DNA from: Dyella silvae
Lineage (GTDB): Bacteria; Pseudomonadota; Gammaproteobacteria; Xanthomonadales; Rhodanobacteraceae
Assembly (NCBI RefSeq): GCF_026421305.1
Contig: NZ_JAPJBQ010000005.1
Coordinates: forward strand, 1-64,000
DNA: 64,000 nt
Direction: 5' to 3'
In this document: in pieces, positions 1-64,000 of the stretch
Layout: every line of letters begins with the position of its first letter
Position numbering within the stretch: the stretch's first letter is position 1
Position numbers and translations under genes: made by a program
Notes under the pieces: generated by a model
Databases searched by the model: none
What the model was told of the DNA's origin: nothing
Seen by the model: the letters and a program-made list of their open reading frames with translations, nothing else

Positions 1-368
1 GATCTGAGGGGCCCCTGTGCGGCGGTGAGGGTTGGACGATCAGGCCCCGTAGGGGTGCCTGGCATGGATGCCAGGCACTTTTCGTCAGGGCAGGAAGCCC
101 TGTCGAAAAGCCCGGCCGACCCTCACGAACTGGCTGGGCGCAGCCCAGACAGCGCCAAGCGGGGTGCTCTTTCTTTTGGTTACTTTTCTTTGAGCAAGCA
201 AAGAAAAGTGACCCGGCCTCCGGCAGGAGGTCGGAAGCCCGCCGCAGGCGAGCCAGAGTGCGGAGTAGCCACAAAAGGGCAAAACACAAAACCGCCAGAT
301 AGAAACGTTACCGCGAGCACCCACCCCTCACCCCAACCCTCTCCCCGGAGGGGAGAGAGAGCTAAAGG
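1..368. repeat. Dispersed multi-hairpin repeat, copy A (cut by window edge)
   Basis: This non-coding block matches 13059-13428 and 60360-60716 almost base for base over its first 120 bases. It is a row of hairpins: arms at 56-65/68-77, a stem around GCAGG and CCTGC near 80-108, arms at 182-191/200-209, and a final GC-rich hairpin (CTCTCCCCGGAGGGGAGAG) near 338-360. Short reading frames across it are low-complexity and differ between copies, so I read it as structural rather than coding. The element probably continues to the left of the window. Confidence 0.85.
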
Positions 369-403
369 CGCGAGCATATGGACGCCACAACCAAACCCAC
401 CAA

Positions 404-431
404 CAAAAAGGCCGAACATCTGTTCGGCCTC
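404..431 (-). terminator. Rho-independent terminator of pilR
   Basis: Read on the minus strand, arms AGGCCGAACA and TGTTCGGCCT (410-419 and 421-430) are followed by a T-run. It lies seven bases past the pilR stop codon. Confidence 0.85.
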
Positions 432-437
432 ATCGCA

Positions 438-1844
438 TCAATCGATACCCAACTTTTTCAACTTGTATCGCAACGCCCGGAAGGTAATACCCAGCTTCTT
501 CGCCGCCGCCGTCTTGTTGTAGCGCGACTCTTCCAGCGCCTTGATGATCGCTGTGCGCTCCAGGTTGCTGATGTAGTCGTCCAGACCGCCATTGGCGGAA
601 GGCGGCGCAGCCGGAATCGGCGCTGCAGCAGGGGCGGCGCCTGGCACGGGCGCCATCGCGGGAGCGGGCTCCTGGGCGCGCGGCGTACGCTGGGGCAGCA
701 TCAGGTCGCTGACGTCGATCTGCTCGCCGTCGCACATGGCCATGGCGCGCTCGAGAATGTTTTCCAGCTCACGCACGTTGCCGGGGAAATCGTAGGCTTC
801 CAACGCTTGTTGCGCAGGAGGCAGCAGGCGGCCGGTCGCGCCACCGCTCTTGGTAGCGAGCTGGCGCAGCACGAAGTTCGCCAACAGCGGTACGTCGCCA
901 CGGCGCTCGCGCAGGGGCGGCACCCGCAGTTCGATCACGTTGATGCGATAGAACAAGTCCTGGCGGAACTGTCCTTGCTCCACCAGCGCGGCGAGGTTCT
1001 TGTGCGTGGCGGAGAGAATGCGGACGTCGACCGGCACTTCCTCGCGGGCGCCAATGGGGCGCACAGCCTTTTCCTGGATCGCGCGCAGCAGTTTCACCTG
1101 CATGTGCAGCGGCAGCTCGGCTACTTCGTCGAGGAACAGCGTGCCACCGTGGGCGGCCTGGAACAGGCCCTCCTTGTCACCGACCGCACCGGTAAAGCTG
1201 CCTTTGCGGTGGCCGAAGAACTCGCTTTCCATCAATTCGGAAGGGATGGCGCCGCAGTTCACCGGCACGAAGGGGCCGGTGGCGCGGGGGCCCTGCTCGT
1301 GGATGAGGCGGGCGACCAGCTCCTTGCCCACACCCGATTCGCCGGCGATGTACACCGGCGCCTGGTTGCGCGCGAGCTTGGTGATGGTGACGCGCACCTG
1401 CTGCATGGCCACCGATTCGCCGATCAGGCGCTCGTTGCTATCGGGTTTGGCGGCGGCGTGGCCGCTGCGGCGCTCTTCGGCCAGACGCAGCGCCGTGCGC
1501 ACCAGACGGCGCAGCATCTGGATGTCGACGGGCTTGGAGACGAAGTCGAAGGCGCCAGCCTTCAGCGCGTTAACCGCAGCGTCGACATTGCCGTAGGCGG
1601 TAATCATCGCGACCGGCGTGTCGGGGTGCTCCGCCGAGATCAGCTCGACCACTTCGTGGCCGGTGCCGTCCGGCAGGCGCATGTCCGTGAAGCACAGATC
1701 GTAATGCCGCTCGGCGAGGGCGCGTCGCGCTTCCGTCACGGTACCCACTGCATCGACCAGCAGGTCCATGCGGCCGAGGGTGATGGTGAGAAGCTCGCGA
1801 ATGTCGCGTTCGTCGTCGATGACCAGAACGGTCTGTTGGCTCAT
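438..1844 (-). CDS. pilR: Sigma-54-dependent response regulator PilR
   Basis: This 468-residue NtrC-type activator probably switches on type IV pilin transcription with sigma-54. The receiver domain (residues 1-120) has phospho-acceptor Asp54 in FTDMRLPDG and a conserved Lys in SKPVD. The AAA+ domain (about 140-370) has Walker A GESGVGKE, the sigma-54 contact loop GSFTGA (a GAFTGA variant) and Walker B GGTLFLDE. An Ala/Pro-rich linker precedes a Fis-type helix-turn-helix (KTAAAKKLGITFRALRYKLK). It lies 274 bp downstream of the kinase pilS on the same strand, and pilS-pilR next to sucCD is a known Xanthomonadales arrangement. PilR rather than another NtrC-type regulator is inferred from this context; no pilin gene is in the window. 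Confidence 0.9.
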   Translation of the reverse strand: MSQQTVLVIDDERDIRELLTITLGRMDLLVDAVGTVTEARRALAERHYDLCFTDMRLPDGTGHEVVELISAEHPDTPVAMITAYGNVDAAVNALKAGAFDFVSKPVDIQMLRRLVRTALRLAEERRSGHAAAKPDSNERLIGESVAMQQVRVTITKLARNQAPVYIAGESGVGKELVARLIHEQGPRATGPFVPVNCGAIPSELMESEFFGHRKGSFTGAVGDKEGLFQAAHGGTLFLDEVAELPLHMQVKLLRAIQEKAVRPIGAREEVPVDVRILSATHKNLAALVEQGQFRQDLFYRINVIELRVPPLRERRGDVPLLANFVLRQLATKSGGATGRLLPPAQQALEAYDFPGNVRELENILERAMAMCDGEQIDVSDLMLPQRTPRAQEPAPAMAPVPGAAPAAAPIPAAPPSANGGLDDYISNLERTAIIKALEESRYNKTAAAKKLGITFRALRYKLKKLGID

Positions 1845-2118
1845 GTCGTCGGTTTGGGCTGTAGTCCCGGGTAGGATAACCGTCCCCTTTCAAGGGGGCA
1901 AAGCCTGGGCCATACGTCGGAGATTGCGTATGGGCGGACAGGTGGCGAGGCAGTTGGCGGATATCCCGTGCGTGGCCTGCGATTCGGGCCGTCCCGGTTC
2001 GAAGGAAGCTGCCGATCCGTCCGGCGCGAGGCCCGGTTTGCCCCATCGGACGAAAGCCGGGAAAGTGTGACGTGGTTAGCGCTTGCTCGGGCGGCAAGCG
2101 GGGCGGAGGCGCTGGGAA

Positions 2119-3777
2119 TCAGCCCGCCGCCGCCGTGTCGCCCGTGGCTTTGCCCATCCGTGCCGGTGTCAGCACCAGGCGGAAGCAGCTGCCACCACCG
2201 GCCACGCGCACATATTCCAGCGATGCCTGATTCGCCTCGCTCATCTGGCGGGCGAGGTACAAGCCCAGGCCGGTGCCGTACTCGTGGGTGGTGTAGAACG
2301 GTTCGAAGATCTGCGCGGCCACTTTCGGCGCGATGCCGGGGCCTCGGTCGATCACTTCCAGAATGGGTACGCCGTGTTCGCCGTGACGGGCCACCACCAT
2401 CACGCGGGCCGGTTCGCCGGGCATGCGGCCATAGCGCAACGCGTTCTGCACGAGATTCCATACCACTTGCTGCAGCTGCTGCGGGTCGGCCACGGCGGCT
2501 ACGGGCGTGCTGGCCTGAATGACGCGCAGCGAATCCTCGCCAAGGTCGTTGCCCTGCCGGTACTCCTCCACGAACTGGTTGGCCCAGTGGCCGAGATCCA
2601 GCGTTTCCGGGCGGGAGCGTTCGCGGCGGGACAGCTGCAGGATGTTCTCGATGATCTCGTTCAACCGCACGCAATGGTTGTTGATGATCTCCACCATGCG
2701 CTGGTCGGTCGGCGGCAGATCCTCGGATTCGGCCAGCAACTGCGCGGAATAGCGAATGGCCGCCAGCGGGTTGCGGATCTCGTGCGCGATCGAGGCGGAC
2801 AGGCGGCCCAGCGAGCTGAGCGTGAGCTCTTCCGCACGGCGCGACACCAGCGAGGTGTCGTCCAGAAAGATCAGTACGTGCGAGTCGTCGTTCGGTGCCA
2901 GGCGGCTGAAGCGGGGCACCACTTCGGGTACACCATCGGCGAGCTGAGTGGCCGATTCATCCAGCTTGCCCGAGGTCATCCAGTGGTAGAGCCGGCGCGA
3001 TAATTCCGGCGCCACGCGCCCCAGGTCGCGCTGGTCCGCGGAGGGGTTGCCCAGCAGCATCCACGCCGATTCGTTGATCTGATGGATGCGGTTGGCATCA
3101 TCGACCAGCAACACGCCGGTTTTCATGCGGCGAATGATCAGTTCGTTGACCTGCGCCAGGTTGGCCAGGTCGACGCCGCGCTGCTCGGCCAGCGCCTCAC
3201 TGGCGCGAATCTGCCGGCTCAGCACGTAGCACAGCACCGTAATGGCGAAATAGGCGAGGCCAAACAGGCTCGATTCCAGTAGCTCGCGATCCATGCCGGA
3301 GCCGCCATGCTGGATCTCAAACACCGAATGGCCCAGCACGCCCAGCGTGGCCAGCGAGGCAAAGAAGCAGGACAGCCGCAAAGGCAGGATCAACGCGCCC
3401 GCCGCCAGGTTGACCGCCAGCATCATGGCAATGCCTATACGGGCATCGTGCATGGTGATGATGGCCAGCACCGCCGCGATGATGTCGACCACCAGCGAGC
3501 CCGACACGGCCCAGCGGATCCACGGCGCGGAACGCCGGGTGAGCGACAGCATGCCCAGCGCGAATAGCAGGAAAAGCACCGCCAGACCGCGGGCCAGCCC
3601 GGCATCGGCCAGTTTTGGCCAGCCCAGGGCGTTCGGGCTCAGCGCCAGACCCACGTAAACCAGGGCCTGGGCCAGGCGGAAGCTGTTCAGAAACAGGAGT
3701 TCGTGCCGCGCCGCCTCGGGGGCCGAGCGGGCGACGGGGTACGCTTGCTGCACGGTGCTGGACACCTGGCTGGGCAC
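2119..3777 (-). CDS. pilS: Sensor histidine kinase PilS
   Basis: This 552-residue inner-membrane kinase is the likely partner of PilR. The N-terminal 190 residues form about six hydrophobic segments, as in Pseudomonas PilS. A PAS-like region follows (around LLVDDANRIHQINESAWMLL, residues 220-300). The HisKA domain contains the phospho-acceptor His in SIAHEIRNPLAAI, and the HATPase domain has the N box VWNLVQNALRYG and G boxes DRGPGIAP and GTGLGLYLARQ. It is transcribed away from sucC, with a 280-bp divergent spacer. The start codon is the first Met of the open frame; a start a few residues later is possible. Confidence 0.88.
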   Translation of the reverse strand: MPSQVSSTVQQAYPVARSAPEAARHELLFLNSFRLAQALVYVGLALSPNALGWPKLADAGLARGLAVLFLLFALGMLSLTRRSAPWIRWAVSGSLVVDIIAAVLAIITMHDARIGIAMMLAVNLAAGALILPLRLSCFFASLATLGVLGHSVFEIQHGGSGMDRELLESSLFGLAYFAITVLCYVLSRQIRASEALAEQRGVDLANLAQVNELIIRRMKTGVLLVDDANRIHQINESAWMLLGNPSADQRDLGRVAPELSRRLYHWMTSGKLDESATQLADGVPEVVPRFSRLAPNDDSHVLIFLDDTSLVSRRAEELTLSSLGRLSASIAHEIRNPLAAIRYSAQLLAESEDLPPTDQRMVEIINNHCVRLNEIIENILQLSRRERSRPETLDLGHWANQFVEEYRQGNDLGEDSLRVIQASTPVAAVADPQQLQQVVWNLVQNALRYGRMPGEPARVMVVARHGEHGVPILEVIDRGPGIAPKVAAQIFEPFYTTHEYGTGLGLYLARQMSEANQASLEYVRVAGGGSCFRLVLTPARMGKATGDTAAAG

Positions 3778-4057
3778 TCTCGACGGGACGTCCGGCCCAG
3801 TATAGACGTGGTCTTCACGGGTGGTAGGGGGCCTCCTCCGAACGGCCTAATGGGGCGCTTCGTAAGGTTCGCCCCTTTCCATCGGGGGCCGGTTCCGCGA
3901 AAATAGGCGGCCGTATTGCGCGGTTTTTCGTCATGTCGACAGGCAGACGGCGGCGCACTGCATCCGGCAGCGCTTGTACCGCCGTCGTTCCCCTGACCGT
4001 ATGGGCCTCCCACAGCCCGTTACGGCCGTCACGTTCCCCCGTACTCTCGAGGTATCC

Positions 4058-5221
4058 ATGAATTTCCACGAGTACCAGGCCAAAGAATTGTTCGCGAAGT
4101 ACGGCATTGCCGTGCCGCCGGGCAAGGTCGCCAACTCTCCCGATGCCGCTGTCGACGCCGCCAAGCACCTTGGTGGTTCGCAGTGGATGGTCAAGGCACA
4201 GATTCACGCAGGCGGCCGCGGCAAGGCCGGCGGCGTCAAGTTCTGCAAGAGCCTCGACGACGTGCGCGCAGCTGCCAAGGGCATGCTGGGCACCAACATG
4301 GAAACCTACCAGTCCGCCGGCCGCGCGCTGCCGGTGAACCTGGTGCTGGTGACGGACGCCACCAACATCGCCAAGGAACTGTATCTGTCGATCCTGACGG
4401 ATCGCGATTCCAAGTCGATCTCGTTCATCGCCTCCAAGCACGGCGGCGTGGACATCGAGCAGGTTGCCAAGGACACGCCGGAAGACATCCACACCATCGT
4501 GGTGGACTTCGTGGAAGGCCTGCAGCCGTACCAGTGCCGCCAGCTCGGCTTCGCCATGGACCTCAATGCGAAGCAGGTCGGCCAGCTGACCAAGATCATG
4601 TTGGGCCTGTACAAGCTGTTCAATGAGAAGGACCTGTCCCTGGTTGAGCTGAACCCGCTCGCCATCCTCGAAGACGGCAACCTCGCCGCCCTCGACGGCA
4701 AGGTCAATTCCGACGACAACGCCGAGTTCCGTCACCCGGATCTGGCCGCCATGCGCGACCTGACCCAGGAAGACCAGGCCGAAGCGGCTGCCGTGCAGCA
4801 CAACCTCAACTACGTGACGATGGACGGCTCCATCGGCTGCATGGTCAACGGCGCAGGCCTGGCCATGGCCACCATGGACGTGATCCAGCTGGCAGGCGGC
4901 GAGCCGGCCAACTTCCTTGACGTCGGCGGCGGCGCCACCAAGGAGCGCGTCACCGAGGCGTTCAAGCTCATCCTCTCCTCCGACAAGGTGAAGGCCATCC
5001 TGGTCAACATCTTCGGCGGCATCGTGCGTTGCGACCTGATCGCCGAAGGCATCATCGCGGCCGTGAAGGAAGTGGGTCTGAAGATCCCCGTTGTGGTTCG
5101 CCTGCAGGGCACCAACGTGGAGCTGGGCCGCGAACTGCTCGCCAACTCCGGCCTGGCGATCACGCCGGCCGACGATCTCAACGATGCGGCGCAGAAAGCC
5201 GTGGCTGCGGCCAAGGCCTGA
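4058..5221 (+). CDS. sucC: Succinate-CoA ligase, ADP-forming, beta subunit
   Basis: The beta subunit of succinyl-CoA synthetase makes succinate and ATP (or GTP) from succinyl-CoA in the TCA cycle. At 387 residues it nearly equals E. coli SucC. The N-terminal ATP-grasp domain begins [17 protein letters not shown] and includes the nucleotide-binding stretch around [12 protein letters not shown]. The C-terminal CoA-ligase domain carries [17 protein letters not shown] chose ATG 4058 because it gives the family N-terminus and has GAGGT at 4049-4053; upstream in-frame Met codons would add a tail that the family lacks. sucD follows after 14 bases. Confidence 0.97.
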
Positions 5222-5235
5222 GGAGCAACTGAACC

Positions 5236-6111
5236 ATGAGCGTTCTCGTCAATAAGAACACCAAGGTCCTCGTGCAGGGCTTCACCGGCCAGCAGGGCAC
5301 CTTCCACGCGCAGCAGGCGCTGGACTACGGCACCAAGGTTGTTGGTGGCGTGACCCCGGGTAAGGGCGGCACCGAGCATATCGGCCTGCCGGTCTTCAAC
5401 TCGGTTGCCGAAGCGGTCGATGAAACCGGTGCCGATGCGTCCGTCATCTTCGTGCCGCCGCCGTTCGCGGCCGACTCGATCCTCGAAGCCATCGACGCTG
5501 GCATCAAGGTCATCGTGGCGATCACCGAGGGCATCCCGGTGCTGGACATGCTGCGCGTGAAGAACGTGCTGGCACAGCATCCGGAAACCGTGCTGATCGG
5601 GCCGAACTGTCCCGGCATCATCACCCCGGGCGAGTGCAAGATCGGCATCATGCCGGGTCACATCCACATGCCGGGCAAGGTCGGCATCGTCTCGCGCTCC
5701 GGCACGCTGACGTACGAATCGGTGTTCCAGACCACCAACGAAGGCCTGGGCCAGTCCACGGTCATCGGCATCGGCGGCGACCCGATCAACGGTCTGAGCT
5801 TCATCGACTGCCTGAAGATGTTCCAGGACGATCCGCAGACCGAAGGCATCATCATGGTCGGCGAAATCGGCGGCAGCGCTGAAGAAGACGCCGCTGAGTT
5901 CATCGGTGAATACGTCACCAAGCCGGTCGTGTCGTTCATCGCAGGCGCCTCGGCTCCTCCGGGCAAGCGCATGGGCCATGCTGGCGCCATCATCTCGGGC
6001 GGCAAGGGCACGGCGGCTGCGAAGTTCGCTGCGCTGGAGAAGGCGGGCGTCACCACGGTGAAGTCCCCGGCCGACCTCGGCAAGACCCTCGCCGGTCTGA
6101 TGAAGAAGTAA
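5236..6111 (+). CDS. sucD: Succinate-CoA ligase, alpha subunit
   Basis: This 291-residue subunit binds CoA and carries the active-site phosphohistidine. The Rossmann-type CoA-binding domain starts [20 protein letters not shown]. The phosphohistidine lies in [18 protein letters not shown] near residue 246. A GAGGAG ribosome-binding site overlaps the sucC stop region, so the two subunits are translated from one message. A strong terminator follows 20 bases downstream, so the operon ends here. Confidence 0.97.
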
Positions 6112-6130
6112 TCGGGTCAATACGACCGAT

Positions 6131-6164
6131 AAAAAAGGGCCGCAGCGATGCGGCCCTTTTTCTT
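6131..6164 (+). terminator. Terminator of sucCD
   Basis: Stem GGGCCGCA/TGCGGCCC (6137-6144/6149-6156) has a four-base loop, an upstream A-run and a downstream T-run. The A-run means it could also act on the minus strand, for the convergent argP. Confidence 0.92.
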
Positions 6165-6185
6165 TGCATTGAGCCGCAGCTAAGC

Positions 6186-6210
6186 CCTGTAGGAGCGCAC
6201 CATGCGCGCC
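6186..6210. repeat. REP-like unit (TGTAGGAGCGCAC family)
   Basis: This is a short match to the REP-like sequence found as an inverted pair at 12914-12996. It carries TGTAGGAGCGCAC followed by a GCGCGC stretch. It lies between the sucCD terminator and the 3' end of argP. Sequences of this type are common between genes in Xanthomonadales and Pseudomonas. Confidence 0.5.
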
Positions 6211-6267
6211 CCCGGTGCCGCCATTGGCTCCATCAGTGCTATGGACCCTTTGCCCGGGGAAGGGTCT

Positions 6268-7167
6268 TCAGCGTTGCTGCCGCAATCCCCGTTGTGCAGC
6301 GTGCAGCAATGTCTCAGTGACCGTGGAAAGTGTGACGGAGCGTATCGACCACTGTTGCCAGTAGAGCGGCACATCCAGCCAGCGCTTGGGGTTGATGGGT
6401 TTGAGTGTGCCTTCCGCGAATGGCTTTTCCAGCATCGACTCCGGTGCCATCGCCCACCCCAGACCCAGCGCAGCGCCTTCGACGAAGGCGGTGGAGGAGG
6501 GCAGGTAATGCATGGGCGGCGCCAGTCGCGCACGCGTGACGCTGTGGATGAAGCGCCACTGCAACGCATCCTTGCGGTTGAACACCAGCATGGGCGCCTG
6601 GCTTAGCGATGTGGCGTCTACACCGCGCGCGAAGTGCTTCTTCACGAAATCCGGCGAGGCCACCGGCAGATAACGCATGACGCCGAGCTTCTTGACGCTG
6701 CAACCCTGCACGGGTTGGGCGATGGCCGTGATGGCGCCGATGACCGAGCCATCACGGAGCAGATCGGTCGAGTGGTCCTGATCTTCGACGCGTACGTCGA
6801 ACAGCAACTGATGTTGCTCATGCAGCTGCGCAAGTGCACCCAGAAACCAGGTGGCAAGCGAGTCCGCGTTCACTGCAATGGCAACGGATGTGGTACCAGT
6901 GTTCGGTTGGTCGACGTGAAAGGCCTCCAGTGTCTCGGCTTCCAGCAGCCGCATTTGCTGCACGCTGCGCAGCAGGCGTTTGCCCGCCGTAGTCGCGGTA
7001 CATGGCGTGTGACGAAGGATCAACACCTGACCCAGGCGGTCTTCCAGCGTTTTGATTCGTTGCGAAATGGCAGAGGGGGTGAGCGAAAGGCGTTGCGCGG
7101 CGCCATCGAAGCTGCCTTCATCGAGGACGGCCGCGAAAGCGGCCAGTTGGGGGTTGAGCAGGCTCAT
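6268..7167 (-). CDS. argP: LysR-type regulator, ArgP/LysG (IciA) family
   Basis: This 299-residue LysR-type regulator probably senses basic amino acids (arginine, lysine). The N-terminal winged helix (residues 4-62) includes FDGAAQRLSLTPSAISQRIKTLE, and the remainder is the effector-binding domain. The ArgP assignment rests on the divergent neighbour, an ArgO/LysE exporter, a pairing known from E. coli and Corynebacterium, and on the LTPSAISQRIKxLE helix typical of this subgroup. The roughly 100-bp spacer to argO is AT-rich (7185-7225) against a GC-rich background, suiting an operator-promoter region. Confidence 0.88.
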   Translation of the reverse strand: MSLLNPQLAAFAAVLDEGSFDGAAQRLSLTPSAISQRIKTLEDRLGQVLILRHTPCTATTAGKRLLRSVQQMRLLEAETLEAFHVDQPNTGTTSVAIAVNADSLATWFLGALAQLHEQHQLLFDVRVEDQDHSTDLLRDGSVIGAITAIAQPVQGCSVKKLGVMRYLPVASPDFVKKHFARGVDATSLSQAPMLVFNRKDALQWRFIHSVTRARLAPPMHYLPSSTAFVEGAALGLGWAMAPESMLEKPFAEGTLKPINPKRWLDVPLYWQQWSIRSVTLSTVTETLLHAAQRGLRQQR

Positions 7168-7269
7168 GGCTTAGCTCCGACATTAGAGAAACTTATTTTG
7201 CCTAAGAATATTTAGTTTTACTGATGCTGGGGCATGCGGCACAGTGGCCGCCTTTTCGAGGGGTTTCCA
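7168..7269. promoter_or_regulatory. Divergent argP/argO control region
   Basis: This 102-bp divergent spacer has an unusually AT-rich core at about 7185-7225 (ACTTATTTTGCCTAAGAAT and following). In other bacteria ArgP/LysG binds here to activate the exporter gene. No exact operator can be assigned by eye. Confidence 0.45.
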
Positions 7270-7887
7270 ATGTTTTCTTCGGCTTACCTGGCCGGTCTCG
7301 GTGCGGGCGCCGGCCTAATCATCGCGATCGGCGCACAAAATGCTTTCGTGCTGCGGCAGGGCTTGCAGCGCCTTCATGTGGGTCCCGTGGTGCTGGTGTG
7401 CATCCTGGCCGACATCAGCCTGATTCTGCTCGGCGTCGCGGGTATGGGGCTGATGGTGCAGGAGCATCCTGGCCTGTTGCAGTGGCTGCGCTACGCGGGC
7501 GCGGCGTTTCTCACCGCCTATGGCCTGCTCGCGTTGTGGCGCGCATGGCGGGGTGAAAGCGGACTGCAGCCTGCCGGCGATGGCGCGGGCAGCCGTAGCC
7601 GCGTGGTGGTTGCCTGCCTCGCCTTTACGCTGCTCAATCCCCACGTGTATCTCGATACGGTGGTGCTGCTGGGTAGTCTGTCTACGCATTACGAGGGTGA
7701 GCGGCGCTGGATCTTTGCCGGCGGTGCCGCGACGGCCAGCCTGCTGTGGTTTCTGTCGCTAGGTTATGGCGCGCGGTTCTTGTTGCCGATCTTCCGCAGT
7801 TCGGTGGCCTGGCGCATATTCGATGTGGCTGTCGCCGCCTTCATGCTGACCTTGGCAGCTCTTTTGCTGATGCAGCCGGTAGGGTGA
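7270..7887 (+). CDS. argO: LysE/ArgO family basic amino acid exporter
   Basis: This 205-residue inner-membrane protein probably exports arginine and/or lysine. It has about six hydrophobic segments and the family signature near the N-terminus (GAGLIIAIGAQNAFVLRQGL), plus the conserved NPHVYLDTVVLLG motif. ATG 7270 (MFSSAYLAG) is chosen because it begins directly at the first membrane segment. An upstream in-frame ATG at 7234 would add 12 residues. It is divergent from argP, its likely activator. Confidence 0.9.
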   Translation: MFSSAYLAGLGAGAGLIIAIGAQNAFVLRQGLQRLHVGPVVLVCILADISLILLGVAGMGLMVQEHPGLLQWLRYAGAAFLTAYGLLALWRAWRGESGLQPAGDGAGSRSRVVVACLAFTLLNPHVYLDTVVLLGSLSTHYEGERRWIFAGGAATASLLWFLSLGYGARFLLPIFRSSVAWRIFDVAVAAFMLTLAALLLMQPVG

Positions 7888-7950
7888 CTTGAGAGGGAGG
7901 GTGGGGTGTCTCGGGTATCATAGGAAGCCCCCGAACACGGATTCAGTGGC

Positions 7951-9582
7951 ATGCCCTCCCTACGCCTCGCCCTTGCTCAGTTCGATTTTCCGGTTGGCGC
8001 CGTAGCGGCCAACGCCGCCAAGGTGGGAGATCTGATGGCGCAGGCGCGCGAAGGCGGCGCGTCGCTGGTGGTGTTTCCCGAGCTGACGCTGAGCGGTTAT
8101 CCGCCGGAAGACCTGTTGCTGCGCCCCAGCTTCCTCGCTGCCTGCCAATGTGAACTCAACGCCCTCGCTGGCGCCACCAACGGTGTGGCGGCGCTGGTCG
8201 GTCATCCGCATAGCGAAGGCGAGGTCTATAACGCGGCCAGCCTGCTGCGAGGCGGCCGCATTGAGCTGACGACGCATAAGCAGGCGCTACCCAATTACGG
8301 TGTGTTCGACGACAAGCGCTACTTCCGCCCGGGTTCTGACAGCGCCGTGGCTATGATCGACGGCGTGTGCGTGGGCATGATCATCTGCGAAGACGTGTGG
8401 GAGCCTGAGCCCTCGGCCAAGGCCGCAGCGGCAGGCGCGGAACTGATCGTCGTCATCAATGCCTCGCCATGGGACGACGCCAAGCAAACCTCTCGCGAAG
8501 AGGTGCTGATGGCACGCGCTCAGGAAACCGGCTGCGCCATCGTTTACCTCAACCTGATCGGCGGTCAGGACGAAGTGGTTTACGACGGTGGCTCCGTGCT
8601 GGTGAACGGTGACGGTTCTATCGCCGCACGCGCCCCCAACTTTGTCGACGCGATGCTGTGGGCAGAGTTCGATAGCGAAACGCGCACGCTGCGCGCAGAA
8701 AGTTGGCCTAGCGTGCCGGACGCGTCGTCCGAAGCCACGCTGTATGCGGCTCTGGTGCGCGGCATTCGCGATTACATCGAAAAGAATGGTTTCCCCGGCG
8801 TGCTGCTGGGCCTCTCTGGCGGCATCGATTCGGCGCTGACATTGGCGCTGGCCGTGGATGCGCTGGGTGCACAGCGCGTCACCGCGGTGATGATGCCCAC
8901 ACGCTACACCTCGCAGCTGTCGCTGGATGGCGCCCGTGCGCAGGCGGAGCAGCTGGGCGTTGAGTACCACATCATCAACATTGAACCTATGGTCGATGCG
9001 TTTATCGGCGCGCTCACGCCTGCCTTCGCCGGCAAGCCGGCCGACACCACCGAAGAAAATCTGCAGTCGCGTACGCGCGGCGTGACCTTGATGGCGTTGT
9101 CCAACAAGCATGGCCGGCTACTGCTGGCGACCGGCAACAAGAGCGAGATGGCGGTGGGTTACGCCACGCTTTATGGCGACATGTGTGGCGCCTATGCGCC
9201 GCTGAAGGATGTCTACAAAACCGTGGTCTACCGCCTGTCGCGCTGGCGCAATGCGTATGCAGCACAGCTGGGCGAGCCCGAGGCCATTCCTTCCGCCGTG
9301 ATTGATCGCCCGCCTTCGGCCGAACTGCGCGACAACCAGACCGACCAGGATTCACTGCCGCCCTACGACGAGCTGGACGCCATCCTCGCCCGCTTCATCG
9401 AGGGCGAGCAGTCGCAGGCCGAGATTGCGGCGCAGGGTTTTCACGCCGATACCGTGCGTCGCGTTGTGCGGCTGGTGCTGCTCAATGAATTCAAGCGCCG
9501 TCAGTCGGCACCGGGGCCACGTGTAACCACGCGTGCGTTTGGGCGCGAGCGGCGCTATCCGATTACGTCAGGCTGGAAATGA
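7951..9582 (+). CDS. nadE: Glutamine-dependent NAD+ synthetase
   Basis: This 543-residue two-domain enzyme makes NAD+ from deamido-NAD+, ATP and glutamine. The N-terminal nitrilase-type glutaminase (about 1-250) shows the Glu (FPELTLSGYP), Lys (HKQALPNYGVFDDKRYF) and Cys (IICEDVWEP) triad. The C-terminal synthetase (about 265-543) has the PP-loop LSGGIDSALTLALA, the ATGNKSEMAVGY motif and DRPPSAELRDNQTDQDSLP. It is a single gene with its own start about 60 bases after argO. A hairpin repeat and terminator follow it. Confidence 0.96.
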   Translation: MPSLRLALAQFDFPVGAVAANAAKVGDLMAQAREGGASLVVFPELTLSGYPPEDLLLRPSFLAACQCELNALAGATNGVAALVGHPHSEGEVYNAASLLRGGRIELTTHKQALPNYGVFDDKRYFRPGSDSAVAMIDGVCVGMIICEDVWEPEPSAKAAAAGAELIVVINASPWDDAKQTSREEVLMARAQETGCAIVYLNLIGGQDEVVYDGGSVLVNGDGSIAARAPNFVDAMLWAEFDSETRTLRAESWPSVPDASSEATLYAALVRGIRDYIEKNGFPGVLLGLSGGIDSALTLALAVDALGAQRVTAVMMPTRYTSQLSLDGARAQAEQLGVEYHIINIEPMVDAFIGALTPAFAGKPADTTEENLQSRTRGVTLMALSNKHGRLLLATGNKSEMAVGYATLYGDMCGAYAPLKDVYKTVVYRLSRWRNAYAAQLGEPEAIPSAVIDRPPSAELRDNQTDQDSLPPYDELDAILARFIEGEQSQAEIAAQGFHADTVRRVVRLVLLNEFKRRQSAPGPRVTTRAFGRERRYPITSGWK

Positions 9583-9606
9583 GATCGCGCAGGAGTGAGT
9601 AGGCAC

Positions 9607-9698
9607 AGGAGTGAGTGAAGAGGAGTGAGAAGTGAGAGAAGGACCTCACGCTGCAAGGCCTGCTCTCTCTCACTTCTCACTCCTCTTCACTCACTTCT
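9607..9698. repeat. GAGTGAG palindrome, copy 1
   Basis: Two perfect 30-base arms (9610-9639 and 9666-9695) surround a 26-base loop; the pairing extends about three bases further outward. One arm is almost pure purine (AGTGAGTGAAGAGGAGTGAG...). It starts 24 bases after the nadE stop. Related palindromes occur at 40501-40582 and 46820-47008. Confidence 0.9.
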
Positions 9699-9703
9699 AA
9701 ACA

Positions 9704-9738
9704 AAAAGGCCGGTGAGCTCGCGCTCGCCGGCCTTTTG
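9704..9738. terminator. Bidirectional terminator between nadE and bamD
   Basis: Stem GGCCGGTGAGC/GCTCGCCGGCC is flanked by an A-run and a T-run. It lies between the converging nadE and bamD genes and can serve both. Confidence 0.9.
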
Positions 9739-9765
9739 TTAACCCAGCAACGCCGGGTTATCCGA

Positions 9766-10605
9766 TCAATGGTGACCCGAGAACGGAATCGCCTTGCGCA
9801 GCAGCGACGGCGAGTGCGGCCACTTTGGATCGTTCAGGTACGGATGATCCGGGTAGTTCAGGGCCAGCACCTGGCGGGTCTGGTCGGCCAGCGCCTTCTG
9901 CTCCATGCCCAGGTAGCTGCGGGAGAGAATGGCCAGTGCATCGCCGGTCTGCGGCGCCTGCTGGTAATGCTCGATCACGTACTGGGCGCGGTTGGCCGAG
10001 GCCACATAGGCCTTGTTGCGCAGGTAGTACTCGGCCACGTTGATTTCGAACTGGGCCAGCAGGTTGCGCAGGTAAATCATGCGCTGGCGGGCGTCGGCGG
10101 TGTACGCGCTGTCCGGGAAGCGGCGCGACAGCTCGGAGAAGTCATCGAACGACTTCAGGTTGAAGCCCTGATCGCGGCGGGTCTGCGGATCGCCGGGCTG
10201 CAGCAAACGCTCCATGGCGCCGCCGGTACGGTCGAAATTGATCAAACCGCGCAGGTAATAGGCATAATCCACATGTTTGTGGGTCGGGTACGTCTTGATG
10301 AAGCGGTTGACGGTGGAATACGCGTCATCCGACTGGTTGTCCTTGTACTGGGAGTAGGCCAGATCAAGCTGGGCCTGCTCGTTGTAGTCACCGGACGGGA
10401 AGCGCGCGATCAGACGCTGGTACGCTTTTGCAGCTGCCGAATAGTCGGCGTGCTCCATCGAGTCGTGTGCCTTGGCGTAAAGCTTGTCTACCGGCAGGGT
10501 GTCGTTGGTGTCCTTCTTGTGGCCAAACATCGAGCAGGCACTCATCGATACGGCGATGGCGAGCACGACAAAAACTTTGAAAGCCGGCAGCTTGGTTACG
10601 CGCAT
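9766..10605 (-). CDS. bamD: Outer membrane assembly lipoprotein BamD
   Basis: This 279-residue periplasmic lipoprotein is an essential part of the BAM complex that inserts beta-barrel proteins. The signal peptide ends in a lipobox-like SMSAC at Cys24. TPR-like repeats follow, starting at YAKAHDSMEHADYSAAAKAYQRL and continuing through NRFIKTYPTHKHVDYAYYLRG and AQYVIEHYQ. Start ATG 10605 (MRVTKLPAFKVFVV) gives a normal lipoprotein signal; the longer frame from 10686 would bury it and overlap rluD. It is divergent from rluD with a 70-bp spacer, the same bamD/rluD/pgeF arrangement as in E. coli. Confidence 0.95.
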   Translation of the reverse strand: MRVTKLPAFKVFVVLAIAVSMSACSMFGHKKDTNDTLPVDKLYAKAHDSMEHADYSAAAKAYQRLIARFPSGDYNEQAQLDLAYSQYKDNQSDDAYSTVNRFIKTYPTHKHVDYAYYLRGLINFDRTGGAMERLLQPGDPQTRRDQGFNLKSFDDFSELSRRFPDSAYTADARQRMIYLRNLLAQFEINVAEYYLRNKAYVASANRAQYVIEHYQQAPQTGDALAILSRSYLGMEQKALADQTRQVLALNYPDHPYLNDPKWPHSPSLLRKAIPFSGHH

Positions 10606-10675
10606 GAGAAAGGGTTCAGATGTTTGAGCGAAAAGGGATGATAGCCGAAACCATCGGTTTGCCGGGCGGCCGGCC

Positions 10676-11653
10676 ATGACGACCATACGTCATGAGGCCA
10701 CAGTGCCCCTGTCTGCCGCGGGTCGGAGGTTCGACCAGGCCTTGGCCGAGATGTTCCCGGACTACTCCCGATCTCGCCTGACAGGCTGGATCAAGGCCGG
10801 CGCCGTGACCCTGAACGGGGTTACGGCGGCACCTCGCCAGCTGTTGCGCGGCGGGGAAAAGGTCCAGCTGGAGGCCGAGCTCGAGACTGAGGTGGAGCTG
10901 GAGCCGGAGGCGATTGCGCTGGATATCGTCTATGAAGACGACCACGTGCTGGTGATGAACAAGCCGGCCGGGCTGGTGGTGCATCCGGGCGCAGGAAATA
11001 GCGCCGGGACTGTGCTGAACGCCTTGCTGCACCACGATCCGGCCCTGGCCCAACTGCCGCGCGGCGGCATCGTGCACCGGCTGGACAAGGAAACCTCGGG
11101 CCTGATGGTGGTGGCCAAGACCCTGCCGGCCCATACCGCGCTGGTCGATATGTTGTCCCGCCACGATGTGGAGCGGCAGTACGAAGCCGTGGTGGTGGGC
11201 ACGCTGGTGGCTGGCGGCACCGTTGACGCGCCGATTGGCCGCCATATGGGCGACCGCCTGCGTCAGGCCGTGCGGGATGAGGAGGACGGCAAGCGTGCTG
11301 TCACCCATTACCGGTTGCGGGAACGCTTCCGCGCCCACAGCCTGATCCAGTGCAGCCTGGAAACCGGCCGCACGCATCAGATTCGCGTGCATCTGGCCCA
11401 TATCAACCATCCTCTGGTGGGCGATCCGCTGTACGGCGGCGGCCTCAAGCTTCCCAAGGGCGCCAGCCCGGAGCTGGTGGCTGCGCTGCGCGGATTCCGC
11501 CGGCAGGCCCTCCATGCCGAGCGGCTGGCCTTCGAGCATCCGGTCACCCACGAGCCGATGTCGTTCAGTGTCGAGCGCCCGGCGGATCAGCAGGCCCTGA
11601 TTGACGCCTTGCGGGCGGATACGGCGCAGGCTGACCCGGCCGACTGGCAGTGA
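10676..11653 (+). CDS. rluD: 23S rRNA pseudouridine synthase RluD
   Basis: This 325-residue enzyme makes pseudouridines 1911, 1915 and 1917 in helix 69 of 23S rRNA (family knowledge). An S4 RNA-binding domain covers about residues 15-75 ([26 protein letters not shown]). The catalytic domain contains the active-site Asp in [20 protein letters not shown]. The C-terminal motifs [21 protein letters not shown] are intact. Its stop overlaps the GTG start of pgeF by four bases, showing translational coupling. Confidence 0.95.
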
Positions 11654-12399
11654 CCCCCTCGGCTTGGGTTATCCCCGACTGGCCGGCGCCTTCGCGAGTG
11701 CGCGCAGCGGTGAGCACCCGTCAGGGCCCCGGGGTCTCGGTGGGAGCCTATGGCCAGCTCAATCTGGGCGCACGGTCTGGCGACGCGCCTGAGGCGGTGG
11801 CGGCCAACCGCGCCGCCGCGCAGGCGGTGCTGGGGCTGGACCGGCCGCCACATTGGCTGCAGCAAGTGCATGGCGTTGACGTCGCCGACATCGATCACAG
11901 CGTTCAGGGCGATGAGCCCCGGGCCGATGCGTCGGTGACCCGCCGTGCCGGTGAACCGCTGGCGATTCTCACCGCCGACTGCCTGCCGGTGCTGTTCTGC
12001 ACCACAGACGGTGCGACGGTGGCCGCAGCGCATGCGGGCTGGCGCGGACTCCAGGCTGGCGTGCTGGAGGCGACGCTGGCGTCGCTGTCCTCGTTGCCAT
12101 CCCAGGTATTGGCCTGGCTGGGGCCGTGTATCGGCATGGCGAGTTACGAAGTGGGCGAGGAAGTGCATGAGGCTTTTCTTGCCAGCGACCCCGGTGCTGG
12201 CGCGTGTTTTCAGGCCACCCGTCCGGGCCATTGGCTGTGCGATCTGGCTGGGCTTGCGCGTCGGCGCCTGCAGGCGGCCGGTGTGGCGGGCGTGTATGGC
12301 GGTGGATTTGATACGCGCACCGATGGGAGGTTTTATTCCTATCGGAGGGATGGGGCGCAGAGTGGGCGGTTTGCCAGTTTGATTTGGTTGGAAGGGTAG
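11650..12399 (+). CDS. pgeF: Purine nucleoside phosphorylase / peptidoglycan editing factor PgeF (YfiH)
   Basis: This 249-residue protein is of the YfiH/LACC1 family. Members phosphorylyse purine nucleosides, and the E. coli enzyme removes wrongly incorporated L-Ser from peptidoglycan precursors. The metal-binding Cys/His set lies in [18 protein letters not shown] and [13 protein letters not shown]. The GTG start at 11650 shares the four bases GTGA with the rluD stop. In E. coli the next gene is clpB; here the trehalose block intervenes. Confidence 0.93.
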
Positions 12400-12471
12400 G
12401 GCGTTCTCGCTGTTGCTCCAGCGGATGCTGGACGTGTGGATACCGGTTCGCAACGGCGTGCAAGCTTTTAA

Positions 12472-12840
12472 CTCCCTCTCCCCTCCGGGGAGAGGGTTGG
12501 GGTGAGGGGCGGGTGCTCGCGATGACGTTTCTATCCCTCACCTTTGTTCTTTGGCTCTTATTGACGTTCCCGCGACCTGGCTCGCCTGCGGCGGGCTTCC
12601 GCTGTCCTGCCGGACAGCGGGTCACTTCTCTTTGCGTGGCCAAAGAGAAGTAACCAAGAGAAAGGCCACCCCGATGGCGCGCCTTCCGGGCTTGCAGCCC
12701 GGAAGGTACGCGGGCGGGTTGCGGGGTTTTTCGACAGGGCATCCTGCCCTGACGAAAAACTGGCCGGCATCCATGCCGGCCACCCTGCGGGCTATTCCTC
12801 CACCCGCCCGCCGCGTCATAGGGGCCCGGAGGTCAAGAGC
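12472..12840. repeat. Dispersed multi-hairpin repeat, copy B forward half
   Basis: This block begins with the GC-rich hairpin CTCCCCTCCGGGGAG (about 12475-12495). It then carries hairpins with arms CTGTCC/GGACAG near 12602-12617, ACTTCTCTTT/AAAGAGAAGT (12624-12633/12642-12651), CTTCCGGGCT/AGCCCGGAAG near 12682-12705, a stem around CAGGGC/GCCCTG near 12735-12750, and TGGCCGGCAT/ATGCCGGCCA (12761-12782). It is nearly identical to 59840-60210. The reverse-complement version of the same unit follows at 13022-13430. Confidence 0.88.
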
Positions 12841-12913
12841 GAGAGCCAGAGCCAGAGCGGCGCGCGACGCGCGCCAGAAGCAGCGCCCGTGGTTTCTCCG
12901 TGCCCATGGTTTC

Positions 12914-12996
12914 CCTGTAGGAGCGCACATGTGCGCGACCGCCGCGTCCCGTCGTTGCCGCTCCGTCGCTGGTCGCGCACAAGTGCGCTCCTACAA
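12914..12996. repeat. REP-like inverted pair
   Basis: TGTAGGAGCGCACATGTGCG at about 12916 and its near reverse complement ending GTGCGCTCCTACA at about 12995 face each other across roughly 30 bases. Each unit also contains its own small dyad (GCGCAC/GTGCGC). This is the usual paired REP arrangement. It sits between the two halves of repeat copy B. Confidence 0.75.
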
Positions 12997-13021
12997 AAAA
13001 TCCGCCAGACGAACTGCAATG

Positions 13022-13430
13022 CGATGTGCCGCGACAGCGGCACGAGCCGTGTGCTTTTGATCTGAGGGGCCCCTGTGCGGCGGTGAGGGTTGGACGATCA
13101 GGCCCCGTAGGGGTGCCTGGCATGGATGCCAGGCACTTTTCGTCAGGGCAGGAAGCCCTGTCGAAAAGCCCGGCCGACCCTCACGGACTTGCCGGGCTTC
13201 CAGCCCGGCAAGCGCCAAGCGGGGTGCCTTTTCTCTTGGTTACTTCTCTTTGGGCAAGCAAAGAGAAGTGACCCGGCCTCCGGCAGGAGGTCGGAAGCCC
13301 GCCGCAGGCGAGCCCGATCGCGGAGAAGTCACAAAAGAGCAAAAACGCGGAGCCGAAACAAAGAAACGTTACCGCGAGCACCCACCCCTCACCCCAACCC
13401 TCTCCCCGGAGGGGAGAGGGAGTTAAGAGC
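13022..13430. repeat. Dispersed multi-hairpin repeat, copy B reverse half
   Basis: This is the reverse-orientation unit. Its hairpins are GTGCCGC/GCGGCAC (13026-13032/13037-13043), TGCCTGGCAT/ATGCCAGGCA (13114-13123/13126-13135), a stem around CAGGGC/GCCCTG near 13144-13161, GCCGGGCT/AGCCCGGC near 13191-13209, ACTTCTCTTT/AAAGAGAAGT (13242-13251/13260-13269), CCTCC/GGAGG (13277-13281/13286-13290), and the closing GC-rich hairpin near 13400-13424. Bases 13059-13180 match 1-122 of the window almost exactly. Confidence 0.9.
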
Positions 13431-13448
13431 GTAAGCGCCGCGATAACC

Positions 13449-14831
13449 TCACTCCACCAACCGCCTGAAAAACGCATTCCGCCACGCCGTCACATCCTGC
13501 CTCTCCAACACATCCATCATCCGCCGCCAACGCACCAACCGCTCCTCCAGCGGCATGGCCAGCGCACGCTCGAGCGCCTCCGCCACCTCTTCGGTATCGG
13601 CTGGATTCACCAACAGCGCATCGCCCAGCTCCTGCGCAGCGCCAGCGAATCGCGACAGCACCAGTACGCCTGGGTCCTCTGGGTTCTGGCTCGCCACATA
13701 CTCCTTCGCAACAAGATTCATGCCGTCGCGCAACGGCGTCACCAGTCCTACGCGAGCCGCACGGTAGTAGCCGCTGAGTACGCTGTGCGGAAACGAGCTG
13801 TTGACGTAGCGAATGGGCACCCAGTCCGGCGCTGCATACATGCCGTTGATGTGACCGGCACTGCGTTCCAGCTCGCGCCGTATCTGGCGGTACTCCGGAA
13901 CGCCACCGCGTGACGGCGGTGCAATCTGCAGGAAACTCACCATGCGGTGCAGCTGCGGCGAGCGTTCGAGCAGGCGTGCGTAGGCAAGGAAGCGCTCGGG
14001 CAGCCCTTTGGAATAGTCCAGGCGGTCGACGCCGATGATGAGCGCCCGGCCTTCCAGACTCTGCTTGAGATCGTGGATTTCTTCATGCTCATCCGCATGG
14101 CTGGCCGATTGCGCAACCTCGGCCGTGTCAATGCCGATGGGAAACACTTCAGCGCGGAAACTGTGTCCATCAGGCGTGCGGATGTGACCGTCGCGACGCA
14201 TCGTGGCGCCGAGTTCGTGCAGAAAGTATTCCTCCAGCGCACGGCGGTCGCGTGGCGTGTGCAGGCCGACCAGGTCATAACGTGCCAGTGTTTCCAGCAG
14301 TTCGTTGTGAAGAGGCAGTGCGATCAGCAGTCCGGCAGCGGGCAAGGGCGTGTGAAGGAAGAAGCCGATGCGGTTGCGTACACCACGCTCCCTCAACATC
14401 GCAGCCAGCGGGATGAGGTGGTAATCGTTGATCCAGATAATGTCGCCCGATGAGATCAGCGACATCAGGTGGTCGGCAAACAATTGGTTGACGCGCAGGT
14501 AGCCGGCCAGGTGCTTGCGGTTGTAATCCACCAGGTCGGGGCGGTAGTGCAGCAACGGCCACAGGGTGCGATTGGCAAAGCCGTCGTAAAATTCGTCGTG
14601 ATCGCTGCGTGAGAGATCCATGGTGGCGTACTCGACCATCCCGTCCCTGAGGCGATGCACCTCGCCGCTGAGTCGCGCCACCTTGCCGCTCCAGCCGAAC
14701 CACAATCCACCGCGTTCCTGCAGTGCGGCGCGCATGGCCGAAGCCAATCCGCCCGTGGCGGTCTGGTCTGGCAATGCCACCCGGTTGGAAACCACCACCA
14801 GCCGCCCCCCCATGTCGGGGCGTCCAGGCAT
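13449..14831 (-). CDS. otsA: Trehalose-6-phosphate synthase
   Basis: This 460-residue GT20 glycosyltransferase makes trehalose-6-phosphate from UDP-glucose (or another NDP-glucose) and glucose-6-phosphate. Visible motifs are [14 protein letters not shown] at the N-terminus, GLWFGWSGK, the acceptor region [46 protein letters not shown], and the C-terminal nucleotide-sugar region [21 protein letters not shown] 14831 lies just past the GH15 stop. It is the last gene of the otsB-GH15-otsA operon. Trehalose is typically an osmotic and desiccation protectant in this group. Confidence 0.94.
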
Positions 14832-14833
14832 GG

Positions 14834-16663
14834 TCACAGTGCGTCCTCCCAACGCCGCGACAGGCGCATCGCGGCCTGGATCAGGCCCACCATCGAATAG
14901 GTCTGCGGGAAATTGCCCCAATGCTCGCCGGTGGCCGGCGCGATGTCCTCGGAGAGCAGGCCGAGCGGGTTACGTTGGGCCAGCATGTGCTCGAACATTG
15001 TGCGCGCTTCTTCCTTGCGCCCGGTGGCGGCCAGCGCTTCGATGTACCAGAACGTGCAGATGTTGAAGCTGGTCTCTGGCGCACCGAAATCATCCGGCGC
15101 GGCATAGCGGAACAAGTAATCGCCACGACGCAGCATGGCACCGATGGCGTCCACGGTAGCGATGAAGCGCGGATCGGACGCAGCAACGAAACCAACGTCG
15201 GCGAGCAGCAGCAGGCTGGCATCCAGATGCTCGCCATCGTAGGCGTCGACGAAGGTACCGAGTTTCTCGTTCCATGCACGCGCCTCGATGCGCGCATGCA
15301 AGGCGGTGGCCTCGTCGTGCCAATGGCGCGCCCGCTCATCCAGACCAAGCTCCGTGGCGATATGGGCGAGGCGGTTGCAGGCGGCCCAGCACATGGCGGC
15401 AGAGTAGGTGTGCACGGAGGCGCGCCCGCGAAATTCCCAGAGGCCTGCGTCGGGTTGCTCGGCCATCCGCAGGGCCATCTCGCCCATGCGTTCCAGCCGG
15501 CGGAAGGTGAGGTCGTCACCGGGGTGTTCCAGGCGACGATCGAAGAACAGCTGCGCCGAGGCAAGCACCACCGAGCCATAGACATCGTTCTGCCGCTGGC
15601 GCCATGCGTCGTTGCCCACTCGCACTGGCCCCATGCCGCGATAGCCGGTGAGGCTTTCCACTTGCGTCTCAGTGAGCTCGTGCTCGAAGGTGATGCCGAA
15701 TACCGGACCGATCTCGTGTTCACCGTCCGCCGCCACCAGGTTGAACACGTAGCGGATGTATTCCTCCATGCTGCGCGTGGCACCGAGGCGATTGAGTGCC
15801 CGCACGGTGAATGCGGCGTCACGAAGCCAGCAGTAGCGGTAGTCCCAGTTGCGTGTGCTGCCTGGTGCTTCGGGGATGGAGGTGGTCAGCGCCGCCACGA
15901 TGGCCCCGGTTGATTCGTACTGGCATAGCTTGAGCGTGATCGCGGCGCGGATGACGGCGTCCTGCCATTCGTAGGGCACTGACAGATTACGCACCCACGC
16001 GCGCCAGTACTCCAGCGTGCGTTCCAACGTGTGGTGGATAAAGTCGGCCGGGCTTTGCGAGAGTGTTTCATCAGGGCCAAACACGAAATGTGCCGGCCGC
16101 TCCAGGATAAATGGCAAGCCACGTTCAATCATCGGCAGGGCGACATCGCTGGTCAGTCGTTGCACCAGACCATCCAGCAGAAAGCGAATGTGGTTGCTGC
16201 CCGAGGTCGTCTGCGGCTTCTCATGGCCGTAGTTGCACAGTGGCCTCAGCAACACGCGAATGCGTGGAGATCCGCCAAGCGGGCGCACGCGGCGGGCGAT
16301 CAACACGGGGTGGTAGAAGCGCCCATTGGCCTGGAAGCGGGGTATGTAGTCCACCAGCTCAACGCCGCCGCCATGCACATCGTAAAGGCGGGTGACCAGT
16401 ACGGCCGTGTTGGGCAGGTAATGCTGTTCGGCGCGCTCGAAATCTTCGAGGTGAATGGCCCAGTCGCCACCCTCTCGCCGCGGCGACAGCAGCGTGCAAA
16501 AGGTCGCGTCGCCATCAAAGCGTGGCAGGCAGCACCACACGATGCGGCCGCGTTCGTCGATCAGTGCGGCAATGCTGCCATTGCCGATAACACCCAGCGC
16601 AAGGTTGCAAGGAGGGGAAGGGACTACAGCATCCCTAAGCGTTTCCTCCGGAGGAGTGGGCAT
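14834..16663 (-). CDS. Glycoside hydrolase family 15 protein (glucoamylase/trehalase-like)
   Basis: This protein of about 609 residues has a GH15 layout. The N-terminal beta-rich domain starts NLALGVIGNGSIAALIDERG. The (alpha/alpha)6 catalytic domain contains RNWDYRYCWLRDAAFTVRAL, a likely acid Glu in GLWEFRGRASVHTYSAAMCW, and a C-terminal GNFPQTYS motif. GH15 genes are often placed between otsB and otsA in Xanthomonadales. Some bacterial members hydrolyse trehalose, others maltose or starch; sequence alone does not settle which. ATG 16663 has GGAG about ten bases upstream and overlaps the otsB 3' end by 29 bases; ATG 16678 is an alternative. Confidence 0.85.
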   Translation of the reverse strand: MPTPPEETLRDAVVPSPPCNLALGVIGNGSIAALIDERGRIVWCCLPRFDGDATFCTLLSPRREGGDWAIHLEDFERAEQHYLPNTAVLVTRLYDVHGGGVELVDYIPRFQANGRFYHPVLIARRVRPLGGSPRIRVLLRPLCNYGHEKPQTTSGSNHIRFLLDGLVQRLTSDVALPMIERGLPFILERPAHFVFGPDETLSQSPADFIHHTLERTLEYWRAWVRNLSVPYEWQDAVIRAAITLKLCQYESTGAIVAALTTSIPEAPGSTRNWDYRYCWLRDAAFTVRALNRLGATRSMEEYIRYVFNLVAADGEHEIGPVFGITFEHELTETQVESLTGYRGMGPVRVGNDAWRQRQNDVYGSVVLASAQLFFDRRLEHPGDDLTFRRLERMGEMALRMAEQPDAGLWEFRGRASVHTYSAAMCWAACNRLAHIATELGLDERARHWHDEATALHARIEARAWNEKLGTFVDAYDGEHLDASLLLLADVGFVAASDPRFIATVDAIGAMLRRGDYLFRYAAPDDFGAPETSFNICTFWYIEALAATGRKEEARTMFEHMLAQRNPLGLLSEDIAPATGEHWGNFPQTYSMVGLIQAAMRLSRRWEDAL

Positions 16664-17438
16664 GAGAGAGGGCTCCATGCTTGAGCGCGTGCAGTACGCG
16701 GTATAGCCAGGCGCGCGCGGCAGCGGGCTCCGGCAGCGAATAGTGGGCGAGGCTGGGCTCGCGGTTACCGACACGCACGCTCAATCCGCATTCCAGATTC
16801 ACTGTGGCGAAACCGTGCTCGTCGGTGAGATCGTCACCGACATAAACAGGCAGGCGTCCATGAAACGGAAAGCGCTCGAGCAGGCTTGCTACCGCTCGGC
16901 CTTTGTCCATGCCCTCCGGCTTCAGCTCAACCACCATGTTGCCGGCCTGCATCTCGTAACCGGCCAGCGATGGCAGCACAGCCTCGACGCGCTTGCGCAA
17001 CATTTCACATTGCTGCGGCGAGGTGCGGCAGTGCAGGGCCACCGCCATGCCCTTATCTTCCACCAGCACGCCGGGCAAGCTGGCAGCGATATTGCTGGCG
17101 ATGTCGCGAACCAGTGAGCGGCGTGCCGTACCAATATGCACGCCGCGATAACGGCCATCCGCATCCCGCACTTCCAGTCCGTGCAGGCCGGCCATCGCCC
17201 AGGGCGGATGGCCAAACAGGTCGTCGAGGTCATCCAGGCTGCGCCCGCTCACCAGGGCGAGCGCGCCGTCGAGCGTGCCATAGAGGTCTTCGATCAACTC
17301 GCGCAGGCGCGACTCCACGCAGACTTCGTCAGGGCGATTGGCGAAATCCAGCAGCGTGCCGTCCACGTCGAGAAACATGGCCCAATGGTCATCCACGCCC
17401 GGCAGGGGCGGAGCCGGAAGGGACAATGGCGCAGACAT
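16635..17438 (-). CDS. otsB: Trehalose-6-phosphate phosphatase
   Basis: This HAD-superfamily phosphatase of about 267 residues converts trehalose-6-phosphate to trehalose. It has the nucleophile motif FLDVDGTLLDF, motif II LVSGRSLDDLDDLF, the cap region typical of OtsB (GLHGLEVRDADGRYRG), the conserved Lys in ELKPEGMDKGRAVA, and the acidic motif VYVGDDLTDEHGF. It is the first gene of the operon. The start is uncertain: ATG 17438 lacks a clear ribosome-binding site, and GTG 17465 in the same frame is possible. Confidence 0.92.
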   Translation of the reverse strand: MSAPLSLPAPPLPGVDDHWAMFLDVDGTLLDFANRPDEVCVESRLRELIEDLYGTLDGALALVSGRSLDDLDDLFGHPPWAMAGLHGLEVRDADGRYRGVHIGTARRSLVRDIASNIAASLPGVLVEDKGMAVALHCRTSPQQCEMLRKRVEAVLPSLAGYEMQAGNMVVELKPEGMDKGRAVASLLERFPFHGRLPVYVGDDLTDEHGFATVNLECGLSVRVGNREPSLAHYSLPEPAAARAWLYRVLHALKHGALSHAHSSGGNA

Positions 17439-17555
17439 GGCGGCGGGGGCGGACGGGGCAGTCACGACACCGAGCCTAGCAAGTCGAATGTGAAGACAAG
17501 CTATGGACGACATCGCTATGGCTGAAGGTCAGATATACACCTCGCGTTGACGGCG

Positions 17556-17584
17556 CTTGAATCATCCGGGGGTGAGCCGCATCT
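17556..17584 (+). promoter_or_regulatory. Sigma-32 (RpoH) heat-shock promoter of clpB
   Basis: CTTGAA (17556-17561), 15 bases, then CCGCATCT (17577-17584) fits the RpoH consensus CTTGAA-N13-17-CCCCATnT with one mismatch. It ends 55 bases before the clpB start. E. coli clpB is also RpoH-driven. Confidence 0.8.
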
Positions 17585-17638
17585 CCGTGCACAGTGGCGG
17601 CGCGGCCGCCAAATCCTATTGATTGAGGGGACATGCCC

Positions 17639-20221
17639 ATGCGGATGGACAAACTCACGTCGCGCTTCCAGCAAGCGCTGGCCGATGCGCAATCGCTCGC
17701 GGTCGGACGCGACAACAACATGCTTGAACCTGTGCACGTCATGGCGGCACTACTTGACCAGCAGGGTGGCTCGACAGCGCCTTTGCTGACCCAGGCACAA
17801 GTCAACGTGCCCGCGCTGCGTCAGCGCGTGAACGAACAACTCGAGCGCCTGCCGCGCGTCAGCGGGCAGGAAGGCAACGTGCACGCCGGCAACGAGCTGA
17901 CGCGTCTGCTCAACCTTACCGACAAGCTCGCGCAGCAGCGCGGCGACCAGTTCATCGCCAGCGAACTGTTCGTGCTGGCGGCGCTGGAAGACAAGGGTGA
18001 GCTGGGCGCAGCACTGAAAGCGGCCGGTGCCACCAAGGCCCATCTCGAAGCGGCTATCGACAAATTGCGTGGCGGCGAGAAGGTGCAAAGCGAGAACGCC
18101 GAAGACCAGCGGCAGGCGTTGGAGAAGTACTGCATTGACCTGACCGCACGGGCCGAGAGCGGCAAGCTTGACCCAGTGATTGGCCGCGACGAAGAAATTC
18201 GCCGCACCATCCAGGTGCTGCAGCGTCGTACCAAAAACAACCCCGTGCTGATCGGCGAGCCTGGCGTTGGCAAGACGGCCATCGTCGAAGGTCTGGCCCA
18301 ACGCATCATCAAGGGCGAGGTGCCGGAAGGCCTGCGCGACCGCCGTGTGCTCGCGCTGGACATGGGTGCGCTGATTGCCGGTGCGAAGTTCCGTGGCGAA
18401 TTCGAAGAGCGCCTGAAGGCGGTGCTCAACGATCTGTCCAAGAACGAAGGCCAGATCATCCTGTTTATCGACGAGCTGCACACCATGGTTGGCGCCGGCA
18501 AAGCCGACGGCGCCATGGATGCCGGCAACATGCTCAAGCCCGCGCTGGCGCGCGGCGAACTGCATTGCATCGGTGCCACCACGCTGGACGAGTACCGCAA
18601 GTACATCGAAAAGGATGCTGCGCTGGAGCGCCGTTTCCAGAAGGTCTACGTGGGTGAACCCAGTGTGGAGGACACCATTGCGATCCTGCGCGGGCTCAAG
18701 GAGCGCTACGCGGTGCATCACGGCGTGGAAATCACCGACCCGGCCATTGTGGCCGCGGCCACGCTGTCCAATCGCTACATCCCGGATCGCCAGTTGCCGG
18801 ACAAGGCGATCGATCTGATGGATGAAGCCGCTTCGCGCATTCGCATGGAGATCGACTCCAAGCCGGAAGAGCTCGATCGCCTGGAACGCCGTCTGATCCA
18901 GCTGAAAATCCAGCGCGAAATGCTGAAGAAGGAGACTGACGAGGCGTCCAAAAAACGCCTGGCCGATATCGATGCGGACATCCAGAAGCTGGAGCGTGAG
19001 TTCTCCGATCTCAACGAGATCTGGAAGTCCGAAAAGGCCGCGCTGCAAGGCGCGACCAAGGTAAAGGAGCAGATCGAGGCGGCCCGTGTGGAACTGGAAA
19101 CCGCACAGCGGCACCAGGACTACGCCAAGATGAGCGAGATCCAGTACGGCAAGCTGCCGGAACTGGAGAAACAGCTCGCCGCGGCGCAGGCCGCCGAAAA
19201 GCAGGACTTCAAGCTGGTGCAGGATCGCGTGACCGAGGAGGAAATCGCCGAGGTGGTGTCGCGTTGGACGGGCATTCCCGTCAACAAGATGCTGGAAGGC
19301 GAGCGCGACAAGCTGCTTCACATGGAAGATGCGCTGCACAAGCGCGTGGTCGGTCAGGACGAAGCGGTGCGTGCGGTATCCGACGCGATTCGTCGCGCGC
19401 GTGCAGGCCTGTCCGATCCCAATCGCCCCAATGGCTCATTCCTGTTCCTTGGCCCGACCGGCGTGGGCAAGACGGAACTGTGCAAGGCGCTCGCCGAATT
19501 CATGTTCGATACCCAGGACGCGATGGTGCGTATCGACATGAGTGAGTTCATGGAGAAGCATTCCGTGAGCCGCCTGATCGGCGCGCCTCCGGGCTACGTG
19601 GGTTACGAAGAAGGTGGTTACCTCACTGAGGCGGTGCGTCGCCGTCCGTACAGCGTGATTCTGCTGGACGAAGTGGAAAAGGCGCACCCGGATGTGTTCA
19701 ACATCCTGCTGCAGGTGCTGGATGACGGCCGCCTCACTGACGGTCAGGGCCGCACGGTGGATTTCCGCAACACCGTCATCGTGATGACCTCGAACCTTGG
19801 CTCGCAGATGATCCAGGAGCATGCGGGCGACAGCGAAGCCGATTACATGCAGATGAAGGCTGCCGTGCTTGGCGTAGTGCAAGCTCATTTCCGTCCGGAA
19901 TTCATCAACCGCCTGGACGAGCTGGTGGTGTTCCGTCCGCTGGAGAAGAAGCAGATCCGCAAGATTGCATTGATCCAGCTGACATATCTGGAGAAGCGTC
20001 TGGCGGAGCGAGAGTTGCGTATGGAGATCAGCGATAAGGCGCTGGATCTGCTAGGTAACGTGGGTTTCGATCCGGTGTACGGCGCGCGGCCGCTCAAGCG
20101 GGCGATCCAGCAGCAGCTGGAGAATCCGTTGGCGAGGGAAATTCTGGAAGGGAAGTTCCAGGCGGGAGCCACCATTGTGGTGGATGCGGCGCAGGGGCAT
20201 CTGACGTTTCACAAGCAGTGA
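17639..20221 (+). CDS. clpB: Protein disaggregase ClpB
   Basis: This 860-residue cytoplasmic AAA+ disaggregase works with DnaK to resolubilise aggregated proteins after heat stress. Domains in order: N domain (1-145), AAA-1 with Walker [10 protein letters not shown] and Walker [11 protein letters not shown], the M-domain coiled coil (about 410-525, rich in Glu, Lys and Arg), and AAA-2 with [10 protein letters not shown] and [13 protein letters not shown]. The C-terminus is also family-like. Three ATGs lie close together; ATG 17639 ([11 protein letters not shown]) is eight bases after GAGGGG and matches the family start, whereas ATG 17633 is only two bases away from it. Confidence 0.96.
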
Positions 20222-20255
20222 CGCCGCGACGCTGAAGTTTGATTAGTTGGGAGAG

Positions 20256-20293
20256 GCGCCCGTTCTGCTATCGCAGGGCGGGCGTTTTCTTTT
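20256..20293 (+). terminator. Terminator of clpB
   Basis: An imperfect GC-rich stem (CGCCCGTTCTGC/GCAGGGCGGGCG) with a short loop is followed by TTTTCTTTT. It starts 35 bases after the clpB stop. Confidence 0.85.
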
Positions 20294-20332
20294 GATGTGT
20301 GCTGACGCTTGCTACGCAGCGCTTTCGCTTTT

Positions 20333-20392
20333 GGCTCCCTCTCCCCTCCGGGGAGAGGGTTGGGGTGAGGGGCGGGTGCTCGCGGTAGCGTT
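20333..20392. repeat. Isolated GC-rich hairpin module
   Basis: CTCTCCCCTCCGGGGAGAG followed by the GGTTGGGGTGAGG tail and GTGCTCGCG is the same module that ends each large repeat. Here it stands alone. It lies between the clpB terminator and the B12 riboswitch. Confidence 0.8.
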
Positions 20393-20654
20393 TATTTCCC
20401 TCACCGTCATCCCTGCGAAGGCAGGAAGCGCTTCACAACAGCCGAAGGCTGGTCATCCAGTGCCTTCGCTCTTTGCTTCTGGCCTGGAGCGCTGCATGCT
20501 TTTTTCTCCCTCTCGCCTCCGGGAGCTGGCTGTGGTGAGGTGCAGGGTTGAAGTCAGTCGGCATCACCTCATTCGCACCAAACGCATCCTGCTTGCCCCA
20601 AGTCACTTCCGCCACCACCCCGTCTGTTACCATGCCCCCGCCTGAGGTGACCGC
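20393..20654. other. Intergenic stretch with degenerate repeat remnants
   Basis: No credible gene is seen. Bases around 20406-20432 and 20450-20462 (GTCATCCCTGCGAAGGCAGG and CATCCAGTGCCTTCG) resemble a common proteobacterial intergenic repeat with a GCGAAGGC core. Another partial GC-rich hairpin copy lies near 20505-20535. The btuB promoter must lie towards the right end, but no clear -35/-10 pair stands out. Confidence 0.5.
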
Positions 20655-20852
20655 CGGCTCGTGCCGGTGGTTGAAACGGGAATCCGGTGCGGCGCGCCTG
20701 CGCTTATTCCGGAGCTGCCCCCGCAACGGTAGGCGAACCGCGATCCCCTGATCGCCGGAACGACATCAAGCCACTGTGCCACGTGCATGGGAAGGCGTTG
20801 TTCCGCAGAACATGACGTTCTGGTTCGCGAGCCCGGAGACCGGCCTCGAGGT
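20655..20852 (+). promoter_or_regulatory. Cobalamin (B12) riboswitch
   Basis: The classic conserved blocks appear in order: GGTGGTTGAAACGGGAA (from 20667), GCCCCCGCAACGGT (20717-20730), GCCACTG (20770-20776), TGGGAAGGCG (20788-20797) and the B12 box AGCCCGGAGACCGGCCT (20830-20846). It sits about 125 bases upstream of btuB and should repress uptake and cob genes when adenosylcobalamin is abundant. A short stem CCGCGC/GCGCGG (20943-20948/20955-20960) just before the ribosome-binding site could be part of the expression platform, but that is inference. Confidence 0.95.
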
Positions 20853-20975
20853 ACGACCAGACAGGCGGTGGGCCATGTCATGGATGCCGTGCCTCCCGTG
20901 CGGCCGCCACGTCTCCTTCCGCCTGCCTTTTACCCATGCAATCCGCGCGGGCAGGCGCGGTTGAGGAGCATTGCT

Positions 20976-22823
20976 TTGGCCATTAGTAATTCCTTGGTCC
21001 GTCGTTCCGTGTTGGCGACGGCGTTGTTCTCTGTGTTCTCTCCGGCATTCGCCGATGGCGCTACCGACCTGGACAGCGTGGTAGTCACCGCCACGCGTAC
21101 GGCGCAGACGCAGGACCAGACACTTTCCGCCGTCACCGTGATTGATCGCGCCGATATCGAGCGGCTGCAGCCAGCCTCGCTGGCCGATTTGTTGCGTGGT
21201 ACGCCCGGCATGGCTATTGCCAACAATGGCGGCCCGGGCAAGGCGACCAGCGCGTTCTTGCGCGGTACGGAAGCCGATCACGTGCTGGTGTTGATCGACG
21301 GCATCAAGATCGGTTCGGCCACACTTGGCCAGGCGTCGTTGCAGGATATTCCGGTCGAGCAGATCGAGCGTATCGAGATCGTGCGCGGCCCGTTCTCGAG
21401 TCTTTATGGATCGGAAGCGATTGGCGGCGTGATTCAGATCTTCACCCGGCGTCCCGAAGGCGCTTTCGTGCCCAGTTTTAGCCTGGGTGTGGGCAGTTAC
21501 CGCGACCTTGCCGGCTCGGCGGGCCTGGCCGGGAAGATGGGTGACGGCTGGTATTCGCTGGAGGCATCGCATGATCAGACGCATGGCATCAATGCCTGCC
21601 GCGTAGGCGCGGAGGAAGTTGGCGCGGCATGCTTCGCCGATCAGCCCGACAAGGATGGCTACCGCAACACCGCACTGACCTTGCAGGGTGGCTATCGCTT
21701 CAGCGAGCAGTGGGATGCGGATGCGCGCGCGTTCCGCAGTGAGAGTCATAACTGGTACGACGGCAATTATTCCGACTCCGCACAGAACGCGACGCAGGTC
21801 GTGGGTGGCCGCTTGCATTACCGTCCGAGCAAAGACCTCACCTTCACCCTGAGCCTGGGTAGCAGCGGTGATTTCAGCAAGGACTATCTGCAGGGCGTGT
21901 ACAAGGACCGCTTTGACACGCACCGCGATGTGGGCTCGCTGCAGGCGGATATCGGCCTCGGCGGCGGCCTGCTCAGCACCGGCTTCGACTGGATGCGCGA
22001 CGACGTGGACAGCACGACGGCCTATGCCGTGGACAGCCGCATCAATCGCGGCCTGTTCGTGCAGTGGCAACAGACCTTCGGCCGCCAGTCGCTGCAGGCG
22101 AGTGCACGCCGCGACGACAACAGCCAGTTCGGCGGCAAGAACACCGGCAGCTTGCTGTGGGGCTGGGATTTCACCCAGAGCCTGCGCTTGACGGCGAGCT
22201 ATGGCACCGCGTTCAAAGCGCCGACCTTCAACGAGCTGTACTACCCGTACTACGGCAATCCCAACCTGCAGCCGGAAAAGTCACAGAACCTCGAACTGGG
22301 GCTGCGTGGCTCGTATGGCTGGGGTTACTGGTCGCTCAATGCGTTCCGCAACAAGGTGACCAACCTGATCACTTACGACGCCGCCATCGGTGCGCCGGGT
22401 AACGTCGAAGACGCGCGCATCCGTGGCGCAGAGGCGGTGGTGAGCGGGCACGTGGCGAGCTGGTTGGTGACGGGTACGGCGACCTGGCTGGACCCGCGCG
22501 ATGAGTCGGATGTCTATCACGGCAACCTGTTGCCGCGACGCGCGCGAGAGATGGCGCGTGTGGACGTGGACCGCACGTTCGGCGACTTCAGCGTGGGCGG
22601 CAGCTGGTTTGTGTCGGGCCGCCGCTATGACGACCTCGCCAACCGCCATCCGTTGGGCGGCTATGCCATCACCGACCTGCGTGTGGCCTATGCGCTCACG
22701 CGTGACCTGAAGGTGCAGCTGGCGCTCAATAACGCCTTCGGCAAGAACTACGAAACGGCCTGGTACTACAACCAGCCCGGCCGCAACTACATGCTGACGC
22801 TGCGTTACCAGCCGGCGCAATGA
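20976..22823 (+). CDS. btuB: TonB-dependent vitamin B12 receptor BtuB
   Basis: This 615-residue outer-membrane receptor imports corrinoids using TonB energy. A signal peptide ends VFSPAFA, the TonB box is DSVVVTATR, and the plug domain has LRGTEADHVLVLIDGIKIGS and RGPFSSLYGSEAIGGVIQI. A 22-strand barrel follows, ending in YMLTLRYQPAQ. The start is most likely TTG 20976, because it has GAGGAG seven bases upstream and gives a proper signal peptide. The longer frame from 20787 runs back into the riboswitch and cannot be coding there. It leads the cobalamin locus. Confidence 0.93.
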   Translation: MAISNSLVRRSVLATALFSVFSPAFADGATDLDSVVVTATRTAQTQDQTLSAVTVIDRADIERLQPASLADLLRGTPGMAIANNGGPGKATSAFLRGTEADHVLVLIDGIKIGSATLGQASLQDIPVEQIERIEIVRGPFSSLYGSEAIGGVIQIFTRRPEGAFVPSFSLGVGSYRDLAGSAGLAGKMGDGWYSLEASHDQTHGINACRVGAEEVGAACFADQPDKDGYRNTALTLQGGYRFSEQWDADARAFRSESHNWYDGNYSDSAQNATQVVGGRLHYRPSKDLTFTLSLGSSGDFSKDYLQGVYKDRFDTHRDVGSLQADIGLGGGLLSTGFDWMRDDVDSTTAYAVDSRINRGLFVQWQQTFGRQSLQASARRDDNSQFGGKNTGSLLWGWDFTQSLRLTASYGTAFKAPTFNELYYPYYGNPNLQPEKSQNLELGLRGSYGWGYWSLNAFRNKVTNLITYDAAIGAPGNVEDARIRGAEAVVSGHVASWLVTGTATWLDPRDESDVYHGNLLPRRAREMARVDVDRTFGDFSVGGSWFVSGRRYDDLANRHPLGGYAITDLRVAYALTRDLKVQLALNNAFGKNYETAWYYNQPGRNYMLTLRYQPAQ

Positions 22824-22892
22824 ACGAGGGCGACGGACCGGCTGTGCCGGTCCGCCGCTGTCATGTGTACGCAGAAACACAGGAGTCGTATC

Positions 22893-23474
22893 GTGAAAAC
22901 ACTGTCTGGTCCCCGTTTTGCTCTGATGTGGCTGGTGCTTGCGCTGGTGATGGTCGCCACGCGCTTCAAACACTTTGGCGACATGTTGCATCTGCCTGAC
23001 GCCTCGATGGCGGTGTTCTTCCTTGGCGGCCTCTATGTGCGCAGGCATGTGGCGTTTGTGGTGATGGTGCTGTTGGCCGTGGCCATGGACTGGGTATCCA
23101 TTCGGTATGCCGGTGTGAGCGACTTCTGTGTGACGGCCGCCTATGCCTTTCTTCCGCTCGCCTATGCCGTGCTGTGGTACGCCGGGCGCTGGTATGCGCC
23201 GCGCATGACGCCGCACGCGGTCTCCCAGCTCGGGGCGTTTGGCGTGGCGTTGCTGGCCGCCATGGTGTCGTTTGCCATCTCCAACGGCTCGTTCTACTGG
23301 CTGGGTGGCCGTTACGCGCAGCCGCATATGGCCGAGTACCTGATGCGGTTGTGGCAGTGGGGGCCGTTGTTCGTGCGCACCACGATGGGCTATGTCGCCG
23401 TGGCGTTGGTCGCGCACGCACTATGCCTTCGTGTGGCGGCACTTTCCTTTGCAGCCCCTCATAAGGAGGCCTGA
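22893..23474 (+). CDS. btuM: Putative cobalamin transporter BtuM
   Basis: This 193-residue inner-membrane protein has about six hydrophobic segments. Its place between btuB and cobO, behind a B12 riboswitch, points to corrinoid transport. It resembles the solitary ECF S-component-like family BtuM, whose Thiobacillus denitrificans member uses a cysteine near residue 80 as cobalt ligand and for decyanation (recalled from the literature). Here Cys79 lies in GVSDFCVTAAYAF at the matching position. GTG 22893 has AGGAG seven bases upstream. No BtuC, BtuD or BtuF gene is in the window, so BtuM may be the inner-membrane step. The assignment is by context and the cysteine, not by alignment. Confidence 0.75.
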   Translation: MKTLSGPRFALMWLVLALVMVATRFKHFGDMLHLPDASMAVFFLGGLYVRRHVAFVVMVLLAVAMDWVSIRYAGVSDFCVTAAYAFLPLAYAVLWYAGRWYAPRMTPHAVSQLGAFGVALLAAMVSFAISNGSFYWLGGRYAQPHMAEYLMRLWQWGPLFVRTTMGYVAVALVAHALCLRVAALSFAAPHKEA

Positions 23475-23476
23475 AC

Positions 23477-24103
23477 ATGAGTGATTCGCCGGAACGTCCG
23501 ACGCTGAGTCCGGAGGAGCGTCACCGCGAGCGCATGCAGCGCAAGAAGGAGTTGGTGGACCGCAAGATCGCCCGCGCCACCATCGAACGCGGCGTGCTTG
23601 TGGTGAATACCGGCAACGGCAAGGGCAAGAGCTCTTCCGGGTTTGGCATGCTGGCCCGATCCCTGGGGCATGGCTTCCATTGCGGCGTGGTGCAATTCAT
23701 CAAAGGCAGTTTTTCCACCGGTGAGGAAGCGTTTTTTCGCCGCTTTCCCGATGACGTGGACTATCACGTGATGGGCGAGGGCTATACCTGGGAAACGCAG
23801 GATCGTGAGCGCGACATCCTCGCCGCGCAGGCTGCGTGGAAGGTGGCGGCTGGCATGCTTTCAGAGGCACATTACGATCTCGTGCTGCTGGATGAACTCA
23901 ACATCGCGTTGGTGAAGGGCTATGTGGATGTGGCCGAGGTGTGCGACGCGCTGCGCAGCCGACCTCCAGCCCAACATGTGGTGATCACCGGACGCGGTGC
24001 ACCGGATGCGTTGGTAGAACTGGCGGATACGGTCACCGAGATGCGTGTGGTGAAACATGCGTTTCAGGCAGGGATTCGCGCCCAGAAAGGTATCGAGCTG
24101 TAA
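23477..24103 (+). CDS. cobO: Corrinoid adenosyltransferase
   Basis: This 208-residue enzyme transfers the adenosyl group of ATP to cob(I)alamin or earlier corrinoids (CobO/CobA/BtuR family). The P-loop is VVNTGNGKGKSSSGFGML. Other family motifs are VVQFIKGSFSTGEE, YDLVLLDELNIALVKGY and VVITGRGAPDALVELADTVTEM. The gene starts two bases after the btuM stop with AGGAGG seven bases upstream, so btuM and cobO are coupled. Confidence 0.95.
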   Translation: MSDSPERPTLSPEERHRERMQRKKELVDRKIARATIERGVLVVNTGNGKGKSSSGFGMLARSLGHGFHCGVVQFIKGSFSTGEEAFFRRFPDDVDYHVMGEGYTWETQDRERDILAAQAAWKVAAGMLSEAHYDLVLLDELNIALVKGYVDVAEVCDALRSRPPAQHVVITGRGAPDALVELADTVTEMRVVKHAFQAGIRAQKGIEL

Positions 24104-24115
24104 GCGGAGAAGGCC

Positions 24116-25411
24116 ATGTCGACCCACGCGCAATGTCCGGCGTTACTCATTTCGGCGCCTGCCTCGGGGCAGGGCAAGACCTCGGTAACGGCCGCACTGG
24201 CCCGCTGGCATGCGCGCGCGGGCAGACGCGTGCGGGTATTCAAGACCGGGCCGGATTTTCTCGATCCGATGGTGCTTGAACGGGCCAGTGGCGCACCGGT
24301 CTATCAGCTCGATCTGTGGATGAATGGCGAGGCGGATGTTCGCGCCCGCCTCTATCAGGCGGCGCTCGAGGCGGATCTGATTCTGATCGAAGGCGTCATG
24401 GGCTTGTTTGATGGCGGCTTGTCCAGCGCAGACCTTGCGCAGCGCTTTGGCCTGCCGGTGCTGGCGGTCATCGATGGCTCGGCCATGGCGCAGACCTTTG
24501 GTGCGCTTGCGCTGGGTCTGGCCCGCTATCGCGAAGGCCTGAGCGTCTATGGCGTTGCTGCCAATCGCGTAGGCAGCGCGTATCACGCGCAGTTGCTGGC
24601 GGAGAGTCTGCCGCCCGATCTGCACTGGCTCGGCGCGTTGCCGCGCGACGCTGCGCTGGCGCTGCCAGAGCGCCATCTTGGCCTTGTCGCTGCGAGCGAA
24701 CTGCACGATATCGACGCGCGACTGGATGCCCTGGCGGATGCATGGGCCACGCACGCGTCAGCCGCATTGCCGCCCCCGGTGAGTTTTCCCGCCGCGCCAA
24801 TGGCTACAGTGCCGGCACGTCTTCGCGATTGCCGCATCGCCGTTGCCCGCGATGCGGCATTTTGCTTCCTTTACCCGGCCAATCTCGATGTGCTGCAACA
24901 AGCCGGTGCCGAATTGCGCTTTTTCTCGCCTGTGGCCGGTGATGCACTGCCGGATTGCGACGCGGTGTGGTTGCCTGGTGGTTACCCAGAGCTTCACGCG
25001 GCAGCGCTGTCCGCCAACGCCGGATTGCGCGAGGCCTTGCATGCGCATGTCGACGCGGGTCGTCCGTTACTCGCCGAGTGTGGCGGCATGCTTTACGCAC
25101 TCGAGTCGTTGACCGATCGCGAGGGCGCATCGCATGCCATGGCCGGCTTGCTTCGCGGCAAGGCAGCCATGCAGACCCGCCTGGGGGGGCTGGGCATGCA
25201 ATCGGTGGTGTTGCCTGAGGGCGAAATGCGTGGGCATACGTTCCACTACGCCCATGCCGATATCGATGAGGTGCCGCTCGTCCTGGCTGCCAACCCTGAT
25301 GGGGGCCCCAGCCGCGAGGGGGTGTATCGCCGAAGACGCATGACGGCGAGTTTCATGCACACCTATTTTCCTTCCAACCCGGAAGCCGCTGTCGATCTGT
25401 TCTTGGCATGA
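24116..25411 (+). CDS. cobB: Cobyrinate a,c-diamide synthase
   Basis: This 431-residue enzyme uses glutamine and ATP to amidate the a and c side chains of (hydrogeno)cobyrinic acid. The N-terminal dethiobiotin-synthetase-like domain has the P-loop [13 protein letters not shown] and [12 protein letters not shown], and the region [17 protein letters not shown]. The C-terminal class I glutaminase has its nucleophile Cys in [15 protein letters not shown] and a His in [11 protein letters not shown]. Its stop shares ATGA with the next start. Its presence without ring-making genes nearby is notable. Confidence 0.95.
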
Positions 25412-26337
25412 AAACGGCTCTCGCCATGGTGCTGGCAGTGCTGCTCGATGCGTTGCTCGGGGAGCCCAGGCGGCATCACCCGCTGGTGTGGTTTGGACGT
25501 CTGGCAAGCTTCATCGAATCGCGCTTCTACGGTGATCGGCGGATGGCCGGTATAGGGTCATGGTGCCTTGCCGTGGTGCCGGCGGTTGGCATCACATGGT
25601 TGACGGTCGCGGTTTCAGGCAAGGCGTTGCCATGGCTCGCGTTCGCAATCGAAGTGGCCGTGCTCTATCTCACCGTCGGTCTTCGCAGTCTGGGTGAACA
25701 CGCGTTGCCGGTGGCACGGGCACTTGAACTTGGTGACATCGCCACGGCGCGTCATGCCGTAGGGCGTATGGTCAGTCGTGATACCCAGGACCTGGATGCG
25801 CAGCGCGTTGCCGCTGCTGCCAGCGAATCGGTACTGGAGAACGGCAACGATGCCGTGTTCGGCGCATTGTTCTGGTTTGCCGTGTTGGGCGCCCCGGGCG
25901 CCGTGTTGTATCGGCTGGCGAATACGCTCGATGCCATGTGGGGATATCGCACGGCACGCTATGAACGATTTGGCTGGGCTGCGGCACGCATCGATGACGG
26001 GCTGAATCTGTTGCCCGCCCGGCTCACCGCCTTCAGCTATCTGCTGTTTGGCGATGCAAGGAACGCGTGGCGTTGCTGGCGCACGCAGGCGGCCCAGTGG
26101 GACAGCCCGAATGCAGGTCCGGTGATGGCAGCGGGCGCGGGCGCGCTCGGTGTGAGGCTGGGTGGGCCGGCGCCGTACGACGGTGTGTGGGAACCGCGTC
26201 CATCGTTGGGTGATGGCGAACCGCCGGGCGCCTCAACCATCCGGAATGCCTTGCGGCTGGTGCAGCGTGGCGTCGTGGCGTGGCTGGTCATCGCGATGTT
26301 GCTGGCCGTGCTTTGGGCAGGAGGTCATCGTGCTTGA
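25408..26337 (+). CDS. cobD: Adenosylcobinamide-phosphate synthase (CbiB/CobD)
   Basis: This 309-residue membrane enzyme attaches aminopropanol phosphate to adenosylcobyric acid. Family features are the N-terminal [22 protein letters not shown], the [22 protein letters not shown] block and [14 protein letters not shown], followed by [21 protein letters not shown]. About five hydrophobic segments are present. It overlaps cobB by four bases and the next gene by eight. It is named cobD in the Pseudomonas scheme and cbiB in Salmonella. Confidence 0.94.
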
Positions 26338-27328
26338 GCATGGCGGCCGTCTTCTGCGTGCAGCGCGCACCTATGGCATAGCACCTGCCGACTGGCTGGA
26401 TCTGTCCACCGGCATCAGTCCGTGGGCGTGGCCCGTGCCACCCGTGCCAACATCTGCGTGGATGCGTTTGCCAGAGGACGACGACGGTCTGGCCGATGCC
26501 GCATGCCGCTATTACGGCGCGCCTTGCATGCTTCCGGTGGCGGGTTCGCAGGCAGCGATTCAGGCCTTGCCGTGGCTGCGACCTTCGTCGCGCGTGGGCG
26601 TGATAGCGCCCGGGTACGCCGAGCATGTACAGGCATGGCGCCGGGCCGGACATGATGTGACGTGCGCTCCAGCGTCTGTGCTGCTGAAGCAATGGGATCG
26701 TTTCGATGTGATCGTATTGATTCACCCCAATAATCCAGGTGGTGACCGGTTCGATCGGGCGCTGTTGCTCGATGCGCATGCGCAGCTGGCGAATCGCGGT
26801 GGCTGGCTCGTAGTGGACGAGGCCTTCATGGATGCCACGCCGGACGATAGTTTGTGCGCGGAGACGTGGCGCGATGGATTGATCGTGTTGCGTTCCACCG
26901 GCAAGTTTTTCGGATTGGCCGGGGCTCGGGCTGGCTTCGTTGCGGCGCACACCCGCTTGCTTGACGCCTTGCGAGAACAGCTGGGGCCATGGACGCTGAG
27001 CGGACCGACACGCCATGTGGTGCAGCGAGCGCTGAGCGATGATGGCTGGCATGTGCAGGCGCGTGCATGGTTGCATGGCTGCAGCGATCGCCTTGCGCAT
27101 ACGCTGGTCCGGCACGGTTTGACGCCGACGGCGGGCTGCGCCTTCTTTCAATGGTGGCGCGATGACCGCGCTGAAAGCGTGCATCGCACGCTGGCCCGGC
27201 AGGGCATTCTCACCCGCCTGTTTGATGAGCCGCGCAGCCTTCGCTTTGGCCTGCCCGGCGATGACGCGGCGTTTCAAACACTCGAGCAGGCATTGCAGCG
27301 CCTTGATGTGGAGAGGGTGGATCCATGA
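26330..27328 (+). CDS. cobC: Threonine-phosphate decarboxylase (aminopropanol-phosphate supply)
   Basis: This 332-residue PLP-dependent class I/II aminotransferase-fold enzyme makes aminopropanol phosphate from threonine phosphate for the preceding synthase. The PLP Lys lies in [16 protein letters not shown], and other motifs are [18 protein letters not shown] and the C-terminal [13 protein letters not shown] 26330 is chosen because it has AGGAGG five bases upstream and begins [16 protein letters not shown]. The start overlaps the previous stop. The symbol follows the Pseudomonas scheme; it is CobD in Salmonella. Confidence 0.9.
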
Positions 27329-28809
27329 AGGCTGGTGTACTGATGGTGCAGGGCTGCACCTCCGATGCGGGTAAGAGCACGCTGGTGGCGGGCTTGTGCC
27401 GCTGGTTGCACCGGCGCGGTGTGGCCGTGGCGCCCTTCAAGCCGCAGAACATGGCGTTGAACTCGGCGGTGACCGTCGATGGCGGCGAAATCGGCCGCGC
27501 GCAGGCAGTGCAGGCGCAGGCCGCCGGCGTGCCGCCGCACACCGATTTCAATCCCGTGCTACTCAAACCCAACAGTGACACCGGTGCACAGGTGATCGTG
27601 CATGGGCATGCCATCGGCAACATGGAGGCGCAGCACTATCACGACTACAAGCGCATCGCGATGGAGGCCGTGCTTGCGTCGCATCACCGCCTGACGTCGC
27701 AGTACGAGGCGGTCATCGTCGAGGGCGCGGGCAGCCCGGCCGAGATCAATCTGCGTGATCGCGATATCGCGAACATGGGCTACGCGGAGGCGGTGGATTG
27801 CCCGGTGGTGCTGATTGCCGATATCGATCGCGGCGGCGTGTTTGCTCATCTGGTGGGTACGCTGGCGCTGCTGTCCGAAAGCGAGCGACGCCGCGTGGCG
27901 GGTTTCGTCATCAACCGGTTTCGCGGTGATATCGCGCTGCTGCAGCCGGGGCTGGACTGGCTGATACAGGAAACCGGCAAACCCGTGCTTGGCGTGTTGC
28001 CTTATCTGCATGGCTTGCAGCTGGAAGCAGAAGACGCCTTGCCTCGTGATACACCGCACAAAAACGACATCCGGTTGCGCGTCGTTGTGCCGGCATTGCC
28101 GCGCATCAGTAATCACACGGACTTCGATGTGCTGCGCGCGCATCCGCAGGTCGACTTGCGCTTCGTAGGCCCTGACGAAGCGCCTCCTGCGTGCGATCTC
28201 ATCGTGTTGCCGGGTACCAAGTCCACGCGGGCCGATCTGGCGTGGTTGCGCGAGCATGGCTGGACGCAGTCCATCACGCGGCATCTACGTTACGGCGGCA
28301 AAGTTATGGGGATATGCGGTGGCTTCCAGATGCTGGGGTGCTTCGTGCATGATCCGCAAGGAGTCGAGGGTGAGCCGGGCTCGAGCGAAGGACTGGGTTG
28401 GTTGGAGATGGAGACCACGCTGGAAAGGCGCAAGCAATTGCGTCGCGTGGGTGGGAAACTGGTCCTGGGAGAAGCGAGGGTGAGCGGCTATGAAATCCAC
28501 TGCGGCGTCAGTCGCGGTGCTGCCTTGAATCAGCCGTCGAGCCTGCTCGATGGCGGCGTACCTGACGGTGCGCTGTCGCCGGATGGGCAGGTGATGGGCA
28601 GCTACGTGCACGGTTTGTTCGACGAACCGCAGGCGCTGTCGGCGTTGCTTGCCTGGGCGGGCCTCCGCGACGCGTCCTCGATCGACATGGCAGCGTTGCG
28701 CGAAGCCAGCATCGAACGGCTGGCCGATGCGATCGAGCGTCACCTGGATACCCACGCGTTGCGGCGCCTGTTGCAGGGCGATGCCGGAGACATGGCATGC
28801 GCACCCTGA
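27325..28809 (+). CDS. cobQ: Cobyric acid synthase
   Basis: This 494-residue enzyme amidates side chains b, d, e and g of adenosylcobyrinic acid a,c-diamide. The N-terminal synthetase domain has [33 protein letters not shown] and [21 protein letters not shown]. The C-terminal glutaminase has its Cys in [12 protein letters not shown] and the C-terminal YVHGLFD His. It overlaps cobC by four bases (ATGA) and cobU by 13. Confidence 0.96.
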
Positions 28810-29318
28810 TCCTCGGCGGCGCACGTTCCGGCAAAAGCGCGCTGGCCGAGCGTCTGGCGGTGGAGTCTGGGCACGGTGTGGCCTATATCGCCACCGGGCA
28901 GGCGCACGATGCGGAGATGGCGGCACGGATTGCGCACCATCGCGCCAACCGTCCGGAGCAATGGGTGAGTGTGGAAGAGCCGCTGGCGCTCGCCGATGCG
29001 CTGAAGGCCAACGCCCGTCCCGGGCGCTGCGTATTGGTGGATTGCCTCACGCTGTGGCTCAGCAATTTGCTTGGAGCAGACGATGCGGAACGGCTGGCGC
29101 GCGAACGCGCTGCGCTGCTCGATCTGTTGCCATCGCTTCCCGGCCAGATACTGCTGGTGAGCAATGAAGTAGGGCTTGGAGTGGTGCCTATGGGCGAGCT
29201 GACGCGTCGCTTCGTCGACGAGGCGGGTCGCTTGCATCAGGCGCTCGCCGCCCATTGTGAACGTGTGTTGTTTGTCGCCGCGGGCATGCCGCTGGTACTC
29301 AAAGGAAGCCTTGCATGA
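28797..29318 (+). CDS. cobU: Adenosylcobinamide kinase / guanylyltransferase
   Basis: This 173-residue bifunctional enzyme phosphorylates adenosylcobinamide and activates it with GMP. The P-loop is [18 protein letters not shown], the His-containing [17 protein letters not shown] fits the guanylylation site, and the [13 protein letters not shown] and [26 protein letters not shown] motifs are intact. The start lies inside the end of cobQ. It is also called cobP. Confidence 0.95.
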
Positions 29319-30361
29319 GCCATGACTGGCTAGCAGAACCCTGTTTCACCATTGACGAGGAAAGCAGACAGAGCGCGCTGGAGCATCAGGCGCAATTGAC
29401 CAAGCCGCCCGGCTCGCTAGGCACGCTGGAAGCGATGGCCGTGCGTCTGGCCGGTTTGCAGCACACCGTGATGCCGTCGGCGCAACGCGTGTGGATCAGC
29501 ATTTTTGCGGGCGACCACGGCGTGGCGGCGGAAGGCGTATCGGCCTTCCCGCAGGCGGTGACCGGCGAAATGGTGCGCAACTTCGCGCATGGTGGCGCTG
29601 CCATCAGTGTGCTGGCGCGCTCACTCGGCGCCCTGCTGGAAGTGGTGAATCTGGGCACGGTCAACGATCCCGGAGAATTGCCTAATGTGCGGCGCGCGAT
29701 CATCGCCCCGCAAACCCATAATTTCTGCGAGCGCCCGGCCATGAGCGCCGTGCAGCTGGAATTGGCATTGCGTGCCGGCGCCGACAGTGCAGCTGCCGCC
29801 CATGTGGCGGGCGCTCACGTGTTTATCGGCGGCGAAATGGGTATCGCCAACACCACCGCTGCCGCTGCGCTCGCGTGTGCGTTGCTGCGTGAATCGCCGG
29901 AAGCGCTGGCGGGCGCTGGCACCGGCCTGGACACGGCCGGTATTCAGCGCAAGGCGGCGGTGATCGAGCGTGGCCTGGCGTTGTATCCCGCCGATAACGA
30001 TGCACTGGCATGGCTTGGCCGCGTGGGCGGCTTCGAAATCGCTGCGCTCACCGGTGCCTATATCGCTGCCGCGCAGCGTGGCATTCCGGTGTTGATCGAT
30101 GGCTTTATCACCACGGCAGCGGCGCTGGCCGCCGTGCGCATCAATCCGGGATGCCGCGATTGGATGTTCTTCGCGCATCGCTCGCGCGAACGCGGTCACG
30201 CGCAACTGCTCGCCGCCTTGCAGGCCGATCCGCTGATCGATCTCGGCTTGCGCCTCGGCGAGGGCAGTGGTGCGGCGACTGCGGTGCCGTTGATGCGGTT
30301 CGCCTGCGAATTGCATTCGCGTATGGCCACCTTTGCTCAGGCTGGGGTGAGCGGCACATGA
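29315..30361 (+). CDS. cobT: Nicotinate-nucleotide-dimethylbenzimidazole phosphoribosyltransferase
   Basis: This 348-residue enzyme makes alpha-ribazole phosphate from nicotinate mononucleotide and a lower-ligand base. Motifs: [51 protein letters not shown]-like [17 protein letters not shown], and the catalytic Glu in [16 protein letters not shown] near the C-terminus. It overlaps both neighbours by four bases. No dimethylbenzimidazole synthase (BluB) gene is seen in the window. Confidence 0.95.
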
Positions 30362-30936
30362 CGGGAAGGCGCGTCGGTATCGATTTGTTGCGTCATGGGG
30401 ACACCGGTCAGCGCAGTTATCGCGGTCAATTGGATGACAGCCTCAGTTCACTGGGCTGGACGCAATTGCGCGCGGCCATTTTTGGCCGCAGCTGGGACGC
30501 CATCGTGACTTCGCCGCTGCGTCGCTGCGCGGAGTTCGCGCACGATCTGGCGACGGCGCGGCGCGCGCCAGTGCGCGTGGACGAGCGGCTGGCCGAGTAT
30601 CACTTTGGCGACTGGCAGGGCGTGCCTATCGAAACACTGGCGCAGGAGCAGGGCGATGCGCTGACCCGCTTCTGGGCCGATCCGGTGGCGAACCCGCCGC
30701 CGGGTGCGGAGACCTTTGCGGGGTTCCGTGATCGGCTGTGCGCCGCGTTGAACGATGTGGCCGTCGAGGCAGCATCCCAGCGCGTACTCGTGGTGACACA
30801 CGGCGGCGTCATTCGCCTCCTGCGTTGCGAAGCGGAAGGGCGCGACTTTGGCGAGATGGCCAACATCGAGGTGCCGCATGCCTCGCTGCATGCGCTTGAC
30901 TGGGCGCCGCCGACGGCGGGGCAGGTCAGCGCGTAA
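30358..30936 (+). CDS. cobC: Alpha-ribazole phosphatase (histidine phosphatase family)
   Basis: This 192-residue phosphoglycerate-mutase-type phosphatase probably removes phosphate from alpha-ribazole-5'-phosphate or adenosylcobalamin phosphate. The phospho-His motif is LLRHGDT, a second conserved His lies in [13 protein letters not shown], and Glu is in [15 protein letters not shown] 30358 shares ATGA with the cobT stop. The symbol is that of Salmonella and collides with the decarboxylase above. Confidence 0.88.
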
Positions 30937-31658
30937 TGCGAGCGCTGCTCGCCGCCATCGGTTTTCTCACCCGTCTGCCGTTGCCGGCGAGCGTGTTCGA
31001 GGGTACGGATACGCGTTCGGCGCAGCTTGCCTGGTACCCGGTGGTGGGGCTGCTGATCGGTGGCCTGCTGTGGGTGCTGGCGTGGCTGTTGCACGGCGTA
31101 ACGCCGGTGCTTGGTTCTGCTCTGCTGCTGGTCGGCTGGGTGGCGTTGACCGGCGGCCTGCATCTGGATGGCCTGGCCGATAGCGCAGACGCCTGGGTGG
31201 GCGGTCTGGGTGATCGCGAGCGCACACTGGCCATCATGAAAGATCCGCGCAGCGGCCCTATGGGTGTCGCTGCGGTCGTGCTGGTGTTGCTGTTGAAGTT
31301 TGCCGCGCTGGCCAGCCTGCCCCATCCGAATGCCGCGCTGTGGCTGGCGCCCCTGCTGGGACGTGCCGCGTTGACCGGGGCCTTTATGACCACGCCGTAT
31401 GTACGAAGCGGTGGCATGGGCAGTGCGCTGGTGACGGCGCCGCCAGCGGCCTGCGTCGCCGGGCTGTTGTTCGCCCTGGTCGTGACGGTGGCCGCCGGTT
31501 GGCATGGCCTGCTCGCGCTGATGGTGGGTCTGGTGATGTTTGCAGGCTGGCGATGGATCGGCATGCGCCGCCTCGGCGGTATGACCGGCGATACCTGTGG
31601 CGCACTGACCGAGCTGATGGAAGCGGCTGTGCTGGTTGCACTGGCGCTGGATGCGTGA
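30936..31658 (+). CDS. cobS: Adenosylcobinamide-GDP ribazoletransferase (cobalamin synthase)
   Basis: This 240-residue polytopic inner-membrane enzyme joins adenosylcobinamide-GDP to alpha-ribazole (phosphate), the last assembly step. The signature GGLHLDGLADSADAWVGG is near residue 72 and KDPRSGPMGVAAVVLVLLLKF follows. The C-terminus includes RLGGMTGDTCGALTELMEA. It overlaps the phosphatase by one base and closes the cobalamin operon. Confidence 0.95.
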   Translation: MRALLAAIGFLTRLPLPASVFEGTDTRSAQLAWYPVVGLLIGGLLWVLAWLLHGVTPVLGSALLLVGWVALTGGLHLDGLADSADAWVGGLGDRERTLAIMKDPRSGPMGVAAVVLVLLLKFAALASLPHPNAALWLAPLLGRAALTGAFMTTPYVRSGGMGSALVTAPPAACVAGLLFALVVTVAAGWHGLLALMVGLVMFAGWRWIGMRRLGGMTGDTCGALTELMEAAVLVALALDA

Positions 31659-31780
31659 AAGCCGGCTCCGGTCGCGCCAGATCGTTGAATTCGCCCCGTT
31701 CGGCTCGATAATGGAGAGCTGCCACTAGAAGCTTGTCGGCCAAGGGGCCGATCGAGCGGTAGCTGATATCCGGAGTTTCC

Positions 31781-32056
31781 ATGCCTATTTATGAATTCGA
31801 ATGCGCCAGTTGCGGTCATCGTTTCGACCGCCTGCAAAAGATGTCCGACCCCGATCCGTCGGTCTGCCCGGCCTGTGACGTCGCTGAAGTGAAGCGCCGC
31901 CTGAGCGCACCGGGCTTCCGTCTGGCTGGCAGCGGCTGGTACGAAACCGACTTCAAGAAAGACGGCGACAAGAAGCGCAACCTCGCTGGCGACAGCAGCG
32001 CGCCTGCGGCGGCTCCGGCCCCGGCTCCGGCCCCCAGTTCCAGCAGCGACAGCTAA
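31781..32056 (+). CDS. FmdB family zinc-ribbon protein
   Basis: This 91-residue small protein has two CxxC knuckles (CASCGHRF and CPACD), as in FmdB regulatory-type proteins. The C-terminal half is a low-complexity Ala/Pro/Ser tail (residues 70-91). The role is not known; FmdB-like genes commonly lie just upstream of aspS in proteobacteria, as here. GGAG lies about seven bases before the start. Confidence 0.9.
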   Translation: MPIYEFECASCGHRFDRLQKMSDPDPSVCPACDVAEVKRRLSAPGFRLAGSGWYETDFKKDGDKKRNLAGDSSAPAAAPAPAPAPSSSSDS

Positions 32057-32185
32057 GGCCTCGCGGCGTGTGAACGCCGCATGGCTGGCTCGTAGTTTTT
32101 TGCGAGTTCATCGCAAGATATTCAATCTCGGTTGAGCCAGCGCCCGCTAGCGTGACGCCCACGTCATAAGAAGGAGTGGGCGCCG

Positions 32186-32770
32186 GTGTTTCGCACGCAA
32201 GCGGGTTTGATGGGAATGTTTGCCGGCCTTTTGGCCGGCTTTTTGTCGGTAGCCACCCCTGTTGCCCAGGCGCAAGGCCGCGATGTAATCCGCTGCGGCA
32301 GCACGGACGGCCGCTTTGCCCGCTGCGGGGTGCCCTGGCGCGACGCCGAAATCATCCGGCAGGAATCGAATAGTCCCTGCACCCGCGGCGATACCTGGGG
32401 CATGGATCGCTACGGTCTGTGGGTCGACCGGGGCTGCCGCGGGCAGTTCGTCGAAATGGGGCGGGGCGGCGGCTGGCGTGATGGCGGCGGTTGGCGGGGC
32501 GATGACGACCGGCAAGACGACCGCTGGCAAGGCGGTGGCGGCTGGCGCCCGGGTCCGGACTGGGACCGCGAGATCCGCCTGCAATGCGAGAGCAACGACC
32601 GGCGCTATCAGTTCTGCATGGTCGACGTCGGCAATCGCGGGCGCGCCCGGCTGGTGCGCCAATTGTCCGGCAGCGCCTGCGAGGAGGGTTACAGCTGGGG
32701 TTGGAACCGGGCCGGCGTATGGGTATCCCGGGGCTGCCGTGGCCTCTTCTCGGTGGATCGACGCTGGTGA
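32186..32770 (+). CDS. Secreted DUF3011 domain protein
   Basis: This 194-residue protein has a signal peptide ending ATPVAQA. Two copies of a Cys-containing module follow, at about 33-90 and 130-190. Each has a Cys-rich start (VIRCGSTDGRFARC; RLQCESNDRRYQFC), a RQxSxxxC centre and a WGxxxxGxWVxRGCRGxF end. This matches DUF3011, whose function is unknown; a cell-wall or sugar-binding role is only a guess. A Gly/Trp/Asp-rich linker separates the modules. GTG 32186 has AAGGAG nine bases upstream. It is inserted between fmdB and aspS. Confidence 0.8.
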   Translation: MFRTQAGLMGMFAGLLAGFLSVATPVAQAQGRDVIRCGSTDGRFARCGVPWRDAEIIRQESNSPCTRGDTWGMDRYGLWVDRGCRGQFVEMGRGGGWRDGGGWRGDDDRQDDRWQGGGGWRPGPDWDREIRLQCESNDRRYQFCMVDVGNRGRARLVRQLSGSACEEGYSWGWNRAGVWVSRGCRGLFSVDRRW

Positions 32771-32889
32771 GCGGCGCGCGCCGGCGATGGCTATGGAAGT
32801 AGCCATCGTCCGCCATGGCGCGCGCCGGTGTTAACATTCGCGGTCTTTTCCACGCATCACGCCGCCTCGCGGCCCGGAGTTCCAAGCGC

Positions 32890-34662
32890 ATGCGCACGCA
32901 CTATTGCGGCCTCATCGACGAGGCACTGGTCGGCCAGACCGTCACCCTGTGTGGCTGGGTCAACACCATTCGCCTGCAGAGCCATGTGGCTTTCGTCGAC
33001 CTGCGCGACCATGAGGGCCTCGCCCAGGTGGTGGTGGAGCGCGAGAACGCCGGCGCGTTCGCCGTGGCCGGCGAAGTCGGCAATGAATACTGCCTGCGCG
33101 TCACCGGCACCATCCGCAAGCGCCTGTCGGTGAACGACAAGCTGCGCACCGGCACGGTGGAGCTGCTGGCCGACAAGGTCGAGATTCTCAATGCCGCGAA
33201 GGATCTGCCGTTCGCGCTGCACGAGAACCCCAACGAGGACATGCGGATGACCTACCGCTACCTCGACCTGCGCCGTCCCGAGATGCAGCGCATGATGCGC
33301 ACCCGCATCAAGCTGGTGCAGGCACTGCGCCGCTACCTCGATGCGCGCGGCTTCCAGGACATCGAAACGCCCATTCTCACCAAGGCCACGCCGGAAGGCG
33401 CACGCGACTATCTGGTGCCCAGCCGTGTGCATCCGGGTCAGTTCTACGCGCTGCCGCAGTCGCCGCAGCTGTTCAAGCAGATCCTGATGATGGCCGGTTT
33501 CGACCGTTACTATCAGATCGCCCGCTGCTTCCGCGACGAAGACCTGCGTGCCGACCGCCAGCCGGAATTCACTCAGCTCGACCTCGAGTTCGCCTTCGTC
33601 GAAGAGAAGGATGTGCAGGACTTCGTGGAGGAACTGATCCGCCACGTGTTCAAGGAAGTGCAGTGCGTGGAACTCGACGCCACCTTCCCGCGCATGACCT
33701 GGGCCGAAGCCATGCGCCGCTTTGGCTCGGACAAGCCGGATCTGCGCATTCCGCTGGAACTGGTGGACATCGCTGACGCGGTAAAGCACGTGGAATTCAA
33801 GGTGTTCGCCGAACCGGCCAATGACGCCAATGGCCGTGTGGCCGCGTTGCGCGTGCCCGGTGGCGCCACCTTCACCCGCAAGGAAATCGACCAGCTCACC
33901 GAATACGTCGCCAAATACGGTGCGAAGGGTCTGGCGTGGCTGCGCGTGGATGATCTCTCCAAGGGCCGCGACGGCATCAACTCGCCGGTGGCGAAGTTCC
34001 TCGACGACGCAGCGCTGGAAGGCGTGCTCAAGCGCACCGGCGCCGAGAGCGGCGACATGGTGTTCTTTGGCGCGGGCAGCTGGAAGGCGGTTACCGACTT
34101 CATGGGCGCGTTGCGCCTGAAGGTTGGCAAGGATCGCGGCATGGTGGAAAACACCTGGAAGCCGCTGTGGGTCACCGACTTCCCGATGTTCGAATACGAC
34201 GAGGAAGAAAAACGCTTCGTCGCCCTGCATCACCCATTCACCGCGCCCAAGGTGGACGACATCGCCGACCTGCGCGCCAACGCCGCCAACGCGGTGAGCC
34301 GCGGCTACGACATGGTGCTCAACGGCGCCGAGATCGGTGGCGGCTCGATTCGTATTCATCGCCCCGAGATGCAGAGCACGGTGTTCGACCTGCTGGGCAT
34401 CAGCCCGGAAGAGGCCGAGCTGAAGTTCGGCTTCTTGCTCAAGGCACTGAAGTTCGGCGCGCCGCCGCACGGTGGCCTGGCATTCGGCATCGATCGTATT
34501 GCCGCGCTGATGGCGGGCACCGAGTCGATCCGCGACGTGATTGCCTTCCCCAAGACCACCAGCGCGCAGGATCTGATGACCGATGCGCCGTCGATGGTGT
34601 CGGAACCGCAGCTCAAGGAGCTGCATGTGCGAATCGCTGCGGCCGACAAGCAGCATTACTGA
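32890..34662 (+). CDS. aspS: Aspartyl-tRNA synthetase
   Basis: This 590-residue class II synthetase charges tRNA-Asp. It is the same length as the E. coli enzyme and includes the bacterial GAD insertion (about 290-420). The N-terminal OB-fold anticodon-binding domain starts [20 protein letters not shown]. Motif 2 is [20 protein letters not shown] and motif 3 is [18 protein letters not shown] 32890 gives the family N-terminus and has GGAG 11 bases upstream. A long antisense frame across it is a codon-bias shadow. Confidence 0.97.
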
Positions 34663-34805
34663 GATTTTCGAGCCAGGGATGGATCGGCGAATCTGTGATG
34701 GGTGGGTTTGCTTCGCTCAGGCGAACCCGCCTATCGTGGCGAGCCAGGGGGTAACGAGGCTGCTTTCGTTATCTCCGGCTTTCGATTTTCCTGCTCGGCT
34801 TCCGA

Positions 34806-35447
34806 ATGACTGATCATGTCATCTTGCTGCACGGCCTGTGGATGCGCGGATTCGCGCTGCTGATGCTGCATAGGCGCATGATGGAGGCGGGGTTTCGAGT
34901 CCATCGCTTCGATTACATGAGTGTGGCCGCCACGCAGGAACGCATCCTGGGGCGGCTGGAGACACGCGTTCACGAACTCGCGCAGGAAGCCGACAAGGTG
35001 CATCTCGTTGGCCATAGTCTGGGCGGCCTGCTGGCGCTGCAGGCATGCGCCGATGATCTCGGGCTGCCGGCTGGCCGTGTCGTCTGCCTCGGCTCACCCC
35101 TGAAGGGCAGTGCCGCCGCCCGCCGTTTCGCCGGGATGGGGCGCGGGGGCGAAGTGTTGCTTGGGCACAATCGCGAACTGCTCGAGTACGGTTTCGAGCG
35201 CTGGGGCGGCCCGCGGGAGGTGGGTGTGGTCGCCGGGCGCCTGCCTTTGGGGCTGGGGGCGGTGTTGGGCCAGTTCGGGGGCGATAACGACGGGACCGTG
35301 GCGGTCGACGAAACCTGTTTGCCGGGCATCGCCGATCATTGCGTGATCGAAACCAACCATACGGGCCTGCTGTTTTCGCAGGAGGCGGCGCGACAGGTCA
35401 CTCAATTCCTGCATCAGGGCCGTTTCGACCACTCCCCGGGCGCCTGA
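34806..35447 (+). CDS. Alpha/beta hydrolase, lipase-like
   Basis: This 213-residue alpha/beta hydrolase has no clear signal peptide. The oxyanion region is ILLHGLWMRG, the nucleophile elbow is VGHSLGGLLALQ, a likely acid Asp lies in GDNDGTVAVDE, and the His is probably in TNHTGLLFS. The pattern resembles the PGAP1-like / triacylglycerol-lipase group. The substrate is unknown. It is co-oriented between aspS and yebC with about 140 and 100 bp spacers. Confidence 0.82.
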   Translation: MTDHVILLHGLWMRGFALLMLHRRMMEAGFRVHRFDYMSVAATQERILGRLETRVHELAQEADKVHLVGHSLGGLLALQACADDLGLPAGRVVCLGSPLKGSAAARRFAGMGRGGEVLLGHNRELLEYGFERWGGPREVGVVAGRLPLGLGAVLGQFGGDNDGTVAVDETCLPGIADHCVIETNHTGLLFSQEAARQVTQFLHQGRFDHSPGA

Positions 35448-35551
35448 TGCGACCGTATCGCAAGGGTGTTTGATCTGGCCGCTTGCCTGCGCGCCGTGCC
35501 GAAGCGATAGAATTCGCCGCTTGTCCGTCCACCAGATCTGCAGGTAGTGCC

Positions 35552-36286
35552 ATGGGTAGAGGTCCGTCCATCGAGGGTCGCAAGAACGCCGAAGACGCCA
35601 AGCGCGCCAAGGTGTTCACCAAGCTGATCCGCGAAATCACCGTCGCGACACGTGCCGGTGTGCCCGACCCGTCGCTCAATCCGCGCCTGCGTTCGGCAGT
35701 GGACAAGGCACTGTCGGCCAATATGCCCAAGGACACCATTGAGCGCGCCATCAAGCGCGGCTCGGGTGCCGATGGTGGCGCGGCGATGGAAGAATTGCGC
35801 TACGAGGGTTACGGCCCGGGCGGTATCGCGCTGATCATCGACTGCTTCACCGATAACCCGACGCGTACCGTGGCGGACGTGCGTCACGCGCTGACCAAGC
35901 ACGGCGGCAACCTGGGTACCTCCGGTTCGGTGGCGTTCCAGTTCTCTCGCGTGGGTGAGCTGGTGTTCGCCACCGGCGGCGACGAAGCGGCCGAAGAGAA
36001 GGTGCTGGAAGCCGCGCTCGACGCGGGCGCCGACGACGTGGTGAACGAAAACGGCGAGAGCACCGTGCTGTGTGCGCCGGAAAACTTCGAGTCGGTGCAA
36101 CAGGCGTTGGCCGCGGCCGGCCTGAATGCGCAGCACGCTGGCGTGGGCATGCGTCCGAGTAACCGCGTGCCGGTGCCGGAAGAAGCGCTGGAGCCGCTGC
36201 TCGATCTGCTGGAAAAGCTCGACGCGCTCGACGACGTCAGCGATGTCTCGCACAACGCATTGCTTCCGGCAGAGGCTGCCGGTTAA
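35552..36286 (+). CDS. yebC: YebC/PmpR family protein
   Basis: This 244-residue YebC/TACO1-family protein is a probable transcription or translation regulator. In other bacteria members bind DNA or help ribosomes at proline-rich sites. The N-terminus [20 protein letters not shown] is characteristic, with [11 protein letters not shown]-like [13 protein letters not shown] and [18 protein letters not shown] 35552 is chosen since it gives this N-terminus. The gene precedes ruvC, the usual order in proteobacteria. Confidence 0.95.
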
Positions 36287-36322
36287 TTCGCCGAGCCGTC
36301 CAGGCCCGGTGAAACTTCGCCC

Positions 36323-36841
36323 ATGACCCGCATCATCGGCATCGACCCGGGCAGCCAGCGTACCGGTGTAGGCGTCATCGATGTCGACGCCAGCGGCAAG
36401 CTGTCCCACGTTTTTCATGGCGCGCTGGCAGTGGCTGGCGAGGCCACTTTTCCGCTGCGCCTGAAACGCATCTTTGACGAGCTGTGTGTCATCATCGCCG
36501 CGCATCGGCCTGACGAGTGCGGTGTGGAGCGCGTGTTCATGGCGCGCAACGCGGACTCGGCGCTGAAGCTGGGGCAGGCGAGGGGAGCCGCGATCTGCGC
36601 GGTCGTCAGTCAGGGGATCGCGGTGCACGAGTACGCAGCGACAGAAGTAAAGCAGGCCGTGGTAGGTACCGGCCGTGGCGATAAGACCCAGGTGCAACAC
36701 ATGATTGGCGTCCTGCTCGGACTGAAAGGGCCGTTGCAGGCCGATGCTGCGGACGCGCTCGCCATTGCGGTGACGCATGCGCACACCCGCGCCAGTCTGG
36801 CGCGCGTGGGTATTCCGCGCACCGCCTGGAGGCGTCGCTGA
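36323..36841 (+). CDS. ruvC: Holliday junction resolvase RuvC
   Basis: This 172-residue endonuclease cuts Holliday junctions with RuvAB. Catalytic acids are visible: Asp7 in [12 protein letters not shown], Glu in [18 protein letters not shown], and two Asp in [17 protein letters not shown]. It overlaps ruvA by one base, so the two are translationally coupled. Confidence 0.97.
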
Positions 36842-37440
36842 TGATTGGTCGTTTGCGCGGCATCCTGGTTTCCAAGCAGCCCCCGTGGCTGATGGTGGAA
36901 GTAGGCGGCGTGGGCTATGAGCTGGAAGCTCCCATGTCCACCATCTACGACCTGCCGGCCACCGGCAAGGAAGTCACCCTGCTCACCCATTACGCGGTGA
37001 AGGAAGACAGCGTGGCGCTGTACGGTTTTCTGCAGGAAGCCGAGCGCGCGTTGTTCCGCAATTTGCAGAAGGTCAGCGGCATCGGCGCGAAGATTTCGCT
37101 GGCCGTGCTGTCTGGCGTTTCAACCAGCGATTTCGCACGCCTGGTGCAGGCGGGTGATGTGGTAGCGCTGACCAAAATCCCCGGTATCGGCAAAAAGACG
37201 GCCGAACGCATCGTCGTCGAACTGCGCGACCGGGTGGACGGCCTGGCCGTCACGTTGCCCGGTACGGGCGCACAGGCGCATGGTGCGCCGCTCGACCCCG
37301 CCGGCGAAGCCACCGTGGCTTTGCAGCAACTCGGCTACAAGCCCGCTGAAGTGACCCGCCTGGTGCAGAAGGTTGCCGCAGAGGGCGACACTGCCGAATC
37401 GATCATCCGCAAGGCGCTGCGCGCCGCACTAGGAAACTGA
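36841..37440 (+). CDS. ruvA: Holliday junction branch migration protein RuvA
   Basis: This 199-residue protein binds four-way junctions and loads RuvB. Domain I starts [29 protein letters not shown]. Domain II has two helix-hairpin-helix motifs ([18 protein letters not shown] and [19 protein letters not shown]). Domain III (about 150-199) carries the RuvB contact ([20 protein letters not shown]). Confidence 0.97.
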
Positions 37441-37443
37441 TAC

Positions 37444-39345
37444 GTGACCCCGGATTCCAGCCACGGCCTGTCGGAAGCCGACGCCAAACGACGCCTTGCC
37501 GCCCTCGCGCTGGGCGCCATCGGTGTGGTGTACGGCGACATCGGAACGAGCCCGCTGTACACGCTGCAGACCACGCTCAGCCATGACGGTATGAAGCCCA
37601 CGCCGGAGAGCATTTACGGCGTGCTGTCGCTCATCTTCTGGGCGCAGATCCTCGTGGTGTCGCTCAAGTACGTCGTGTTCATCATGCGTGCCGACAACAA
37701 GGGCGAGGGCGGCATCATGGCGTTGCTGGCGTTGGCTCTGCGCAGCGTCGGTAGCCAGCCGAGGCAGCGTTGGCTGTTGGCCATCATCGGTATCTTCGGC
37801 GCCTCGCTGTTCTATGGCGACGGCGTCATCACGCCAGCCATTTCGGTGTTGTCCGCGGTGGAAGGCGTCAAGGTCGCGGCGCCAAGTCTGGAACGCTGGG
37901 TGGTGCCGGTCACGGCAGTCATCCTGTTCTTTTTGTTCGCGCTGCAGCGTCACGGTACGGAACGTGTGGGCAAGCTGTTCGGCCCGGTCATGGTGGTGTG
38001 GTTCATCGTTATCGCGTTGCTTGGCGCCAACATGATTCTGACCAACCCGCACGTGCTGTGGGCGGTGAATCCCTACTATGGCGTGAAGTTCTTCTTTACC
38101 CACGGCTTGCAGGCGTTCATCGCGCTGGGTGGCGTGGTGCTCGCGCTTACGGGTGCCGAGGCGCTGTATGCGGACATGGGGCACTTCGGCAAGCGTCCCA
38201 TTCGCCTCGCCTGGTTCAGCTTTGTGCTGCCGGCGCTGGTACTCAATTATTTTGGCCAGGGCGCGCTGCTGCTCAGTCATCCGGAAGCCATCGACAGTCC
38301 GTTCTTCAAGCTGACGCCTGCGCCGCTGCTGTATCCGATGATCGGCCTGGCCACTATTGCGACGGTGATTGCCTCGCAGGCGGTGATCTCCGGCGCGTTC
38401 TCGATGACGCGCGAAGCGATGTCGCTGGGCTACTCCATGCGCATGCCGGTGGTCCACACCTCGCGCGAAATGTCTGGCCAGATCTTCGTGCCGTGGGTGA
38501 ACAACTTCCTGCTGATCATGGTGCTGCTCGCCGTGCTCGGCTTCCGCAGTTCGGACAACCTCAGCGCGGCCTACGGTATTGCGGTGACGGGTACCATGAC
38601 CATCACCACCATCCTCGCGCTGATCGTTGCGCACCGTCAGTGGAAGTGGAACCTGTTCACCGTGATCGTGGCAGGCATCTTTCTGCTGGCCATCGATGTC
38701 TCGTTCCTGGGCGCTAACCTCATCAAGATCGAGTACGGCGGCTGGTTCCCGCTGGTGCTTGGCGTGGGTGTGTTCATCGTGATGACCACCTGGCGCCGCG
38801 GCCGCGAACTGGTGGTGCGCGAGATCAAGCAATCAGGCCTGGCCCTGCAGCCGTTCATCGAGAACATTGCCGAGCACCCGCCGCTGCGTGTTCCGGGGAC
38901 GGCCGTGTTCCTCACCGCCAATCAGCACGCCGTACCCCATGCGCTGCTGCATAACCTCAAGCACAACAAGGTGCTGCACGAGCGCAACGTGCTTTTGACG
39001 GTGGAAATGCTGGAAACGCCCACGGCCGAGCGGGAAGAGCGCATCGCGATCACCGAACTGGGCGGCAATTTCTATGGGCTGGCGCTGCGTTTCGGTTTCG
39101 CCGAGGACCCGAACATTCCACTGACCTTGTCCAAGTGTTCCAAGGTCGGTCTGCCATTCGACATGATGGACACCACGTTCTTCCTGTCGCGCGAAACCAT
39201 CATCGCCGACGCCAAGCGGCCGGGCATGGCGCTCTGGCGCGACAAGCTGTTTGCCTTCATGGCACGCAACGCGTTGCCGGCCACGGCCTTCTTCCAGATT
39301 CCGGGTAACCGCCTGATCGAACTGGGTGCCCAGGTCGAAATCTGA
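37444..39345 (+). CDS. kup: Kup-type potassium uptake transporter
   Basis: This 633-residue K+:H+ symporter has about 12 transmembrane segments and a C-terminal cytoplasmic domain. The signature near the N-terminus is GAIGVVYGDIGTSPLYTLQT, and GALTGAEALYADMGHFGK-like ALTGAEALYADMGHFGKRPI follows. The start is GTG three bases after the ruvA stop with AGGA upstream. It is therefore cotranscribed inside the ruv operon, between ruvA and ruvB. A terminator follows at once, so ruvB needs its own promoter. Confidence 0.95.
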   Translation: MTPDSSHGLSEADAKRRLAALALGAIGVVYGDIGTSPLYTLQTTLSHDGMKPTPESIYGVLSLIFWAQILVVSLKYVVFIMRADNKGEGGIMALLALALRSVGSQPRQRWLLAIIGIFGASLFYGDGVITPAISVLSAVEGVKVAAPSLERWVVPVTAVILFFLFALQRHGTERVGKLFGPVMVVWFIVIALLGANMILTNPHVLWAVNPYYGVKFFFTHGLQAFIALGGVVLALTGAEALYADMGHFGKRPIRLAWFSFVLPALVLNYFGQGALLLSHPEAIDSPFFKLTPAPLLYPMIGLATIATVIASQAVISGAFSMTREAMSLGYSMRMPVVHTSREMSGQIFVPWVNNFLLIMVLLAVLGFRSSDNLSAAYGIAVTGTMTITTILALIVAHRQWKWNLFTVIVAGIFLLAIDVSFLGANLIKIEYGGWFPLVLGVGVFIVMTTWRRGRELVVREIKQSGLALQPFIENIAEHPPLRVPGTAVFLTANQHAVPHALLHNLKHNKVLHERNVLLTVEMLETPTAEREERIAITELGGNFYGLALRFGFAEDPNIPLTLSKCSKVGLPFDMMDTTFFLSRETIIADAKRPGMALWRDKLFAFMARNALPATAFFQIPGNRLIELGAQVEI

Positions 39346-39346
39346 T

Positions 39347-39377
39347 GAAAAGGGCGCCTCGGGGCGCCCTTTTTCTT
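39347..39377 (+). terminator. Terminator after kup
   Basis: Stem AGGGCGCC/GGCGCCCT with a short loop is preceded by A-rich and followed by T-rich sequence. It separates the ruvC-ruvA-kup unit from ruvB. Confidence 0.92.
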
Positions 39378-39444
39378 TGTAGGGCATGACTTGGCAGGCT
39401 TTTTTTCAAGCCTGCGTCATCCTGCTCTGCCATAATTTCGCCCC

Positions 39445-40491
39445 ATGACCGAACACCGCATCGTTACCGCCGCCGCCCAAATGGATGATGAGGCCCTGGA
39501 AGCCTCCATCCGCCCGAAGCGGCTGTCCGAATATCTGGGCCAGCAAGCGGTGCGCGAGCAGCTCTCGATCTATATCGAAGCGGCCAAGAAGCGCGGCGGT
39601 GCGCTGGATCACGTGCTGATCTTCGGACCCCCGGGCCTGGGCAAGACCACGCTGAGCCATGTCATCGCCAACGAGCTGGGGGTCCATGTGCGCTCCACCT
39701 CCGGCCCGGTGCTGGAGCGGGCAGGCGACCTGGCCGCCTTGCTTACCAATCTGGAACCGCACGACGTGCTGTTCGTGGACGAGATCCATCGTCTCTCTCC
39801 CGTCGTGGAGGAAGTGCTGTACCCGGCGATGGAAGATTTCCAGATCGACATCATGATCGGCGAAGGCCCGGCCGCTCGCTCGATCAAGCTGGATCTGCCG
39901 CCGTTTACGCTGATTGGAGCCACCACGCGTGCCGGCCTGCTTACCGCGCCGCTGCGTGACCGCTTCGGCATCGTGCAGCGTTTGGAGTTCTATACGCCCG
40001 ACGAGTTGACGGCGATCGTGCGCCGCTCGGCGCGCATCATGGGCATTCCCTGCGAACTGGAAGGTGCGCAGGAAATCGCGCGGCGTTCGCGTGGCACGCC
40101 GCGCATAGCCAATCGTCTGCTGCGGCGAGTGCGTGACTACGCCGAAGTACGCGCTGGCGGAGAGATCACACTCGCCGCGGCACGCGCGGCCACTGACATG
40201 CTCAAGGTGGATGCCGAAGGCTTTGATGAGCTGGATCGTCGCCTGCTGTCCATCATCATCAACAGCTTTGATGGCGGCCCGGTGGGCGTCGAGTCGCTGG
40301 CCGCTGCGCTCAGCGAAGACCGTGGCACGCTCGAGGACGTGGTCGAACCTTATCTGATCCAGCAGGGCTTTCTGGTGCGCACCGCGCGCGGCCGCATGGC
40401 CAGTGCCAAGGCCTGGCGCCACCTGGGACTGACCCCGCCACCGCGCCAGCAGGTAGCCGCGGACCTGTTCACGGGCAGTGGCGATGTTTAA
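39445..40491 (+). CDS. ruvB: Holliday junction branch migration helicase RuvB
   Basis: This 348-residue AAA+ motor drives branch migration with RuvA. Walker A is [14 protein letters not shown], Walker B is [12 protein letters not shown], sensor 1 lies in [20 protein letters not shown], and arginine-finger and C-terminal winged-helix regions (about 260-340, [22 protein letters not shown]) are intact. It has about 70 bp of its own upstream sequence after the kup terminator. Confidence 0.97.
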
Positions 40492-40500
40492 GAAGCGGGC

Positions 40501-40582
40501 GCAGAAGAGTGAGAAGCGAGAGGGGCCCCCTCAGACGCTTCCGACCTCTGAGCCAGTCCCCTCTCACTTTTCACTCCTCTGC
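40501..40582. repeat. GAGTGAG palindrome, copy 2
   Basis: Arms at 40501-40525 and 40558-40582 pair over 25 bases with three mismatches that would be G-U pairs in RNA. It starts nine bases after the ruvB stop. It belongs to the family at 9607-9698 and 46820-47008. Confidence 0.85.
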
Positions 40583-40617
40583 ACTCACTCCTGCTCCCAT
40601 CGCTCCCTAGGCCCCCC

Positions 40618-41031
40618 GTGACGACCACCGCCCCCCCATTCACCTGGCCCATCCGGGTCTACTGGGAAGATACCGATGCCGGCGGGGTGGTTTACCACGC
40701 CAGCTATCTGCGCTTCATGGAGCGCGCCCGCAGCGAGTGGTTGCGTGCCATGGGTATCAGCCAGTCCACCTACAAAGAAACGACCGGCCTGGCCTTTCTG
40801 GTCCGTGAGATGCAGATCGACTTTCTCCGGGCGGCCCTGCTGGATGATGAACTGTCGGTGAGCGTCGAAGTCAAAGAACGGCGCGCAGCCAGTATCCTTT
40901 TCGCCCAGACAATCCGCCGGGCGGATGGCACGGAACTGATCCGCGCCAAAGTGCGAGTGGCATGTGTTGATGTCCAGCGCATGCGTCCGGTGCAGATTCC
41001 GGCCGATTTCATTCCCGGCCTTTCCCCTTAA
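40618..41031 (+). CDS. ybgC: Tol-Pal associated acyl-CoA thioesterase YbgC
   Basis: This 137-residue hot-dog thioesterase hydrolyses short-chain or phospholipid-linked acyl thioesters. The active-site Asp lies in VYWEDTDAGGVVYHASYLRFMERAR. The start is GTG 40618. It is the first gene of the tol-pal cluster, as in most gammaproteobacteria. Confidence 0.94.
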   Translation: MTTTAPPFTWPIRVYWEDTDAGGVVYHASYLRFMERARSEWLRAMGISQSTYKETTGLAFLVREMQIDFLRAALLDDELSVSVEVKERRAASILFAQTIRRADGTELIRAKVRVACVDVQRMRPVQIPADFIPGLSP

Positions 41032-41063
41032 TAAAAGTACGTGTGCTGGAGGACCTTCGAGCA

Positions 41064-41750
41064 ATGAACGGTGGAGTCAATATTTTCAAACTGGTCGCGG
41101 AAGCGAGCATCCTGGTCCAGTTCGTCATGCTGGCGCTGCTGGTGCTCTCCTTCCTCTCGTGGGTCATCATCATCCGCAAGGTCGGGCAGTTGAAGGCGGC
41201 GATGGAAGAGGCCGAGAACTTCGAGGAGCGCTTCTGGTCCGGCGCCGACCTCGCCCAGCTGTTCCGCGAAGTGAGTAACCGCGGCGCCGGGAATGGCGGC
41301 ATGGAGAACGTGTTCGAGTCCGGCTTCCGCGAGTTTGTGCGTCAGCGCCAGCGCCGCGTGCATGACATGCGTGTCGTCATCGAAGGTTCCGAGCGCGCCA
41401 TGCGCGTGGCAGGCACCCGTGAAATCGGCCGTCTGGAGCGCAACCTGGAATTCCTCGCGAACGTCGGCTCGATCAGTCCTTACGTCGGCCTGTTCGGCAC
41501 CGTCATCGGCATCATGGGCGCGTTCCAGGGCCTGGGCGAAATGAAGGATGTGACCATTGCGGTGGTCGCCCCGCACATCTCCGAAGCCTTGATTGCCACG
41601 GCGATGGGTCTGTTCGCTGCGATTCCGGCGGTGTGGGCGTACAACCGCTTCGCCAACAAGGTCGAGCGCGTCGCCTCCCGCTACGAAGTGTTCCAGGAGG
41701 AGTTCTCTTCGGTGCTGCAGCGTCAGATCCAGACTGACGAAGCGGCCTGA
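41064..41750 (+). CDS. tolQ: Tol-Pal system proton channel protein TolQ
   Basis: This 228-residue inner-membrane protein, of the MotA/TolQ/ExbB family, forms the proton channel with TolR. Three transmembrane segments are seen: near residues 10-35 (EASILVQFVMLALLVLSFLS), 130-155 and 165-190. The family motif is NVGSISPYVGLFGTVIGIMGAF. ATG 41064 has GGAGGA ten bases upstream; the GTG at 41043 would lie before this site. Confidence 0.95.
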   Translation: MNGGVNIFKLVAEASILVQFVMLALLVLSFLSWVIIIRKVGQLKAAMEEAENFEERFWSGADLAQLFREVSNRGAGNGGMENVFESGFREFVRQRQRRVHDMRVVIEGSERAMRVAGTREIGRLERNLEFLANVGSISPYVGLFGTVIGIMGAFQGLGEMKDVTIAVVAPHISEALIATAMGLFAAIPAVWAYNRFANKVERVASRYEVFQEEFSSVLQRQIQTDEAA

Positions 41751-41767
41751 GCGGAGGAGCTTCAGCC

Positions 41768-42205
41768 ATGCGTAGCTCTGCGCGCCACAAGCGCCTCAAG
41801 CTGAAATCGGAAATCAACGTCGTTCCCTACATCGACGTGATGCTGGTGTTGCTGATCATCTTTATGGTCACGGCACCGATGATCAACAAAAACGTCGACG
41901 TGAACCTGCCGCAGGCTAATGCCAAGTCGATGCAGGACAAGAAGGAGCCGGTGATCGTCGTGGTCGATCAGGACGGCAAGCTCTACCTGACGCTGGGTAC
42001 CGATAAGCGTCAGCCCGTCGACGTTGCCACCATGCAGGCCAAGGTCGGTGCGTTCGTGAAAGTGAATCCGGAGGTCAGCGTGCTTGTGGCTGGCGACCGT
42101 GATGGCAAGTACGACGGCGTGTATCAGGTGCTGGCCCAGTTGCAGCAGGCCGGTGTGGCCAAGGTCGGTCTGATGAGCGCGCCGGAGTCGGGCAACAAGA
42201 AATGA
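41768..42205 (+). CDS. tolR: Tol-Pal system protein TolR
   Basis: This 145-residue protein has one N-terminal membrane helix with the proton-path Asp23 (VVPYIDVMLVLLIIFMV) and a periplasmic domain. It is the ExbD-like partner of TolQ. It overlaps tolA by four bases. Confidence 0.95.
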   Translation: MRSSARHKRLKLKSEINVVPYIDVMLVLLIIFMVTAPMINKNVDVNLPQANAKSMQDKKEPVIVVVDQDGKLYLTLGTDKRQPVDVATMQAKVGAFVKVNPEVSVLVAGDRDGKYDGVYQVLAQLQQAGVAKVGLMSAPESGNKK

Positions 42206-43146
42206 GGGCCGACTCCCCCAAGGGCACGTCCAAGGCGGTTGTCCTTTCCGCCATTCTCCATCTAGGCATCGTGGGCTTCCTGGCCCTCGCGGTGGTGCCG
42301 TGCTCGTTCTACGAGCAATTGTTCGAAACGCTCCACCTGCCGGCGGACTGGAACCCGATTACCTGTACCAAGCCGGTGTCCCTGCAAGGCGAGATCATCG
42401 AAGCGGAACTGGTAGGCATCACCGGTGCGCCGCCGCCGAAGCATACGCAGGCCAAGCCGATACCCAACACGGTGCCGCCGCCGCCCAGCGTGCCGCCGCC
42501 GCCTTCGGAAGAAACACCGAAGATCAAAACCCTGCCGCCCCCGCCTGAGCATCCCGATACCGTGGATCAGGAAAAGGTGGCGGCCGAGGGTCTGCAAAAG
42601 GCTGAGGACGCCAAGAAGGAACAGGAAGAGAAGCAGCGCCAGCGTGCCGCCGAATTGGACGCCCAGGCGGCCAAGCACAAGGAAGAGCAGCAGAAGAAGA
42701 TCGATGAGCTGTTTGCCAAGATGGACGCGGCCGACAAATCGACCAAGGTGGCGCAGAGCAAGGTCAAGCAGGCCCAGCAACAGATGGAAGACCTGAAGAA
42801 CGCCCAGGAAAACGGCGTCGAGAATGTGCCGTACGCGAAGGAAAAGCAGACCGGCGCCAACGGCCCGGATGCCGGTTTGCGGGCCCAGTACCTGGCGGCG
42901 ATTCAGAATACGCTCAAACAGAACTGGGTCGGGCCGGATAACATGCCGGCCAACCAGCAGTGCCTGCTGCACATCGTCCAGTTGCCGGGTGGTCAGGTCG
43001 TCAGTGCCAAGGTCGACTCGACGTGCCCGTTCGATGACGCAGGCCGGAAGTCCGTCGAAGACGCGGCCATGAGGGCCAACCAGCTACCCTTCAAAGGATT
43101 TGAAAGTGTCTTTAGCCGCAATGTTGACATGTACTTCAAGCCATAG
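42202..43146 (+). CDS. tolA: Tol-Pal system protein TolA
   Basis: This 314-residue protein spans the periplasm. It has an N-terminal membrane anchor (about 10-33), a Pro-rich stretch (PPPPSVPPPPSEET near 93-108), a long charged helical domain rich in Glu, Lys, Gln and Ala (about 120-205), and a C-terminal TonB-like domain (about 220-314). It links the TolQR motor to Pal and TolB. The sequence is shorter in the helical part than in E. coli TolA (421 residues). Confidence 0.93.
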   Translation: MRADSPKGTSKAVVLSAILHLGIVGFLALAVVPCSFYEQLFETLHLPADWNPITCTKPVSLQGEIIEAELVGITGAPPPKHTQAKPIPNTVPPPPSVPPPPSEETPKIKTLPPPPEHPDTVDQEKVAAEGLQKAEDAKKEQEEKQRQRAAELDAQAAKHKEEQQKKIDELFAKMDAADKSTKVAQSKVKQAQQQMEDLKNAQENGVENVPYAKEKQTGANGPDAGLRAQYLAAIQNTLKQNWVGPDNMPANQQCLLHIVQLPGGQVVSAKVDSTCPFDDAGRKSVEDAAMRANQLPFKGFESVFSRNVDMYFKP

Positions 43147-43157
43147 GTGATGACCTG

Positions 43158-44480
43158 ATGAAAAAGACTTCCCGCTATCTGGTCCTATTGCTTGGAATCC
43201 TTGGCCTGCTTTTCGCGGGCCTGGCCTCCGCGCAGACCTCCACGCTCACCGGCACGGTAGAGGGTGTGACCAAATCGGCTACGCCGATCGTGGTCGTGCC
43301 GTTTGCGCAGGCGGGCGGTGCCCCGTTGCCCACCGACATCGCCGATGTCATGCGCAACGACTTCAACCGTTCCGGCAAATTCCGTTCGCTCGCCAAGAGC
43401 GAAATCGTGGAAACGCCGTCGAAGGGTTCGGACATCAACTTCGCCACGTGGCGTCTGCTCAAGCAGGACTACATCACCGTTGGCCGCATCAGCGATGCGG
43501 GCGGCGGCATGCTGCGCGTCGAATACGAGCTGTGGGACGTCAATCGTCAGCAAAGCCTGCTTGCCCAGGCGTACACCGCCCCGGCGGGTGACCTGCGCGG
43601 TGTGGCTCACCAGATCGCCGACGCCATCTATGAAAAGATCACCGGCGTGCGTGGCGCGTTCTGGACCCGCATCGCCTACATCACGGCCGTGGGCCTGGGT
43701 AACAACACGACCTACTCGCTGATCGTGGCCGATTCGGATGGCTATAACCCGCAGGTTGTTGCGCGTTCGCGCGAGTCGCTGCTGTCGCCGTCGTGGTCGC
43801 CGGACGGCCGCAAGATTGCCTACGTGTCGTTCGAGAGCGGCAACTCGGCCATCTACGTGCAGGACATCACTACCGGTTCGCGTCAGCTGATTTCCGCCCG
43901 CGCGAAGGGCATCAACGGTGCTCCGTCATTCTCGCCGGATGGCTCCAGGCTGGCGCTGGCCCTGTCCTATCAGGGCAACCCCGAGATCTACGTCATGGAT
44001 CTGGGTTCGCGCTCCGAGACCCGTCTGACCAACAATCTGGCCATCGATACCGAGCCGCGTTGGACGGCGGATGGCCAGAGCATCATCTTCACCTCGGACC
44101 GTGGCGGTAAGCCGCAGCTCTACCAGATGTCGGCCGGTGGTGGCGGTGCTGAGCGCATCACCTTCCAGGGCCAGTTCAACGCCAACGCCTCGATCAGCTA
44201 CGACGGCAAGCAGATCGCCATGGTGCAGGGCAACGGGAACGTGTATCGTATTGCTATTATGGATCGCAGTCTGGGTGGGCAGGTGCGCTTCATCTCGCCG
44301 GGTCCGATCGATGAAACTCCGAGTTTCGCGCCCAATGCAAGCATGCTGCTGTATGCCGCCTCCGAAGGTCGGCGCGGTGTTCTTTATGCCGTGTCCGCCG
44401 ATGGTCTGGTCCGGCAGCGCCTCGTGCTCGCAGATGGCGACGTCCGCGAACCGGCATGGGGTCCTTATCGTCAGCGTTAA
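43158..44480 (+). CDS. tolB: Tol-Pal system beta-propeller TolB
   Basis: This 440-residue periplasmic protein has a signal peptide ending LASAQ. An N-terminal alpha/beta domain is followed by a six-bladed beta-propeller with repeats such as SPSWSPDGRKIAYVSFESGN, APSFSPDGSRLALALSYQGN and EPRWTADGQSIIFTSDRGGK. It binds Pal and interacts with TolA. tolA lies 11 bases upstream. Confidence 0.96.
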   Translation: MKKTSRYLVLLLGILGLLFAGLASAQTSTLTGTVEGVTKSATPIVVVPFAQAGGAPLPTDIADVMRNDFNRSGKFRSLAKSEIVETPSKGSDINFATWRLLKQDYITVGRISDAGGGMLRVEYELWDVNRQQSLLAQAYTAPAGDLRGVAHQIADAIYEKITGVRGAFWTRIAYITAVGLGNNTTYSLIVADSDGYNPQVVARSRESLLSPSWSPDGRKIAYVSFESGNSAIYVQDITTGSRQLISARAKGINGAPSFSPDGSRLALALSYQGNPEIYVMDLGSRSETRLTNNLAIDTEPRWTADGQSIIFTSDRGGKPQLYQMSAGGGGAERITFQGQFNANASISYDGKQIAMVQGNGNVYRIAIMDRSLGGQVRFISPGPIDETPSFAPNASMLLYAASEGRRGVLYAVSADGLVRQRLVLADGDVREPAWGPYRQR

Positions 44481-44518
44481 TCAGTTCATGTCGTGACGCG
44501 TAAGCGTCATGGCCATGT

Positions 44519-44554
44519 GATCCGGGTGTGAAGTCGCAAACGACACCCCGGATC
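44519..44554. other. Hairpin in the tolB-pal spacer
   Basis: GATCCGGGTGT and ACACCCCGGATC pair with a one-base bulge across a 13-base loop. It lies 38 bases after the tolB stop and lacks a T-run, so it may be an attenuator or RNA-processing hairpin rather than a terminator. The rest of the 249-bp spacer to pal holds no visible gene and may contain a separate pal promoter. Confidence 0.5.
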
Positions 44555-44729
44555 AATCAGCTTGTCGGTCGCGGCAATACGCCGCGGTTGGCGGGCCAGG
44601 CGGCTGCGAGACAGCGCACTGCCGGCAGCAAAATGTCAAAATAACAGCCGGTTCACCGGCGAAAACTGTCCCGAAACCGCAATCGTTACTGACTGTCGGA
44701 ACTCAAACCTGTTTGAAGGAACGTCCACC

Positions 44730-45236
44730 ATGAATAAGACCGTTCGCGTCGCCCTGGTCGCCCTGCTCTGCGTTGGCGCGGCCGCATGCTCGAAGAAGCA
44801 GGAAGTCAAGCCCCAGCCGGCCCCGGAGCAGGCTCCTGTGACGGCTCCGGCCACCGGCCCGGCCAAGTACACCCCGGCTGACCTCGACACCGACGCTTGC
44901 CTGCGTCAGCGCGTCGTGTACTTTGATTTCGACAAGGACGAAATCAAGCCGGAGTTCCAGCAGATCATGGCTTGCCACGCCAAGTACCTGCAGGATCGCC
45001 CGATGGCGCAGATCCGCCTGGAAGGCAACGCTGACGAGCGCGGCACCCGCGAGTACAACCTCGGCCTCGGCGAGCGCCGCGGCAACGCCGTGTCCAGCGC
45101 CCTGCAGTCGAACGGCGGCTCGGCCAGCCAGATCAACGTGATCTCGTATGGCAAGGAAAAGCCGGTGTGCCGTGAGCACAACGAAGACTGCTGGAGCAAG
45201 AACCGTCGCGTCGAGATCGTCTACACGGCGAAGTAA
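44730..45236 (+). CDS. pal: Peptidoglycan-associated lipoprotein Pal
   Basis: This 168-residue outer-membrane lipoprotein tethers the envelope to peptidoglycan. The lipobox is VGAAAC with Cys21. The C-terminal OmpA-like domain (about 60-168) has VYFDFDKDEIKPEF, LEGNADERGTREYNLGLGERR and VISYGKEKPVCREHNEDCWSKNRR-type motifs. ATG 44730 has GAAGGA nine bases upstream and gives the lipoprotein signal. Confidence 0.96.
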   Translation: MNKTVRVALVALLCVGAAACSKKQEVKPQPAPEQAPVTAPATGPAKYTPADLDTDACLRQRVVYFDFDKDEIKPEFQQIMACHAKYLQDRPMAQIRLEGNADERGTREYNLGLGERRGNAVSSALQSNGGSASQINVISYGKEKPVCREHNEDCWSKNRRVEIVYTAK

Positions 45237-46114
45237 TGAAGAAGCGACTGGCTAACAGCTTCACAGCCAGGATGGGCATGGCGGGCGCAATTGCGTCCGC
45301 CATGCTTTTTGTTGTTCCGGCATTCGCACAGGATTCTCGTCTGAGCCTCGCAGACCGCGTATCGCGACTCGAGCAGCAGGCGCAGAACCAGAATCAGGGT
45401 GGCACCACGCTGGTCAATCAGGTGCAGGCGCTGCAATCGCAAGTGCAGCAGATGCAGGGCCAGATCGAGGAACTGCAGCACCAGCTGCAGGAAGCCAACG
45501 ACAAGAACAAAGCACAGGCGACCGATTTCGATTCGCGCCTGGGCCGCCTTGAAGGCGGAGCTGGCGCAGCTGCAGCTAATGCAGGCAACGCATCCGCAGG
45601 CAACGCACCCAATACGGCACCCGCCGCCAATCCTGCACCGGCGGCGGCACCCGCGCCTGCAGCTGAGGCAGGCAAGGGCGCCAAGCCCGCGGCGGGCAAG
45701 GGCGCTGCGGCGCCAGCCAATGCCGCCGGTGCGCAGGCTGCCTACGACGAAGCCTTCAAGTCGCTGCGCGGCGGCGACTACGTGCAGGCTTCGCGCGGTT
45801 TTCGCGGTTTCATCCAGCAGTACCCGGACAGTCCGCTGCTTCCCAATGCGTACTACTGGCTGGGCGAGTCGTACTACGTCACCATGAATTATCCGGTGGC
45901 GCTGCAGACGTTCCAGATCCTGCTCAGCCAGTTCCCGCAGAGTGAAAAGGCGCCAGACGCCATGCTCAAGCTGGGTTACAGCCAGATCGAGCTCAAGCAG
46001 GTCGACGCCGGCAAGGCGACCCTGAAGACAGTTTCCACCAAGTATCCGGGTTCCAAGGCTGCCAGCCTGGCCCAGGAGCGCTTGCGCCGTCTGCAATCGC
46101 AGCCGGCCAATTGA
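45236..46114 (+). CDS. cpoB: Cell division coordinator CpoB (YbgF)
   Basis: This 292-residue periplasmic protein has a signal peptide ending PAFAQ. A coiled coil follows (about 38-90, rich in Gln and Leu, QALQSQVQQMQGQIEELQ). After an Ala/Pro-rich linker come TPR repeats (about 160-290). It couples Tol-Pal constriction and peptidoglycan synthesis (family knowledge). It overlaps pal by one base. Confidence 0.92.
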   Translation: MKKRLANSFTARMGMAGAIASAMLFVVPAFAQDSRLSLADRVSRLEQQAQNQNQGGTTLVNQVQALQSQVQQMQGQIEELQHQLQEANDKNKAQATDFDSRLGRLEGGAGAAAANAGNASAGNAPNTAPAANPAPAAAPAPAAEAGKGAKPAAGKGAAAPANAAGAQAAYDEAFKSLRGGDYVQASRGFRGFIQQYPDSPLLPNAYYWLGESYYVTMNYPVALQTFQILLSQFPQSEKAPDAMLKLGYSQIELKQVDAGKATLKTVSTKYPGSKAASLAQERLRRLQSQPAN

Positions 46115-46124
46115 GGTTGCAGTT

Positions 46125-46817
46125 GTGAACGGTAGTAACGCTAGCGTGGAACCCACCACGCGAGCCCAGATCCCGGCCGAGCGCCTGCGCATCACCGAGA
46201 TCTTCCACTCGATTCAGGGCGAGGCCGATGCTATCGGCTGGCGCACCGTGTTCGTGCGTTTGACGGGCTGCCCGTTGCGCTGCGTGTGGTGCGATACCGA
46301 ATATTCGTTCTACGGCGGTGACTGGCGCGCCATTGACGACATCGTGGCCGAGGTGGCCTCCCATGGCGCAAAGCACGTCTGCGTGACGGGCGGCGAGCCG
46401 CTGGCGCAGAAGCGCTGCCTGATTTTGCTGAAGCGACTATGCGATGCCGGTCACGACGTGTCGCTGGAGACATCGGGTGCGCTCGATGTGTCGCTGGTGG
46501 ATCCGCGCGTGCGCAAGGTGATGGATCTGAAGGCGCCGGACTCCGGCGAATCCAAGCGAAACCTGTGGTCGAACCTCGAACATTTGTTGCCGCACGATCA
46601 GGTGAAGATCGTCATTGCCAGCCGCGCTGACTACGAATGGGCGCGCGAGGTGGTGGTCGAACACGCGCTCAACACGCGATGCATGGTGCTGTTCTCGCCG
46701 GTGCATGGCGCGATCCAGCCGCGCGAGCTGGCCGAGTGGATCATCGCCGACAAGCTGGACGTGCGCTTCCAGCTGCAGCTGCACAAGCTGCTGTGGAACG
46801 ACGAACCAGGACATTAA
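46125..46817 (+). CDS. queE: 7-carboxy-7-deazaguanine synthase
   Basis: This 230-residue radical SAM enzyme makes 7-carboxy-7-deazaguanine for queuosine. The CxxxCxxC cluster motif lies in TGCPLRCVWCDTEY. Substrate-binding GGEPLAQKRCL (CVTGGEPLAQ) is present. GTG 46125 with GAGG upstream starts ten bases after cpoB. It pairs with queC downstream. Confidence 0.94.
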   Translation: MNGSNASVEPTTRAQIPAERLRITEIFHSIQGEADAIGWRTVFVRLTGCPLRCVWCDTEYSFYGGDWRAIDDIVAEVASHGAKHVCVTGGEPLAQKRCLILLKRLCDAGHDVSLETSGALDVSLVDPRVRKVMDLKAPDSGESKRNLWSNLEHLLPHDQVKIVIASRADYEWAREVVVEHALNTRCMVLFSPVHGAIQPRELAEWIIADKLDVRFQLQLHKLLWNDEPGH

Positions 46818-46819
46818 GA

Positions 46820-47008
46820 CAGGAGTGAGTGAAGAGGAGTGAGAAATCAGAGAAGAGCCGCGATGCGGCACTCTCACTTCTCGCTCCTCTTCACTCACCT
46901 CTCGTTTAAGGACATGGATATCGGGAGTGAGAGACGAGAAGGGGGCAATGAGAGAAGAGCCGCGATGCGCCACTCTCACTTCTCACTCCTCTTCACTCAC
47001 TTCTCGCC
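46820..47008. repeat. GAGTGAG palindromes, copies 3 and 4 in tandem
   Basis: Two palindromes follow each other. The first has left arm AGGAGTGAGTGAAGAGGAGT (from 46821) and right arm ending near 46903, around a small GCCGC-GATGCGGC core. The second spans 46922-47008 and repeats the core (GCCGCGATGCGCC). They start three bases after the queE stop and fill most of the queE-queC spacer. Frames across them differ between copies, so they are not read as coding. Confidence 0.85.
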
Positions 47009-47076
47009 TTTCGCGCGTCGGCCTGTGTTGCCGGTGGCGCTTATCGGCCGGATCACCGGCCTGAACCCAGGAGTGG

Positions 47077-47772
47077 ATGCAACTCATGTCACAACCTATC
47101 CCACGCAAGGCTGTTGTGCTCGTCTCTGGCGGCATGGATTCGGCCGTCACCATTGCCATCGCCCGTGAGCAGGGCTATCAGGTGCATGCGCTGAGCGTTG
47201 CCTACGGGCAGCGTCACAGCGCCGAGCTTGAAGCCTCCGAGCGCGTGTCGCGCATCCTTGGCGCCGTCGAGCACAAGACCGTTCACGTGGATCTGCGCAC
47301 GATCGGTGGTTCGGCACTCACCGCCGACATCGATGTGCCACTGGACCAGACGGGCGAGCAGGGCATCCCGGTGACCTACGTGCCGGCGCGCAACACGATC
47401 ATGCTGTCCATCGCCCTTGGCTGGGCCGAAGTGCTCGGTTCAACCGATATCTGGTGCGGCGTCAACGCGGTGGATTACTCGGGTTATCCTGATTGCCGTC
47501 CGGCGTTCATCGAGGCCTTCGAGCAGCTGGCCAACGTGGCGACCAAGGCGGGCGTGGAGGGTGCGGGCATCCGCATTCATGCGCCCCTGATGCGCATGAG
47601 CAAGGCCGATATCGCCCGTGAAGGGCAGCGTCTCAGCGTGGATTTCTCTGAAACGGTCAGCTGTTATCAGGCTGACGCGCAGGGGCGCGCCTGTGGCCAT
47701 TGCGACGCCTGCCGTCTGCGCGCTCAAGGGTTTATCGCCGCCGGGCTGCCCGATCCGACGCGCTACGTCTGA
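47077..47772 (+). CDS. queC: 7-cyano-7-deazaguanine synthase
   Basis: This protein of about 231 residues makes preQ0 from 7-carboxy-7-deazaguanine, ATP and ammonia for queuosine. The PP-loop is [13 protein letters not shown], and the Zn site is [20 protein letters not shown] near the C-terminus. Two ATGs are possible: 47077, three bases after AGGAG, and 47086, twelve bases after it. The family start would be closer to the second. Confidence 0.95.
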
Positions 47773-47782
47773 ACGCCTTGGC

Positions 47783-47811
47783 TTGTGCCTTGGGCGTCTA
47801 GCCCATAAAAT
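47783..47811 (+). promoter_or_regulatory. Sigma-70 promoter of tRNA-Lys
   Basis: TTGTGC (47783-47788) and TAAAAT (47806-47811) are spaced 17 bases apart. A GC-rich discriminator (GTCGGGC) follows, as expected for stringently controlled stable RNA genes. The tRNA begins 22 bases downstream. Confidence 0.65.
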
Positions 47812-47833
47812 GTCGGGCTTGCTTTCGTGGCAT

Positions 47834-47909
47834 GGGTCGTTAGCTCAGTTGGTAGAGCAGTAGACTTTTAATCTATTGGTCCCGGGTTCGAGTCCCGGAC
47901 GACCCACCA
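47834..47909 (+). tRNA. tRNA-Lys (anticodon UUU)
   Basis: This 76-base tRNA has acceptor arms GGGTCGT/ACGACCC, the D-arm AGCTCAGTTGGTAGAGC, the anticodon loop CTTTTAA with UUU, and the T-arm GGGTTCGAGTCCC. The CCA end is encoded. It closely resembles E. coli tRNA-Lys. Confidence 0.98.
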
Positions 47910-47920
47910 AAGCACTCAAA

Positions 47921-47948
47921 GGCCTGCGGAAACGCAGGTCTTTTTTTG
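47921..47948 (+). terminator. Terminator of tRNA-Lys
   Basis: The stem (CCTGCG/CGCAGG with loop GAAA) is followed by seven T. It lies 12 bases after the tRNA. Confidence 0.92.
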
Positions 47949-47968
47949 TGGCCGAAGCGTGCCCGCTC

Positions 47969-49402
47969 TCAGCCCGCCTGCCGCCACGCGGGCGCGGGGT
48001 GTTTGTGCGGATTGGTGTGGCGCTCCATGACCGGCATGCGCGGCAGGTCAAACCAGAACGTGCTGCCGCGCCCGGGTTCCGAGCGAAGCCCGATACGCGT
48101 CCCAAGCAACCGGGCCAGCCGTTCGGCAATAGCGAGGCCAAGACCGTAGCCACCGCGGCGATCGCTCTCACTGGTCTGCAACTGCACAAATTCTTCGAAG
48201 ATCCGCTGCTGATGGATCACGGCGATGCCTGGGCCGTTGTCGCGTACTTCAATGCGTACGCACTGGCCGCGACGCCGCGCTGCGATAAGGACGCGCCCTT
48301 GTGGTGCGTTGGCAATGGCGTTGCTGGCCAGCTGGTACAACAGGCTGGCTGCGACATCGGCATCACCGTGCAGCTGGTGATGACTGCCGCGCCAAAGCAG
48401 CGTCACCTGATGCCGCGCGGCTTCATGATTGAGTGACGTGCGATCACGCATGAACAATTCGGCGGCGGTGAAACCCACGGGCTTCACGGCGATGACGCCG
48501 GCGTCGAGCCGCGATATTTCCAATAGCGCATCGAGCAGGCGCGTCATGGCGCCGATGCTGGTGCGCATCTGTTGGAACAACGACTGCTGTTCGTCGGTGA
48601 CGCCCTGGTCGAGGCCTGCCGCAAACAGTTCCAGCGCCTGCAGCGGTTGGCGGAAGTGGTGGCTGACCAGGGCAATGAATTGTGATTTGCTGCGCGTCGC
48701 TGCCTGGCTCTGCCGCAGGCGATCCAGTGCTTCGACGGCGTTGTCGTGCTGCATCGCGCTCCAGTCTCTCCGCTGCGCCTCCTGCAGCTCGGACAATCGT
48801 TGCAGCGCTTGCTGGATATCTTCGAATTCCGCACTCACCGGCGACACGTCGATCTGCGGCGGGCGTGCGTTCACCAACTCGTGCACAGCGTGCTGCACAT
48901 GGGACAGGGGTTCCAGCACGCGGTGGCGCAGCGACACTCGCGCCAGCCACGCCAGCACCAGGATGCCGGCTGCACACAGGGTGCCCAGCAACCAGACCAT
49001 GCCCTGAGCATGGCGCAGAGGACGGGTATCGATCTGCATGCTCAGCCACGATGAGCCGCCATGGCCACCGAGTTCGCTGCGATAAGTAGTGCCCGCCTGG
49101 GCCGGTGCGGCACCGCTGCTCCACAGGCTGCCATCGGGGCGATGGAGTTCCACCTTAAGCACGGGGGCCTCCTTGTCCAGCAGCAGGGCCCGGTCGAGGG
49201 CTGCCTGCGGCGAGCCGCCTTCGTCACCGGTCAGTTCGCCGGCAAGGTGCGCCATGCGTAGTGCGATGGCGCTGTCGACCCGTTCGCCGAGGTTGTGCGC
49301 CTGCTGCACGCACAGGGCCAGGATCAGTGCCAGTGCGGCGATGGTGCTGGGCAGGACCACATCGATGAACAAACGGGTGAGCAGATGCGGACGCGGCTCC
49401 AT
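47969..49402 (-). CDS. Membrane sensor histidine kinase
   Basis: This 477-residue kinase has two transmembrane segments (about 8-32 and 133-157) enclosing a 100-residue periplasmic sensor domain. The HisKA H box is ALVSHHFRQPLQALELF, in the RQPL subgroup that often partners NarL-type regulators. The ATPase domain has NAIANAPQGRVL, DNGPGIAV and GGYGLGLAIAERLARLLG. No receiver domain is present. Its likely partner is the regulator at 51495-52178, and the PhnD-like protein at 50321-51460 may sense for it; both are inferences. Confidence 0.85.
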   Translation of the reverse strand: MEPRPHLLTRLFIDVVLPSTIAALALILALCVQQAHNLGERVDSAIALRMAHLAGELTGDEGGSPQAALDRALLLDKEAPVLKVELHRPDGSLWSSGAAPAQAGTTYRSELGGHGGSSWLSMQIDTRPLRHAQGMVWLLGTLCAAGILVLAWLARVSLRHRVLEPLSHVQHAVHELVNARPPQIDVSPVSAEFEDIQQALQRLSELQEAQRRDWSAMQHDNAVEALDRLRQSQAATRSKSQFIALVSHHFRQPLQALELFAAGLDQGVTDEQQSLFQQMRTSIGAMTRLLDALLEISRLDAGVIAVKPVGFTAAELFMRDRTSLNHEAARHQVTLLWRGSHHQLHGDADVAASLLYQLASNAIANAPQGRVLIAARRRGQCVRIEVRDNGPGIAVIHQQRIFEEFVQLQTSESDRRGGYGLGLAIAERLARLLGTRIGLRSEPGRGSTFWFDLPRMPVMERHTNPHKHPAPAWRQAG

Positions 49403-49791
49403 GCGTCAGACCTCCCTGATTCCGCCGTGCGAACCCGGCACGCCGTCGAGTCGCCTGTGTATCCTTGGGCAGAGCGTGACAACAGTCGGCTGCATGGTGG
49501 TGAACCCGCGGCAGGTAAGCGATGAATGCGGCCCTGGCAGGCGTGCGGCTGACCCGCTACGCCCCATGTGTCACTTTAAAGAATCGGACATGTTCCTTCG
49601 ATACGCACTTCGACCTAGCGCGACGCGCCATAGTGCTAACGGTCTATCTAAACCGTGTTCAGGCGGCACGGCCATGCTGCGACGCAGAAATCGCAGGCGC
49701 CGTATTCCCTGAATGGGGGCGCATGACGCCGCAACCGTTTGGCGCTACCTTGCACATCCTCATACCCACCCTCGGTCGATTGGAGAGCTCC
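49403..49791. other. Gene-free divergent spacer
   Basis: This 389-bp region between the divergent kinase and DUF3617 genes shows no convincing gene. The open frame running through it (from 49522) lacks a ribosome-binding site. It presumably holds two divergent promoters. Local composition around 49565-49660 is less GC-rich than the surrounding genes. Confidence 0.4.
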
Positions 49792-50313
49792 ATGTCCGCA
49801 CGTTGCCGTCTGTTGCTTGCTGTCTCCCTGCTTGGCCTCACTGGCGCAGCGCTTGCGCAGGATCTCCCCGCCAACATGCCCAAGCGCAAGCCGGGCCTGT
49901 GGGAGATGCAATCCGCGGGCATGGGTGGGCAGTCGCAGACGATGAAGCTTTGCCTCGATGCCGATACCGACAAGGCGATGTACAAGATGGGCACGCAGAT
50001 GAGCGGCCATATGTGCAGCAAGTTCAACATCGGCGTGCAGGGCAGCACCGTGGTGTCCGATGCAGAGTGCAAGCTGGATATGCCCAGTGGCGCGGTCACG
50101 ATGACCAGCCACAGCGAAACCACGTTCAGTGGCGACACCTCGTACAGCACCAAGGGCACCATGAAGTATCAGCCGGCCGTGATGGGGCGTAGCGAGATGG
50201 CCATGACCAGCTCAGGCCGCTGGCTGGGTGAGTGCCCGGCAGGTCAGAAGCCGGGTGACATGGTGATGCCGAACGGGCAGACCATGAACCTCAAGGACCT
50301 TCCCCAGCACTGA
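49792..50313 (+). CDS. DUF3617 periplasmic protein
   Basis: This 173-residue protein has a signal peptide ending LTGAALAQ. The mature part has the DUF3617 start PKRKPGLWEMQSAGMGG and a Cys-containing core (KLCLDADTDKAM, HMCSKFNI, DAECKLDMPSG), ending in a Cys (GECPAGQKPGDM). The function is unknown; the family is common in Xanthomonadales. ATG 49792 has GGAG six bases upstream. It stands between the kinase and the PhnD-like gene, but on the opposite strand. Confidence 0.75.
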   Translation: MSARCRLLLAVSLLGLTGAALAQDLPANMPKRKPGLWEMQSAGMGGQSQTMKLCLDADTDKAMYKMGTQMSGHMCSKFNIGVQGSTVVSDAECKLDMPSGAVTMTSHSETTFSGDTSYSTKGTMKYQPAVMGRSEMAMTSSGRWLGECPAGQKPGDMVMPNGQTMNLKDLPQH

Positions 50314-50320
50314 GTGCGCT

Positions 50321-51460
50321 TTACGGTGGACGGCTGGGCGCCATCAACTGGCGCACCAGCGTCTCGTGTTCGACGTCGATCTTGCGCAGGCGCGCTTGCA
50401 TGGCGGCATCGCTCACCCACTGGGCGCTGTAGGCGCGGCGTCGATCAAGGTTGAACTCGATATCGGCAAACGGCACCAGCGCCTCGTTGCCGGCGGGCGT
50501 GAACCCATTGATATCGTGGATGAACTGCAGTTTGGCCAGTTCGGCTGGCCCGTTCTTGCCCTTGCCGTAGGCGGTCAGGGCCGCGGTGACCCGCTCGCGA
50601 AGCTCCGACGGCAGATCGGTGCGGATGACCACGACCGCATGCGGGATCAGGCTTGACTGCCAAAGCACGCGCAACCGCGCATATTGGTCGGGGAAACGCT
50701 CGGCGAAACGCTCCAGATCCGCCGTGTTGTTGGTCGCTACATCGACTTCGTTATTGGCGACGGCCAGTGCGTTGTTCTGGTGGTTGTCCACGCTGACGCT
50801 GGCGAAGAAGGTGTCCGAGTCCAGCCGGCGATTGGCGAATACCTGAGTCTCCGGCACCAGGTAACCCGATACGGAAAGCACCTCGCCACGCGCATATCGC
50901 AGGCGTCCGGGGCGGCGGAACATGTCGTCAAGGCTGTGCAGCGGCGAATCTTTGGCGACCAGCAGCACTGAGTAATAACCGCGCGCGCCATTGGTACGGG
51001 TGAGCTGGGCAATCACCTGCATACGATCGCGCGTGACAGCATCCAGCGCCAGCCGGCCCGAGACGAAAGCGAAGTCGACGCGTTCCTCGGCCATGGCCTG
51101 GGCCAGACCTTCGTAGGTACTCACCGAAAGACTTCGTATGGGCAGATGCAGGGTGCGGCTGAGGTCGGCCAGCATGGGCCGCCATGCCGCCAAGGATTCT
51201 GATGGGCCGCCAATGGGCAGAATGCCAAAGGTAAGCGCGTTGATGTGAGCGCCGCTTCGCGCGGGCGTGGCGGCGTGCGCGTGCTGAGCATTCAGCAGAT
51301 TCGCCCCAAGTAAGCCAGTCAGCAGCACGCAGGCCACGACGGTGACGGTCAATGAGCGCTTGCAGCGAAGCGCGTAGCCCTCACGACGGGTGACTGGTGG
51401 AGACTGCCTGACATGCTTGGACGCAAGAGCCGGATCCTGGTCACCCGGTACTCGCTGCAT
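50321..51460 (-). CDS. PhnD-like phosphate/phosphonate-type periplasmic binding protein
   Basis: This protein of about 379 residues has a hydrophobic N-terminal segment (RSLTVTVVACVLLTGLLGANLL). A two-lobed binding-protein domain follows: LTFGILPIGGPSESLAAWRPMLADLSRTL, then TYEGLAQAMAEERVDFAFVSG, YSVLLVAKDSPLHSLDDM, and SLIPHAVVVIRTDLP. These match PhnD-type solute-binding proteins. No transporter genes are nearby; it is directly downstream of the response regulator (34-base gap). It is therefore more likely a sensor module than a nutrient importer. ATG 51460 has GAGG upstream. Confidence 0.8.
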   Translation of the reverse strand: MQRVPGDQDPALASKHVRQSPPVTRREGYALRCKRSLTVTVVACVLLTGLLGANLLNAQHAHAATPARSGAHINALTFGILPIGGPSESLAAWRPMLADLSRTLHLPIRSLSVSTYEGLAQAMAEERVDFAFVSGRLALDAVTRDRMQVIAQLTRTNGARGYYSVLLVAKDSPLHSLDDMFRRPGRLRYARGEVLSVSGYLVPETQVFANRRLDSDTFFASVSVDNHQNNALAVANNEVDVATNNTADLERFAERFPDQYARLRVLWQSSLIPHAVVVIRTDLPSELRERVTAALTAYGKGKNGPAELAKLQFIHDINGFTPAGNEALVPFADIEFNLDRRRAYSAQWVSDAAMQARLRKIDVEHETLVRQLMAPSRPP

Positions 51461-51494
51461 AGGTTGGGCCTCGTTGTCGTGCGGGCCGGATTTC

Positions 51495-52178
51495 CTATAG
51501 CCCGCTGATACGGCGCGAAGCCACCACGGCCTCGACCCGGTTGCGCACATTGAGTGCACGGAAAATGGCGGCAAGGTGGATCTTCACGGTGCCCTCGCTG
51601 ATGCCGAGATCACGGGCAATCAGCTTGTTGGGTTTGCCTTGCGACAGCAGGCGCAGCACGTCGATCTGGCGTTCGGTGAGCAACTTGCGCAGGCGTTCTT
51701 CCAGCGAATCGGACGACGCCTGCGCGGGCTGCGTGGCGTTGGTGGTCAGCGTGGCAGACGCCGCACCGTCGGGGCGCTCCTGCAGCAGCAGTGGCGGTAC
51801 GTAAACGCCGCCGGATAACACCAGACGTACCGCCGACAGCATCACGTCGGGCGAATACGCCTTGGGAATGAAGCCCTGGATGCCCATGGCCAGCAGGCTT
51901 TTCATCAGCGCGGGATCTTCCGAGCCGGAAAGCACGATCACAGGTACGTGAGGCAGGTGTTCGATCACCTCCGTGAGGTGTTCGTTGCCGCGCACGCCGG
52001 GCATCGCCAGATCGATCAGCGCGAGCGACAGAGACGACGCCTCCGGCGAATGGATCGCCTCGCGCAGTTCAGCCACATCCATGGCTATGACAAACTCGGT
52101 ACCGGGCCCAAGCTCACCCAGCTTGAGCTTGACACCCTCGACGATCAGCCGATGGTCGTCCGCAATCAGTATGCGCAT
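51495..52178 (-). CDS. NarL/LuxR-family response regulator
   Basis: This 227-residue two-component regulator has a receiver domain (1-120) with Asp56 in LALIDLAMPGVRG and the Lys in GFIPKAYSPDVM. The C-terminal helix-turn-helix is LTERQIDVLRLLSQGKPNKL, continuing SEGTVKIHLAAIFRALN. A linker of about 30 residues separates the domains. ATG 52178 is chosen from MRILIADDHRL; an ATG at 52235 would add 19 unrelated residues. It heads an operon with the PhnD-like gene and is divergent from the DotU-IcmF gene. Confidence 0.9.
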   Translation of the reverse strand: MRILIADDHRLIVEGVKLKLGELGPGTEFVIAMDVAELREAIHSPEASSLSLALIDLAMPGVRGNEHLTEVIEHLPHVPVIVLSGSEDPALMKSLLAMGIQGFIPKAYSPDVMLSAVRLVLSGGVYVPPLLLQERPDGAASATLTTNATQPAQASSDSLEERLRKLLTERQIDVLRLLSQGKPNKLIARDLGISEGTVKIHLAAIFRALNVRNRVEAVVASRRISGL

Positions 52179-52249
52179 GTCGTTCCCCAAGGCGCCTACG
52201 GCTCTCCCATCGCCGTACATCCGCTTGCGCAACATAGCCCCTGCCTGTG

Positions 52250-52266
52250 CTTACGGCAACCGTAAG
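52250..52266. promoter_or_regulatory. Dyad in divergent regulator/fusion-gene spacer
   Basis: CTTACGG and CCGTAAG (52250-52256/52260-52266) form a perfect 17-bp dyad with a CAA centre. The 204-bp spacer divides the response-regulator and DotU-IcmF genes. A LuxR-type operator is plausible but not shown. Confidence 0.45.
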
Positions 52267-52351
52267 GCGCGTCCGAACGGCATAGTCACTAGGTGATATG
52301 GCTGCCCCGGCGTGTGCCCCGGACAATCGCGACACCACAGGGGAGTCGTTC

Positions 52352-52411
52352 ATGGGCATCGCGCTTCACAAGGGGCGGCAGCATGGCGAGTGCGACTCAT
52401 GGATCCGTTAG
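52352..52411 (+). CDS. Candidate 19-residue upstream ORF
   Basis: ATG 52352 follows AGGGGAG with a six-base gap and encodes 19 residues (MGIALHKGRQHGECDSWIR). It overlaps the first codons of the fusion gene in another frame. The ribosome-binding site is stronger than that of the larger gene. It may be chance or a translational-coupling leader. Confidence 0.3.
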   Translation: MGIALHKGRQHGECDSWIR

Positions 52412-54230
52412 TGATCCTGCACCCAGGCCGCCCGGGGGACACCATGAGCGCATTGCGCCGTTTCACTCGTTCTGTGCGACCCTGAATCCCATGCGGTTGC
52501 TGGAATGTTTCGCGCCATTGTTCGCGTACGGCTTGCAGCTCGACGAGCACGCAGGCAAGCAGGGCATCCCTGACGGCGAACTGGGGGCTGTGCAGTCGCG
52601 CGCCCGCGCCCTGGTTGAGCAAGCACGCATGACCGCGCTGGCCGAAGGGCGCCCCCTGGCCGAAGTGGAACTGGCGGGTTTCGCGGTGGTCGCCTGGTTC
52701 GACGAAGTGGTGGCCCGCCATGGCGGCTGGCGGAACCAGGGCAGCCCGCTGCAACTGCTGCTATTCCATACCGGCAACGCGGCCAGCGAGTTCTTCGACC
52801 ACCTGGGCGGCTTGTCCAGTGACGCGGAGGAAGTGCGCGAGGTTTTCGGCATGGCACTGCTGCTTGGCTTCACCGGGCAGTATTACTACGAGCACGGCGA
52901 CAGCGGAGAGCTGGGGCGGATCAAGGCGCTATACAGCCATGCCTGGGCGGGTGCGCCGTCGTTGCTGCAGTCGCTGCAACGCGATGGGATTACGCCGCAG
53001 CCTTATCACACCCAGGGTTCGCCAGTGCTGCGATTACCGGGGCCCACCACCGGACGGCGCACCATGCAGTGGGTCGCGGCGACGCTGGTGGTGCTGGTGC
53101 TGGTGTCGTTCGTGGCACCCGTTTACAGCCGCGCGGTACCTGAACAAGCCTGGTTCGTTGCTGGCATCGTGGTCGCCCTGGCGGGTTTGCTCGGATGGTC
53201 GCTGACGATGGCCTGGCAGACGCTGGTAGTGATGCGCGCGCATACCCGTGTGGTTGACAGCACGGAGGCCGCCTACGGCGTGGGTAATCTGTGGTCTGCC
53301 ATTACCGATGCGGCCCGCCGCGTGCGCGGCGCCGTGCTGCATCCGTTCCGTCGCCGCGGTGAATGGCGGCGTCTTTCACGACATCCCTGGTTACTGTTTC
53401 TGGGCGACAGCGCCGCTGATGTGCGTAGTCTGCTGCAGGCCGCGGCACATGCCCCGCATGCGCGCGAGCAGGTGAGCAGCGATAACTCGCGGCCCTGGCA
53501 CTGGTGGGTGTTCCGCTCGCTGGTAGCCGTTGAGCCGGGAGCACGCCTCATTCATCCCGATGCCACGGCTGGCGGTGTGGAGTCATCCTGGTCGCAGGCC
53601 CTGTCGCTGCTGGCACGGGAGCGCCGCAAACTGCCCTTGGATGGCGTCGCCCTCTGCATTTCCGCGCAAAGCCTGCGAGGTTCAGACGCCGCCATCATGG
53701 CCCACGCCGATCGGCTTTACCGATTGGCTGACGATGCCGCGCGCCGCCTAGAGCTGCAATTGCCGCTGTACATCGTGGTGACCGGGATAGAGGTCATGCC
53801 CGGGCATGGCGCATTCCGTGCAACGCTGCCGCCGGCTGTGTTCCGTCGCGTATTGGGCTGGCGCCGGTCGATGTTGTCGGGGAACAACCAGCATCTGCGT
53901 GGACGTCTGGACGTCCGAAGCGATGCCGTATCCAGTCGGCTGCAAGCAGCAGGCATGGCGGCATTGGCCATGCAGCGCGACCCGCGCGGCCGCCGCGAGT
54001 TGTTTGCATTTGTGCAGTCGCTGCCCGATCTGCAGCGTGGCATGCAGGCGTTTCTCTACCGGTTATTGGCCAATGAGAATGGCGGTGGACGCCGGCTTCG
54101 CTGGTGCGGGATGTACGTGACGGGCGGCTCGCGCCCGGAAGCACCGGGCGGCGATTTTGTTGACGACCTGTTCAATCGCTTCCTGCCTGCTGATCGCTGG
54201 CTGGCGCGGCGTATTGCGCCGGAGGAATAA
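52383..54230 (+). CDS. Orphan DotU-IcmF (TssL-TssM) fusion protein
   Basis: This protein of about 615 residues joins two type VI secretion membrane-complex parts. Residues 37-190 look like a DotU/TssL cytoplasmic domain (LLECFAPLFAYGLQL, AVVAWFDEVVARH, GFTGQYYYEHGDSGELGRIK). Two membrane segments follow (about 228-249 and 256-282). Residues 330-600 resemble the cytoplasmic domain of IcmF/TssM, but Walker A is degenerate (PWLLFLGDSAADVRSL) and the TKxD position reads VVTGIEVMPG. The C-terminal RRELFAFVQSLPDLQRGMQ and GMYVTGG stretches also match TssM. The TssM periplasmic part is absent, and no other T6SS gene is nearby. ATG 52383 is the likely start; ATG 52491 is possible. Confidence 0.78.
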   Translation: MASATHGSVSDPAPRPPGGHHERIAPFHSFCATLNPMRLLECFAPLFAYGLQLDEHAGKQGIPDGELGAVQSRARALVEQARMTALAEGRPLAEVELAGFAVVAWFDEVVARHGGWRNQGSPLQLLLFHTGNAASEFFDHLGGLSSDAEEVREVFGMALLLGFTGQYYYEHGDSGELGRIKALYSHAWAGAPSLLQSLQRDGITPQPYHTQGSPVLRLPGPTTGRRTMQWVAATLVVLVLVSFVAPVYSRAVPEQAWFVAGIVVALAGLLGWSLTMAWQTLVVMRAHTRVVDSTEAAYGVGNLWSAITDAARRVRGAVLHPFRRRGEWRRLSRHPWLLFLGDSAADVRSLLQAAAHAPHAREQVSSDNSRPWHWWVFRSLVAVEPGARLIHPDATAGGVESSWSQALSLLARERRKLPLDGVALCISAQSLRGSDAAIMAHADRLYRLADDAARRLELQLPLYIVVTGIEVMPGHGAFRATLPPAVFRRVLGWRRSMLSGNNQHLRGRLDVRSDAVSSRLQAAGMAALAMQRDPRGRRELFAFVQSLPDLQRGMQAFLYRLLANENGGGRRLRWCGMYVTGGSRPEAPGGDFVDDLFNRFLPADRWLARRIAPEE

Positions 54231-54501
54231 CTAGGGCCTGTTCACGCTATCCGTGTAGCCCGCGTTGCTTGTGCGTGGCCGTCAGGTGGTAGTGCGTGGC
54301 GCAGGCCTGGCTGGCTGCCAGGTCAAGCCGCGCGCTGCCGCATGATGGCCACGCACAAGCAACCCGTAGGGCCGGGTCTTTTTGCCCGCCATCCTGCGTC
54401 ATCGCTCGGGCGTGTATCGACATACACTTCCTCACTCTTCCTTGTCTGGCGGGCAAAAAGCTCCCGGCGCGGGCCACACGGATAGTGTGAACAGGCCCTA
54501 G
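54231..54501. mobile_element. 271-bp nested inverted-repeat element, MITE-like
   Basis: The ends are 34-base inverted repeats (54231-54264 and 54468-54501) with two mismatches, each beginning CTAGGGCCTGTTCAC. Inside are a perfect 17-bp pair (54264-54280 with 54347-54363, GTTGCTTGTGCGTGGCC) and a perfect 13-bp pair (54379-54391 with 54447-54459, TTTTTGCCCGCCA). There is no transposase gene. It starts at the fusion-gene stop and ends one base from the hybrid-kinase stop, exactly filling the gap between converging genes. Confidence 0.75.
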
Positions 54502-54502
54502 C

Positions 54503-56410
54503 TCAAACCAGCGTGGTGCGCGTCGTGCTCCACGCGGCCATCATCGCTTCGCGCAGTTGCTCCGGTGATACCGGCTTGTAGAGCACAGGGATACGCGCGG
54601 CCATGATTTCGCGGAGGCGGTCGCTGCGTGTTTCGCCAGTGATGAGCAGGCGAGGGAAGGGGGCGCTGCCGTCGTTCTGGTAGTGAAGATCCAGCGCAGC
54701 CAGCACGTCCAGGCCGCTTTCGCCGTCACGCAGCCGCAGGTCGGAAATCACGATATCGGGTGGCGTCGCCCATTCTTCGGCAGCCTGCAGCGCTTGCGCG
54801 CGGTCTTCCGCCACGGCCACCTCGCAGCCCCAGCTGCGCAGCAGGTAGCGGATCCCCGAGAGAATCGCCGGTTCGTCGTCGATCACCAGCACGCGCATAC
54901 CCGATACGTCGGGAGATACCTCGTCGGCCGATGCGTTGAACACCGGTTGCGGCGGCACTTCGGGCAGGTAGAAGCTGAACACGCTGCCACGTCCGGGGGT
55001 GGACTTCAGTTGCACCTGCGTATCGAGCAACTCGGCCAGTCGCTGCACCGTGGCCAATCCCAGGCCGAGCCCCCGGCGCCGGCCGGTGTCGTGCTCGTTC
55101 GTGCCGTGGCATTCCACGCGATAGAACTCGTCGAAGACGCGCGCCTGATGCTCGGGGGCGATGCCGGTGCCGGTATCCCACACGTCCACGCGCACGGTAC
55201 CGTCAGTGCGGTGTCGTGCCACCACCAGTACGCCGCCGCGATGGGTGTAGCGCAGTGCGTTGCTGACGAGGTTGTTGAGGATGCGTGCCAGCATGGTGCG
55301 GTCACTGCGCACCCATAGATGGGTGGCACGCATGATCAGGCGCAGCCCGTGCTGCTCGGCGATCATGCGGAAGTTGCGGCTGACTTCCTGGAAGATCTGG
55401 TCGAGCGGGAACTCGGTGATCTCAATCTGCATGGCGCCGGTTTCCAGGCGCGACAGGTCGAGCAGTTCGCTGAACAGGTGATCGAGCGCTTCCACGCATT
55501 CCTGAATATGCGCAATGCGATCCAGTCGTACCGGGTCGCGTTCGTCCTCGGCCAGCGAGGAGGAGAAGAGCGTCAGCGCGTACAGTGGTTGCCGCAGATC
55601 GTGTGAGGCGGCAGCCAGAAAGCGCGCCTTGGCGACGCTGGCCGCTTCCAGCGCGGCATTCTTGCGGGCCAGCTCCACGGTAGCCTGCTCGATCTCCTTT
55701 TCCATGCTGCGTTGTACGTCGAACAGCGCCATGGCGGCGCTGTTGAAGCCGCGTTGCAGTTCACCGATTTCGGTCTGATCGGTGACCTCCACCTCGACAT
55801 GGCGATCGCCGCGGCCCAGCTGATGCACGGCGGCTACCAGTCGTCGCAGCGGTGCGCTGATCCAGCGCGCGGACTGCCAGCCGATAATGGCGGCCACCAG
55901 CAGGCTCATGGCCAGCGCCGCCAGTGCGTTACGCAGGCTGGCGTGTTGCGCGTTGATGGCGTCGTTGAGACTCACGTCCACCATCACCGAGCCGAGCAGC
56001 GGATGTCCGGGCAGGTCGGGATCCACCACGTCGCGAACTACTGTGAGTGTTTCATTGCCGGTGGCGCCGCTGCGGCCGAGGTTGTCCGCGAGAATTTCGC
56101 CGTCGGCGGCGCGGATCTGCACACGGGCGACATGCGGAAGCTCCCCGATGGATTCGGCGATGCGCACCAGTTCGCGCCGCTGCATGTCGCGCAGTGGCAC
56201 CGTGGACACCGACGCAGCCTGAGTGGCGATGGCGTCGGCCGTGTTCTGCGCCATGTCGCGCAGGCTGGTCAATTGATGCTGGGTGAGGATGACGACCAGT
56301 AACGTGGCGGTCACCAGCGTAGGCACGATAGCGACCATGGCCAGTCGCTGCATCAGCGACGTGCGCCGCCACCACCGCACTGTGCGGGAGTTCGCCCCTG
56401 CACCCACCAT
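54503..56410 (-). CDS. Hybrid sensor histidine kinase/response regulator
   Basis: This 635-residue protein has an N-terminal membrane segment (about 20-45) and a periplasmic region (to about 165). A second segment (about 167-190, AALAMSLLVAAIIGW) leads to a HAMP domain, then a coiled coil, HisKA (ASHDLRQPLYALTLFSSSL), ATPase (NLVSNALRYTHRG, GLGLGLATVQRLAELL) and a receiver domain (about 510-630) with Asp in DIVISDLRLRDGESG. The RQPL H box matches the kinase at 47969. Its targets are unknown; the NarL-type regulator nearby is a candidate. Confidence 0.88.
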   Translation of the reverse strand: MVGAGANSRTVRWWRRTSLMQRLAMVAIVPTLVTATLLVVILTQHQLTSLRDMAQNTADAIATQAASVSTVPLRDMQRRELVRIAESIGELPHVARVQIRAADGEILADNLGRSGATGNETLTVVRDVVDPDLPGHPLLGSVMVDVSLNDAINAQHASLRNALAALAMSLLVAAIIGWQSARWISAPLRRLVAAVHQLGRGDRHVEVEVTDQTEIGELQRGFNSAAMALFDVQRSMEKEIEQATVELARKNAALEAASVAKARFLAAASHDLRQPLYALTLFSSSLAEDERDPVRLDRIAHIQECVEALDHLFSELLDLSRLETGAMQIEITEFPLDQIFQEVSRNFRMIAEQHGLRLIMRATHLWVRSDRTMLARILNNLVSNALRYTHRGGVLVVARHRTDGTVRVDVWDTGTGIAPEHQARVFDEFYRVECHGTNEHDTGRRRGLGLGLATVQRLAELLDTQVQLKSTPGRGSVFSFYLPEVPPQPVFNASADEVSPDVSGMRVLVIDDEPAILSGIRYLLRSWGCEVAVAEDRAQALQAAEEWATPPDIVISDLRLRDGESGLDVLAALDLHYQNDGSAPFPRLLITGETRSDRLREIMAARIPVLYKPVSPEQLREAMMAAWSTTRTTLV

Positions 56411-56592
56411 TGGCCTCGCCCCTTTCGACGCTCCCAGCGCCGCACGAAGGAGCCTAGCGCGATTTGCCCAACAGGGCAGCTAGTCCTTTGGTTAGGTCAT
56501 GAAGGAAACCGCATAACTGCACGTTTGCGTGTCACCCGCGTCTGACCCGCCTTCAGCCCCTGCAGTGCGCCGCGCGGGAACGACGAGCTTCC

Positions 56593-57327
56593 CTAGAGGT
56601 CAGGCTGACTCGGCTTGAGCGCCGCGGCCTGCCGCCGCCGGCGGGTCAGGCGCTCGACCAGCAGCGGCAGCAGGGCCAGCGCGGCGATGGCGCTGAGCGG
56701 CAACCACACCGACCGTTGCATCAGCAGTCCTACGCCGAAGTGACCGTTGCTCTGGGCCAGGGCCTCGCCCAGGCCAGCCCCGATCGATGTCTCGAAAATC
56801 AGCGATACCGTGCCGCCCAGCCAGCTCGCGCCCAGGAAGAGCCACAGCGGGCAACGCAACCACGCCAGCCCCACGGTAATCAGCCCAAAGGGCGCCACCG
56901 GCACAAAGCGCAGAAACATGGTGTACGCCACCGGGTGACGCTCGAAGCCGTGGTGCAGCTTGTCCACGATCGGCGGCGGGTGCTTGCTGCCGTCGCCAAA
57001 GGCATAGCGGCTGGCCAGGAACAGAATCAGCGTACCCAGCGTGAGCCCGATGGACGAATAGATGCTGCCTTCCAGCGCACCGAAGGCGAAACCGCCGGCC
57101 ATGATGATGACCACCGTGCCCGGAATACCCGTGGACATGGCGAGGGTGAGCAGGCCAATGAAGGCGAGCCGGCTCAGCCACGGCGCATCGTTGATCTGCT
57201 CATGCAGTTGGGCCTGGTGCCGCACCAGCTGCTCGGGATGCAGGCGGTCAAGCGCGCCTGAACTGAACAGGATGATGCCGGCCAGCACCAGCAGGATCAG
57301 TGGGAGGGCGGCGCGCAGGCGGCTCAA
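56593..57327 (-). CDS. VTT/TVP38 (DedA-like) family membrane protein
   Basis: This 244-residue inner-membrane protein is of the VTT/SNARE-associated family. Family motifs include MSTGIPGTVVIIMAGGFAFGALEGSIYSSIG and FLRFVPVAPFGLITVGLAWL. About five or six hydrophobic segments are seen. VTT proteins are implicated in lipid movement or membrane homeostasis; substrate unknown. It shares ATGA with the deaminase upstream and is the last gene of the glnS operon. Confidence 0.88.
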   Translation of the reverse strand: MSRLRAALPLILLVLAGIILFSSGALDRLHPEQLVRHQAQLHEQINDAPWLSRLAFIGLLTLAMSTGIPGTVVIIMAGGFAFGALEGSIYSSIGLTLGTLILFLASRYAFGDGSKHPPPIVDKLHHGFERHPVAYTMFLRFVPVAPFGLITVGLAWLRCPLWLFLGASWLGGTVSLIFETSIGAGLGEALAQSNGHFGVGLLMQRSVWLPLSAIAALALLPLLVERLTRRRRQAAALKPSQPDL

Positions 57328-57881
57328 TAGTGCTGCCCGCTCTGGCCGTAGGTCGTCAGTACGCTGCGTGCCTGCTCGCGCAGAATATCGCGACGCACGG
57401 TGATGCCACGGCGTTCAAGTTCGCCTGCCCAGTCGCTGGGCAGGGGGCCTTCGTCGAACTCGGTGAGTTCTTCCACATCCTCGGCACGCGCGCCGATCAG
57501 CAGCGCATCCACGCCCGCCCATACCGTTGCGCCATAGCACTGGCAGCACGGCTGCGCGCTGGTGGCGAGCGTGTAGTGACCGCCATCGGCATTGAGACGG
57601 AACGATGCAAGGCGCTGCTGCGCGCTCATGTACGCCATCATCTCGGCATGCGCCACCGAACAGGTTTGCGGCACCACGCGGTTTACGCCGACCGAGATCA
57701 CCCGGCCATGCGCATCGAACACAGCCGCGCCAAACGGGCCGCCGTGGTTATGTTCGATATTGCGGCGTGACAGCTCAATGGCCAAACCCACGCGCTCCTC
57801 GTCGGTGACGTAGCGCTTCTCGGTGTCGACCACGTCGCCGATCCACGGCGGCAGGGTCAGGTGAATCTGGAGACGCAGCAT
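57324..57881 (-). CDS. Nucleoside/guanine-type deaminase
   Basis: This 185-residue protein has the zinc deaminase motifs CSVAHAEMMAYMSAQ (HAE) and SAQPCCQCYGATVWAGVDALLIG (PCxxC). The length and the N-terminal RVGLAIELSRRNIEHNHGGPFGAAVFD match the guanine or cytidine deaminase-like group. The substrate is uncertain. It lies 24 bases downstream of glnS and overlaps the VTT gene by four bases. Confidence 0.85.
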   Translation of the reverse strand: MLRLQIHLTLPPWIGDVVDTEKRYVTDEERVGLAIELSRRNIEHNHGGPFGAAVFDAHGRVISVGVNRVVPQTCSVAHAEMMAYMSAQQRLASFRLNADGGHYTLATSAQPCCQCYGATVWAGVDALLIGARAEDVEELTEFDEGPLPSDWAGELERRGITVRRDILREQARSVLTTYGQSGQHY

Positions 57882-57905
57882 GTAACTCTCCCTGTGATGC
57901 CAGCG

Positions 57906-59675
57906 TCAGCCAGCCTGCTTCGCCCAGGCGTCACGCAACGTGACCGTTCGGTTAAACACTGGCGCGTCGGCCTTGTGATCCACGCGATCGGCGACGAAAT
58001 AGCCAAGGCGCTCGAACTGGAAACGCTGCTCGGGTTCCACATGGGCCGCTGCCGGTTCGAGCCACGCACGCACCACGCGCTTGGCGTCCGGGTTGATGTG
58101 CTCGATCCAGCTCTTGCCGTCGCTCTCGTCGTCCGGCGCTGCCACGTTGAACAGGCGGTCGTACACGCGCACTTCGGTCGCGACGCCGTGTTTGGCGCTC
58201 ACCCAGTGGATCGTGCCCTTCACCTTGCGATCGGCGCCCGGCATGCCCTGGCGCGATTCCAGATCCAGCGTGCAGCGCAGCTCGGTGACGTTGCCGTCGG
58301 CATCCTTCACCATCTCATCGCACTTCACGATACCCACGCCGCGCAGGCGCACTTCGCCTTCGGGCTTGAGACGATGGAAGCCCTTCGGCGGCACCTCGGC
58401 GAAATCCTCACGCTCGATCCACAACTCACGCGAGAACGGCACGCTGCGCGTACCAAAACTCTCGTCCTTGGGGTGGTTGGAGAACGTCAGCTGTTCTTCG
58501 TGGCCTTCCGGCAGGTTGGTGATGACGAGCTTCAGCGGATCGAGCACGGCCATGCGGCGCGGCGCGGTGGCGTCGAGGTCTTCGCGGATGCAGTTTTCGA
58601 GAATCGAGTAATCGATGATGCTGTTCTGCTTGCTCACGCCCAGGCGCTCGATCAACAGGCGCAGGCCACCCGGCGTGAAGCCGCGGCGGCGCAGGCCGCG
58701 CAGCGTGTTCATGCGCGGATCGTCCCAGCCATCCACCAGGTTCTCATTCACCAGCTGCGCGAGCTTGCGCTTGCTGGTGATGGAGTAGGACAGGTTGAGG
58801 CGCGAAAATTCGATCTGTCGCGGCTTGGCCGGCTCGGTGCGGAAACCGCCTTCGCGCAGGTGCTGCCACAGCTCCGGATGGTTCACCAGGTCGACCTTGT
58901 CGACGACCCAGTCGTACAACGGGCGGTGATCTTCGAATTCCAGGGTGCACAGCGAGTGCGTGATGCCTTCCAGCGCATCCGACAGCGCGTGCGCAAAGTC
59001 ATACATCGGGTAGATCGGCCACGCGTCACCGGTGTTCTGGTGCGCGATCTTGCGGATACGGTAGATCGCCGGGTCGCGCATGTTCATGTTGCCCGACGTC
59101 ATGTCGATCTTGGCGCGCAGCGTCTTGGCGCCGTCCTCGAATTCACCCGCACGCATGCGGCGGAACAGATCGAGATTATCTTCCACGCTGCGATCGCGGA
59201 ACGGCGAGTTGCGGCCCGGTTCGGTCAGTGTGCCGCGATAGGCCCGCATCTCGTCGGCGCTGAGGTCGTCCACGTAGGCCAGGCCGTCCTTGATCAGCTT
59301 GACCGCGGCGTCATAGAACACCTCGAAATAATCCGAGGCGTGGCGCAGGTCATGCCACTCATAACCCAGCCAGCGCACGTCGTCCTTGATGCCTTCGACA
59401 AACTCCGGGTCTTCCTTGCCGGGGTTGGTGTCGTCCAGGCGCAGGTTGCACCAGCCGGTGAACTCGCGGGCAATGCCGAAGTTCAGGCAGATCGCCTTGG
59501 CGTGGCCGATATGCAGGTACCCGTTGGGCTCGGGGGGAAAGCGCGTGCGGATGGCGTGATGCTTACCGGTGGCCAGGTCCTCGCGGATGATCTGGCGGAT
59601 GAAGTCGCGTTGGCCCTCAGCCTGCGGGGTGGCGGGCGAGGCGATGGGTTCAACGGCGGCGTTTTCGGTGGACAT
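57906..59675 (-). CDS. glnS: Glutaminyl-tRNA synthetase
   Basis: This 589-residue class I synthetase charges tRNA-Gln. The HIGH motif is in [16 protein letters not shown], the KMSKS loop reads [13 protein letters not shown], and the C-terminal anticodon-binding beta-barrels are intact (to about residue 560). ATG 59675 (MSTENAAVE) is chosen because an upstream ATG at 59714 adds residues not typical of the family. It heads a three-gene operon. Confidence 0.96.
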
Positions 59676-59839
59676 CGGGGATCGAAGCTCGTACGCGGTG
59701 GCGGAAACCACCAAGTTTACCTTGTCCCTAGGTGGGGGTGTTTTGTCGGGTTTTCAGCCTGTGGTGGAGTGGCTCAGGGGGCGGTGTTTTGGGTGCTGGC
59801 GCCGATGAGGGCTGGAAACCTGGGGGTGCACGCTCTTAG

Positions 59840-60210
59840 CTCCCTCTCCCCTGCGGGGAGAGGGTTGGGGTGAGGGGCGGGTGCTCGCGGTGGCGTTTCT
59901 ATCCCTCACCCTCGTTCTTTCGCCCTTTTTGACGGTGCGGCGACCTGGCTCGCCTGCGGCGGGCTTCCGCCCTCCTGCCGGAGGCCGGGTCACTTCTCTT
60001 TGCGTGGCCAAAGAGAAGTAACCAAGAGAAAGGCCACCCCGATGGCGCGCCTTCCGGGCTTGCAGCCCGGAAGGTACGCGGGCGGGTTACGGGGTTTTTC
60101 GACAGGGCTTCCTGCCCTGACGAAAAACTGGCCGGCATCCATGCCGGCCACCCTGCGGGCTATTCCTCCACCCGCCCGCCGCGCCATAGGGGCCCGGAGG
60201 TCAAGAGCGA
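59840..60210. repeat. Dispersed multi-hairpin repeat, copy C forward half
   Basis: Nearly identical to 12472-12840. Hairpins include GC-rich CTCCCCTGCGGGGAG (about 59844-59862), CCTCC/GGAGG near 59970-59983 (GTCC/GGAC in copy B), ACTTCTCTTT/AAAGAGAAGT (59992-60001/60010-60019), CTTCCGGGCT/AGCCCGGAAG near 60050-60073 and TGGCCGGCAT/ATGCCGGCCA near 60129-60150. It follows the glnS start after a 164-bp gene-free spacer. Confidence 0.88.
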
Positions 60211-60327
60211 AGAGCGGCGCGCGACGCGCGCCAGAAGCCAAGTGCAGAGCGGAGGCCAAAGCCAAAGCCAAAGGGCATCGAGGCATACCTGCGCGTGGAA
60301 CATGGACACGGCTTCGCCCGGTGCGAT

Positions 60328-60716
60328 GTGCAGCGAAGCTGCACGAGCCTGAAGCTTTTGATCTGAGGGGCCCCTGTGCGGCGGTGAGGGTTGGACGAAC
60401 AGGCCCGCAGGGGGATCGGCATGGATGCCGATCCCTTTTCGTCAGGGCAGGAAGCCCTGTCGAAAAGCCCGGCCAACCCTCACGGACTTGCCGGGCTATC
60501 AGCCCGGCAAGCGCCAAGCGGGGTGCTCTTTCTTTTGGTTACTTTTCTTTGAGCACGCAAAGAAAAGTGACCCGGCGATCGGCAGATCGTCGGAAGCCCG
60601 CCGCAGGCGAGCCAGGTCGCGGCAGCGCTACGTCAGCGCCAAAGAAGATAGAAACGTTACCGCGAGCACCCGCCCCTCACCCCAGCCCTCTCCCCGGAGG
60701 GGAGAGGGAGCTAAAA
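60328..60716. repeat. Dispersed multi-hairpin repeat, copy C reverse half
   Basis: The reverse-orientation unit has stems GTGCAGC/GCTGCAC (60328-60334/60338-60344), GGATCGGCAT/ATGCCGATCC (60413-60422/60425-60434), GCCGGGCT/AGCCCGGC near 60489-60507, ACTTTTCTTT/AAAGAAAAGT (60541-60550/60559-60568), CGATC/GATCG (60576-60580/60585-60589) and the closing GC-rich hairpin near 60685-60710. Several of these stems differ from copies A and B by paired changes. Confidence 0.9.
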
Positions 60717-60823
60717 GCGGGCGCGGCGATTCACGAGGATGAACGGTGAAAACCCACCATCCCATCACCCCAGACCAAGCAAAAAACTTGCCCCACCACC
60801 CCCACAGCGCTAGCGTGTCCTCC

Positions 60824-61102
60824 ATGCGCATCGCCTACCGAGCCGAAAGCCTGATCGACGCCCATCTGGTGAAAGACGCCCTTGAGCGCGCCGAGATTCC
60901 GGCGTTCATCTCTGGCGAATACCTCACCGGTGCCGTAGGGCAGCTGCCTGCGCTCGATTACGTGGCTGTGCTCGTGCCGGAGGCCAGCCTCCCGGCAGCC
61001 GAGCAGGTGGTGCGTGAGGTCGAGCAAGGGCTGCAAGACGCCCGCCTCGCGCTGAGCGACCCCGACGAAGATCCCGACGCACCGCTGCCTGCTTTTTGCT
61101 GA
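60824..61102 (+). CDS. DUF2007 family protein
   Basis: This 92-residue protein matches the DUF2007 pattern (MRIAYRAESLIDAHLVKDALERAEIPAFISGEYL), a small alpha/beta fold called putative signal transducer. The role is unknown. ATG 60824 gives the family N-terminus; an ATG at 60746 would lie close to the repeat. It is 84 bp upstream of apt. Confidence 0.82.
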   Translation: MRIAYRAESLIDAHLVKDALERAEIPAFISGEYLTGAVGQLPALDYVAVLVPEASLPAAEQVVREVEQGLQDARLALSDPDEDPDAPLPAFC

Positions 61103-61186
61103 GCGCTCAATCGGTAGGTGTTCCCTTACCGATGATTCGACGCCTGGGCGGTATCCTGCCCTGCGCGCAGACAACGGAGCTCACCT

Positions 61187-61717
61187 TTGGAAACGACCCT
61201 GCAACAGATTCAATCGCTCATTCGCGCCGTGCCTGACTTTCCGAAGCCGGGTGTGGTGTTTCGCGACATCACGCCTTTGCTGGCCGACGCAGGCGGCTTT
61301 GCCCGTTGCATCGACGCGCTGGCCGAGCCCTGGCAGGGCAGCGGCGTGCAGGCGGTATGCGGTATCGAATCGCGTGGCTTCATTTTTGGGGCGGCGCTTG
61401 CGCAGAAGCTGCACGCGGGCTTTGTGCCGTTGCGCAAACCCAAAAAGCTGCCGCCGCCGGTGGTGTCAGTGGATTACGAACTCGAATACGGTACCGACCG
61501 TCTGGAAGCGCGCACCGATGCACTGCGCCCCAGTGAAAGAGTGTTGATCGTGGACGATGTGTTGGCGACCGGCGGCACGCTGGCCGCAGCGCGTGCGCTG
61601 GTGGCGAAGCTGGGAGGAGAGCTCGTCGGCGCCAGTGTGGTGATGGAGCTGGCAGCTCTGCAGGGCCGCTCGCGCTGGCAGGAAGGCGCGCCTCTGCACG
61701 CACTTCTGCGTTACTGA
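61187..61717 (+). CDS. apt: Adenine phosphoribosyltransferase
   Basis: This 176-residue enzyme salvages adenine by joining it to PRPP to form AMP. It has [15 protein letters not shown] at the N-terminus, [13 protein letters not shown] and the PRPP motif [14 protein letters not shown]. The start is TTG 61187 with GGAG seven bases upstream. Confidence 0.95.
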
Positions 61718-61730
61718 TGTTGCAGGTGGC

Positions 61731-62330
61731 TCACGGCGACGCGGGTCCGATGCTTTCGACGTAGACGAGTTCACAGGCGCCGTTGCCGGTGTCTTCGCGA
61801 GTCATCGAGGTATGCCAGCGCCAGCCACCCGGGCGGCTGGCATCGACCAGAAAACCTTCGAGGTGGATAACCTCGCCCGGTCGCACCTTGTCCAGCTCGC
61901 GCCGTACGAGCGGGTCGGCAGGAATCATGTGCATGTTGGCGCTGGATGTTTCGATCTCGCGGCGCGGAATCGGAAAGTGATCCACATGCCAGTGATAGAA
62001 GCGGTTCTCCTGGCTGATATCGACTTGCTTCAGGATCTGGCTGTCCGACATGCGGCCCCAGCCGAGCGCGAGATCTACGGGCGCGAGCGCGGCGCCGGCA
62101 TCAAAGCGGTAGTCCTCGCGCGAAAGCACGCGCGCGGTCAGCTCGAAACGGGCACGCGTGACCAGCGTGGTGTCGCCACGTTGCATCGTGGCGCCGTCGG
62201 TAAGGTCGATCTGCGTGGGCGCATCCGGCGCCAGCACACCGGGTGACGGTGTCAACGGACGATGGTGCCACCAGTGCGTTGCGCCCAGCCCGCATACCAG
62301 TAACAGACAGATCAGTACCCAACGTGGCAT
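61731..62330 (-). CDS. Conserved membrane-anchored protein of unknown function
   Basis: This 199-residue protein has an N-terminal hydrophobic segment (WVLICLLLVCGLGA) that may be an uncleaved anchor. The conserved core is LGWGRMSDSQILKQVDISQENRFYHW, then SANMHMIPADPLVRRELDKVRPGEVIHLEGFLVD and WHTSMTREDTGNGACELVYVE. I recall similar sequences in other proteobacteria but no function. It starts six bases after the oxyR stop and is thus probably cotranscribed with oxyR. It converges on apt. Confidence 0.75.
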   Translation of the reverse strand: MPRWVLICLLLVCGLGATHWWHHRPLTPSPGVLAPDAPTQIDLTDGATMQRGDTTLVTRARFELTARVLSREDYRFDAGAALAPVDLALGWGRMSDSQILKQVDISQENRFYHWHVDHFPIPRREIETSSANMHMIPADPLVRRELDKVRPGEVIHLEGFLVDASRPGGWRWHTSMTREDTGNGACELVYVESIGPASP

Positions 62331-62336
62331 GGTGAT

Positions 62337-63281
62337 TTAGCGCCCCGTCTGCCTGGTGGCCTTGGTTTCGGAAATATCTGGCTGCAGCAAGCCGGCCGGA
62401 AGGTCGCGGATCACTTCGGCAAAACGCTTGAGGAAGGATGTCATCGACGAACTCTTGCGCCACGCCAGCGCAATGCGCCGGCTTGGCGGGTGCCCGGCAA
62501 ATTCCAGCAGGTGCACGTTGTCGGTACGCGCCACCGGCGGCTTGATAGCCAGCGTCGGCAACAGGGTGATGCCGACGTTGGCCGCCACCATCTGGCGCAG
62601 CGTTTCCAGGCTGGTGGCGCGGAAGCCAGAGCGCTCGCCAGCGCCTGCAAGCTGACACACTTCCAGAGCCTGATCGCGCATGCAGTGACCATCTTCCAGC
62701 AGCAGCAGACTTTCGTCTTCGAGATCAGCAAGCTTGAGCCGCTTTTGCTTGTGCGCCAGCGGATGGCTTTCCGGCACCGCGAGCACAAAGGGCTCCTCGA
62801 ACAGAAACTCCGTGTGCAGGCTGTCTTCGTGCAGGGGCAGGGCGAGAATGCCTACGTCCAGCGAGCCTTCGCGCAGCATGCGGATCACGTGCTCGGTCTT
62901 CTCTTCGACCAACAGCAGCTCCAGCCGCGGAAAATGCTTGCGCACCAGCGGCACCAGATGAGGCAACAGGTAAGGGCCCAGCGTAGGGAAGATGCCCAGG
63001 CGCAGCGTGCCCGATTCGGGGTCGCGCGTTCGTTGCGCAATCGCCTTGATCTCGTCGATTTCCGACAGCACGCCACGTGCGCGGCGGGCGATCTCGCGGC
63101 CGGTTTCAGTCAGCAGCACTTTGCGCGGCGTGCGCTCCACCAGCGCAACGCCCAGTTCGTCTTCCAGCTTCTTGATCTGGGTGGACAAGGTTGGCTGACT
63201 GACAAAGCTCGCCTCGGCGGCACGGCCGAAATGGCGGTGTTCGGCGAGGGCGACGAGGTAGTGCAGGTCACGCAGGTTCAT
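62337..63281 (-). CDS. oxyR: Peroxide-sensing regulator OxyR
   Basis: This 314-residue LysR-type activator responds to hydrogen peroxide. The winged helix contains FGRAAEASFVSQPTLSTQIKKLEDELG. The redox cysteines are Cys200 and Cys209 in LLLLEDGHCMRDQALEVCQLAG, nine residues apart as in E. coli (Cys199/Cys208). A near-perfect OxyR half-site lies 24 bases upstream of the start. Confidence 0.95.
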   Translation of the reverse strand: MNLRDLHYLVALAEHRHFGRAAEASFVSQPTLSTQIKKLEDELGVALVERTPRKVLLTETGREIARRARGVLSEIDEIKAIAQRTRDPESGTLRLGIFPTLGPYLLPHLVPLVRKHFPRLELLLVEEKTEHVIRMLREGSLDVGILALPLHEDSLHTEFLFEEPFVLAVPESHPLAHKQKRLKLADLEDESLLLLEDGHCMRDQALEVCQLAGAGERSGFRATSLETLRQMVAANVGITLLPTLAIKPPVARTDNVHLLEFAGHPPSRRIALAWRKSSSMTSFLKRFAEVIRDLPAGLLQPDISETKATRQTGR

Positions 63282-63304
63282 GGGGAACGTACTCCCGCTC
63301 TCTG

Positions 63305-63319
63305 ATAGCTAACATCTAT
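63305..63319. promoter_or_regulatory. OxyR binding half-site
   Basis: ATAGCTAACATCTAT fits the OxyR consensus ATAGntnnnanCTAT exactly. It is 24 bases upstream of the oxyR start, so autoregulation is likely. A second half-site 22 bases further on (near 63327) is weak. Confidence 0.75.
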
Positions 63320-63387
63320 GATATTGGCGGTTGTCATCGTTTTGGGCAATGGCGCGTGAGTGAGCGCGTCCAGTTTCCCTAAGTGCA

Positions 63388-63418
63388 AAAAAAAAGCCCC
63401 GGCTCGCACCGGGGCTCA
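63388..63418 (-). terminator. Terminator of the TonB-dependent receptor gene
   Basis: On the minus strand, AGCCCCGG/CCGGGGCT with a five-base loop is followed by a run of nine T. It lies 23 bases past the receptor stop. Confidence 0.9.
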
Positions 63419-63440
63419 GATAGAACAACGGTTGCTCCGC

Positions 63441-64000
63441 TCAGAACTCCTGACTGAAACGAATGCCCACCGTGCGCGGCTGGTTCATGACGGTGTAGAC
63501 CTGACCATTGGGATACTGCGGCACCACGTTGTGAGCAGCGCACGTCGCCGCTGCGCACTCGGCGTAGCGGAACAGCTGACCCCGCTCGTCAAAGGCGTTG
63601 TTGATATAAAGATCCAGCGTCATGCCGTGGTACTTCACGCCGGCAGTGAAATCGGCCGTGGTGTAGGCCGGCATGTTGCCGATCAAGGCGTTGGCGCCCA
63701 CGCGTAGGTCGGAGGTGCGCTCGCCCACGTGGACCACCGCTACCTGACCAAACACCTCGTAGTCGCCGATGTTGGTGGTGTAGCGCGCGTTGACGTTGTA
63801 CTTGAGCTTCGGCGTCACCGGCAGGCGCGTGCCCTTGGGTGCCAGCGGGCCGGTCACCGTGGCGCCGGTGATCGGGTTGATCGAGCCGGCCGGGCAGTTG
63901 CTGATCGGGTTGCCGCTGGTGTCGGTAAAGCCGCAGTAATCCTGGGTCAGCTTGGCGTCGTAATAGGCCATGCCTGCGCCGAGCTGCAGGTTATACGTGG
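63441..64000 (-). CDS. TonB-dependent receptor, C-terminal part
   Basis: The reading frame continues past the window edge, so only the last 186 residues are seen. The barrel features are YNLQLGAGMAYYDAKLTQ, LPVTPKLKYNVNARY, TTADFTAGVKYHGMTLDLYINNAFDER and the terminal VGIRFSQEF with the expected C-terminal Phe. The substrate is unknown. It is transcribed toward oxyR. Confidence 0.88.
   Translation of the reverse strand, partial: TYNLQLGAGMAYYDAKLTQDYCGFTDTSGNPISNCPAGSINPITGATVTGPLAPKGTRLPVTPKLKYNVNARYTTNIGDYEVFGQVAVVHVGERTSDLRVGANALIGNMPAYTTADFTAGVKYHGMTLDLYINNAFDERGQLFRYAECAAATCAAHNVVPQYPNGQVYTVMNQPRTVGIRFSQEF

Follow-up and report, generated by a model that had tools for sequence, protein, structure and literature searches.

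The window analysed here is the 64,000-nucleotide stretch of Dyella silvae DNA that forms the start of contig C18 (NZ_JAPJBQ010000005.1). It contains two complete copies of a composite repeat element, in which a left half (type L) and a right half (type R) lie as an inverted pair around a spacer and within outer ends of the TM_ECO type (TM ends), together with the R half of a third copy, cut by the contig end:

12454..13440 (no strand), whole composite element (outer TM ends, L half, spacer, R half), from inverted arms and the alignment of 25 own-genome copies
12472..12840 (+), left half, type L
13022..13430 (-), right half, type R
59840..60718 (no strand), second complete copy, with L at 59840-60208, R at 60324-60718 and TM ends at 59842-59876 (+) and 60674-60708 (-)
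1..365 (-), R half of the copy cut by the contig end

Architecture and copies of the element

The arms of the element are 87% complementary over 112 nt (12562-12673/13220-13331) and 81% complementary over 106 nt (12454-12559/13335-13440), which bears out a preliminary description of the two halves as a large imperfect palindrome. That description had also presented each half as a row of hairpins, which proved correct, and the whole as a dispersed element, a view upheld by at least 59 pieces of the own genome that match the half 12472-12840 (40 of 159 candidates scored); the core motif pattern likewise gave 59 matches in this genome. The stem alleles that it listed were recovered within 1-2 bases of where they had been placed. 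Absent from it were the pseudoknot between a hairpin loop and downstream sequence, the mirror third strand, and the recognition of L and R as distinct types.

Two-half copies number about two dozen in the Dyella genome, including the one at 12454-13440. Contigs C2, C5, C7, C15, C16, C17 and C18 start or stop inside copies, indicating that the repeat interrupts the assembly. When 25 own-genome copies (E01, the window copy, to E25) were aligned, they showed a mosaic of outer ends, an optional CGTCATCCC-type insert and a core, the core being the part of the element that is conserved in other genera. In Dyella the core is usually nested in a second inverted pair ending in TM_ECO repeats, and some own-genome copies are without one or both outer ends. 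In own-genome copies such as L063 and L071, a CGTCATCCC/GGGATGACG-type repeat separates the core from the outer TM ends on one side or on both.

Among 148 neighbouring core-hairpin matches less than 900 bp apart, 125 were inverted with their ends outward, 20 had the same orientation and 3 the opposite one, counts in which 5 of the 20 and 1 of the 3 represent one hairpin called twice (the same-orientation ones 3 bp apart) and the 125 include at least one pair (L053, 82 bp) that is no genuine element. Both halves could be classified in 47 of the 125 inverted pairs (in the other 78 a half was unclassified or outside the set: 30 LU, 28 RU, 8 UU and 12 others), and these comprised 45 LR, 2 LL and no RR pairs, the classes being drawn from cores that were required to have an S1 hairpin with a near-mirror third strand (described below). 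The core halves thus fall into two distinct types, and the best L/R split of a FastTree tree misplaced only 6 of 237 cores. Loci of other families show the inverted arrangement again, at 385-1106 bp, in 8 of the 29 cases outside the own genome, the rest having no partner within the stretch scanned. Inspection of L116, L133 and L164 by eye showed a short TTTCGCC..GGCGA hairpin ahead of the core hairpin at both ends.

Hairpin, pseudoknot and third strand at the core end

The outer-facing end of each core half contains a hairpin (S1), a second pairing that crosses it (S2) and a purine tract:

12624..12651 (+), S1 hairpin of L, ACTTCTCTTTG/CAAAGAGAAGT, from inverted arms, covariation and a tree-aware test
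12636..12640 (+), S2 5' strand GTGGC within the S1 loop, from pairing against permuted sequences and covariation
12656..12663 (+), third strand AAGAGAAA, mirror of the S1 purine arm, from an allele-pair test, shuffles and the tree-aware test
12665..12669 (+), S2 3' strand GCCAC
13242..13269 (-), S1 hairpin of R, from inverted arms
13230..13237 (-), third strand AAGAGAAA of R, reading TTTCTCTT on the + strand, from sequence and the mirror rule
13225..13256 (-), S2 of R, TGCC 13253-13256 with GGCA 13225-13228, from sequence and the S2 rule

The S1 loop sequence GTGGC pairs with the downstream GCCAC in the manner of an H-type pseudoknot, with the purine tract AAGAGAAA in between. Judged by its letters, the core follows the general rule for purine-motif intrastrand triplexes (pyrimidine arm, purine arm, antiparallel purine strand, with A.A-T and G.G-C triads); the antiparallel matching of A to A and of G to G is the code of a purine-motif triplex, and the complementary strand would correspond to a pyrimidine-motif triplex.

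The third strand was an exact mirror of the arm in 155 of 179 equal-length contexts, as compared with a shuffled mean of 42.3 and maximum of 59 (5000 shuffles; 201 unique contexts with a purine run of at least 6, of which 22 of unequal length were left out). Of 30 allele pairs that discriminate between the two models, 28 also fitted the mirror better than a direct copy, in hairpins that had been found without any condition on the third strand, and the candidate of a third strand that copies the arm directly was rejected on this result. Pairing of the third strand with the other half was likewise rejected since, on inspection, L and R alleles can differ within one element and each third strand then follows its own arm. 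The third-strand statistics rest on the shuffle and allele-pair sets because the other core sets had been preselected for near-mirror third strands; neither the own loci L001-L030, which are duplicates, nor the riboswitch loci entered these counts, and in loci from the wide motif scans the search patterns fix most third-strand letters, leaving the Y/R/R positions free.

Shuffles overstate independence because the copies are related. A tree-aware test of co-changes, which ignores recombination, gave 15 for the mirror third strand (null mean 1.1, max 4) and 7 for the direct-copy alignment, 17 for S1 (null mean 1.1, max 4) and 8 for S2 (null mean 2.0, max 5). S2 pairing also exceeded that of permuted sequences (mean run 3.77 vs 2.99, with a maximum of 3.28 in 1000), and S2 allele pairs that were new appeared in distant families (TATC/GATA, TGTG/CACA, TCGC/GCGA and CGGC/GCCG). 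Six copies from the plasmid collection were viewed by eye: in one, from Pasteurella, the alleles differ between the ends and the rules are obeyed at both; the Burkholderia copy has kept S1 and the third strand and has no good S2; and in the P. piscicida copy the S1 arm is broken.

Covariation of the remaining helices

Ahead of S1 in the L half lies a further hairpin (H0), and behind the pseudoknot a closed multi-helix domain:

12600..12619 (+), H0 hairpin CGCTGTCC/GGACAGCG of L, its stem exchanged as a block between copies
12670..12824 (+), closed domain P1, CCC 12670-12672 with GGG 12822-12824, enclosing P2-P6; P1 is the weakest helix
12678..12712 (+), P2 hairpin, from covariation and the tree-aware test
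12713..12808 (+), P3 helix, GGCGGGT 12713-12719 with ACCCGCC 12802-12808, from covariation and the tree-aware test
12727..12759 (+), P4 hairpin with an internal A.A mismatch (12734.12752), from covariation and the tree-aware test
12761..12782 (+), P5 hairpin TGGCCGGC/GCCGGCCA, from covariation and the tree-aware test
12783..12791 (+), P6 mini-hairpin CCC/GGG, nearly invariant

The covariation set consisted of 40 of 53 diverse L cores (L056, the second core of L107, L113, L144 and L153 being among those omitted, without a fixed rule). Across the 68 pairs of eight helices, 93.1% of cells were paired, compared with 80.8% after shuffling and 39-46% when the partners were slid; 306 cells were changed on both sides (73 shuffled) and 12 on one side, and 48 pairs changed on both sides (23 shuffled). 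The tree-aware test gave 12 co-changes for P1 (null mean 5.7, max 11), 24 for P2 (6.1, max 12), 32 for P3 (7.0, max 12), 30 for P4 (4.4, max 11) and 18 for P5 (2.8, max 7). P2 to P5 thus clearly covary and P1 does so weakly. Three pairs of P2 are often broken, and the internal mismatch of P4 was AA in 27 of the 40 cores, AG in 8, AT in 3, GT in 1 and a gap in 1. The preliminary description had taken paired changes to mean a structure that is selected, in RNA or in single-stranded DNA, and the strong covariation, which includes the tree-aware results, supports this; simple mutual inversion of the repeat, which it had raised as the alternative, fails to account for the covariation, because this disappears when partners are slid by 1-3 columns.

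The same data bear on a neutral explanation, in which quasi-palindrome correction by template switching, a documented mechanism according to the accessible part of PMC8794818, and gene conversion between copies would produce the paired changes with no structure being selected. This would account for the exchange of stems as whole blocks without visible intermediates, as in the own-genome H0 stem types CCTCC, CGATC, CTGTCC, CTGCCC and ACCGC (39 of the 40 own-genome stems found with a search pattern that fixes the flanks and so sees part of the copies only have no mismatch in the inner five pairs). It would also account for the 12 one-sided against 306 both-sided cells, and it predicts that G.U and A.C pairs should be about equally rare. 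Template switching, however, yields inverted and not mirror repeats, and therefore leaves the third strand unexplained; the P4 mismatch stays A.A or A.G in 35 of 40 cores instead of being repaired; and covariation is seen in the S1 stem as well as in S2, whose pairing crosses that stem. Because it makes no mirror repeats and the P4 mismatch is unrepaired, we assign template switching a share in the stems and not the whole. As a complete explanation we regard it as rather unlikely; as a partial one it is a serious rival, and it may account for part of the stem covariation.

Wobble pairs and the question of DNA or RNA

A structure that is selected in RNA tolerates G.U pairs and not A.C pairs, and the working strand should therefore show more G.U. 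In pairs common to the predictions for both strands (a strand-neutral set, which tends to drop G.U-rich pairs), there were 48 G.U and 72 A.C in total. The L cores (91) contributed 5467 Watson-Crick, 30 G.U, 52 A.C and 107 other pairs, and the R cores (61) 3392, 18, 20 and 30, respectively; the hand-defined structure in 40 L cores gave 2478 Watson-Crick, 15 G.U, 32 A.C and 154 other. The preference for G.U on the transcribed strand that marks a structured RNA was thus absent from the repeat in these sets, whereas 30 cobalamin riboswitches of the family, taken through the same pipeline, had 33 G.U and 9 A.C on common pairs, and 136 G.U and 12 A.C when the structure predicted for the RNA strand was used (the riboswitch alignment came out antisense and its letters were read in reverse).

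When each strand of the repeat was instead given its own predicted structure, in cores preselected as above for S1 and the third strand, G.U exceeded A.C on both strands, at 158 vs 55 and 178 vs 31 in L and 156 vs 20 and 107 vs 21 in R. On such structures G.U made up 2.6-4.0% of cells in the repeat, compared with 10% on the RNA strand and 5% on the wrong strand of the riboswitch. Single mismatches in S1 (179 contexts) comprised 9 TG and 1 CA, with 8 of the 9 TG coming from one arm type, and an A lies opposite a C beside the inner stem of H0 in 29 of 40 own-genome stems, which would be G.U on the other strand.

These observations weigh on the alternative that the structure acts as RNA, each half serving as the folded 3' end of the preceding gene (a terminator or exonuclease barrier) or as a small RNA. 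Most copies lie just 3' of stop codons, with an enrichment between convergent genes; as the halves face outward, the transcript of each gene would contain one half in sense orientation; and the geometry also fits an RNA H-type pseudoknot, the opposite strand then being a pyrimidine-motif triplex of the telomerase-RNA type. The S1 mismatches and the excess of G.U on each strand's own predicted structure point the same way. Against this stand the absence from the strand-neutral set of the G.U preference seen in the riboswitch control, the lack of asymmetry between the strands, and the outcome of the Rfam search of the window at the gathering threshold, which returned a cobalamin riboswitch and tRNA only, with nothing inside the element. 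Elements of the TM_ECO type, moreover, had neither promoter nor terminator activity in the accessible part of PMC4666352. We consider the RNA explanation unlikely. Since there is no consistent overall strand asymmetry, either DNA is selected or both strands must fold, and the structure looks to be selected in DNA or on both strands; since G.U is no commoner than A.C in the strand-neutral set, unlike in the riboswitch control, the evidence favours DNA over a single RNA strand.

Outer ends and their relation to TM_ECO

The outer ends of the window copy conform to the pattern CCCTCNCCCN3-6GGGNGAGGGN3GGGNGAGGG, as given for TM_ECO in the accessible part of PMC4666352:

12474..12508 (+), outer end, exact TM_ECO pattern
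13386..13420 (-), outer end of the other side, TM_ECO pattern inverted

This pattern has 5 exact matches in the window against 0 expected, and 4 of them are the ends of the two complete copies. The fifth stands alone at 20337-20371, about 260 bases ahead of the cobalamin riboswitch at 20628-20862.

TM_ECO, or PIT, repeats were described as intrastrand-triplex repeats by Holder et al. (2015, PMC4666352) and earlier by Hoyne and Maher, cited there. According to the accessible part of that paper, TM_ECO forms a stable triplex in vitro, in vivo footprinting gave no evidence of a triplex, the repeats occur as inverted A/B pairs, and the authors saw no association with mobile elements, linking the repeats to genome instability without naming a function. 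As far as that text goes, our element and TM_ECO have in common the purine-motif intrastrand triplex code (Y-loop-R-loop-R), an intergenic location and the partial arrangement as inverted pairs of two types (A with B). TM_ECO differs in being one G/C motif of 37 nt that lies more often upstream of ORFs, while the core described here has another, A/G-rich sequence, includes the S2 pseudoknot and a multi-helix domain, and has a third strand that covaries with its hairpin (covariation having been examined in the core). The core hairpin does not fit the TM_ECO pattern, with A/G-rich S1 arms and third strand; the two share only the predicted folding class.

In the literature searched, which left subscription journals mostly outside, the TM_ECO paper was the only one close to this repeat family by sequence or description. 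The accessible part of PMC4666352 does not describe the A/G-rich core family, of which single matches may well be in its ITxF database, and that of PMC2267715 does not mention Xanthomonas. What appears to be new here is an A/G-rich family with a predicted pseudoknot and multi-helix domain and with third-strand covariation, a wobble comparison pointing to DNA, and an L/R heterodimer across a family.

Distribution

Matches to the half were present in at least 122 of 147 genomes of the family, covering 24 of 26 genera (four candidates scored per genome). Outside the family the core motif is rarer; allowing up to two mismatches, the motif pattern occurred in 22 of 369 genomes of the class (own included) and 21 of 272 genera, with counts of zero for the reversed control. 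Hosts outside the order, among the matches listed, were Halopseudomonas, a Thiotrichales MAG and a Desulfobulbaceae MAG, and records of the plasmid collection with the motif included ones from Burkholderia, Pasteurella, Pseudoalteromonas, Aeromonas and Ilyobacter (Fusobacteriota). The triplex-pseudoknot motif ranges over Gammaproteobacteria, Betaproteobacteria, Desulfobacterota and Fusobacteriota. On the Ilyobacter polytropus plasmid pILYOP01 (L359) it is reported at 6 places, of which one was viewed by eye, an unexpected jump between phyla.

The short consensus motif was found in 14 records of the plasmid collection, several of them chromosome-sized. Plasmids, phages and viral contigs were considered as carriers and set aside, the window core having one partial match in plasmids and no match in phages, and the exact pattern no match in viral contigs.

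Genomic context, possible mobility and possible cargo

The 24 own elements lay between 12 convergent, 11 tandem and 1 divergent gene pairs, as compared with 38 convergent, 184 tandem and 38 divergent among all neighbouring gene pairs called in these loci, and a wider set of 51 elements gave 25, 22 and 4; all of these contexts were called with a crude codon-model gene finder, which missed genes at element E18. At the site of the window copy the same two genes are adjacent, with the element absent, in 6 of 16 matched relatives, of which G049, G148, G102 and G154 have only a REPIN there and G151 and G078 a short gap. The window copy itself contains a GTAGGAGCGC-type inverted REP pair mid-element (12916-12995), and four relatives have only such a pair at this place; we take the pair to be of the REP class by name. 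At a second site (E07, contig C20), core-type sequence was seen by eye beside the same gene in 10 of 17 Dyella relatives.

A host function could be considered from this context, whereby the element would be a supercoiling site or a gyrase or nucleoid-protein site between converging genes, similar to BIMEs, with cruciform extrusion as its working form. The enrichment between convergent genes and the maintenance at one orthologous place (10 of 17 Dyella relatives, by eye) are consistent with such a role. We nevertheless judge it very unlikely, given that one site is without the element in six relatives, that genomes with the motif occur dispersed over the class (22 of 369), and that a protein site would have no need of a mirror third strand.

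No target-site duplication was seen at the two sites viewed by eye (E01 and E07, where flanks were not alignable across species), and no parent transposon in the loci examined, although inverted ends are present. The preliminary description had suggested looking in the genome for a transposase of the RAYT type; none was found, Y1_Tnp (PF01797) having 0 matches in the own genome with the control positive in 5 of 14 genomes, and RAYT was rejected as the mobiliser. The search for Y2 HUH transposases was silent in its controls, and the integron integrase TIGR02249 gave matches below the cut-off only, likewise in all 14 controls. No autonomous copy was found, there being no recombinase among the proteins scanned from 3 of 128 pairs with a spacing above 850 bp.

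Some long pairs enclose genes. In L253 (G039:C1, 2798-3700) a gene for a TIR-domain protein (PF13676) lies between L and R in a cargo-like position; L127 (a 1.6-kb element, 1159-2052) has two small genes without a Pfam match, one of which we presume by eye to be of the MazG type; and L148 encloses a GNAT acetyltransferase and a Cas3-HD protein. In L256 (G023:C1:2254000-2272000), same-orientation core arrays adjoin BrnT/BrnA, a ParE toxin and a RES/Xre pair. That some units carry or border defence-type and toxin-antitoxin genes in the manner of cassettes is suggestive only. As to the expectation that spurious proteins are probably annotated across copies, six ORFs lying across copies matched no Pfam family and three of these no NCBIfam family either.

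Interpretation and significance

Mobile insertion cassettes have terminal inverted repeats without a transposase, and the element resembles both these and MITEs in that respect, a few copies having passenger genes (the TIR protein); it differs from them in that its ends are whole folded domains with covariation and that neither a target-site duplication nor a parent transposon was found. With REP, BIME and REPIN sequences and their RAYT it shares inverted palindromic units, an intergenic location, non-autonomy and a mosaic structure. The units here, however, measure 230-370 nt instead of 20-40 nt and have two half-types, a triplex code and a pseudoknot, and compared with a REP or REPIN linked to a RAYT (a 20-40 nt palindrome, a tetranucleotide foot and a Y1 link) both size and sequence differ and PF01797 has 0 matches. 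The attC sites of integrons are used as folded single-stranded DNA; the likeness lies in folded single-stranded DNA as the proposed substrate and in the toxin-antitoxin genes beside unit arrays in one locus, whereas no match in sequence or layout was established and TIGR02249 remained below the cut-off.

Our best reading is a REPIN- or MITE-like element with predicted folded single-stranded DNA ends. On balance we think it somewhat probable that we are dealing with a dispersed, non-autonomous element made of two half-types in inverted orientation, whose conserved ends are kept able to fold as DNA, with a hairpin, pseudoknot and purine third strand followed by a helix domain. Each end would fold while the DNA is briefly single-stranded, in lagging-strand synthesis or transposition, and a putative trans-acting processing enzyme would recognise these folded structures and either copy the unit or move it, in the way that folded ends are recognised by an enzyme in trans in REPINs, at IS200/IS605 ends and at attC sites. 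Copies would survive mainly just behind stop codons because insertion does least harm there.

A wider proposal, which we put forward as doubtful though possible, is that the family represents a class of mobile DNA not described before, in which recombination would act on a complex, folded single-stranded DNA (a triplex pseudoknot with a multi-helix domain) that is riboswitch-like in its elaborateness and selected in DNA, and that the TM_ECO repeats in enterobacteria would be relics of ends of this type.

Comparing G.U with A.C pairs, like for like against an established RNA, is of help in telling DNA structure from RNA structure in any dispersed repeat, and it carries the warning that covariation alone is no proof of RNA. 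Whether DNA triplexes act in living bacteria is a long-standing open question, for which the natural alleles of this family provide an evolutionary test, in that the third strand changes along with the arm. The repeat family is also a concrete handle for finding a protein that reads such structures and, if our reading is true, it would supply the first covariation evidence, to our knowledge, for a selected DNA triple helix and pseudoknot.
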